Shown: piece by piece, positions 1 through 34,641 of the stretch
Position numbering within the stretch: the first letter of the stretch is position 1
How the letters are laid out: each line of letters opens with the position of its first letter
Source of the DNA: Candidatus Melainabacteria bacterium
Lineage (GTDB): Bacteria > Cyanobacteriota > Vampirovibrionia > 2-02-FULL-35-15
Length of the DNA stretch: 34,641 bases
Direction of reading: 5' to 3'
NCBI GenBank assembly: GCA_023250205.1
Contig: JAHFBE010000024.1
Span: forward strand, 1-34,641
Notes under the pieces: model-generated
What the model saw: the letters and a program-made list of their open reading frames with translations, nothing else
What the model was told of the DNA's origin: nothing
Databases searched by the model: none
Program-made: the position numbers and the translations under genes

Positions 1-103
1 ACGCGGCAATCTCATTTTGCAATACTGTTTATGAAGCAGCCTTACAAGCGGTATCTTAGTGTGAGATTGCTTCGTCAGGACTTTGTCCTTCCTCGCAATG
101 ACG
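1..103. repeat. Partial inverted pair of CATTGCGAG-type repeats at the window edge
   Basis: Bases 63-103 are a reverse-oriented copy of the palindromic repeat: GAGATTGCTTCGTC at one end and CCTCGCAATGACG at the other, with a small AGGAC/GTCCT hairpin inside. Bases 3-13 (ending GCAATCTC) look like the tail of a forward copy cut by the window start. Forward and reverse copies 50 bases apart reproduce the arrangement at 2893-3303 and 8699-8796. Bases 104-199 hold nothing I recognise. Confidence 0.7.
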
Positions 104-199
104 CATATAGAAAGCATTTAAAGTACTTTTTTGTGTTCCTAAACCTGACAGCTATGGCGGTAAGACCGAAGGGTATCAAAAACAAAGCTTTCATACTAG

Positions 200-808
200 T
201 TAATTTTTACTTGGAACTATTGTTAGCATGTATTCAGGGACTTCAAGCCATTCCATTAAATATGGAATTTTAGTTCTTAAGTTTTCAGCATATTTAAGTG
301 CTTCTACTTGTAAAGGTGTTTTTTTAGAAACTGATGAATCAAAACCAATTCGATCTCCTTTATTAGCATTTGCCATATTTTCCAATTCATCAATAAGATC
401 CACCATCTCAATGAAACCCACAGCAACTTGAATATTTGATGAGCTAGGATAGATTTTTAATATTTCACTGATAGTTGATGCGATTTGCCCTAATAACATA
501 TCATCAGGTTTAATTTCTTTAGTACATCTAAATCCCAGAGAACCTTCATTGTTTCTTCCTTTTGCAATTCCTTCTAAATTATTGATGATATCGCTTACTT
601 GAAGCAATCCAACAGCAATTTTTACACTTTTTCTTCTTGATAATTCATGACTCTTTCTAAGGGTTTCAATTTCTGTTAACCCATCCTTAGGCTCTTCTTT
701 TTCCTTGGTGACTTTTGCAATAGCATTTTGATTTTTTATACTACTTGGTAATTCAACCACATCTTTAGAAAGGTTATCAAAGGGATGCTTCTCTATCATT
801 AATGACAT
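200..808 (-). CDS. Unknown protein with two copies of a GF-ending helical repeat
   Basis: A 202-residue protein that I do not recognise. The start is the ATG at 808, preceded 4 bases upstream by a strong GAGGAGG; an upstream in-frame TTG (847) has no comparable ribosome site. No signal peptide or membrane segment is visible, so it is probably cytoplasmic or exported by an unclassified route. The body contains two related segments of about 60 residues. Each is a predicted helix of the form hxDhIxxLExhA, followed by a short basic turn and a Gly-Phe pair (DIINNLEGIAKGRNNEGSLGF and DLIDELENMANANKGDRIGF). The same module occurs three times in the gene at 1212-2069, so the two are divergent paralogues that share unit structure rather than full-length alignment. 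It is the last of three minus-strand genes. Function unknown. Confidence 0.75.
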   Translation of the reverse strand: MSLMIEKHPFDNLSKDVVELPSSIKNQNAIAKVTKEKEEPKDGLTEIETLRKSHELSRRKSVKIAVGLLQVSDIINNLEGIAKGRNNEGSLGFRCTKEIKPDDMLLGQIASTISEILKIYPSSSNIQVAVGFIEMVDLIDELENMANANKGDRIGFDSSVSKKTPLQVEALKYAENLRTKIPYLMEWLEVPEYMLTIVPSKN

Positions 809-962
809 AATGCCTCCTCGATCTATTAAGTTATTATTGCTTATCAAATAAGACGAGTGCTAACTTTTATATGTTCAGTTAATCTTTAATGGTAATGTAA
901 AATTATGGATAGATTTTTCTTAAATTGTAATTGATTTGTAAAACACAGTACTCATAAAGCTT

Positions 963-1193
963 TCAAAAGCCTTGACTTAACCAATCTTTCAAATCATTAA
1001 CAAAATTTATTATTTTTTCCCACAAATTCCCATCATCGTTTTGATTTGGATCTATTCCATGTTTTTCTAATTCTGACTTAGGAATCTCAACTACTCTTCC
1101 ATCTTTTCTTTGCACTACTACAACAGGCTCTTTAAAGATTTTTCCAAACATAGAGGATATATTCCCTCTATTTATTGGTGGTAATGAATCCAT
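963..1193 (-). CDS. Small unknown acidic/basic protein, 76 residues
   Basis: Not recognised. It lies 18 bases downstream of the repeat-module gene at 1212-2069 on the same strand, so the two are probably co-transcribed. AAAGGA stands 5-6 bases before the ATG. The middle reads VVVVQRKDGRVVEIPKSEL, which looks like a small beta hairpin with a charged turn. The C-terminus (WEKIINFVNDLKDWLSQGF) would form an amphipathic helix with two Trp residues. There is no signal peptide and no cysteine. The clear ribosome site and tight spacing support a real gene; function cannot be assigned. Confidence 0.65.
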   Translation of the reverse strand: MDSLPPINRGNISSMFGKIFKEPVVVVQRKDGRVVEIPKSELEKHGIDPNQNDDGNLWEKIINFVNDLKDWLSQGF

Positions 1194-1211
1194 ATATTTC
1201 CTTTTCTTTTT

Positions 1212-2069
1212 TTAAATCATCCCCGAAAACAATGGAACTATTTCTTCTGCCTTTACAATCGGCTTATCAACATACTTAGATGGTGTTGCTGATTCATCTT
1301 CCTGAGCAAATTCAAGCAATATGATTGCATTATTAATTGCTGATCTATCATCATTTATTTTAATTGCTTTAGCATATTCAAGAGCCTTATGTGCAATTTC
1401 AAGATCACTTTCTTGGTTAAGCTCTGTTTCTACAAAACCAAAAGGGGAATTATTTAATCTTTTTTCTGCAACCCCTTCAAGATCACAAATAAGCTGATAG
1501 TTTTCAAGAAATTGTTTAGCTCTATCAAGTGAGACTTTACCTGGAGTTTTAATTAAAAGTTCAATTTGTTTATCTGCTCTTTTAGAAAGCAACAAATCTT
1601 CCTTAGAAATTGAAGATTTAAATCCAAAATTTGATCCCCGTCTTTTAGTAACTTCTTCAAGTACTGTTATTAGGTTACAAACTTTTACAAAATTATATGC
1701 TTTAATTGCTGTTCTTTCATCAGGATTTTCATATTGCTCAATCAATAATTCACTTAACCCTTGAGCTGTATTAGATAGAATTCTATCTCTCTCAGACTGT
1801 TCAATCTCATGAAATCCAATTGTATTTTTCCCTCTGCTTTTTGCTATATCTTTTAAATCATCAATAAGATCATCCAAATCAATTACCGTTGGTGAGTTTA
1901 AAAGTAAACTTAAAGGAATACCTAAATCATTTGAGATTTGCTCAGGAGCAATAGCTGGCATAAGCTCAGTAGTTAAACCACTCTTTTCACTAACAGGAAC
2001 TCCCTTTCTAGTGATATTATGTAATACCGCTAGAGAAGGTGACAAAACTCTATCAGCCCTCAAAGCCAT
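1212..2069 (-). CDS. Unknown protein with three copies of a GF-ending helical repeat
   Basis: A 285-residue protein without a recognised family. Three tandem segments of about 60-65 residues share a helix and a terminal Gly-Phe: LDDLIDDLKDIAKSRG...IGF, NLITVLEEVTKRRGSNFGF and LICDLEGVAEKRLNNSPFGF. Between them lie further helices rich in A, L, K and E. The product is therefore likely an all-alpha repeat solenoid or bundle. The first 70 residues lack the module. No signal peptide is apparent. The ATG at 2069 has AAGAGG about 9 bases upstream and a plausible promoter (2102-2129). It heads a likely two- or three-gene minus-strand unit with 963-1193 and perhaps 200-808, whose protein carries the same module. 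A protein-interaction scaffold is possible, but this is only inference from the repeat architecture. Confidence 0.75.
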   Translation of the reverse strand: MALRADRVLSPSLAVLHNITRKGVPVSEKSGLTTELMPAIAPEQISNDLGIPLSLLLNSPTVIDLDDLIDDLKDIAKSRGKNTIGFHEIEQSERDRILSNTAQGLSELLIEQYENPDERTAIKAYNFVKVCNLITVLEEVTKRRGSNFGFKSSISKEDLLLSKRADKQIELLIKTPGKVSLDRAKQFLENYQLICDLEGVAEKRLNNSPFGFVETELNQESDLEIAHKALEYAKAIKINDDRSAINNAIILLEFAQEDESATPSKYVDKPIVKAEEIVPLFSGMI

Positions 2070-2101
2070 TGTTGTTAACCTCTTAACTATAGTATGTACT
2101 T

Positions 2102-2129
2102 ATTATATCAGATAAATTTTTTCTGTAAA
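2102..2129 (-). promoter_or_regulatory. Putative sigma-70 promoter for the repeat-module gene
   Basis: Read on the minus strand, TTTACA (2129-2124) and TATAAT (2107-2102) are separated by 16 bases. A start about 7 bases further on would leave a leader of roughly 25 bases that contains the AAGAGG ribosome site of the gene starting at 2069. Confidence 0.5.
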
Positions 2130-2237
2130 TAGTTCCTCAAAGCAAGTTAAACTTATTTTACCAACCGCCCTTCTTGCTCCTTCGTCGCTCGTCGGGCTTT
2201 GCAATGTACTCACAATCTGCTTTCTATCACATTATTC

Positions 2238-2267
2238 AGATTTTACCGAATAAATCGGATAAAATCT
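2238..2267 (+). promoter_or_regulatory. Stem-loop upstream of dut
   Basis: AGATTTTACCGA pairs with TCGGATAAAATCT across a five-base ATAAA loop: 12 base pairs with one bulged base. No long T-run follows on either strand, so it is not a typical terminator. It lies 75 bases before the dut start and could act in the leader RNA or mark the end of an upstream transcript. Confidence 0.45.
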
Positions 2268-2341
2268 TTCCTTGTAGGTGATTTTCTTTAGGCATCACAT
2301 AAGCCAAATAAAATTATGTTTCATGAAAGGTTAAGGATACA

Positions 2342-2800
2342 ATGCAAACATTAACAGAAAAAAAATTAAAAGTTCAATTCGTTAAAGTTCATGAAAAAGC
2401 ACAGCTTCCTTTTTATGCTACCGATGGTGCAGCAGGAATGGATTTAACAAATGTATTAGATGAACCTCTTACATTAAAACCAGGAGAAAGAGCAAAAGTT
2501 CCAACTGGATTAATAATGATTCTTCCTGAAGGATACGAAGGTCAGGTAAGACCAAGATCTGGTTTAGCAGCAAAGTACGGGATTACACTTACAAACTGCG
2601 TAGGAACCGTTGATAGTGACTATCGTGGAGAAATGTGTTGTTTAATGATTAATCTAGGTAATGAATCTTATACAATCCAACCTGGAGAAAGAATTGCACA
2701 ATTAGTTATCGCCCCTATTGTTCAAGTACAAACAGAAATAATTTCTGAAATCCCAGAAACAAAAAGAGGTTCTGGCGGATTTGGTAGTACCGGGAAATAA
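2342..2800 (+). CDS. dut: dUTP diphosphatase (dUTPase)
   Basis: Hydrolyses dUTP to dUMP and pyrophosphate, keeping uracil out of DNA and feeding thymidylate synthesis; the enzyme is a cytoplasmic homotrimer. All five trimeric-dUTPase motifs are present in order: AGMDL (31-35), PRSGLA (71-76), GTVDSDYRGE (88-97) with the expected catalytic Asp at 91, GERIAQLVI (115-123) and the Gly-rich C-terminal arm RGSGGFGSTG (142-151) that closes over the nucleotide. The 152-residue length is standard. AAGG stands 5-6 bases before the ATG. It is a single-gene unit, preceded by a 270-base gap and followed by the GIY-YIG element. Confidence 0.97.
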   Translation: MQTLTEKKLKVQFVKVHEKAQLPFYATDGAAGMDLTNVLDEPLTLKPGERAKVPTGLIMILPEGYEGQVRPRSGLAAKYGITLTNCVGTVDSDYRGEMCCLMINLGNESYTIQPGERIAQLVIAPIVQVQTEIISEIPETKRGSGGFGSTGK

Positions 2801-2892
2801 TTTTTCAGTAAATCTTAGAAAAATTTAATCTTATTATGTAACCAAGGGTTACAGGGTTTTTAAGCTCCTTATTATAAGATCAAATAACTCTT

Positions 2893-3303
2893 CACGTCAT
2901 TGCGAGGAGCATAAGCGACGAAGCAATCTCTAAAATGTTAAGAGCAAAACTTCTATATGAATAATAAATTCTATGTTTATATACTCACAAACAGGGCTAA
3001 AACTGTTTTATACACTGGTGTTACAAATGACTTAATAAGAAGAAGTATGAACACAAAGAAAAGTTACAAAAAGGGTTCACGAGTAAATATAACGTAAATC
3101 GACTAGTTTACTACGAAGAATTTGAGAGTATAAGTTCTGCTATTGCAAGAGAAAAACAGATTAAATCAGGATCAAGAGATGATAAGATTAAATTAATTCA
3201 TAAAATAAATGAAAAGTTTAATGATTTATATGAACAGTTATAGTTACTTATATTACATATAGGAGATTGCCACGCCTCATTTCATTCGGCTCGCAATGAC
3301 GTG
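2893..3303. mobile_element. Candidate 411-bp repeat-bounded element carrying a GIY-YIG gene
   Basis: The ends are a perfect 14-base inverted repeat: CACGTCATTGCGAG at 2893-2906 and its reverse complement at 3290-3303. Each end is a full copy of the local palindromic repeat (2895-2930 forward, 3263-3303 reverse), with inner borders GCAATCTC and GAGATTGC also inverted. The interior holds only a frameshifted GIY-YIG nuclease gene. I see no convincing target-site duplication. An inverted pair with the same borders but no gene occurs at 8699-8796. The repeats and inversion are directly visible; mobility is inference. Confidence 0.6.
2957..3243 (+). pseudogene. Frameshifted GIY-YIG nuclease-family gene
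   Basis: From the ATG at 2957 the reading is MNNKFYVYILTNRAKTVLYT then GVTNDLIRR, the start of a small stand-alone GIY-YIG domain (YVYIL for the first motif, YTGVT for the second, Arg in DLIRR). At about 3044-3045 one base is missing. The original frame stops at 3095-3097, while the -1 frame resumes YEHKEKLQKGFTSKYNVNRL, YYEEF, then AREKQIKSGSR and ends at 3243. The total is 287 bases, exactly one short of a 95-codon gene plus stop. Small GIY-YIG proteins of this type (UvrC/YhbQ-like) cut one DNA strand using the Tyr, Arg and Glu of the fold. The gene lies between inverted repeats, suggesting it belongs to the element. The lesion could be true decay or a single-base assembly error. Confidence 0.85.
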
Positions 3304-3320
3304 TGGAAAGGTAGACGACA

Positions 3321-3509
3321 ATGAGTTCGAATATTGACTACAAAAAATTAACAAAGAGAGAATTGGAATTATTAATTATAAGCGGTGATGATAAGGCTGT
3401 CGATGAACATGCAATAAGAGTACAATCAGGCGAAATAAAACCAACAAGAAGGTACACTATCGAAGATCTTGAAAGAATGACTGAAGAAATTAAAAAGAAA
3501 GCTTCATGA
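3321..3509 (+). CDS. Small unknown protein upstream of yraN, 62 residues
   Basis: Not recognised. The 62 residues are charged and predicted helical throughout, with the segment RRYTIEDLERMTEEIKKKAS at the C-terminus. Its stop overlaps the yraN start (ATGA at 3506-3509), a usual sign of translational coupling, so it heads the run continuing through yraN and the Xer-like gene. GGAAAGG lies about 10 bases before the ATG. It begins only 17 bases after the right end of the repeat-bounded element, so that element may have displaced or replaced its promoter. Confidence 0.65.
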   Translation: MSSNIDYKKLTKRELELLIISGDDKAVDEHAIRVQSGEIKPTRRYTIEDLERMTEEIKKKAS

Positions 3510-3883
3510 CATCAGATCATAAACTTGGGAGAGAAGGAGAAAGATTAGCTTCCCACTACCTTACAAAAAATAATTTTTCAATATTAAACAAAAATTGGCG
3601 CTCTGGCAGATATGGGGAAATTGATATTGTAGCTAATGACCTAAAAACTAAAGAACTTGTTTTCATAGAAGTAAAGTCACGGTCAACAAGTACAGACGAT
3701 GCAAAAGAATTAGTTACAAAAAACAAGCAAAAACAACTATATAAACTAGCAAAAAGCTATCTTTATACAGAAAATAAGGGGAAACATGCTTGCAGATTTG
3801 ATGTAATTGCCATTAGAATTAGCAAGGAAGGAAACAAGCTCGAACATATAAAGAACGCATTTTATAATGAAGGAAATTATTGA
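3506..3883 (+). CDS. yraN: YraN family protein (UPF0102), predicted nuclease fold
   Basis: 125 residues, the usual size for UPF0102. The family is widespread, with a restriction-endonuclease-like fold; its physiological role is not settled. Visible hallmarks are GREGERLASHYL near the N-terminus, then NWRSGRYGEIDIVA and VFIEVKSRS, which supply the Glu, Asp and Glu-x-Lys residues expected of a PD-(D/E)xK centre. The FDVIAI strand is also present. The start overlaps the preceding 62-residue gene by 4 bases and the end overlaps the next gene by 17 bases, so the three are probably translated from one mRNA. The family is commonly found near DNA-processing and translation genes, which fits this place but does not define a substrate. 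Confidence 0.93.
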   Translation: MTSDHKLGREGERLASHYLTKNNFSILNKNWRSGRYGEIDIVANDLKTKELVFIEVKSRSTSTDDAKELVTKNKQKQLYKLAKSYLYTENKGKHACRFDVIAIRISKEGNKLEHIKNAFYNEGNY

Positions 3884-4655
3884 ACAGTTTATATCCCAGA
3901 TAAAAGAAGATCAAAAGCTCTCTTCAAATACAAAAGCTGCTTATAAAAGTGATTTAAATGAACTGGCAGAATATGCGGTTTCAAAAAACACGCAGATATC
4001 TGATCTAAATCAAACCTGGATAAGGGATTATTTAAAATCTTTAGAAGAAACGAATAAAGAAAGAAACTCTTATAATAGACGGGCTTCAACATTTAGAATA
4101 TTTTTAAGGTTTTTATATAAGAACAAACTGGCACCAACAAACTATTCACTAATAGTAACCAACCAAATAACATTCTTTAAGACTGAAGTAGATTCTGAGC
4201 TTTCTGAAATAAAGAAGGTAATTGAAGACACAAAACTAACTCCTCTCCAAAGGCTTATTCTGCTTATGCTTGGCAGATTAGGGTTAAATGGTACTCAAAT
4301 TGCATCTTTAAAAACATTTCAGTTAGATTTTGAAAATAAACAAATTACACTCTCAGACACAGAAAAAATTGAATTACCCTTTGATGTGTTTTCACTTCTA
4401 AGAGAATATCTTATTGATATAAGGAACAACATCCCAGGAGCGAATAATCATTTAAATCTTTTCTTGAATGAAAAAGGGAAACCATTATCTGAATCTAATA
4501 TTTATAAGCTTGTTAAAAATTTAAAAGAAAGCCTTGGGTTAGAAGTTAAGCTAACAACAAGAAATTTAAAAAAGTTATCTGAAAATAAAGTTGATGTATT
4601 GTCTATGCAAAGAGAGATTTTAAATGTAACATCACTACAACATGAAATGTTATAA
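3867..4655 (+). CDS. Xer/phage-integrase-like protein lacking the catalytic residues
   Basis: A 262-residue protein. The first 100 residues resemble the SAM-like core-binding domain of tyrosine recombinases (SNTKAAYKSDLNEL, then NRRASTFRIFLRFLYKNKL). The second half follows the catalytic-domain pattern (TPLQRLILLMLGRLGLNG, then QIASLK). The active site is not there. The first Arg (normally in GLR) is Asn141, the HxxR box is replaced by RNLK at 232-235, and no Tyr occurs after Tyr213. Strand exchange therefore looks impossible; a DNA-binding or architectural role, or ongoing decay, remains. The reading frame is intact over its full length, which argues for retention. The start is taken as the ATG at 3867 inside yraN; no ribosome site is visible, so coupling is likely. 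Confidence 0.75.
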   Translation: MKEIIEQFISQIKEDQKLSSNTKAAYKSDLNELAEYAVSKNTQISDLNQTWIRDYLKSLEETNKERNSYNRRASTFRIFLRFLYKNKLAPTNYSLIVTNQITFFKTEVDSELSEIKKVIEDTKLTPLQRLILLMLGRLGLNGTQIASLKTFQLDFENKQITLSDTEKIELPFDVFSLLREYLIDIRNNIPGANNHLNLFLNEKGKPLSESNIYKLVKNLKESLGLEVKLTTRNLKKLSENKVDVLSMQREILNVTSLQHEML

Positions 4656-4656
4656 T
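4651..4656 (+). promoter_or_regulatory. -10 box of a likely leaderless dapB transcript
   Basis: TATAAT ends 7 bases before the dapB ATG, so transcription should begin at or beside the start codon. No ribosome site precedes dapB. The box lies in the last codons of the Xer-like gene. From this box through the ninth codon base 23 of 25 positions equal those at infA (13111-13135). Confidence 0.6.
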
Positions 4657-4663
4657 CATTCTC

Positions 4664-5476
4664 ATGCCAAAAGATATTAAAGTATTAGTTTGTGGTGCAG
4701 CAGGAAAAATGGGTCAGTCTGTTGTCAGAGCAGTTGATGCTGAAGTTGGATTTAAACTTGTTGGAGCCGTAGACAGAACAGATAATCCAAGCCTTGGAAA
4801 AGATATAGGTTTAATTTGTGGTATTAGTGAAACTGGTGTTAAGTTAACCAGTAATTTAAAAGAAATTATTACAAAAACAAATCCAGATGTAATGGTAGAT
4901 TTTACAATGCCTGAAATTGTAATTGTAAACGCACAAATAGCTTTAAAAGCAGGTGTTAGAGCAGTAATAGGAACAACAGGGATGACAAAAGATGATATTA
5001 GTGAATTGTCAAAACTATCCAAGCAAAATCAAACAGGTGCAATTGTTGCTCCAAATTTTGCATTAGGTGCAATCCTAATGATGAAGTTTGCAAAAGAAGC
5101 TTCAAAATATTTTTCACACGCAGAAATAATTGAATATCATCATGATAAAAAACTAGATGCTCCAAGCGGTACTTCTATAAAATCAGCAGAGCTTATGGCA
5201 GAAAGCAGAAAAGAATTTGGGAGAGATAGTGTAAAAGGGAAAGAAACCATAAAAGGCGCTCGTGGTGCAGTAGCAGAAGGAAATATTCATATCCACAGTG
5301 TAAGACTTCCTGGCATTATTGCAAATCAGGAAATAATTATGGGAATGCTAGGACAAACCCTAACTATCAGACACGACACATATGATCGAACCGCATTTAT
5401 GCCAGGAGTTTTAATGGCAACAAAAAAAGTAATGGAATTAGATTATCTAATTTATGGATTAGAAAATATTATTTAA
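4664..5476 (+). CDS. dapB: 4-hydroxy-tetrahydrodipicolinate reductase
   Basis: Reduces 4-hydroxy-tetrahydrodipicolinate with NAD(P)H in the diaminopimelate/lysine pathway, supplying peptidoglycan precursors in the cytoplasm. The N-terminal Rossmann fold has VLVCGAAGKMGQ (8-18). VDFTMPE (78-84), GTTGMT (103-108) and IVAPNFALG (127-135) are in the expected order. The substrate-binding and catalytic signature EYHHDKKLDAPSGT (157-170) supplies the two His and the Lys. The C-terminal part VRLPGIIANQEIIMG closes the tetramerisation domain. The length of 270 is normal. The ATG lies 7 bases after a TATAAT box, without Shine-Dalgarno. It is the only pathway gene in the window. Confidence 0.97.
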   Translation: MPKDIKVLVCGAAGKMGQSVVRAVDAEVGFKLVGAVDRTDNPSLGKDIGLICGISETGVKLTSNLKEIITKTNPDVMVDFTMPEIVIVNAQIALKAGVRAVIGTTGMTKDDISELSKLSKQNQTGAIVAPNFALGAILMMKFAKEASKYFSHAEIIEYHHDKKLDAPSGTSIKSAELMAESRKEFGRDSVKGKETIKGARGAVAEGNIHIHSVRLPGIIANQEIIMGMLGQTLTIRHDTYDRTAFMPGVLMATKKVMELDYLIYGLENII

Positions 5477-5480
5477 GGGA

Positions 5481-6659
5481 TCATTGTGCAGTAATAAACA
5501 TTCCATTTTTTACTACATAAATAGAAAACTTAGGGTCAACAAGATCCCCCTTTTCATCAAATGAAATACTTCCAGTCAATCCGGGGAAATTCTTAGTCTC
5601 TCTAACAGCTTTAGCAATTTTTTCTGGGTTTTTCTCTTTCACTTTTTCAATTGCAGAAATTAAAATGTTTGTAGCATCAAATGAGTTTGCTGAATATGAC
5701 CCTGTTTCCTTTCCAAATTTTGACTTATAATCCTCTAGAAATTTCTTATCTTTTACTTCTGGCAAAGAAATGACTAAAGCTCTTTCACTATGATCTTTTG
5801 CAGAGCTAATGAACTCCTGATCAAAGACACCTTCACTCCCAAGAAATGCTGTTTTAAGCCCTGCATTTCTTAGTTGGCTCAGGAATTTAGCAGCATCACC
5901 ATACTCACCAATAAAAAATATAAGCTCCGGAGATTTTTGTTTTAGAGAACTTATTTGTTTTGAGAATTCATTAACTCCTACTTCATACATCTCATAAAAA
6001 ACAATATCAATACCATTCACTTTATTAACATAATTTAAAAATTCAGAGGCTAAACTTGCTCCATAACCTCTATTGTTATAAAGAACTGCCAGTTTTTTAA
6101 AATTTTGATTTACTGCAAAACTAGCTGAAAGCTCCCCTTGTTGGTCATCTCGTCCAATTGTTCTAAACACATAACCATTGACTGGTTTTCGCTCTGTAAA
6201 AAATGGATTTGTTGAACCTGGAGTAATTTCTGGAATCATTGCTCTTGAATAAATTTCTGAAGCAGGAATTGAAATATCTGAATTTAAATGTCCTACAACT
6301 CCAAGAACCATTTCATCAACAAGATTTCTTGCCTGCCAAGTTCCTTCTCCCGCAAGACCACCATCATCAACTGTTATTAATTCAATCTTTTTTCCATTAA
6401 TTCCACCAGATTGATTTTTTAAATCAACTGCTAATTGTGCTCCATTTATTATTGAAGAACCAAGTTCTTTATATGGTCCAAACTGTGGTGCAGCCACAGC
6501 TATTTTGTAGACATCTTTTTCTTTATTTAATGATGTTTGCTTGGAACAACCCGTAAAAAAAAGAAGCATGAAGCATGAGATAAGAAGCAAGAAGAAATTT
6601 ATTTTCTTCAAATCCTGATTCATATTTCTTGCTTCTTGTTTCATGTACTTATTTTTCAT
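5481..6659 (-). CDS. LivJ-like branched-chain amino-acid-type binding lipoprotein, copy 2
   Basis: A type I periplasmic binding protein of the Leu/Ile/Val family (IAVAAPQFGPY at the start of the mature domain, GVVGHLNSDISIPASE, SPELIFFIGEYGD, SYSANSFDATN). It should capture a small amino-acid-like ligand in the periplasm as a lipid-anchored protein. The lipobox FFTGC follows a hydrophobic stretch. The start is uncertain: the ATG at 6659 overlaps the end of the preceding gene by 11 bases, but an ATG at 6623 gives a cleaner signal peptide (MNQDLKKINFFLLLISC). The region 6561-6644 is a period-7 repeat with inverted arms, so these N-terminal codons and part of the signal peptide are repeat-derived. 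It is closely similar over its length to the gene at 6649-7791, indicating tandem duplication. No transporter permease or ATPase lies nearby. Confidence 0.9.
   Translation of the reverse strand: MKNKYMKQEARNMNQDLKKINFFLLLISCFMLLFFTGCSKQTSLNKEKDVYKIAVAAPQFGPYKELGSSIINGAQLAVDLKNQSGGINGKKIELITVDDGGLAGEGTWQARNLVDEMVLGVVGHLNSDISIPASEIYSRAMIPEITPGSTNPFFTERKPVNGYVFRTIGRDDQQGELSASFAVNQNFKKLAVLYNNRGYGASLASEFLNYVNKVNGIDIVFYEMYEVGVNEFSKQISSLKQKSPELIFFIGEYGDAAKFLSQLRNAGLKTAFLGSEGVFDQEFISSAKDHSERALVISLPEVKDKKFLEDYKSKFGKETGSYSANSFDATNILISAIEKVKEKNPEKIAKAVRETKNFPGLTGSISFDEKGDLVDPKFSIYVVKNGMFITAQ
6561..6644. repeat. Period-7 word array with inverted arms
   Basis: Left arm 6561-6595 is five successive 7-base words close to AAGAAGC/ATGAAGC. 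Right arm 6617-6644 is four such words in reverse complement. The 21 bases between them are the loop. The array covers the start region and signal-peptide codons of the LivJ-like gene at 5481-6659. Words are imperfect but keep the 7-base register throughout each arm. Confidence 0.65.
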
Positions 6660-7791
6660 TCGCCACCACCACAAATTTCCCGTTTACAACCTTACTTAAT
6701 ACAAAACCTGGTGAAATTAAGTCTCCATTTTTATCAAAGGAAATTGAACCACTGACTCCTTGAAAATCTTTTGTAGAGGAGACTTCTTTTGCGATTTTTT
6801 CAGAGTCCTTTGTTTTTATCTTTCTAATTGCCTCAATCAAGATATTTGTAGCATCATAAGAGTTTGCAGCATAACCAATTGGATCTTTTTGAAAATGCGT
6901 TTTATAAGCAAGGATAAAGTCTTTATCAACAATTGGAGCAGGGGAAATAACTACAGAACCTTCTGTGTTTTTTCCTCCAATTTTTATAAACTCTTCATTA
7001 TCTATTCCATCTCCGCCAATAAACTGCGTCATCCCTAATCCATATTTAGAAAAATCTTTTACTAAATTCCCGGCATCATCATGTTCTCCTGCAAGAAATA
7101 CAACATCTGGTTTATAGGAAGATAACTGAGTAACAAAAGAACCAAAATCTTTTCTGCCGACTTCTATCATGCTATAAAAAACTATCTGGGGTTTTATTCC
7201 AGGACTATTTTTCAAAGATTTCACAAACTCTCCTGCTAAGATCTTCCCATAAGCACGATCATTATATAAAACAGCCACTCTTTGAAACCGTTTCTTTATG
7301 GCATAATCAGCAAGCATCTTTCCCTGAGTATCATCACGACCTATTGTTCTGAATACATAACCTCTTGTACCTTCTCTTTCAGTAAAATATGGGCTTGTAC
7401 TCCCGGGGCTAATTTCAGGAACCATTGCACGAGTATAAAATTCTGAAGCTGGAATAGAAATATCTGAGTTCAGATGTCCTACAACACCTAGTACCATTTC
7501 TGTTCTGGTAAGTCTATATGCAAAAAATGCTCCTTCCCCAACAAGCCCACCATCGTCTTCTTTAATCAGAAGAAGTTTTTTACCACCGATTCCGCCATTC
7601 TTATTTGCTTTTTCTACAGCAAGCTCAGCACCATTAATAATAGATTCTCCAAGTAAAGCATAGGGACCACTTTGCGGAGCAACAACTGCAATTTTATAAG
7701 CATCTTCAGATTGTGGCGGAGTAAAGCAACCACTTAAAAATAAACTAATTATTAAAACTAAGAGATTGATATATGTTTTATTCACTTGCAT
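6649..7791 (-). CDS. LivJ-like branched-chain amino-acid-type binding lipoprotein, copy 1
   Basis: A 380-residue type I periplasmic binding protein. The signal peptide MQVNKTYINLLVLIISLFLS is followed by the lipobox Cys22, so the protein should be lipid-anchored facing the periplasm. The mature part begins YKIAVVAPQSGPYALLGESI and contains GVVGHLNSDISIPASE, SPGSTSPYFTERE and YVFRTIGRDD, all shared with its neighbour at 5481. By family it should bind branched-chain amino acids, amides or a related small ligand; the actual ligand cannot be read from sequence. AAGGA lies 4 bases before the ATG. The preceding pstS-like gene ends only 9 bases upstream, and the next gene overlaps its stop, giving a three-gene operon of binding proteins. 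Confidence 0.92.
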   Translation of the reverse strand: MQVNKTYINLLVLIISLFLSGCFTPPQSEDAYKIAVVAPQSGPYALLGESIINGAELAVEKANKNGGIGGKKLLLIKEDDGGLVGEGAFFAYRLTRTEMVLGVVGHLNSDISIPASEFYTRAMVPEISPGSTSPYFTEREGTRGYVFRTIGRDDTQGKMLADYAIKKRFQRVAVLYNDRAYGKILAGEFVKSLKNSPGIKPQIVFYSMIEVGRKDFGSFVTQLSSYKPDVVFLAGEHDDAGNLVKDFSKYGLGMTQFIGGDGIDNEEFIKIGGKNTEGSVVISPAPIVDKDFILAYKTHFQKDPIGYAANSYDATNILIEAIRKIKTKDSEKIAKEVSSTKDFQGVSGSISFDKNGDLISPGFVLSKVVNGKFVVVANEK

Positions 7792-7800
7792 TTTTCCTTT

Positions 7801-8823
7801 TTAATCAACTACCTTACTTGTTTTTAGTTTTTCACTTGATTTAATTCTATCTAATTCTTCAACTGAAGTAATAAGACTTACAGGCAAAAAACCTTCCTGA
7901 ACTACTATATCCTGCCCCTCAGGACTAAGAACATAATAAATGTATGCTAGCTCAAGTTCAGAAGAACCTTTTTTTATCGCATAGTACAAATCCCTAAATA
8001 AAGAATAATCTCCTTTATAAGCAGCTGCATATGTCGGAGGAACTCCATTTACTGAAATAGCTCTTACTGTATTATCTAAGTAACTAAATGGAAGGTATCC
8101 TATTGCATACTTAAAGTTTGCTACATTAGCTTTCATTTCTGAACTAGAGTTAGTAACCACAGACTTAAGTGTAATTAAAGTACCTTGTGCTTTCTTTTCC
8201 TTTGACTTTCCCATTACTAATTCTTCTATAGCTGATCTTGTCCCGTTTCCAGACGAATCATTAATTATCTGAATTGGTTTATCAAACGGTGCCCCCAGTT
8301 CTTTCCAGCTTGTAATCTTTCCTGCTAAAACATCCTTTAGCTGTTCAAGGGTAATATTTTTTATTGGATTTGAAGGATGGACCACTATTGAAAGGACATC
8401 ATGAGCTATTACAAAGACATCCAGGGTTTCACTTTCTTGGACTGTAAATTTTCTTGAACTTGCTGCAATTTGTGCAATTTTGTTTAATACTGCAATAGGA
8501 CCTGCACTGGAACCCCCACCTTGAACTAAGATATCAACCCCTGTTTTTTTTCTAAAGTTAGTAGCTAGATGTTCAGATAAAGGAAGTATTGTGGTAGAAC
8601 CTACAATTACAAGACGCGGATCTTTTGCTGAAGCTCTGGGAATGAATACTGAGAACTGAGTCAAGAAACAAAGAAAAATTATAAGAATAAAGCGGTTACA
8701 TGTCATTGCGAGGGCTTTAGCCCGAAGCAATCTCCCTAACTTTCTTATGTTCTGAGATTGCTTCGTCAGGACTATGCCCTTCCTCGCAATGACATGATTT
8801 GTTTGACTGTTTTCACTTAACAT
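7801..8823 (-). CDS. PstS-like phosphate-type substrate-binding protein
   Basis: A type II periplasmic binding protein of the phosphate (PstS) family. VIVGSTTILPLSEHLA, QGGGSSAGPIAV, AASSRKFT and NDSSGNGTRSAIEELV provide the Thr, Ser, Arg and Asp expected to hold an oxyanion. The C-terminal half has AIGYLPFSYLDN and LFRDLYYAIKKGS. Two starts are possible. The ATG at 8823 has GAGG 7 bases upstream and gives 340 residues with an odd basic leader. The ATG at 8706 gives 301 residues beginning with a proper signal peptide (MTCNRFILIIFLCFLTQF). The bases between are almost entirely an inverted pair of palindromic repeats (8699-8796) that stays open in this frame. It is the first gene of the binding-protein operon and is divergent from recN. 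There is no pstC, pstA or pstB here, so the name PstS is by family only. Confidence 0.88.
   Translation of the reverse strand: MLSENSQTNHVIARKGIVLTKQSQNIRKLGRLLRAKALAMTCNRFILIIFLCFLTQFSVFIPRASAKDPRLVIVGSTTILPLSEHLATNFRKKTGVDILVQGGGSSAGPIAVLNKIAQIAASSRKFTVQESETLDVFVIAHDVLSIVVHPSNPIKNITLEQLKDVLAGKITSWKELGAPFDKPIQIINDSSGNGTRSAIEELVMGKSKEKKAQGTLITLKSVVTNSSSEMKANVANFKYAIGYLPFSYLDNTVRAISVNGVPPTYAAAYKGDYSLFRDLYYAIKKGSSELELAYIYYVLSPEGQDIVVQEGFLPVSLITSVEELDRIKSSEKLKTSKVVD
8699..8796. mobile_element. 98-bp inverted pair of palindromic repeats in the pstS-like 5' region
   Basis: A perfect 15-base inverted repeat (CATGTCATTGCGAGG at 8699-8713, its complement at 8782-8796) encloses a second perfect 12-base pair (CGAAGCAATCTC at 8723-8734, complement at 8754-8765). 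About 20 bases separate the two copies. The borders equal those of the 411-bp element at 2893 but no gene lies inside, so it looks like a non-autonomous, MITE-like form. It could fold into one long hairpin in RNA. Confidence 0.75.
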
Positions 8824-8842
8824 TCTAAAGCCTCAGTCCTAT

Positions 8843-8848
8843 TATAAT
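8843..8848 (+). promoter_or_regulatory. -10 box of a likely leaderless recN transcript
   Basis: TATAAT ends 8 bases before the recN ATG and no Shine-Dalgarno is present. No good -35 hexamer stands at the usual 17-base distance. Confidence 0.55.
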
Positions 8849-8856
8849 AGATACTA

Positions 8857-10587
8857 ATGTTAACCCAACTCACCATAACCAACTTTGCGATAATAGATCA
8901 AATTGAATTAAGTTTTAAAGATAATTTTATTGTACTTACAGGAGAGACGGGAGCAGGTAAATCAATAATTGCTGATGCTATTGACTTTTTATTTGGTTCA
9001 AGAACAAGCTCAGATCAAATTAAGACAGGAACGACCAAAACTCAAGTTGAAGGAAGTTTTTTAATTTCAAATGATTTAAGCTCCTGGCTTGAAAAAAATG
9101 GATTTGAAAATCCTGAGAATAAAAATATTCTAACCGTATCTCGTGAGCTTACTACACAAGGATCAAAAGCAAGAATCAATGGTTCACTGACAAACGTAGC
9201 TCACCTTTTGTATTTAAGGAAACACCTGATTGATATTCATGAGCAGAGCGAGCATGTTGAACTTTTAAATCTTGAAAAACAATTAGATATTCTTGATAGC
9301 TATGGAGACAAACCACACGAAAAACTGCTCAATGATTATAAGAATTGTTTTGAAGAATACCAATTGACTAAGTCCCGGTTGAATAGTGTTCTTCAGGACT
9401 CAGAAGCCTTATCAAAAAAACAAAGCCAGCTTGAATTTGAAATTGAAGAGATTAAATCTGCCCAAATAAATATCCTAGATGAAGAAGAGAATCTTTTAGC
9501 AAAAAGAGAGATTCTTCTAAATAAGAAAGATTTGGTTGAAAATACAGGAGCAATCTATGAAATTATAAATGGAGAAGAACAACATAATCTTATTTTTAAC
9601 TTATCTCAAATCAAAAAACTTATTTCTAATTCCAACGAATTTGATAAATCATTTGAGCCATATTTAGAAACCATAGAAACAGTAATCTCAGAAGTAAAAG
9701 AACTTTCTTCATTTGTAAACAGCTATGCTGGCAGCATTGACTGCAATGAAGATGAACTGGAAGAGATTGAAAATAGACTGGATCTCTTTTATGACTTAAA
9801 GAGAAAATATGGGAAGACCATGATCGATATTCAGGAATACTACAAACAAATTCAACAAGAATACAAGGAATTAAAATCTACAAATGTTTCGCAGGATGAA
9901 CTTGAAAAAATCTTCAAACAAAAAGAAAAAGAAATAAACTCTTTAGCCGAAAGACTCACCAAATCAAGAGAAAAAATTACAGAGGGCTTTGTAAACAAAG
10001 TCAATGAGGAATTACAAACCCTTGGATTCAAGCATGCACTGCTTATTATCGAATTTACAGAATGCCTCATTTCAGAAAACGGAAAAGAACAAATTCAGTT
10101 TTTATTTACTGCTAATCCTGATGAGCCACCTAAACCGCTTTTAAAGGTAGCTTCAGGGGGGGAGCTTTCCAGAATAATGCTAGCAATCAAATCAACCACT
10201 TGCAGGGATGAAGCAATGTCTCATTCTAAAACAATGATTTTTGATGAAATTGATATGGGGGTTAGCGGTGAAATTGCTTCAAGTGTTGCAAAAAAACTTT
10301 ATAAAATCTCTAAGAACAATCAGGTGATTTGCATAACCCACCAACCAATACTTGCAGCAATGGCTGATAGTCATTTTGTAATTGAGAAAAATGTAAATGA
10401 CGGTATGACTTTTGTAAGAATAAAAGAAATTTTACAAAACGAAAAAGCAGAAGCATTAGCTACTCTATTAACTCCTGACAATAAACGAAAAGATGGAATC
10501 ACTGAAGAAGCTAAAAGATTTGCAAAATCACTTCTAGAAAATGCCGATACTATTAAAGGGAAAAATATAAAATTTGTGAATCGTTGA
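8857..10587 (+). CDS. recN: DNA repair protein RecN
   Basis: An SMC-like ATPase acting early in double-strand-break repair in the cytoplasm, where it helps hold DNA ends or sister chromatids together for recombination. The 576-residue length is typical. The N-terminal half-ATPase has Walker A GETGAGKS (29-36) after the family start MLTQLTITNFAIIDQIEL. IDIHEQSEHVELL is the RecN-typical segment. A long Glu/Lys-rich coiled coil fills the middle. The C-terminal half-ATPase carries the signature ASGGELSRIMLAIKS and Walker B IFDEIDMGVSGE, then ITHQPILAAMADSHF. It is transcribed alone, divergent from the pstS-like gene with only 33 bases between starts. No LexA-type box could be identified in that gap. 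Confidence 0.97.
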   Translation: MLTQLTITNFAIIDQIELSFKDNFIVLTGETGAGKSIIADAIDFLFGSRTSSDQIKTGTTKTQVEGSFLISNDLSSWLEKNGFENPENKNILTVSRELTTQGSKARINGSLTNVAHLLYLRKHLIDIHEQSEHVELLNLEKQLDILDSYGDKPHEKLLNDYKNCFEEYQLTKSRLNSVLQDSEALSKKQSQLEFEIEEIKSAQINILDEEENLLAKREILLNKKDLVENTGAIYEIINGEEQHNLIFNLSQIKKLISNSNEFDKSFEPYLETIETVISEVKELSSFVNSYAGSIDCNEDELEEIENRLDLFYDLKRKYGKTMIDIQEYYKQIQQEYKELKSTNVSQDELEKIFKQKEKEINSLAERLTKSREKITEGFVNKVNEELQTLGFKHALLIIEFTECLISENGKEQIQFLFTANPDEPPKPLLKVASGGELSRIMLAIKSTTCRDEAMSHSKTMIFDEIDMGVSGEIASSVAKKLYKISKNNQVICITHQPILAAMADSHFVIEKNVNDGMTFVRIKEILQNEKAEALATLLTPDNKRKDGITEEAKRFAKSLLENADTIKGKNIKFVNR

Positions 10588-10607
10588 TATTAATTTTATT
10601 TCTAAGT

Positions 10608-11117
10608 TTAAATCCTCTTTAAAATCTCATTATAGACTTCACGATTTGAGGCATTACGATTAATTCCAAGTCCATCTCTAAGTTGCCTTCCCATAAGCTT
10701 ATTAGAGTCAAGTTTATCTTTATCGGTATCAAAATACCTAGTGTCTGCTGCTAATAAAACTCTTATCCATTGAGGCTTTCCAGATAACTTAGTCTGCCAC
10801 CAAGTAGGATATGGGATTTTTGCTTTTTCTTCTGATTCTTTATCTTCTTGTGTTCTCATAGCTTTGTAAGCATAAGTAACCACTGCTCGCAATTCATCAG
10901 TAAGTGCTTCTTCTTTTAATGATTCATCTTTAAATCCAAACCATTTTGCATAACACAGAACTCCTGCATCAGTTATATATTTATTTTCTAGCTGTACTAT
11001 AGAAGCCTCAGGGGGATCTAGTTTTGTTACTTGATTTACAGCATCAAATTTAAATTCAATTGTATCTGACAAATTTCTGCCTAACTGAACACCTGTTCGA
11101 TTTACTTGAATAGTCAT
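10608..11117 (-). CDS. Unknown protein, 169 residues
   Basis: Not recognised. It is a soluble, charged protein without signal peptide or membrane segment. The N-terminal 60 residues suggest beta structure (VNRTGVQLGRNLSDTIEFKF); the middle is helical (LTDELRAVVTYAYKAMR), followed by a Trp-rich stretch (YPTWWQTKLSGKPQWIRVLL) and a final segment GRQLRDGLGINRNASNREVY. AAGGA stands 8-9 bases before the ATG. It converges on recN with 20 bases between the stops. Its strand, size and isolation resemble the other scattered unknown genes (963, 16900, 23364). Function unknown. Confidence 0.7.
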   Translation of the reverse strand: MTIQVNRTGVQLGRNLSDTIEFKFDAVNQVTKLDPPEASIVQLENKYITDAGVLCYAKWFGFKDESLKEEALTDELRAVVTYAYKAMRTQEDKESEEKAKIPYPTWWQTKLSGKPQWIRVLLAADTRYFDTDKDKLDSNKLMGRQLRDGLGINRNASNREVYNEILKRI

Positions 11118-11192
11118 TTTTATAATCCTTATTTAATTAATTTACTAAAATTATTCCTAACAATTAAACTAGATCTTATTAAAGTAGTCAAA

Positions 11193-11233
11193 TAAAAAAA
11201 ACCAAGCTAATACCTTTTACAGTATTTACTTGG
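11193..11233 (-). terminator. Rho-independent terminator of the 61-residue gene
   Basis: On the minus strand CCAAGTAAATAC pairs with GTATTAGCTTGG (10 of 12 positions) around an 8-base loop and runs directly into eight T residues. It lies 30 bases after the stop of the gene at 11264-11449 and before the start of the gene at 10608-11117, separating the two transcripts. Confidence 0.8.
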
Positions 11234-11263
11234 ATTTGTATTTTATCTATATGCTTAAATAAC

Positions 11264-11449
11264 TTACATAGACCCTATTGATTGAATCCCTGGTACTTTA
11301 AATGGATTACCAAGATCTAAACCAATGTTTGACAAAGATCTAGCTGAATTACCAGCTAATGCTGCTGCTTCAGTGGCTACTGAATTCGTTATAGTTCTAG
11401 CTATAGGCCCAGTGAATCCAGGAATTAACCCAATTGCTGCTGTTGTCAT
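11264..11449 (-). CDS. Small Gly/Ala/Ser-rich unknown protein, 61 residues
   Basis: Not recognised, but well supported as a gene: AAAGGAG stands 4-5 bases before the ATG, and its own rho-independent terminator follows. The 61 residues (MTTAAIGLIPGFTGPIARTI at the start, PFKVPGIQSIGSM at the end) are almost free of charge. They contain four Pro and a helical AATEAAALAG-like centre and have no cysteine. It has no classical signal peptide. It could be a small membrane-active, exported or structural peptide. A bacteriocin-type peptide is conceivable, but no leader, immunity or export gene is adjacent, so I do not call it one. Confidence 0.7.
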   Translation of the reverse strand: MTTAAIGLIPGFTGPIARTITNSVATEAAALAGNSARSLSNIGLDLGNPFKVPGIQSIGSM

Positions 11450-11546
11450 AAGTCTCCTTTCTCAAAACTAAGTTTGATGTTTATACAAAGCTGAGTTAAG
11501 AAATATTTGACCGTAAAGTTAAATTAATTGTTTTTAATCTTAAGGT

Positions 11547-11552
11547 TAGAAT
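11547..11552 (+). promoter_or_regulatory. Possible -10 box directly before adk
   Basis: TAGAAT ends 9 bases before the adk ATG, and no Shine-Dalgarno lies between, consistent with a leaderless or nearly leaderless mRNA for the adk-map genes. The -35 region is weak. Confidence 0.4.
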
Positions 11553-11561
11553 GTATAAGTC

Positions 11562-12227
11562 ATGAAAAAAGAAATAAATATCATTTTTTTTGGTGCTCCA
11601 GGAGCTGGAAAAGGAACGCAGGCAAAAAAAATATCTCAAGAATTATCGCTCCCTCATATTGATACCGGCAGCTTAATAAGAGAAGCCATTGGAAATAAGA
11701 CAGAGCTTGGAGTAAAAACACAACAATTTGTAGAAAGTGGGAAATTAGTCCCAGATGAGCTTGTTATTGATTTAATCAAAGAAAAGCTTAAGGTACTGAA
11801 GGACAAAGATTTTAAAGGCTTTATTTTAGATGGTTTTCCCCGAACCATTCCACAGGCAGATGCACTAAAAAATATGCTTAGAGAATTAATGCTTGAGCTA
11901 ACCTGTGTATTAAATATACAGGCCCCCGAAGATATTCTTGTAAAAAGATTAAGTTCAAGAAAGCTTTGTTCAAATAAAAACTGTGGGGCTATTTTTAATT
12001 TGATTACTAAAAAACCAAAAGAAGAAAATAAATGTGATATTTGTAATTCTCCTTTGTATCAAAGAAAAGATGATACAGAAGAAGCTGCAAAAGAAAGATT
12101 AAGTGAATATCATCTCAAAACTGCTCCTCTTGAAAAGTATTATAGAGAGCAAAATAAACTAGTTGATATAAACGGCACAAAAGAATCTGAAGACGTCTAT
12201 AATGAAATAATTAAAACCTTACCTTAA
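11562..12227 (+). CDS. adk: Adenylate kinase, zinc-type LID
   Basis: Interconverts ATP plus AMP and two ADP, setting the adenylate balance of the cytoplasm. P-loop GAPGAGKGTQ (11-20), DTGSLIRE for AMP binding, LDGFPRTIPQAD (89-100) and the LID follow the family order. The LID carries four cysteines (136, 141, 158, 161) that would bind structural zinc. The spacing of the first pair is CX4C rather than the common CX2C, due to CSNKNC. The length of 221 fits long-form bacterial enzymes. It begins the translation-gene cluster, the usual position of adk after secY, although secY is not adjacent here; instead two unknown genes run in the opposite direction. The map start follows the stop by 3 bases. 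Confidence 0.97.
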   Translation: MKKEINIIFFGAPGAGKGTQAKKISQELSLPHIDTGSLIREAIGNKTELGVKTQQFVESGKLVPDELVIDLIKEKLKVLKDKDFKGFILDGFPRTIPQADALKNMLRELMLELTCVLNIQAPEDILVKRLSSRKLCSNKNCGAIFNLITKKPKEENKCDICNSPLYQRKDDTEEAAKERLSEYHLKTAPLEKYYREQNKLVDINGTKESEDVYNEIIKTLP

Positions 12228-12230
12228 GCC

Positions 12231-13016
12231 ATGTCAGTAACCATTTATGAAGAAAGTCAGTTTGAAGCAATTAAACTTGCCGGAAAGCTTGCCGGTCAGG
12301 CTCTTGATCTTGCGTGTAGATCAGTTAAGCCTGGAATCAGCACCTGGGAACTTGATCAAATAGCAGAAGAATGGATTAGATCTCAAGGTGCTATTCCTAC
12401 TTTTAAAGGATACCTGGGATTTCCTGCTTCATTGTGTACTTCAGTCAACCATGAAGTCGTCCACGGTATTCCAAATAAAAATAAGGTCTTAAAAGAAGGA
12501 GATATTGTAAGTCTGGACATTGGGGTAACGGTAAAAGAAAAAGTTAATGGGAAAGAATGGAATTATATTGGTGATACAGCAAGAACAGTTGCTGCTGGTT
12601 CTATAAACTCACAAATTCAAAAACTAATGGATGAGACACAAGATTCACTATATAAAGGAATTGAAAAGTGCAAAGCAGGAAAAACAATTAAAGATATTTC
12701 AATTGCAGTAAACAATGTTGCACAAAAAGGAAAGTATGGAATTGTCAGAATGTTTGGTGGCCATGGAATTGGACCAAACTATCATAGTGAGCCATTTATT
12801 CCAAATTGGCCCGAGTATTTTGAGAACACCCCAGACTCAGAAATAAAACCCGGAATGCTTTTATGTATTGAACCAATGTTTAATCTGGGAACTGATGATG
12901 TAAGAAAACTAAAAGATGACTGGACAATTGTAACTGCAGATCACAAGCTGTCTGCACATTTTGAACACACTATCCTAGTTACAAAAGACAGACAATATAT
13001 AACAACAAAGATCTAG
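12231..13016 (+). CDS. map: Type I methionine aminopeptidase
   Basis: Removes the initiator Met from nascent proteins with small second residues. The five metal ligands are all visible: Asp96 (VSLDIGV), Asp115 (GDTART), His178 (GGHGIG), Glu214 (CIEPM) and Glu245 (FEHTIL). The substrate His78 is in VVHGIP. The gap between the two Asp ligands is 19 residues, about 8 more than in the E. coli type, owing to a lysine-rich insertion (KEKVNGKEW). The 261 residues otherwise match the short cytoplasmic form without zinc-finger extension. It is coupled to adk (3-base gap). The adk-map-infA order is common in ribosomal protein clusters. It ends beside a period-7 repeat that separates it from infA. Confidence 0.97.
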   Translation: MSVTIYEESQFEAIKLAGKLAGQALDLACRSVKPGISTWELDQIAEEWIRSQGAIPTFKGYLGFPASLCTSVNHEVVHGIPNKNKVLKEGDIVSLDIGVTVKEKVNGKEWNYIGDTARTVAAGSINSQIQKLMDETQDSLYKGIEKCKAGKTIKDISIAVNNVAQKGKYGIVRMFGGHGIGPNYHSEPFIPNWPEYFENTPDSEIKPGMLLCIEPMFNLGTDDVRKLKDDWTIVTADHKLSAHFEHTILVTKDRQYITTKI

Positions 13017-13110
13017 TGTATTGCGCATGGAATATGGTGTCCTAAGTTTTCCAAGTTTTTCTACACAAGACTCTCCATACGCAGTACGCCATACACAGGG
13101 CACAATACGG
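13015..13110. repeat. Period-7 word array with inverted arms between map and infA
   Basis: Left arm 13015-13043 reads as four 7-base words near TGCGTAT, starting inside the map stop codon. Right arm 13070-13110 holds about six words in the opposite orientation (ATACGCA, GTACGCC, ATACACA and so on). Twenty-six bases form the loop. The right arm runs directly into the infA -10 box at 13111, so it also forms the upstream promoter region of infA. Confidence 0.6.
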
Positions 13111-13116
13111 TATAAT
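13111..13116 (+). promoter_or_regulatory. -10 box of a likely leaderless infA transcript
   Basis: TATAAT ends 7 bases before the infA ATG with no ribosome site between. Box, spacer and first codons match those of dapB at 23 of 25 positions. Confidence 0.6.
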
Positions 13117-13123
13117 CATCCTC

Positions 13124-13378
13124 ATGGCAAAAGATGCTATTGAATTTGAAGGTGTAATAAAAGAATCATTGCCAAATGCAATGTTTAGAGTAGAGCTAGA
13201 AAATGGTCATATAGTCTTAGCTCATATATCTGGAAAAATAAGAAAGAACTTTATTAAAATCCTTCCAGGAGATAGAGTAAAAGTAGAACTAACTCCTTAC
13301 GATTTAAACAGAGGTAGAATTACATTTAGAGTCCAGGAAAAAAGAGGAGCAATTCGAGAAGAAATCGTAGAAGAATAG
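13124..13378 (+). CDS. infA: Translation initiation factor IF-1
   Basis: A small OB-fold protein that binds the A site of the 30S subunit during initiation. The sequence [20 protein letters not shown], then [20 protein letters not shown] and [19 protein letters not shown], is a full match to the IF-1 pattern. It has 84 residues, about 12 longer than usual, through an acidic/basic tail ([15 protein letters not shown]). No Shine-Dalgarno precedes it; a TATAAT box 7 bases before the ATG suggests a leaderless mRNA, notable for an initiation factor gene. rpmJ follows after 46 bases. Confidence 0.97.
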
Positions 13379-13424
13379 GTTTAAAGATACAAGTTGTCCA
13401 AAGAACAAGTAAGGAATTAACAAC

Positions 13425-13538
13425 ATGAAACATAGAGCATCAGTAAAAAAAATTTGTGCGAAATGCAAAGTCATCAGACGCAAAGGGCGTGTAATGGTAA
13501 TTTGTGAAAACCCAAAGCACAAGCAAAAACAAGCTTAA
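13425..13538 (+). CDS. rpmJ: 50S ribosomal protein L36
   Basis: 37 residues: [20 protein letters not shown] then [17 protein letters not shown]. It is the zinc-binding (C+) form of L36, with Cys11, Cys14, Cys27 and His32 as ligands. AAGGA lies 9 bases before the ATG. It is placed, as usual, between infA and rpsM. A 180-base gap then separates it from rpsM; period-7 words (ATACGAT twice) begin 2 bases after its stop. Confidence 0.97.
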
Positions 13539-13539
13539 A

Positions 13540-13553
13540 ATACGATATACGAT
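13540..13553. repeat. Two tandem ATACGAT heptamers after rpmJ
   Basis: ATACGAT occurs twice in direct succession followed by a T-rich run. It is a short example of the 7-base word pattern seen at 6561, 13015 and 21474. The rest of the 13539-13719 gap has an imperfect inverted repeat (GCGTAATTG and CAATTGCGT, about 13606-13630) and several weak -10-like boxes, none convincing. Confidence 0.4.
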
Positions 13554-13719
13554 ATTTTTAAGGGGTTAATTTCGGATAACAATTGGCTTTTATACTAGGA
13601 AAAATGCGTAATTGCTTGTTCCAATTGCGTAAAAAAGATAAAATTCTACCCTTGTCTTTATTTTTCTGTATAAAATTGTTCAAAGAAAAGTCTGGGATAA
13701 ATAACAAAATTGAGGAATT

Positions 13720-14106
13720 ATGGCACGGTTTGCAGGAGTAGATTTACCACAAAATAAAAGAGTAGAAATTTCATTAACTTATTTGTATGGAATTGGCAGG
13801 GCCCTAAGTAATAAAATTTTAGGGAAAACTGGCATCGATAAAAATAAGAGAATGAAAGATCTTACAGATGCTGAGATTAATAAACTTAGAGAAGAAATCG
13901 AAAAGAACCTTCAGGTTGAAGGTGACTTAAGAAGAATTGAAGGATTAAACATAAAACGATTAACCGAGATCAATTGCTACAGAGGAATCAGGCACAGAAG
14001 GGGTTTGCCGGTTAGGGGACAAAGAACCAAAACTAACGCAAGAACAAGAAGAGGTAGAAAGAGAATGACTGTAGCAGGAAAAAAACAATCACCTACAGCT
14101 AAATAA
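13720..14106 (+). CDS. rpsM: 30S ribosomal protein S13
   Basis: Sits in the head of the 30S subunit, contacting the P-site tRNA and the central intersubunit bridge. Recognised from [48 protein letters not shown], the [19 protein letters not shown] block and a lysine-rich tail. At 128 residues the length is normal. GAGGA lies only 3 bases from the ATG, rather close. The 180-base gap before it, against 28 and 37 bases after it and after rpsK, makes a separate promoter for rpsM-rpsK-rpoA-rplQ likely, although I could not define one. Confidence 0.98.
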
Positions 14107-14133
14107 AGTTAAGCAATAAACATGGAGTAAGTA

Positions 14134-14508
14134 ATGAAACCAAAGAAAAAAGAAAGAAAAAATATACCATCCGGACATATTCATATTCAGTCCACATTTA
14201 ACAACACAATTGTTACAGCTACAGATACACAGGGAAACACTCTGGCCTGGTCAAGCGCTGGTGCATGTGGATTTAAAGGTGCCAAGAAAGGAACTCCTTT
14301 TGCCGCACAGCAAGCAGCTTTAAGCGTTGCAAAAAAAGTTATTGATCATGGAATGAGACAAGTTGAAGTTGAAGTTAGTGGGCCGGGAGCTGGTAGAGAA
14401 ACTGCAATAAGAGCATTACAATCAGCAGGACTTAGAGTAAATATTCTGCGTGACGTAACTCCAATACCTCATAACGGGTGCAGGCCTTCAAAGAGAAGAA
14501 GAGTTTAA
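14134..14508 (+). CDS. rpsK: 30S ribosomal protein S11
   Basis: Component of the 30S platform near the E site and the mRNA exit. [54 protein letters not shown] and the C-terminal [18 protein letters not shown] are diagnostic. 124 residues, GGAG 6 bases before the ATG. It is followed directly by rpoA, with no rpsD between them as there is in E. coli and many other bacteria; cyanobacteria share this arrangement. Confidence 0.98.
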
Positions 14509-14544
14509 TTAATTAATATTGAAATAATAATAAAAGGAGCAAAA

Positions 14545-15552
14545 ATGAGTCAGATAACAATTAAATGCCTTGAGAACAAAACCAATAATGATGGTTCACT
14601 CTACGGAAAATTTTTAGTAGAGTCATTTGATAGAGGTTTTGGCGCAACAATCGGAAACTCTTTAAGAAGGATATTACTATCAAGTATTCCGGGTTCCGCT
14701 GTTACAGGTGTAAAAATTGAAGGTATAACTCATGAATTCTCCTCAATACCAGGAGTTTTAGAAGATGTAATAGACATTACACTTAACTTAAAAGGCTTAG
14801 TGGTTAAATCATTTTCAAATCAGCCACAATCTTTAAGAATTTCAGCTAAAGGACCTATGACTGTCTTAGCTAAAGACATAAGTCTTCCTGCTGACATTCA
14901 AATTATTAATCCTGATTGGAAGATTGCTACTTTAGCTGCAGATGGAAAAATGGAAATGGAAATAACTGTTGAAAACGGTGTTGGTTATATTCCTGCAGAC
15001 AAACAAAAGACACAAAACAGACCGATAGACATGATTCCTGTAGATGCCGTTTTCATGCCTATTAGAAAGGTTGCATATTTTGTTGAATCAGTAAGAACAC
15101 ATGAAGGTGCTGACTATGACAAGCTCTTCATAGAGATCTGGTCAAGTGGTGGTATAGAACCAACTTTAGCTTTAGGGCAAGCAGCAGCAAAGTTAATAGA
15201 AAAATTAGCTCCAGTCGCTCAATTTTCTGGAGAATCTATCAGCATACAAGCTGTAGCTGAACCCGTTGTTAAAACAGAAGTAGTAGTAGACCAAAGAAAG
15301 CAGCTTAGTATTGAAGAACTAGAGCTTTCTGTAAGAGCATATAACTGCTTAAAAAGAGCAAACATAAATTCATTAGGCGAATTACTAAGTCTTTCATACA
15401 ACGAACTTATGAACATCAAAAATTTTGGAAAGAAATCTGCTGATGAAGTTTTAGAAAGACTACACAAAATGGGAATGCATTTAATTGATGAGACTATTCC
15501 TGCAAACATTGATGAGTTAGCTAATATGGAAAGTGAGGCATTCTCTACATAA
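14545..15552 (+). CDS. rpoA: RNA polymerase alpha subunit
   Basis: Alpha dimerises to start assembly of RNA polymerase and contacts promoters and activators through its C-terminal domain. The N-terminal domain shows FDRGFGATIGNSLRRILLSS (28-47), GVLEDVIDITLNLKGL and GYIPADKQ. The C-terminal domain has the helix-hairpin-helix pattern SIEELELSVRAYNCLKRANI, LGELLSLSYNELMNIKNFGK and KSADEVLERL. 335 residues, close to standard. AAAGGAG lies 5-6 bases before the ATG. rpsK precedes by 36 bases; rplQ follows by 39. Confidence 0.98.
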   Translation: MSQITIKCLENKTNNDGSLYGKFLVESFDRGFGATIGNSLRRILLSSIPGSAVTGVKIEGITHEFSSIPGVLEDVIDITLNLKGLVVKSFSNQPQSLRISAKGPMTVLAKDISLPADIQIINPDWKIATLAADGKMEMEITVENGVGYIPADKQKTQNRPIDMIPVDAVFMPIRKVAYFVESVRTHEGADYDKLFIEIWSSGGIEPTLALGQAAAKLIEKLAPVAQFSGESISIQAVAEPVVKTEVVVDQRKQLSIEELELSVRAYNCLKRANINSLGELLSLSYNELMNIKNFGKKSADEVLERLHKMGMHLIDETIPANIDELANMESEAFST

Positions 15553-15591
15553 GAACACTTATAGAGTGTTGATGTATGGATGTAAAAAGAA

Positions 15592-15945
15592 ATGAGACAC
15601 AGAAGAAAAAAAAATAAATTGTCATTGCCTGCAGATCAAAGAAAAGCAGTGTTACGAACACTTGCTAATTCTTTTTTTAAGACCGGGGAAATTAAGACAA
15701 CTCTTGGTAGAGCAAAGGCACTTCAATGTGAAGTTGAAAGACTAATTTCATTGGCAAAGCGTGGTGACGTACACGCCAGACGTCAAGCAGGAAAGTTTTT
15801 CTATGAAAAGTCTGTTTTAAAGAAACTTTTTAATGAGACTGTTGGAAATTTTAAAACTAAAAAAGGTGGCTATACCAGATTAATTAAGACACTTCCAAGA
15901 CGTGGTGATGCTGCACCTACTGCTATTTTGCAATTGGTTAACTAA
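15592..15945 (+). CDS. rplQ: 50S ribosomal protein L17
   Basis: Lies near the peptide exit tunnel of the 50S subunit. MRHRRKKNKLSLPADQRKAV, LRTLANSFFKTGEIKTTLGR, AKALQCEVERLISLAKRGDV and the closing GGYTRLIKTLPRRGDAAPTA match the family completely. 117 residues. There is no good Shine-Dalgarno, only an A-rich stretch before the ATG. It ends the rpsM-rpsK-rpoA-rplQ unit; pyrD starts 9 bases after its stop and is probably read from the same mRNA. Confidence 0.98.
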   Translation: MRHRRKKNKLSLPADQRKAVLRTLANSFFKTGEIKTTLGRAKALQCEVERLISLAKRGDVHARRQAGKFFYEKSVLKKLFNETVGNFKTKKGGYTRLIKTLPRRGDAAPTAILQLVN

Positions 15946-15954
15946 TATTTATTG

Positions 15955-16899
15955 ATGACACTATTAAATACAAATATAGGCAAGGTTAATTTAAAAACCC
16001 CTGTTTTATTAGCATCTGGGACCTGTGGTATTGCAGGGCGTGAATTTGAATCTTATTTTAATTTAAATGAACTTGGTGGAATAGTCACAAAAAGTCTGAG
16101 CATAAAACCAAGAGATGGGAACCCGACCCCAAGAGTAGTTGAAATCCCTGGATGTGGAATTCTTAATTCAATTGGTTTACAAAATCCAGGAATAGAGTAT
16201 TTTATAACAAATGAGCTTCCTTATCTTGCAGAGAAAAACGCCACAATAGTAATTAATGTCGTTGGAGAAACTCTTGATGATTATGCAAGTGCTGTTGATT
16301 TGATAAAAACAAAAAAAGAAATCACTGCAATTGAATTAAATCTTTCCTGCCCAAATGTATCTGGTGGGCTTGATTTTAGCCAGGACCCCAAAAAAGCATT
16401 TTCTCTAGTTAGTGAAATCAGAAAAATTACCACTATTCCAATTTGGACAAAGCTCTCTCCAAACGTTACTGATATTACAGAAATCGTAAGAGCTTGTGTT
16501 GAAGCTGGTTGTGATGGGGTTTCATTAATTAATACTGTTATTGGACTTGCTATAAACAAATGGACTAAAAAACCAACTCTCCCACGCGCTACAGGAGGAT
16601 ATAGCGGACCTGCAATAAAACCAATTGCACTTCGAATGATTTGGGAAACCCACAAGAAATTTCCAAAAGTTCCAATTATCGGAATTGGCGGAATTCATTC
16701 GACAGATGATGCCATTGAATTTTTACTTTGTGGGGCTTCATGCATTCAAATAGGCACAGCAAATTTTGTAAATCCAAAAACGAGCATTGAAATAATTAAC
16801 GGATTAAAAGATTATTGTGAGAAAAATAAATTAAAATCAATCAATGAAATCATCGGACAAGCACATAAAGAGCAACTTCAGGCTGCCAGCAAGCATTAG
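15955..16899 (+). CDS. pyrD: Dihydroorotate dehydrogenase, class 1 (probably 1B, NAD-linked)
   Basis: Oxidises dihydroorotate to orotate in pyrimidine synthesis on an FMN-bearing TIM barrel. PVLLASGTCG, VTKSLSIKPRDGNPTPRVVE, LNSIGLQNPGIE and the active-site loop ELNLSCPNV, with Cys132 as catalytic base, place it in class 1; class 2 enzymes have Ser there. TGGYSGPAIKPIALRM and IIGIGGIHS bind FMN phosphate. The length of 314 and overall pattern fit the 1B type, which normally works with the PyrK flavoprotein; no pyrK is in the window. ATG at 15955 is preferred to the TTG at 15952. It is a cytoplasmic enzyme appended to the ribosomal unit. Confidence 0.95.
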   Translation: MTLLNTNIGKVNLKTPVLLASGTCGIAGREFESYFNLNELGGIVTKSLSIKPRDGNPTPRVVEIPGCGILNSIGLQNPGIEYFITNELPYLAEKNATIVINVVGETLDDYASAVDLIKTKKEITAIELNLSCPNVSGGLDFSQDPKKAFSLVSEIRKITTIPIWTKLSPNVTDITEIVRACVEAGCDGVSLINTVIGLAINKWTKKPTLPRATGGYSGPAIKPIALRMIWETHKKFPKVPIIGIGGIHSTDDAIEFLLCGASCIQIGTANFVNPKTSIEIINGLKDYCEKNKLKSINEIIGQAHKEQLQAASKH

Positions 16900-17451
16900 T
16901 TAAGGCTTTAACTTTAAGATATTATCCCCAAACATTGGCTCAATTATATTTCTTAAACGATTTCTGTTATCTTCATCCCCACCAACTGCAATACTGAAAA
17001 AATCTCTTAAGTCTTCTAATCCATCAAGCTTACAGTTCTCTTTTATTACTTCATTTCGATCATTAAGACATAAAATTTCAACTTCAATTTTTTTATTGGC
17101 GTTAAATTTTATATCTGTAATTATTATCGGTTGCTTTGCAGAATGTTCTGAAACCTTCTCAAAATCAACATCCCCAATCTTCTCAACCGGAGATTCTCCC
17201 TTGCGATAGAAAGCCCCTTCTTTACTCAATTCCAAAAACTGCGCATATAGTTTATCTCTTTCAGCTTCTTTATTTGGATCAGCATGAAGTTGAATTGTTA
17301 AGTTTCTACTTATTTCTCTTATTATTTCCTGGGCACGCTGCATCTCTTCAGGCGTTCTTGGAATATCGAGTTTTAGTCGTTCTAAAAGAGACTTTGGACG
17401 TTTTCCGGGTGAATTACCAAATGGAATTATATTTGGAGGATCTGTACTCAT
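16900..17451 (-). CDS. Unknown protein, 183 residues
   Basis: Not recognised. It is a soluble, charged protein. The N-terminus is Pro-rich and basic (MSTDPPNIIPFGNSPGKRPK), followed by a helix-rich half (RTPEEMQRAQEIIREISRNL) and a C-terminal half that looks beta-rich (PIIITDIKFNANKKIEVEIL) ending in FSIAVGGDEDNRNRLRNIIE. The ATG at 17451 is used; an in-frame TTG at 17487 would add 12 residues, and neither has a clear ribosome site. It abuts the pyrD stop tail-to-tail with no gap, so each gene's terminator, if any, lies inside the other. Function unknown. Confidence 0.65.
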   Translation of the reverse strand: MSTDPPNIIPFGNSPGKRPKSLLERLKLDIPRTPEEMQRAQEIIREISRNLTIQLHADPNKEAERDKLYAQFLELSKEGAFYRKGESPVEKIGDVDFEKVSEHSAKQPIIITDIKFNANKKIEVEILCLNDRNEVIKENCKLDGLEDLRDFFSIAVGGDEDNRNRLRNIIEPMFGDNILKLKP

Positions 17452-17578
17452 AATTTGATTAAAACAATTCTTCTTTTCGTTAATCAAGAGAAAAAAATTA
17501 AATTATTTTTATCCTTGCTCCAGCTTGAGTAATTAAAGGAAAAATTTGCTCATTTTGAACAAAAAACTTTAAGTTTCA

Positions 17579-17597
17579 GAACATGGAACATAACATG
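17579..17597. repeat. Short period-7 array (GAACATG words)
   Basis: GAACATG, GAACATA and a partial third word follow each other in a 7-base register. No inverted partner is seen nearby. It lies in the 480-base gap before smc, together with the 25-base direct repeats and palindrome described separately. The stretch 17600-17720 adds only short AT-rich hairpins (for example CAATAT pairing with ATATTG near 17640-17670). Confidence 0.4.
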
Positions 17598-17726
17598 CTT
17601 CTTAACCATCACAAGGGTTAAAGCTATTTAGTATATATTTACAATATATTCAGTGCATAATATTGTCTTAGATATTTACATATTATGTATTAATGTATTC
17701 TAAATTTACTGGCCCGCATAAGGATA

Positions 17727-17885
17727 ATATGTTAGAAATTATAGTCTTATAGAAGGTTGGTAAAGCTCTAAGCGAAGAATGTTCTGATGAAGAATATTCT
17801 GAGCGTTGTGAAAGAGAGCAAAAATTTAAGCTTAAATTTTTGCAAATAAAAACAGATTATATATGTTAGAAATTATAGTCTTATA
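17727..17885. repeat. 25-base perfect direct repeats bracketing a 109-base block upstream of smc
   Basis: Bases 17727-17751 and 17861-17885 are identical over 25 positions (each starts ATATGTTAGAAATTATAG). The 109 bases between contain a near-tandem pair of 15-mers (17774-17788 and 17789-17803, GAAGAATGTTCTGAT and GAAGAATATTCTGAG), each built on an AGAAT/ATTCT palindrome. A 26-base perfect palindrome (17818-17843) is also inside. The second direct repeat ends 46 bases before the smc start. Confidence 0.85.
17818..17843. other. 26-base perfect palindrome
   Basis: GCAAAAATTTAAG is followed at once by its exact reverse complement, with no spacer. It is AT-rich and symmetric, so it could be a cruciform, a dimeric-protein operator or a two-way terminator. 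It lies between the 25-base direct repeats upstream of smc. Confidence 0.85.
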
Positions 17886-17931
17886 TCAATATAGCAACAG
17901 CTAATAAAGTAGCAGTTTTATAAGGAAATTT

Positions 17932-20900
17932 ATGAACGCTAAGTTACGTTTAAAAGAAATTGAGATTGATAATTTCAAATCCTTTGGGAAAAGAACTTGC
18001 GTGCCTCTTTTGCCTGGATTTACAACTATTTCTGGTCCAAATGGGTCAGGGAAATCAAATATTATTGACTGTGTTTTATTTGCTCTTGGACTTTCCAGCT
18101 CAAGAACAATGAGGGCAGAAAGATTGCCAGATCTTATTAATAACTTAAGTGGTAAAAAAGAAGCACAGGTAACTATCAGATTTACAGACGACGCTGAGAC
18201 AGAAATAGAAGTAAGCAGAAAAATAAAAGTAAAAGAGAATGGTTATACAAGTACTTATTACATGGATGGTAAAACTGTTACTCTAACTGAAGTTCACGAT
18301 AACCTCTTAAGCCACAACATAAGCCCCCACGGATATAACGTAGTAATGCAGGGTGATGTCACTTCAATAATCACCATGTCACAGATTGAGAGAAGAAAAA
18401 TTATTGATGAGCTTGCTGGGGTGGCAGATTTTGACAGAAAGATAGAGCTTGCACAAATCGAGCTTCAAAAAGTTCAAGATGGAATGGAAAAAGAAAACAT
18501 TATCATGCTTGAGCTGGATGAAAGATTAAAACAGCTTGAGAGTGAAAGAAACGAAGCTTTAAAATATGCAAAGTTAAAAAATGAGTTAAGAGAACTTGAG
18601 AAGCATTGTCTTGCTGCCAGAATAAATAAACTTGAATCTGAATATAATACATTAAAAGAAGAAAATGCAACTCTCAGACAAAAAAGAACTGATTCTATCA
18701 TTCGCCTTGGTCAATTAAACGATGAGATTGAAAAAGATAAGCAAACTATTCAAGATATTGAAAATGAAGTTCAAAAGGTAACAGAGCAAAGTCAAAAAAA
18801 ATTAATTGAAGAAGCTGAAACAACAAAAATTGAAATCAGCAAAATACAGTCTACCATTGATTTTTTAAATAAACAGATAAAAGATCATAAAGACAACATG
18901 GAAAATCTTGAGAATGAAATAAAGGTTCTAGATAAAAAGGTCAATGATCTTGGAAAGAAAAAAGAGAAACAAAAGAAAGAACAAGAAAAAATCGAAGATG
19001 AGCTTTGGAAACTAAATCAAGAATATCAAAAACTTCAGGATAGCTTAAAGACAAAGGGACAAAACCAGAACATCTCTACCTCGCAGATTTTTGATATTCA
19101 GAAAAAAATAAATAAATTCAAATCTGACAAAGAAGAACTTATTACAAAAAAGACAAGACTTGAAGAACAAATAATTCATTTAAAAGACGATCTTACAAAT
19201 ACAAAAATCGAAGCGGAAAGATCTCTAACTGAATTAAAAGAACTAACTCAAAGTAGTGCATACAAAAATTCAAGGCTTAATCAGCTTCAGCAAAAACATA
19301 TTGCACTTCAAAGACATATATCAAAATTAAAAGCAGAAGAAATAGAAACTAGAGAAGAGTTAAATGAACGAACTAAAAAACTTGCAAGACTTGAAAGAGA
19401 ACTTGATAAGCTTGAAGTTCATAAACAGGTAATAAAAGAAACAACCGGGCTTGGAGCTGCCGTTGAAACAGTTTTAAGTGCCGGAATAAAAGGTGTTCAT
19501 GGAACTCTTTCACAACTTGGTTATGTAGATGCAAAATATAAAACTGCAATTGAAACCGCTACTGGAAACAGATTACGAGCAATTGTTGTGGACACAGATG
19601 AAGTTGCAAGCAAATGTATTGAACTCTTAAGAAGTACTGGCAGTGGAAGAGCGACATTTCTTCCCCTAAACAAACTAAAACCTTCTCCAACACTATTACC
19701 TCCTACTCTGAAAGGTACAGTTGGATGGGCTATTGAATTGATTAAATTTGAAAGAAAATACACAGATGCATTTTTCTATGCTCTAAGTGACACACTAATA
19801 ATGGATAGTCTGGATAGCGCCAGAAAAAACATTGGCAAGAACAGAATGGTGACTCTTGCCGGTGACTTACTTGAAAAAAGTGGTGCAATTACTGGTGGAT
19901 CTCAAATTTCTTCAAATATTAGTTTTGGTCAAGGTTCTGAGAATGAACAGGAAAGACTTCAAAAAGAAGTCAAATCATTACAAGACTATGTTAATCAGCT
20001 TGATAAAGACTTAAAAGAATTAGCAAAGCAAATTGAAGAAGCAAAAGATGAATTTGATTCTTTAAAAACTGAAATTACAAAAGAAGAAACAAATAACTCT
20101 TCCAGCATTGAAACAATTAAAAAACTTAATAAATTCTCTGAAGAAAGTAAACAAAAAGTAACTGAACTTGCAGAAACAATTAATAACAGCTCTGGCGAAT
20201 TTGAAAAGATTGATGAGGAAGTAAAGGATAACGAACAAGAAATTATTAATCTTGAAGTAGAACTCCAGAAAATAGCAGCAAACGTAAAAGATTCCAGCTT
20301 AGAAGCACTTGTTACAAACAGCCAGGATATTGAATCTAAGACTAAAGAGCTTGAATCACAATTACAGGAAATACTTACTGAGTCAAGAAGCTATTCTGTA
20401 GAAGCAGAGTTTAATTTAAAAGCTAAAGAACAGTATGAAGAGAAAATAACCAGTTCAAAGAAAGAAATTGAAAGAATTTCTGTCGAGCTTCCTGAACATG
20501 AAGAAAAATTAAAAACTCTTGGAGAAAAAGTAAAAGAAATTGAAGAAGCTGGACAAGCTGAAATTAAACATTTGAATGAACTCAATTCAAAGAGAAGCGA
20601 GCTTTCAAATGGCTTAATTACTAAAGGAGAACAAAAAGGGGAATTACAACAGATAATCGATCAGCTCGCTGAAAGAGTTACAACAGTTGAATTAAAGATC
20701 AGAGAATTAGAACCAGATCTTGCTGACTTAAAGGTAAAATTTCAAGAGCAAACCAAAAATGAAGAATATAAAGCACCTGAAGATATTGATCTTGAAAAAA
20801 TTATAAAGCAAATTGAAAGTATTGAGAAACGAATGAGAGCTCTTGAGCCTGTAAATATGAGAGCTATTGATGAGTATGATAATGTCACTGGTCGACAAAA

Positions 20901-21468
20901 AGAGATCAAAGACAAGTTAGATTCTTTATCCCAGGAAAAAGATGCAATAAGCACAAAGATTGGTTCTTATACAGATCAAAAGAAAGTAACCTTTTTTGAA
21001 ACCTTTGAAGGAGTGAATAAATACTTCCAGGAAATATTCCATGAGCTTTCTTTTGGGCATGGTGAATTATTGCTTGAAAACCCTGACGATCCGTTTGTAG
21101 GGGGATTAGTTATCAGAGCAAGACCACGTGATAAGAAAATGCAACGTCTTGAAGCTATGTCTGGGGGAGAGAAATCCCTCACGGCTCTTAGTTTTATGTT
21201 TGCACTTCAAAGGTATTCTCCTGCTCCATTTTATGCATTTGATGAAGTTGATATGTTTTTAGACAGTATAAATGCAGAGCGTCTTGCCCAAATGGTCAAG
21301 AAACAATCTTTACACGCTCAATTCGTAGTAGTTAGCTTACGAAGACCTATGTTAGATAATGCTAACCAGGCAATTGGAGTAACCTTAAGAGCAGATGGAT
21401 TTACACAAATTCTTGGTGTACAACATCTTCAAAAGAAAAAAGAAGAGCCCGAATTAATGACAGCATAA
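17932..21468 (+). CDS. smc: Chromosome segregation protein SMC
   Basis: The core of the bacterial condensin, an ATP-driven DNA-loop-extruding dimer that compacts and separates chromosomes. Walker A GPNGSGKSN (35-43) follows EIDNFKSFGKRT. Two long coiled coils flank the hinge near residues 500-680, which has GIKGVHGTLSQLGYVD, ATGNRLRAIVVDTDE, GRATFLPL and AGDLLEKSGAITGGSQ. The C-terminal head has the signature MSGGEKSLTALSFMFAL (1076-1092) and Walker B with DEVD at 1104-1107; the usual AALD after it is MFLD here. The length of 1178 is standard. AAGGA stands 6 bases before the ATG. scpA and scpB follow on the same strand, so all three condensin components are encoded together. Confidence 0.98.
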   Translation: MNAKLRLKEIEIDNFKSFGKRTCVPLLPGFTTISGPNGSGKSNIIDCVLFALGLSSSRTMRAERLPDLINNLSGKKEAQVTIRFTDDAETEIEVSRKIKVKENGYTSTYYMDGKTVTLTEVHDNLLSHNISPHGYNVVMQGDVTSIITMSQIERRKIIDELAGVADFDRKIELAQIELQKVQDGMEKENIIMLELDERLKQLESERNEALKYAKLKNELRELEKHCLAARINKLESEYNTLKEENATLRQKRTDSIIRLGQLNDEIEKDKQTIQDIENEVQKVTEQSQKKLIEEAETTKIEISKIQSTIDFLNKQIKDHKDNMENLENEIKVLDKKVNDLGKKKEKQKKEQEKIEDELWKLNQEYQKLQDSLKTKGQNQNISTSQIFDIQKKINKFKSDKEELITKKTRLEEQIIHLKDDLTNTKIEAERSLTELKELTQSSAYKNSRLNQLQQKHIALQRHISKLKAEEIETREELNERTKKLARLERELDKLEVHKQVIKETTGLGAAVETVLSAGIKGVHGTLSQLGYVDAKYKTAIETATGNRLRAIVVDTDEVASKCIELLRSTGSGRATFLPLNKLKPSPTLLPPTLKGTVGWAIELIKFERKYTDAFFYALSDTLIMDSLDSARKNIGKNRMVTLAGDLLEKSGAITGGSQISSNISFGQGSENEQERLQKEVKSLQDYVNQLDKDLKELAKQIEEAKDEFDSLKTEITKEETNNSSSIETIKKLNKFSEESKQKVTELAETINNSSGEFEKIDEEVKDNEQEIINLEVELQKIAANVKDSSLEALVTNSQDIESKTKELESQLQEILTESRSYSVEAEFNLKAKEQYEEKITSSKKEIERISVELPEHEEKLKTLGEKVKEIEEAGQAEIKHLNELNSKRSELSNGLITKGEQKGELQQIIDQLAERVTTVELKIRELEPDLADLKVKFQEQTKNEEYKAPEDIDLEKIIKQIESIEKRMRALEPVNMRAIDEYDNVTGRQKEIKDKLDSLSQEKDAISTKIGSYTDQKKVTFFETFEGVNKYFQEIFHELSFGHGELLLENPDDPFVGGLVIRARPRDKKMQRLEAMSGGEKSLTALSFMFALQRYSPAPFYAFDEVDMFLDSINAERLAQMVKKQSLHAQFVVVSLRRPMLDNANQAIGVTLRADGFTQILGVQHLQKKKEEPELMTA

Positions 21469-21473
21469 GGAGT

Positions 21474-21573
21474 CTTAAGTCATAAGCTTTAAGTTATAAG
21501 AAGGAGAACGAAGGGACATGAGAAAAAAAGCAAAATAAAAAATCTTATAACTTACGACTTGCAACTTACAACT
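21474..21573. repeat. Period-7 word array with inverted arms between smc and scpA
   Basis: Left arm 21474-21501 has four words with AAGT or AAGC every 7 bases. Right arm 21544-21573 has four words in reverse complement (CTTATAA, CTTACGA, CTTGCAA, CTTACAA). Aligned in reverse complement, 24-base arms agree at 18 positions. The 42-base loop is purine-rich. The right arm ends 6 bases before the scpA ATG and would place the start next to a stem. Confidence 0.65.
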
Positions 21574-21579
21574 AAAATT

Positions 21580-22545
21580 ATGGAACAAACTGAACAAACA
21601 ATTGAATCTATAGATGCAAAAAACCTGAGTGGTGGGCTAGAGATTCTTGTTCAACTTGCTGAAAAGGGAGAAATTGATCCTTGGGACATAGATATTATTG
21701 AAGTTACAAATAAATATTTAGCTGCTCTTGATAAAAGTCCAAGAGAAAATCTTTTAAATGCTGGAAGAGCCATATTCTTTGCGAGTGTTCTTCTAAGACT
21801 AAAATCAGATATCCTTTTAAACCTTTCAAATGAAACTTTGATTTCCAGTCAGCAAACTGAGAACTTCTTTCCTGAAGATGACCTCTTCCTTAATCCTGAA
21901 GAGGTACATCTTGATCTTTCTAAGCTTGAGGGGTTTATTGTCAGAAGCACTATTGGTAAACAACAAAGAAAAAGAAAAATTTCCCTTACTGATTTAATTT
22001 TTGCACTCCAACAAGCAGAGGAAGAGGAAGAAAGAAGAACTCTTAGAGCAAAAATGAGATCTGAAAGAGTCTTTACAATAGATGCTTCAGAAATCCCAGA
22101 AAATGTTCTTGAAATTGCACATGAAGAAGATCTTGAAGATATTGCCTCAAAAGTTGAAGCCATTCTTCAAGAGCATTTAACGGATGAAAAACCAATAACT
22201 CTGACATACCTTGCAGAAATTCTAAATAATAAGGCAAATACATTTCTAGCTCTTATGTTTTTAGCTCATGTAAAAAAAATCGTACTTGAACAAAAAGAAT
22301 TTTATGGGGAAGTTTATATTCACAGAGCAGGAACCATAATAGAAGAAAAAGAACCTGAGGTCCAAAAAGAAGAAGACAAAAAACCTACAAAGAAAAAGAG
22401 CATAATACAAAAAATAAAAGATAAACTTAAAGGTAAATTAAAGAAATCAGAACCAAAAGTAATAGAAGTTACTACTGATGAAAGCAACACAGTAGTGAAT
22501 ATAACTACAAAAGAGTTAAATGAGGAGGGGGCTTCAGATGAATGA
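21580..22545 (+). CDS. scpA: Segregation and condensation protein A
   Basis: The kleisin that bridges the two SMC heads. LSGGLEILVQLAEKGEIDPW followed by DIDIIEVTNKYLAAL is the conserved ScpA start, and FFASVLLRLKSDILL follows. The winged-helix end (ITLTYLAEILNNKANTFLAL, VKKIVLEQKEFYGEVYIH) that contacts the second SMC head is intact. After it comes an unusual tail of about 70 residues, first strongly basic (KPTKKKSIIQKIKDKLKGK) and then acidic, giving 321 residues against about 250 in many bacteria. The ATG at 21580 is used; the TTG at 21559 lies within the repeat arm. No ribosome site is visible. scpB begins 8 bases before its stop. Confidence 0.95.
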   Translation: MEQTEQTIESIDAKNLSGGLEILVQLAEKGEIDPWDIDIIEVTNKYLAALDKSPRENLLNAGRAIFFASVLLRLKSDILLNLSNETLISSQQTENFFPEDDLFLNPEEVHLDLSKLEGFIVRSTIGKQQRKRKISLTDLIFALQQAEEEEERRTLRAKMRSERVFTIDASEIPENVLEIAHEEDLEDIASKVEAILQEHLTDEKPITLTYLAEILNNKANTFLALMFLAHVKKIVLEQKEFYGEVYIHRAGTIIEEKEPEVQKEEDKKPTKKKSIIQKIKDKLKGKLKKSEPKVIEVTTDESNTVVNITTKELNEEGASDE

Positions 22546-23356
22546 AATAGAGCCGAGGCAAGAAGTAGGAAGCATGACACAGGAAGAAGAAAACGCCGAG
22601 AATGTCATTGCGAGGAGTGAAGCGACGAAGCAATCTCATAACGAATCTGACAATAAAGAACCTACAAATGAAACAGAAGCTTCTCAAGATAGCACTGATA
22701 CAGAAGAAGTCATTGAAGAAACTACTTATACTGAAGAGGTATCCGAATCTTATTTAGGTGGCATTGCAAGTGCTCTGAAATCCGATTTAAAGGCACAAGT
22801 TGAAGCAATATTATTTGTTTCTGATACACCACTAAAAACTGGTGCGATTTCTAAAATGCTAAATGCATCTTATGATGATGTTCAATTAGCCCTTGTCCAG
22901 TTAATTCAGGAATACGAAGATAAAAATGGTGGACTGGAAATAGGAACTGATGATGGATATATTATTCAGGTAAAAACTCAATATCTAAATATAGTTACTG
23001 ACATGATGCCACTTGAGCTGAATCCTGGTCCTATGAGAACTCTTTCTGCTATTGCCCTTAAAGAACCAGTGCTTCAATCCGAGGTTATAGATATGAGAGG
23101 ATCGGGGGCATATGACCACATAAATGACCTTGTGGAACAAGACTTAATCACAAAAAAACCTCAGGGACTTTCATATATTTTAAGAACTACAACAAAATTC
23201 CAGCAATATTTCAGACTTACTAAAGATGCCAATAAAATAAAAGAACGTCTCCAAGAGCAAGCGACAAAGAGAGCAAAAGAAAAGCAAAAGCTCGAAGAAG
23301 AAGCTCAAAGCGTACAACAGCTTGCAATAGGAACTCAAGAATCTGTTGCTGGTTAG
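22538..23356 (+). CDS. scpB: Segregation and condensation protein B
   Basis: Dimeric winged-helix partner of ScpA in the SMC complex. The conserved core starts at LKAQVEAILFVSDTPLKTGA and continues through LELNPGPMRTLSAIALKEPV, RGSGAYDHINDLVEQDLI and GLSYILRTTTKFQQYF. The ATG at 22538 has AGGAGG about 9 bases upstream and overlaps the scpA stop by 8 bases. Before the core is an acidic low-complexity leader of about 80 residues, and within it VIARSEATKQSH is encoded by a full copy of the palindromic repeat (22602-22639). The C-terminus adds a charged coiled-coil-like tail. The leader is not part of the family fold and should be disordered. Confidence 0.95.
   Translation: MNEIEPRQEVGSMTQEEENAENVIARSEATKQSHNESDNKEPTNETEASQDSTDTEEVIEETTYTEEVSESYLGGIASALKSDLKAQVEAILFVSDTPLKTGAISKMLNASYDDVQLALVQLIQEYEDKNGGLEIGTDDGYIIQVKTQYLNIVTDMMPLELNPGPMRTLSAIALKEPVLQSEVIDMRGSGAYDHINDLVEQDLITKKPQGLSYILRTTTKFQQYFRLTKDANKIKERLQEQATKRAKEKQKLEEEAQSVQQLAIGTQESVAG
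22602..22639 (+). repeat. Solo palindromic repeat inside scpB
   Basis: A single forward copy from GTCATTGCGAGGAG to GACGAAGCAATCTCA, preserving the scpB reading frame. It has the same borders as the copies at 2895-2930 and 8699-8735, but without an inverted partner nearby. Confidence 0.85.
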
Positions 23357-23363
23357 TAAAGAA

Positions 23364-23792
23364 TTACTCTAAATAATTCAAATCTACTTCATTATCACAA
23401 GCTAGTTGACTTGTAATTGCTAATCTTTGTTCATCAATTTCTTCTTCTATTTGAGATTGATTTGTTAAAAGAATGTTTGTAAGCGGTTTTAATTTTATAA
23501 CTCTATGTCCAGAAATTAATTCAACATTTTTTTCAGGCTGGGAAGAAATTTTTAGGAAATCAAAACTATTTACGTTTATATGCAGTCTATTATTAAATAC
23601 AAGAGTTGAGTCAAAACTATTTGCATATACTTCAACAACATAGCCTTCACCCTGAGCAACCGAAAGACTGTCTATTAAATCTGTATAAGATACTCTGTCT
23701 AAATCTCTTAGAATTCTAATCATGTCTCTTTTTGAATAAATAATTCCCTGTTCAACCAAACAGGAAATCTGATTTTCATTGTTACTTTCCAT
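23364..23792 (-). CDS. Unknown protein, 142 residues
   Basis: Not recognised. It is acidic and soluble, without signal peptide. It starts with a helical segment (ISCLVEQGIIYSKRDMIRIL, SYTDLIDSLSVAQGEGYVVE) reminiscent of a small winged-helix-like unit. A beta-rich middle follows (FDSTLVFNNRLHINVNSFDF, VELISGHRVIKLKPLTNILL), ending in an acidic tail. AGAGGA lies about 12 bases before the ATG. It converges on scpB with 7 bases between stops. Function unknown; the DNA-binding reading of the N-terminus is only a guess. Confidence 0.65.
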   Translation of the reverse strand: MESNNENQISCLVEQGIIYSKRDMIRILRDLDRVSYTDLIDSLSVAQGEGYVVEVYANSFDSTLVFNNRLHINVNSFDFLKISSQPEKNVELISGHRVIKLKPLTNILLTNQSQIEEEIDEQRLAITSQLACDNEVDLNYLE

Positions 23793-24027
23793 AATATTTC
23801 TAATCCTCTTTTAAAAATCTAAATTATCTCACCATTTTACAACGGTAACTATAAAAAAACGTGATCATTTCAAGTCACCACAAGATTAATAAACAAACTG
23901 TTATTATCAAAAACTGATATGATCTTTTTGAAATTATAATAGACAAAAATTTAGTGCTATAGTCCCTTCTATTTATCATAAGTTGCTCAATGATACATTA
24001 TCCTTTTATTAGTGACTCAGAGAGTTC

Positions 24028-24046
24028 TTATCTTTATGAAAGATAA
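24028..24046. other. Perfect 8-bp stem-loop in the 23793-24091 gap
   Basis: TTATCTTT, three bases, then AAAGATAA. No T-run follows on the minus strand, so it is not a standard terminator for the transporter gene that ends at 24092. The remainder of the roughly 300-base gap holds an isolated TTGACA (24061-24066) without a matching -10 and nothing else I can support. Confidence 0.4.
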
Positions 24047-24091
24047 AAATAAATATTCTATTGACACAGTAAAACAATTGGAGTAAGACTT

Positions 24092-24979
24092 CTAATTAAG
24101 TACTTTTTTGAATTTAAAAGACTGAATAACAATTCCAAATACAATAATAATTAGCCCTAAAAAAGAACTTAATAATATCTTTTCATCAAGAAATATTGAA
24201 ATGTATATTAGCGATAAAAATGGCGTTAGATATAATGCATTTGAAATAATTTCTGTATCTCCATGCTCCAAGGCTTTAAACCAAAATATGTACGTTATTC
24301 CATTAACAAAAATGCCATTATATAACAACCACGGCAAAATATTAATGGAAGGAAGCTTCATAGATGAAAAAATTAAAACGGTTAAGGTTGCAAAGAATAA
24401 TGCAGAGCAAAAATAAATAAAAGCACTGACTGTCTTATCAAAATTATATTTCTTCCCTAAAACCGAAAAGAGCGCAAAGACAAATGCCCCACATAAAGCA
24501 AGAATATCTCCTGTAACATTCGTGAAAGTCAGTGATGTAATTTTTCCATGGGTAACTATAACCACTATTCCAAAAAAACTAAACAGGATTGCTATTAGTT
24601 TTTTCAGAGTAACTGTTTCTTTTAAAAGGATAAAAGCAAGAATTAACACTAGAATTGGCCATGTATAAGCCAAAATGAAACCTTCCGATGCAGAGGTCAA
24701 AGCAAGTGCTCCATATAGCAAAATATAATAAAGATATGTCCCTAAGAATCCCAAAAAAACCATTATCAAGTAATCTTTGACACAATAATTTTTCATGATC
24801 TGAGATTTGTTTTGAAGTAGTAAAATCCCACCAATAACAAAAAAAGACAGAACCGTAGAATAAAACAACATTTGAATGTTATTAATTTCAACTAAAATCT
24901 TCTTTGAAACAACTGGAACTGAAGCCCAGAATATAATACACAGGGCTAAATAAAAATAAGATTTAAATTTCTTATTCAT
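24092..24979 (-). CDS. EamA/DMT-family inner-membrane transporter
   Basis: A 295-residue protein with about ten hydrophobic segments arranged as two EamA halves, the drug/metabolite transporter superfamily pattern. LALCIIFWASVPVVSKKIL opens the first half, with EGFILAYTWPILVLILAFIL and LKETVTLKKLIAILFSFFGI at its end. ILALCGAFVFALFSVLGKKY opens the second, which closes with ALEHGDTEIISNALYLTPFL and a basic C-terminus. By family it moves a small metabolite across the inner membrane; substrate cannot be predicted. The start at 24979 has no clear ribosome site, and a TTTAAT 9 bases upstream might serve as -10 box. It stands alone, divergent from the sigma-factor gene. Confidence 0.9.
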   Translation of the reverse strand: MNKKFKSYFYLALCIIFWASVPVVSKKILVEINNIQMLFYSTVLSFFVIGGILLLQNKSQIMKNYCVKDYLIMVFLGFLGTYLYYILLYGALALTSASEGFILAYTWPILVLILAFILLKETVTLKKLIAILFSFFGIVVIVTHGKITSLTFTNVTGDILALCGAFVFALFSVLGKKYNFDKTVSAFIYFCSALFFATLTVLIFSSMKLPSINILPWLLYNGIFVNGITYIFWFKALEHGDTEIISNALYLTPFLSLIYISIFLDEKILLSSFLGLIIIVFGIVIQSFKFKKVLN

Positions 24980-25171
24980 TTGACTGATATTAAACCAGAT
25001 CTTAATCCTACTCTATAAAATTGAATTCTTTTGTATACCCTTATTTAATCTACTCTATATTAGAAAAACTCACTAACAACTAACTTTACGTAGGGCCCTC
25101 CCCGTAAAATTATTACAAACAAATGGTATTTAAAATATGGTAAGAGAAACAAACCTCCAAAATAAATACCT

Positions 25172-26179
25172 ATGATAGAAAAAGATGAAGAAAATACAGT
25201 ATATGCACCGTTTGAAGACGGAGAAAATAGTCTTACCCCTGTTAACAATATCTTAAATAACAAAAACGACCAAACAAATAACCAAGCTCACACAGCAATA
25301 GTTTCATATCTTAAAGAGATATCAAAAACTCCTCTATTAAAAACAAATGAAGAATTGAAACTTGCAAAAATATATTCAGAAAGCAGAGAAGTAAACTCAA
25401 CACTAAAGCAAAAACAAGGTGGTGGAATTGCAAGACAAAAGTTAATCAAAGCAAATCTTAGGCTTGTTGTAAGTATTGCCAGAAAATATAGTTCTAGAGG
25501 ATTGGATCTTCTTGATCTAATACAAGAAGGAAATATGGGACTTATTAAAGCTGCTGAAAAATTTGACTATAAGCTAGGCTATAAGTTCTCAACTTATGCT
25601 ACTTGGTGGATTAGACAAGCAGTTACAAAAGCTATCAACGAAAAAAGTAGAATTATTAGATTACCTAATTCTGTTCAAGGAATCCTCTACAAGGTAAGAA
25701 AAGCTAAGGAGGTATTACCCCTTACACTTGGAAGAGAACCAGATATTGAAGAGCTTTCTATTGCAACAGGAATACCAGGAAAAAAAATCGAGAAGCTTCT
25801 TACGTCAGAGGCACAACCTATATCTTTAGACGTTAGGGTTGGGAATGAGCAGGATACTAATCTGGAAGATGTTATTGAAAGTGAAAATGAGGCTATTACT
25901 ATATTGCCAGAAGAAGCATCAGATCAGAAGCTACTTTCTCAAGCCGTCTGTAAAGGAATAAACGATCTATTAACAGAACGTGAAAGAGAAGTTATTAAAC
26001 TTAGGTACAGAATCGACGAAGATGCTCTAACAAATGAAGAAAGAAATTTGAACGAAGTTGCAACCATTCTTGGCATAAGCTTAGAACGTGTTCGACAAAT
26101 AGAATCAAGAGCAATTTATAAGCTAAGAAATAATATGAATTTTAGAAAGAATCTGATTGACATGATCAAAAACAATTAA
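25172..26179 (+). CDS. RNA polymerase sigma-70 factor, group 1 or 2
   Basis: A 335-residue sigma factor of the RpoD/SigA family. Region 1.2 is AIVSYLKEISKTPLLKTNEE. Region 2 is LIKANLRLVVSIARKYSSRG, LDLLDLIQEGNMGLIKAAEK and FSTYATWWIRQAVTKAI, the core-binding and -10-recognition helices in near-consensus form. Region 3 follows (GREPDIEELSIATGIPGKKI). Region 4 is LTEREREVIKLRYRID and the -35-binding helix-turn-helix LNEVATILGISLERVRQIES. Region 4.1 has about 8 extra residues (EDALTNEE). There is no region 1.1, only about 40 Asn-rich residues before region 1.2. Size and sequence fit either a short primary sigma or one of the group 2 factors common in cyanobacteria; the window alone cannot decide. 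No Shine-Dalgarno is seen. Confidence 0.93.
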   Translation: MIEKDEENTVYAPFEDGENSLTPVNNILNNKNDQTNNQAHTAIVSYLKEISKTPLLKTNEELKLAKIYSESREVNSTLKQKQGGGIARQKLIKANLRLVVSIARKYSSRGLDLLDLIQEGNMGLIKAAEKFDYKLGYKFSTYATWWIRQAVTKAINEKSRIIRLPNSVQGILYKVRKAKEVLPLTLGREPDIEELSIATGIPGKKIEKLLTSEAQPISLDVRVGNEQDTNLEDVIESENEAITILPEEASDQKLLSQAVCKGINDLLTEREREVIKLRYRIDEDALTNEERNLNEVATILGISLERVRQIESRAIYKLRNNMNFRKNLIDMIKNN

Positions 26180-26186
26180 GGGAAGC

Positions 26187-26259
26187 TGGACCCGAGGAGA
26201 TTCAAACTCCCTGCCTTTTCATTGCGAGCGAAACGCTCTACTAATTGAGCTACGGGCCC
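26187..26259 (-). tRNA. tRNA-Ala (anticodon CGC)
   Basis: The full cloverleaf is readable on the minus strand in 73 bases: acceptor GGGCCCG with CGGGTCC including the G3-U70 pair that identifies alanine tRNA, D stem GCTC/GAGC, anticodon stem TTTCG/TGAAA with loop CTCGCAA, T stem GGGAG/CTCCT, discriminator A. CCA is not encoded. Departures from the norm are a D loop with A in place of G18, U56 instead of C in the T loop (TTTGAAT), and a G-U pair closing the anticodon stem. It converges on the sigma gene with 7 bases between. Confidence 0.9.
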
Positions 26260-26367
26260 ATTAAGTAAACTTAAAACAAGTTTGAGCTTTATTTGTACCA
26301 ATTTCTCTCACTAGCCTTATTTATAAGGCAAAAATGCGTAAGGTTTTATTTAGTTGAGTATATCTAC

Positions 26368-26397
26368 TTGGCCAGAAAACCAATTTTAATCTATACT
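26368..26397 (+). promoter_or_regulatory. Putative sigma-70 promoter of the zinc/polybasic gene
   Basis: TTGGCC (26368-26373) and TATACT (26392-26397) are 18 bases apart, 42 bases before the ATG at 26440. Further upstream GCCTTAT and ATAAGGC form a tight inverted repeat at 26314-26329. Confidence 0.45.
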
Positions 26398-26439
26398 ATT
26401 AGATTGGAATACTTAAACAAGGAATGATAGAGTAAATAC

Positions 26440-27732
26440 ATGGCTGAATTTTGTAAGGTTTGTGGTGTAGGACTTAAAGCAAGTAATACGGTAGATTATA
26501 GGCCTGGCTCTTGCCGGGATTGTGAACTAGAAAGAAAAAAGCTATATAGCGGTCTATCAGTAGACCTTGGTTCTTCAAAAAATTCAAAAAAATCTTCTAA
26601 AAAGAAAAAAAAGAAAAAATCTTCTAAATTAAAAAGCAATTTAAAAGCAGGCAAAAAGCTGGCTAAAAAAATTAAGCTTAAAAAACAAAAGCTATTAAAA
26701 GCTAAAAAAATGAAAATTAAAAAGCTAGCTCAGATGAAGAGGCTTGTCAAAATTCGTGCTGATAGAGAAAAAAAGAAAAAGAAATTAAGGCAAAAAATCG
26801 AAACCCTAAGAAAACTACGAGCTAAAAAAGCGATAAAACTAAAGCTACAAAGAAAAAAACAAAAAGATAGAGAAAGAAAGTCAAGAGAAGAGTTAAAGCA
26901 ACGAATCAAAAAAGCAAAAGATAGAGAAAGAAAGCTTCTTAGGAAAGAAAAGGAAAGATTACGTAAAGAAAAAGAAAAGATCCGTAGTCTTGTAAGACAA
27001 GAAAAGGAAAGAGTAAGAAACGAAAAAAGAGGTGAAAAAGAAAGAGTAAGATCTGAAAAACAAAGAGCTCGTTCTGAAAAACAACAAGAAAAAGAAAGGC
27101 TTAAAAAGGCAAAAGAAGCAGCTAAGCTTGCTCTTATGCAGGCAAGGGAGGCTGCCAGACAAGCTGCTCAAGAATCCAGAAGATTAAGAGAAGAGGCAAA
27201 GAAACCACCTATGGTTAGTATTGTAACGAAGGTAAAAGAATTTCTCCCTCCTCCTGATGTAAAAATTATTGGGCTAAATACAAAAGAACAAACTCCTAGA
27301 GCACCTCAACCAACTAAAATACTGGATCCTAAAAACCCTAGCTCAATTGCAGGAGGAACAAGCTCCTCTTTGTTAGAAACTGCAACTGTTATACCAGCAA
27401 AAGCCGGGGTTAAAGAAGAAAAGGAGATTTTAAAACAATCTTCAACAGCTCAGCACAATGAAACCATTCAAAAAGAAGTGGAAAAACTACAAAAAGACAC
27501 AGATCCTATAATTGATAGATATAATCCATATAATCAACAAGGTTCACAGTCAGATGTTCCTAGAGCACCATCTCCAACTCCCTGGCTCGCATCAAGCTTC
27601 TCAGTAGTTAAAGGAGATTTTAAAGAAACAAAGCATGACGATGGTGAAGGAACTTCAAGTGGTCTTTCAGATGATCAAGTAAAAGACATAATTGAAAAAA
27701 TTAAAATCGAGCATAAACGTAAATCAACGTAG
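26440..27732 (+). CDS. Zinc-finger protein with a long polybasic coiled coil
   Basis: I know no family for this 430-residue protein. The N-terminus has two Cys pairs (CKVCG and, 17 residues later, CRDCE), a likely zinc ribbon. Residues about 50-250 are nearly all Lys, Arg, Glu, Gln and Leu with runs such as KKKKKK; the Lys/Arg-heavy first part should be a strongly positive rod and the rest a charged coiled coil. The last 180 residues are Pro/Ser/Thr-rich and probably disordered, ending in a short acidic helix. There is no signal peptide, so a cytoplasmic nucleic-acid-binding or scaffold role is plausible. It precedes the pilus-type genes on the same strand with a 137-base gap, but a functional link is unproven. 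Confidence 0.8.
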   Translation: MAEFCKVCGVGLKASNTVDYRPGSCRDCELERKKLYSGLSVDLGSSKNSKKSSKKKKKKKSSKLKSNLKAGKKLAKKIKLKKQKLLKAKKMKIKKLAQMKRLVKIRADREKKKKKLRQKIETLRKLRAKKAIKLKLQRKKQKDRERKSREELKQRIKKAKDRERKLLRKEKERLRKEKEKIRSLVRQEKERVRNEKRGEKERVRSEKQRARSEKQQEKERLKKAKEAAKLALMQAREAARQAAQESRRLREEAKKPPMVSIVTKVKEFLPPPDVKIIGLNTKEQTPRAPQPTKILDPKNPSSIAGGTSSSLLETATVIPAKAGVKEEKEILKQSSTAQHNETIQKEVEKLQKDTDPIIDRYNPYNQQGSQSDVPRAPSPTPWLASSFSVVKGDFKETKHDDGEGTSSGLSDDQVKDIIEKIKIEHKRKST

Positions 27733-27869
27733 AGACATAACAGAAATATAGTATGCTACGTCTAAACAAGACACTCACTTTAGATAATCATTCAAGATAA
27801 AAGTCTTTGCATTGGAACCTTAGGTTTTCATCATTGTCTATGTTTTTGTTAAACATAACAAGATAATCA

Positions 27870-29600
27870 ATGAAAAAGATAATAAAAATTTATTTATTAT
27901 GTGGGTTAATCACTCTTCTGTTTTCCTTTTGTCAATTAAATTCAATTGCACAAGAAGAAGATTTTGATCTTGAGCCAACAATTGAAGATGAGCTTGGCAA
28001 AGATATTTTAGGATCAAAAAAGGGAAGCGAGTCAAGTAGTGCTGAAGGTAAACCACAAAAACAGGAAGAAAGCACTGAGCCAATTACCTTTTCTGCAAGA
28101 AATATTTCTGCAAAAGATGCTTTTGCTACACTAGCAAAGATAAGTGGAAGAAGCATTTCTGTAGGTAGTGATATTAGAGACGATGAAACAATTGCTGTAA
28201 TTGAAATCCAAGGGCAACCCTTTGAGGAGGCATTTTTTAGCTTAGTGGATGCTGCTATGGTAAATTACACTTCTACCGGGAACAGCTATACAATCATAAA
28301 AAGTGGTTCTGCAAATCCAATTATGATCTTTGGACTTGGTGCATCTTCTATAGATAAATCCCTTCCTCTGCTTGAAAGAAAAGCAGATATTTCTTATGAC
28401 AATCAAGATCTGGGAACCTTGTTAAAAGATCTTGCAAATAAATATGGTATTGATCTTGTTTTAACTTCAACTCCTACAGAAAGAGTAAGTTGCAGAGTTA
28501 GAAATGTAAATATTGAGGAATCTCTTGGACTTGTTCTAAGTGGTACTTCTTTTGATTACACAACTGTTGGTGAGAATAAAGACACCTATGTAATCTATAA
28601 CAGATTAAACAAAAATTTTACTGTTGGACAAGAAAGTAGAATGTTTCCCTTAATGAATCTTGAAGCAATGGATGTCCAACAACTGCTCCCTGTTGAAATA
28701 AGAACAAATGTACGAATTAGCAATGACCAAAATTCAATCATTGCAGATGGTTCTCAAAACGATTTAAGGAGAATAGAGGAGTTCTTAGAACGAATTGATA
28801 AGCCTCTCCCACAAGTTGAACTTGAATTAAAGCTTATCGAAGTTCAAAAAAGTGCAGCACAGGACTTGCAAGCATTCTTAAGCAGTGGCTCATCAATTGG
28901 AAATTTTTCAAAATTTGTCCCTGTTAACAAAAGCGATCCAAGTGCAGGAAATAAAAATGTTGGGTCAGTAACCGTTTTTGACTTTTCACTTGACACCTGG
29001 CAACTTTTCAATAAAAAGCTTACTTATCTAGAGTCTGCTGGACTTGCACAAGTAAGAGCTTATCCAAAACTCGTCTCTTTATCTGGAAGAACAGCTATGA
29101 TAAATATTGACCAAGACACAAACTTAGTTCTTGGAGCTGCAACAGGACAAGGACAACAAATTGGTGTTGTAGCTACACAACAACTACAAAGGATTACAGC
29201 AGGAACAGCATTAAGCATTACACCAATTGTAGGAACAGGCGGTTTAATTACTGCAAAGATTCAAATTGAAGTGTCTGACAACTCCGGCTCAACTACTCAA
29301 AATGGTGTCACCGTCCCAAAAACAACCACTAGAAGAAGAATAAATGCAGATGTACAAGTTAGAGATGGTGAAACTGTTGCAATTGGTGGTTTGATAATAA
29401 ACAACAGCTCAACTGACAGAACTGGTCTACCATTTTTAACCAGACTCCCTATAATACAAAACATCGGATCTAATAGAAACTATAGAAAGAATCAAAGTGA
29501 ACTTATAGTTCTGATAACTCCAACCATTAGAAATATTCCTGAAGAAAACATTACCGCTCAAAAAGAGAAACCTGTTGTTAATATAGCTCCTGGTGGGTAG
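27870..29600 (+). CDS. Type IV pilus/type II secretion secretin (PilQ-like)
   Basis: Forms the gated outer-membrane ring through which a pilus or pseudopilus system works. A signal peptide (MKKIIKIYLLCGLITLLFSF) leads into an acidic linker. Two STN/N0-type domains follow (ISAKDAFATLAKISGRSISV; NQDLGTLLKDLANKYGIDLV), then an N1-like domain with VQQLLPVEIRTNVRISNDQN. The secretin barrel follows: PLPQVELELKLIEVQKSAAQ, LVSLSGRTAMINIDQDTNLV, GTALSITPIVGTGGLITAKI, VQVRDGETVAIGGLIINN and the closing LPFLTRLPIIQNIGSNRNYR, SELIVLITPTI. 576 residues is within PilQ range. Other assembly genes (pilM-P) are absent. Two genes follow at 9 and about 100 bases. Confidence 0.93.
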   Translation: MKKIIKIYLLCGLITLLFSFCQLNSIAQEEDFDLEPTIEDELGKDILGSKKGSESSSAEGKPQKQEESTEPITFSARNISAKDAFATLAKISGRSISVGSDIRDDETIAVIEIQGQPFEEAFFSLVDAAMVNYTSTGNSYTIIKSGSANPIMIFGLGASSIDKSLPLLERKADISYDNQDLGTLLKDLANKYGIDLVLTSTPTERVSCRVRNVNIEESLGLVLSGTSFDYTTVGENKDTYVIYNRLNKNFTVGQESRMFPLMNLEAMDVQQLLPVEIRTNVRISNDQNSIIADGSQNDLRRIEEFLERIDKPLPQVELELKLIEVQKSAAQDLQAFLSSGSSIGNFSKFVPVNKSDPSAGNKNVGSVTVFDFSLDTWQLFNKKLTYLESAGLAQVRAYPKLVSLSGRTAMINIDQDTNLVLGAATGQGQQIGVVATQQLQRITAGTALSITPIVGTGGLITAKIQIEVSDNSGSTTQNGVTVPKTTTRRRINADVQVRDGETVAIGGLIINNSSTDRTGLPFLTRLPIIQNIGSNRNYRKNQSELIVLITPTIRNIPEENITAQKEKPVVNIAPGG

Positions 29601-29609
29601 AAATAAATT

Positions 29610-30443
29610 ATGCAATATATAAAAAATAAAATTTTAAGTGTTTTGGTAAGTGTAGTTTTTTTATCCAGCATTAATCAAGTATTATCCCAGGATTCTCTAA
29701 ACCAGTTACTTAATAAAGATGATTCTAAAGTTGATCAACAACCTTTTATCCCTTCTCCTCCTCAGCCACCAACAGCTAAGTCTACTGTTAAGGAAAAGAA
29801 GAAAAGGAAGTTCCAACTTTTTAAACCAAATGAGCAAAAAGAAAAACATAGAAAAGAACTAAAAGACTTAAAAGTCAGGCAAAAACAAGAAATCGAAGAG
29901 TTTAACAAAAGAATAGAAAACGAAAAGAAACAAGAAGAAGAACAAAAAAAGAAAGCAGAAGTTTTTAATAAAAAAATTACAGACAAACGAATTGAGATAA
30001 TGATTGTTGCTGAAAAAGAAGTAGAAAAAAGAAACAATTACGTTAAAGAAGTTAAGAACAGTGATAATACTGTTGAAGTTATAACTGATGAAGAGGACCC
30101 TCTCTATATAAAAAAAGCTCAAGTATTAAAATCAAAAACAGATTTTATGGAAATTAAAGATGTAGAATTTAAATACAGGCTGGAGTTAAATAACCAGACC
30201 CCAAAGATAATTAATTTTGTGCTTATAGTCTGGGAACGAAAGATTGCATTTAATGATACTCAGACACTTTCCAAGGAAATGAAAGTTGCAAAACCAATAA
30301 CTCCTTATGAAAAACGTATAGTTGAGTATAATGAGCTTGATTCTAGGAGAAATGGGGAAACTTATAAAGTTAAAATCTCCCGGGTTGTTTTTGAAGATGG
30401 TACTCAGTGGAATAGCCCAGAACTAAAGAACATTGCTCTTTAG
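29610..30443 (+). CDS. Unknown secreted protein with charged coiled coil, 277 residues
   Basis: Not recognised. It has a signal peptide (MQYIKNKILSVLVSVVFLSS ending near QVLSQ). After a Pro-rich stretch comes a Lys/Glu/Gln-rich helix of about 80 residues (EQKEKHRKELKDLKVRQKQE and onward). The C-terminal 100 residues look like a beta domain (FKYRLELNNQTPKIINFVLI, YKVKISRVVFEDGTQWNSPE). It lies 9 bases after the secretin stop and is almost certainly co-transcribed. By position it could be a periplasmic helper of the pilus apparatus, such as a secretin-associated or pilotin-type protein; sequence alone does not show this. Confidence 0.75.
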   Translation: MQYIKNKILSVLVSVVFLSSINQVLSQDSLNQLLNKDDSKVDQQPFIPSPPQPPTAKSTVKEKKKRKFQLFKPNEQKEKHRKELKDLKVRQKQEIEEFNKRIENEKKQEEEQKKKAEVFNKKITDKRIEIMIVAEKEVEKRNNYVKEVKNSDNTVEVITDEEDPLYIKKAQVLKSKTDFMEIKDVEFKYRLELNNQTPKIINFVLIVWERKIAFNDTQTLSKEMKVAKPITPYEKRIVEYNELDSRRNGETYKVKISRVVFEDGTQWNSPELKNIAL

Positions 30444-30488
30444 TTTCTTAGCTTGTCCCTGTAACATGAGTTGATACTGTTAAAATTC

Positions 30489-30523
30489 ATTCCGCATTCT
30501 ATATTCCACATTCCACATTCAAC
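30489..30523. repeat. Five tandem CATTCCA-type heptamers
   Basis: CATTCCG, CATTCTA, TATTCCA, CATTCCA and CATTCAA follow without gaps, in strict 7-base register. No inverted partner is nearby. They lie in the 100-base gap before the PilX-like gene. Confidence 0.6.
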
Positions 30524-30550
30524 TAGTTGTGATATAAAAAAAGTGTGAGA

Positions 30551-33271
30551 ATGAATTATATTTCCAGAAATCCTTACGGATTAACCCTACCTTTTGCATT
30601 AATACTAACTTTTATATTTTCAGCGCTTGTAGGCGTCTCATATTTATTTGTTTCAGTTAACCTATATCAGACACAAAGCAACCTTCAGGGATTACAAGCA
30701 ATATCTACCGCAGAAGGTATAAATGAAAGAATTAAAGCAATGCTTAATACAAAAACAAAAATTAAGATTTCCCCTCAACAGGAAGAAAAACTAAAAGCTT
30801 CTAATGAAGACGACGAATTTGAAGGAGAGGAAGAAGAAGAATTTTCCACTGATGATGAATTTGATGAGAATGCAGAAGATTTTGATGAATATTATGCGGA
30901 TGAAGTATTAAAAATCTCAAGATATATAACTTTTAAAGAGCCTAAGATTGAAAATGAAAATAATAAAGACCTTCAAAGTCGCCCTAATGATACTACTGAC
31001 CAACAAAATTCTCAAAATCAAAACCCAGCAGCTAAAAATCCACTTGCACATGTTGAAATGATTGGAAGTATAGATGTCCCAACAGGAACAACCCTTGCAA
31101 AAGGAACAATGATAGTAGTTTTTAAAGAAGAGATTATAGATTTAATGTTAAAGGAAATTGTGGAAGATGGTTCTCAACTAAAACAAAAACTTCCTATACC
31201 ATTAATTAAATCACTTACCCCCAATTACTCTGAACCAGGATCAAGAGCAAGTATAGTGGTAAATGGAAGCGATTTAGGATACAACCAACAAGTCAGATTC
31301 AGTAATAAAGATATTGTTGTTGAAGATCTTAGAGCTGGTCCAACTATTGAAATATTAGTTAATGAAAGCGTTATGCCAGGACTTGCCAGTCTCTATTGGA
31401 ATAATGTTCGTACAGAATATTATATTATTCCAAAGTATGATGGCAGCAGACGTCCTGAAATCAGTAATATAAAGATAAGTGATCAGGAACAGCTGATTTC
31501 TGCAAAAGCAGGTCAAAGAAACATAAGCATTATTATAAATGGTTCAAATCTATACTTAAAAAAAGAGGTTCCTGTTATCATTCCTGATGTTGTAGGAATA
31601 GTTCCAAAAGTTAAAAACCAAAAAGAAGACGGGACTCAGATAGTTGTAAGCCTTGATATTAATACAAAAGTAGAACCCGGCGTTCATTCCTTATCAATTG
31701 CAACTGAAGGAGGAATTTCAAATAGCTGGGTATTTAGTGTTCTTGCTTCGGATAAACAAGAAGATTTGTCCGGAAATATCGCCAAAATATCATCAAGCTT
31801 AACACTCCTTGAGATAAGGGTTTTAGAAGACCTTCTTCCTCTTATTGGTGAAGATGACCAAAATACAGAGAAGCAGGACGGCAACGAACCTGATGAAATT
31901 CCTGAAAGCAATAAGCTTGGACCCTTTGCAAATATTGATCTTGAAACTGTCTGGTTATTAGAGACTACTGCTAAAGTTGGCAATACTGTTAAAACTGTAA
32001 GTGAAATAATAAACCGTCAGGTACCAAATGTGCATGCAGCACTAATTACCAATGGATCAGTTAATTTAGACGGTGGAGGATATCAAATTTCAGGGAACAC
32101 AAATGCAATGACTGCTTTAACTGAGCCTACCTATATTTCAAATACTATTCTTATGGTTACAGGCCCACCTGAAGAACCCGTGGAATCCATTCAGGGTCCT
32201 GATCAAAACCAGCAAACTCCTCAAGATCAATCCACCAACCAAAATCAGCAAACAAACCAGACCGAACCGAAGGAACCAGTCCCAAAATCTCCTATTGAAT
32301 TGGGATTTACCCCAGGATCATTAGCTACAGTTTACAAAGATGGTTCTCAGGTTTCAGAACTAGATTATGCCGTAATAAGCAAGGTAAGCAGAGATACAAT
32401 TGAGTTTTTCCCACCAGGATTAATGGATTTCCACTATGAAGGGGATCAAGTTTATCAGTTTACCCCTCCTGTTATTTCTGGCGAAAAGATTGATCAACAA
32501 GTAGCAGAAAAACATATTATTCCAAAAGAGCTTGCCATAAGCATTCCAAACTATGCAAACTCACAAACTATTTTTAAATCAGATATAGAACAATTTGCAG
32601 AGTTGGCAGACCTTTATACTAGCGATTTTAGTATTCCTAAAGATGAGTTTGATCTTCCAATAGGTTATATGGGGCTAACATATATTGAAGGAACTCCTAT
32701 ATTTGATTCATCAAATGCACTTTCTGGAAAAGGAGTTTTAATTATTGATACTAGAAGTGATAATCAAGGGAGACCAATAGGCACAGTTGAGCTTTCTGGT
32801 GACAGTAAAAGTACATCAACATTTTCCGGGATATTGTATATAAAAGGAAATCTCAGAATTGACGGTAATGTAACATTAAACGGTGCTGTAGTAATAGACA
32901 ATGAAGACAGAGGAGTTGTTCAGATTACAAGCAATTCATTAGGAAAAATCACTTATGATGATAAATTTATCAAACAAAGTTTAGTGTATACTCCTTTCAC
33001 AACAAAAGCTGGCTCAATAATGATTTCAAATAAACCTATTAATCTTGAAGGATATGTTCAAAGTGGCACAACTGCTGGAACCAGTTCTGGAATAATACAA
33101 GCTTCTAGTGGTGAAAGTCCTTCAGCTGTTCAACCTGACAGTCAAGTACAGGCAGATAAATTGCCTGAAGAAGCACTTATAGAAGAAGAAAAAGGAGCAG
33201 GAGTTCAGACTATACAAATTCAACCTTCTGGAGGCAAATCAGCAGAAGAAGAATTGATTGACTTGTTTTAA
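30551..33271 (+). CDS. Large PilX-like envelope protein with IPT/TIG-like domains
   Basis: A 906-residue protein. A single N-terminal membrane helix (GLTLPFALILTFIFSALVGV) after a short basic/polar leader has the layout of pilin-like PilX proteins, though the usual Glu5 is absent. An acidic low-complexity stretch follows (EDDEFEGEEEEEFSTDDEFD). Two IPT/TIG-like beta domains come next (IKSLTPNYSEPGSRASIVVN; PEISNIKISDQEQLISAKAG). A Gln/Asn/Pro linker leads to a C-terminal right-handed beta region (FSGILYIKGNLRIDGNVTLN, GAVVIDNEDRGVVQI) typical of PilX-type tips. The ATG at 30551 is used rather than the GTG at 30545. It closes the set begun by the secretin; an adhesive or minor-pilin role is inferred from architecture. 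Confidence 0.75.
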   Translation: MNYISRNPYGLTLPFALILTFIFSALVGVSYLFVSVNLYQTQSNLQGLQAISTAEGINERIKAMLNTKTKIKISPQQEEKLKASNEDDEFEGEEEEEFSTDDEFDENAEDFDEYYADEVLKISRYITFKEPKIENENNKDLQSRPNDTTDQQNSQNQNPAAKNPLAHVEMIGSIDVPTGTTLAKGTMIVVFKEEIIDLMLKEIVEDGSQLKQKLPIPLIKSLTPNYSEPGSRASIVVNGSDLGYNQQVRFSNKDIVVEDLRAGPTIEILVNESVMPGLASLYWNNVRTEYYIIPKYDGSRRPEISNIKISDQEQLISAKAGQRNISIIINGSNLYLKKEVPVIIPDVVGIVPKVKNQKEDGTQIVVSLDINTKVEPGVHSLSIATEGGISNSWVFSVLASDKQEDLSGNIAKISSSLTLLEIRVLEDLLPLIGEDDQNTEKQDGNEPDEIPESNKLGPFANIDLETVWLLETTAKVGNTVKTVSEIINRQVPNVHAALITNGSVNLDGGGYQISGNTNAMTALTEPTYISNTILMVTGPPEEPVESIQGPDQNQQTPQDQSTNQNQQTNQTEPKEPVPKSPIELGFTPGSLATVYKDGSQVSELDYAVISKVSRDTIEFFPPGLMDFHYEGDQVYQFTPPVISGEKIDQQVAEKHIIPKELAISIPNYANSQTIFKSDIEQFAELADLYTSDFSIPKDEFDLPIGYMGLTYIEGTPIFDSSNALSGKGVLIIDTRSDNQGRPIGTVELSGDSKSTSTFSGILYIKGNLRIDGNVTLNGAVVIDNEDRGVVQITSNSLGKITYDDKFIKQSLVYTPFTTKAGSIMISNKPINLEGYVQSGTTAGTSSGIIQASSGESPSAVQPDSQVQADKLPEEALIEEEKGAGVQTIQIQPSGGKSAEEELIDLF

Positions 33272-33319
33272 TAGTATGCTGATTTGATCTTTTAGTGAAA
33301 TATAGTAAATTTATAGCTT

Positions 33320-33826
33320 ATGTCTTTTATTATTAGTTTCAAAGATCAATCAATACGACCTCTACCAATCGATCAAACAATTCTTGGCTCAACTGTTAGG
33401 TTTAAACCCTGCGTTGCAATAGATCCAACAATAAAAGAAATTCTTGGAAGAAGTTTTGCTCAGGCTGCTATTAAATGTAGAAATTCAACTGGACATCCAA
33501 ATTCAATTGAGGAATTTAAAGCCTTAATGCGAAAACCAACCTCAGTGTTTTTAGAGTTAGCTCTTGCAGATTCTTTGGATGATTTATTAGCTGATCTTCA
33601 CATGTCTCCTGATGAACTTGATTCCATTGATTTGAATAACCCTCCTGAAGAATTAATTCCTATTATTGATGCAATGGAATCTTTTGAAAGAGATATTAAA
33701 GTAAATGAAACTAAGATAAAGTTTGGTATACCATTTAGAGAAGACAATAATGGTGAATCTGTTGCAATATTGATTTTAGAAGAGGCAAAAAAGCAATTTG
33801 TCGACTTATTAAATAGTTCCAATTAG
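33320..33826 (+). CDS. Unknown protein, 168 residues
   Basis: Not recognised. It is acidic and soluble with no signal peptide. The first 70 residues contain a mixed fold (SFIISFKDQSIRPLPIDQTI; ILGRSFAQAAIKCRNSTGHP); the rest is helical. The segment PEELIPIIDAMESFERDIKV followed by KFGIPF weakly recalls the helix-plus-GF module of the genes at 200 and 1212, with the order Phe-Gly instead of Gly-Phe. It ends tail-to-tail with the FabG-like gene, overlapping 18 bases. No ribosome site is visible. Confidence 0.65.
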   Translation: MSFIISFKDQSIRPLPIDQTILGSTVRFKPCVAIDPTIKEILGRSFAQAAIKCRNSTGHPNSIEEFKALMRKPTSVFLELALADSLDDLLADLHMSPDELDSIDLNNPPEELIPIIDAMESFERDIKVNETKIKFGIPFREDNNGESVAILILEEAKKQFVDLLNSSN

Positions 33827-34627
33827 TCCGCCAGCTACAGTTAAAACTTGACCTGTCACAAAAGAAGCTAAATCAGAAGCAAAAAATAAAATTGTTTTTG
33901 CTATATCCTCTGGTTGACCCACTTCTCTTGCTAAGCCTGTTTGTTTTTGCATCATTGTAACCATTTGTTTCTGTTCTTCGGGTATACCAAAATCATTTGT
34001 GTCTTTTCTGACTTGCGTAAGCCTTGTTTCAATATATCCTGGTGCTACTGCATTACAAGTAATATTAAATTTCGTCCATTCTTTTGCAACTGTTCTTGTA
34101 AGTCCTTCAATCCCGGCTTTACTTGCTGCATAGTTTGCCTGACCAATATTTCCTCGAGCAGAAATAGACGACACATTAATAATTGAACGAGTTTTTATTT
34201 TTCCTGACTTTGATTCTTCTTTTGCAATCTCTCTCATATACGGAGTTACTGCCTGAATACATAAAAATGTCCCTGTAAGATTTACATTTAAAATAAAATT
34301 CCAGTCTTCAAGAGACATTGTATGAAGAATTCTGTCTCGTGTTATCCCTGCAATGTTTGCCAGAATATCTATAGAACCATTTCCTAGACTAGCTGCTGTT
34401 TTCATTGCATTTTCACAATCTTCTTTCTTTGTGACATTACAGACAACCCCTTCAGCAATTCCCCCGTTTGATTTAATTTTTGATATGGTTTCATCAAGTG
34501 GTTTTTGGTCAAGATCACAGAGTAAAAGCTTTGCACCTTCCTTAGCAAATAAAAATGCAGTTGCCTGTCCAATTCCACGACCCGCACCTGTAATTACTGC
34601 TACTTTATCTTTTAACAAACCTGACAT
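33809..34627 (-). CDS. FabG-like short-chain dehydrogenase/reductase
   Basis: An NAD(P)H-dependent reductase, most likely of 3-oxoacyl-ACP in fatty-acid synthesis or a close relative such as acetoacetyl-CoA reductase. Cofactor motif TGAGRGIG (13-20), NIAG (91-94), then the catalytic residues Asn114, Ser154, Tyr166 and Lys170 (YAASK). PGYIETRLTQ follows, and the FabG-type ending FASDLASFVTGQVLTVAGGL is intact. 272 residues is about 25 longer than E. coli FabG, partly from an insertion around 136-147 (KEESKSGKIKTR) before the Ser strand. There is no acpP or fabF beside it, so I give no symbol. It has a TATAAT 8 bases before the ATG and no ribosome site. Confidence 0.9.
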   Translation of the reverse strand: MSGLLKDKVAVITGAGRGIGQATAFLFAKEGAKLLLCDLDQKPLDETISKIKSNGGIAEGVVCNVTKKEDCENAMKTAASLGNGSIDILANIAGITRDRILHTMSLEDWNFILNVNLTGTFLCIQAVTPYMREIAKEESKSGKIKTRSIINVSSISARGNIGQANYAASKAGIEGLTRTVAKEWTKFNITCNAVAPGYIETRLTQVRKDTNDFGIPEEQKQMVTMMQKQTGLAREVGQPEDIAKTILFFASDLASFVTGQVLTVAGGLIGTI

Positions 34628-34635
34628 ATTAATTA

Positions 34636-34641
34636 ATTATA
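34636..34641 (-). promoter_or_regulatory. -10 box of a likely leaderless reductase transcript
   Basis: On the minus strand TATAAT is followed by 8 bases and the ATG of the FabG-like gene. The window ends here, so no -35 can be examined. Confidence 0.5.

Follow-up and report, generated by a model that had tools for sequence, protein, structure and literature searches.

A hairpin-forming palindromic dimer in the 5' codons of a pstS-like gene of Candidatus Melainabacteria and small GIY-YIG genes bounded by the same arms

The window analysed in this study, a stretch of 34,641 nucleotides, comes from genome G000, a 2.08-Mb bin of 83 contigs from a groundwater Candidatus Melainabacteria. It contains a pstS-like gene on the minus strand with a repeat in its 5' codons, a recN-like gene that diverges from it, and two genes of the Peripla_BP_6 family downstream. 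The features of this locus are as follows; G001 is a second genome of the same genus.

5481 to 7791, minus strand: two Peripla_BP_6 genes that follow the pstS-like gene (profile match).
7801 to 8823, minus strand: pstS-like substrate-binding protein of 340 amino acids (PF12849, 1.4e-33); ATG 8823 is the favoured start and ATG 8706, in the repeat, the alternative.
8699 to 8796, minus strand: gene-less palindromic dimer of two inward-facing arms in the 5' codons of the pstS-like gene (sequence and fold z-score; one of 41 dimers collected from the genome).
8699 to 8713: outer arm 1, CATGTCATTGCGAGG (sequence).
8723 to 8734: inner arm 1, CGAAGCAATCTC (sequence), nearly invariant in 23 aligned dimers.
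8754 to 8765: inner arm 2, GAGATTGCTTCG (sequence and the 23-dimer alignment).
8782 to 8796: outer arm 2, CCTCGCAATGACATG (sequence), the perfect 15-bp complement of outer arm 1.
8831 to 8834, minus strand: GAGG, a Shine-Dalgarno-like site 7 nt upstream of ATG 8823, conserved in G001.
8840 to 8849: TATTATAATA, a palindromic, self-complementary -10-like box kept in nearly all orthologs of the family (alignment).
8857 to 10587, plus strand: recN-like gene, the divergent neighbour and synteny anchor (PF02463, 1.7e-14).

The match of the pstS-like protein to TIGR02136 is below the cut-off. Its orthologs in the family share 67 to 81% identity, and the gene is retained in all 10 family genomes searched; the relatives retrieved with the protein belong to Candidatus Melainabacteria, and several carry names of groundwater isolates. 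Judged from the spacing, the pstS-like gene and the two Peripla_BP_6 genes form a putative three-gene operon. The latter two are adjacent paralogs, and such a mix of binding-protein families in one cluster is unusual. The TATTATAATA box is probably the shared -10 element of the divergent pstS-like and recN genes, and 8840 to 8849 is likely to be a bidirectional promoter with very short leaders.

The repeat at 8699 to 8796 is a 98-nt nested, near-perfect palindrome capable of forming a hairpin, as can be read directly from the sequence. Its borders are those of a GIY-YIG-bearing element in the same window, as an earlier note on this DNA had pointed out, i.e., outer pairs of 15 bases and inner pairs of 12 bases, and with these arms it is a gene-less copy of that element. 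The inner arms pair over 12 bp and enclose a 19-nt loop. The RNA fold has an energy of -50.9 kcal/mol versus -21.4 +/- 3.3 kcal/mol for dinucleotide shuffles (z = -8.9; 0 of 200), and the DNA fold has a z-score of -9.6. A chance palindrome is ruled out by these fold scores together with the 297 copies of the arm motif against none in the control (see below), and an assembly artefact is ruled out because G001, which is a separate assembly, carries an arm at the identical base. An Rfam search gave no credible match. The segment belongs to a family of REP-like repeats with a CGTC/TGTC tag, of which it is a hairpin-forming, non-autonomous dimer; other copies of this family are present in the window.

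1 to 103: a further dimer, cut by the contig end (sequence).
2896 to 3300, plus strand: the GIY-YIG-bearing version of the element (borders at about 2894 to 3304), with a frameshifted (decayed) gene at 2957 to 3241 (sequence and profile search).
22604 to 22638, plus strand: a single in-frame arm in the part of scpB that encodes the N-terminal linker; G002, a third genome of the genus, has it too.

The arm motif TCATTGCGAG occurs 297 times in the G000 genome (149 forward and 148 reverse; reversed control, 0), and the mobile palindromes number roughly a hundred or more. Stretches around about 100 of these motifs were collected, so the dimer set is a sample and not the full complement; it comprises 41 inward-facing dimers and 28 single arms. 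Measured from GTC to GAC, 39 of the 41 dimers are 86 to 149 nt long (median, 96), and the other two are about 400 nt long. The consensus of 23 aligned dimers is GTCATTGCGAGGA-(variable small hairpin)-GACGAAGCAATCTC-(spacer)-GAGATTGCTTCGTC-(variable hairpin)-CTCCTCGCAATGAC. The left end is GTCATT in every dimer, and the preceding base is C or T in 40 of the 41. The small hairpin of the arm varies in sequence and keeps its pairing, with 10 and 11 compensatory double changes at column pairs 14-30 and 15-29, respectively. A scan of offsets and lengths around the 41 dimers yielded no consistent flanking direct repeat, i.e., no target-site duplication of fixed length. Across the family, the motif count ranges from 10 to 297 per genome, whereas several families elsewhere in the class have almost none. 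A further inverted repeat (GGATRAG ... CTYATCC) encloses the dimers at L043, L053, L058, L063, L077, and L078, as has also been reported for some other CGTC dimers; it may be a target palindrome or part of a composite element. At G001 sites (L206, i.e., G001:C6) matching L062:712 and L062:6108, where G000 has the present family, G001 has related palindromes of the TGTCATTCTGA or GTCCCGAGG type, which may reflect hot spots or conversion between repeat families. A different type of imperfect inverted repeat pair (AGTCTTAAGTCATAAGC... / ...CTTACGACTTGCAACT, 41 nt apart) is located at 21471 to 21573.

In the pstS-like gene, the dimer begins 24 nt past the conserved start codon at 8823 and lies ahead of the signal peptide. 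The frame is open from ATG 8823 across the dimer into the protein, in agreement with the earlier note, and ATG 8706 follows 39 codons after ATG 8823. The N-terminus encoded from ATG 8823 reads MLSENSQTNH-VIARKGIVLTKQSQNIRKLGRLLRAKALAMT-CNRFILIIFLCFL..., the middle part of which is the dimer. The proposal that the product gains about 40 basic residues needs a small correction: from ATG 8823, the 39 residues that precede Met40 include eight Lys or Arg residues, one His, and one Glu, and about 32 of the 39 are encoded by the dimer.

In G001, whose protein is 81% identical, a solo arm lies at the identical base, in frame and 63 nt shorter. Its N-terminus is MLSKESQISH-VIARKDKVL-LTCSHFFLVAVLF..., with the same ATG and the same GAGG-N7-ATG, and the 30-nt lead from the ATG aligns between the two genomes without gaps. 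The dimer is absent from this site in G002 and in the other genera of the family, in which the N-termini are mostly compact. This absence supports the view of the repeat as an insertion. The empty sites that the earlier note had suggested looking for do exist in G002 and in the other genera; the solo arm of G001, on the other hand, means that the insertion is not private to G000, and a recent insertion confined to that genome was rejected on this ground. A tree of RecN and the neighbouring binding protein groups G001 with G002 (96/96) and places G000 outside. Because G002, the sister of G001, lacks the dimer, a single loss or else two gains at the same base must be assumed, and the simplest history is a probable gain on the genus stem followed by erosion in G001 and loss in G002. 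Loss of old copies is common, since at another locus a dimer is common to G000 and G001 (G002 lacks both the dimer and some of the flanking sequence) and the scpB arm is common to G000 and G002. "Empty" sites in G002 often also miss flanking bases; they therefore mostly look like deletion products and are poorly suited for reading the target site. The scpB arm is at the same place in G002, with about 34 identical nucleotides between far more diverged flanks, a pattern suggestive of repeated insertion or of gene conversion among copies.

The pstS-like gene is not the only host of in-frame copies. At least 10 of the 41 sampled dimers are in frame inside long open reading frames, most with Pfam support; the hosts are an SNase, an MtnA-like protein (two copies), MetH, MurT, a PrmC-like protein, a patatin, two very large proteins, and the pstS-like protein. 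Single arms are in frame in a CCG-type iron-sulphur protein, a CCA/PolyA_pol protein, and ScpB. The MtnA-like gene (IF-2B family; L052:2163-3386) is one open reading frame with two separate in-frame dimers. Stop-free frames through dimers amount to 51 of 234 (approximately 22%), and 20 of 39 dimer lengths are divisible by three (binomial p = 0.015). In the patatin gene, the dimer follows the native start, which adjoins the end of the preceding gene, and again precedes the signal peptide; G002 has a plain gene, and G001 has a degraded copy through which the frame is still open. For any one gene, an open frame in two genomes has a sizeable probability of arising by chance.

G000 contains three GIY-YIG genes, i.e., uvrC, an intact small gene (C39), and the frameshifted gene in the window. 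Both small genes are located exactly between inward-facing arms of the dimer family. Five more small GIY-YIG genes with both arms were found in the family, compared with none of nine uvrC genes. The C39 protein matches PF01541 (4.8e-14) and has the motifs YYVYI, LYTGVT, GRR, and EREKQIK; by its sequence, the element-borne protein is a single-domain member of the GIY-YIG superfamily of approximately 95 amino acids. The palindromes far outnumber the nuclease genes.

Small GIY-YIG genes are associated with such arms well beyond this family. Among Cyanobacteriota, YGTCATY tags are present on both sides of 16 of 41 non-redundant small GIY-YIG genes versus 2 of 164 shifted control windows (p = 5e-11), and an inverted-repeat score of at least 24 is found for 24 of these genes versus 9 controls (p = 2e-13). 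The flanking arms vary by lineage (e.g., TGTCATTGCGAGCGAACGCGAAGCAATCCAGC and arms of the TGTCATCCTGAAC and TGTCATTCCCGCG types), and those at L223 and L227 have a CCA tail. In a plasmid sample from Rhizobiaceae, Azospirillum, Novosphingobium, Sphingobium, Spirosoma, and Planktothrix, an arm score of at least 33 was observed at 12 of 15 small GIY-YIG loci versus 1 of 59 controls, and several of these arms match the CGTC-REP form (e.g., CGTCATCCTCGGGCTTGACCCGAGGATCCA). All four matches to this REP on Sinorhizobium meliloti pSymB (3.7 Mb) and all three on a Neorhizobium replicon surround the GIY-YIG gene, and since the matches occur there only, the link is not a by-product of dense repeats. REP-bounded GIY-YIG genes are thus found in Melainabacteria, filamentous cyanobacteria, Alphaproteobacteria, and one Bacteroidota plasmid (Cyanobacteriota, Pseudomonadota, and Bacteroidota), and about half of the small GIY-YIG genes are without recognisable arms. 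In Azospirillum lipoferum (L256:584-1100), a REP-bounded GIY-YIG gene lies between sufB and sufC in an otherwise conserved operon, and in Sphingomonas paeninsulae (L265:701-1069), a small GIY-YIG-like gene without recognisable arms lies between rnc and era.

CGTC-tagged REPs have been described as paired units with intragenic copies that "apparently lack a dedicated transposase" (Di Nocera et al. 2013, PMC3733652), and RPE-6 and RPE-4 were equated with CGTC-1 and CGTC-4 in the same study. The G000 family resembles these REPs in several respects: the outer ends carry the tag CGTC or TGTC, the stem starts with AT, most units occur in pairs separated by 20 to 100 nt, the copies number in the tens to hundreds and include intragenic ones, the distribution is patchy, and inverted dimers outnumber single arms in the sample (41 versus 28). 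On the other hand, its unit consists of a 5-bp ATTGC/GCAAT stem, a nested variable hairpin, and a CTC tail, whereas CGTC REPs have an 8- to 9-bp stem, a 4- to 5-nt loop, and a CCA tail; furthermore, its arms flank a GIY-YIG gene, whereas the CGTC REPs of PMC3733652 have no associated transposase and GIY-YIG is unmentioned there. Because the tag, the dimer form, and the behaviour are common to both while the stem and loop dimensions differ, we regard the G000 family as a variant, not a proven member, of the CGTC-tagged REPs. In-frame palindromes in proteins are known from Rickettsia (reviewed in PMC10969869), and like them the present palindromes lie in frame within conserved proteins and add tens of residues; the host phylum is different, however, and the likeness noted here is one of behaviour. 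The arrangement of short inverted hairpin units around a small gene for a DNA-processing enzyme, with many gene-less doublets, is also that of GTAG REPs and REPINs with their RAYT (Y1 HUH), except that the ends are YGTC without a GTAG tag and the enzyme is GIY-YIG and not Y1. Classical MITEs likewise are non-coding and multicopy, with terminal inverted repeats and a coding parent, but the 41 dimers lack a fixed-length target-site duplication, and the parent here carries a nuclease and no known transposase. Among open-access journal articles, no paper describing a link of GIY-YIG with REPs, RAYTs, or palindromes was found, and priority is not claimed. A term search of the text gave no sign of a GIY-YIG-REP link in a 2025 REP survey (PMC12306157) and a 2006 GIY-YIG phylogenomic survey (PMC1564403), and the repeat sequences themselves gave only unrelated primer matches in the literature.

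The best explanation as a whole, to which we assign a probability of about two in three, is that the palindrome is a dimer of a family moved by a GIY-YIG nuclease, that it entered on the genus stem, and that it is read through from ATG 8823. The putative autonomous form carries the gene for the approximately 95-amino-acid single-domain nuclease between the same arms. This nuclease has no added DNA-binding domain; its substrate would be the YGTC-ended arms in their folded state, perhaps single-stranded or cruciform, into which it would introduce nicks or cuts. Host repair would then copy the arms elsewhere without a target-site duplication of fixed length, and the gene-less dimers would be moved in trans. 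One such dimer would have inserted into the pstS-like gene, after the native start codon and ahead of the codons for the signal peptide. Synthesis would begin at the native ATG 8823, with the Shine-Dalgarno site and the ATG upstream of the hairpin, and proceed through the dimer, so that the N-terminus would be extended by about 39 residues, basic in character, ahead of the signal peptide. The export machinery would have to accommodate this extension, which is most likely tolerated rather than adaptive. In-frame copies in conserved genes would be expected because only in-frame, stop-free intragenic insertions would survive selection.

An alternative, which we consider rather improbable, is that the dimer is untranslated; the start would then be ATG 8706 in the arm (CGCAATGAC), and the hairpin would act as a 5' leader that reduces or controls expression. 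A normal-looking signal peptide (MTCNRFILIIFLCFL) follows immediately after ATG 8706, the homologous codon in G001 is TTG, the patatin gene has the same ATG at the same place, and the argument that many N-terminal REPs are extragenic (Di Nocera et al. 2013, PMC3733652) favours such a start. However, no Shine-Dalgarno sequence lies upstream of ATG 8706, which is buried in the stem, paired with a probability near 1 in every fold tried; moreover, a frame kept open in G001 for both the pstS-like and the patatin genes would be needless if ATG 8706 were used. The predicted pairing of the Shine-Dalgarno site and ATG 8823 changes with the length folded, so RNA accessibility was not used as proof of start choice. 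Of the two starts that the earlier note had left side by side, ATG 8823 is the likely one, because GAGG-N7-ATG is conserved, the frame is kept in G001, and ATG 8706 lies in the stem, and mainly because the patatin gene repeats the order of ATG, dimer, and signal peptide. It could also be supposed that the insertion disabled the gene and that the open frame is a fortuitous trait of a decaying pseudogene: the genome has many such insertions, and with only about 22% of random dimer frames open most genic insertions should be disruptive. We give this very little credence, as some 300 codons downstream remain intact, with 81% identity to G001, and the gene persists throughout the family genomes searched. 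Retention of the palindrome as a transcription terminator or attenuator of the recN/pst divergent region, which a long stable hairpin in a transcribed region might suggest, is just as hard to credit, since no T tract follows the hairpin, the hairpin is inside an open frame, and G002 and the other genera have the same gene arrangement without the palindrome.

As for the agent of movement, a HUH/Y1 (RAYT-like) or DDE transposase encoded by the host or by an IS might instead mobilise the repeats, with the GIY-YIG gene as a passenger that docks at them. HUH-type elements lack a fixed target-site duplication, and in this respect the dimers resemble them; the G000 genome has one Y1_Tnp match, and GIY-YIG homing nucleases can be passengers. 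No arms lie within 1.5 kb of that sole Y1 locus, however, and a Y1/RAYT mobiliser was rejected on this ground. Moreover, in several phyla the nuclease gene is flanked by whichever REP type is local (ATTGCGAG, ATCCTCGGG, ATCCCCGCG, and GCCCCGTG), and on two replicons the matched REPs occur only around the GIY-YIG gene. We therefore hold movement by another transposase to be unlikely, and mobilisation by the GIY-YIG nuclease is the reading that the genomic associations suggest.

Since the CGTC REPs were described in 2013 without a dedicated transposase, the GIY-YIG nuclease is a strong candidate for the missing enzyme. In its widest form, for which we see even odds, the proposal is that small single-domain GIY-YIG proteins are the dedicated mobility enzymes of a CGTC REP superfamily in several phyla; they would parallel the RAYT/REPIN system, although they have no known transposase fold, and would be a source of protein-coding insertions. 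The pstS-like insertion is a clear case of an in-frame palindrome between a start codon and a signal peptide that can be dated by comparison within a genus, and the link between CGTC-type REPs and small GIY-YIG proteins makes the question of the missing transposase testable with one purified protein and one oligonucleotide.
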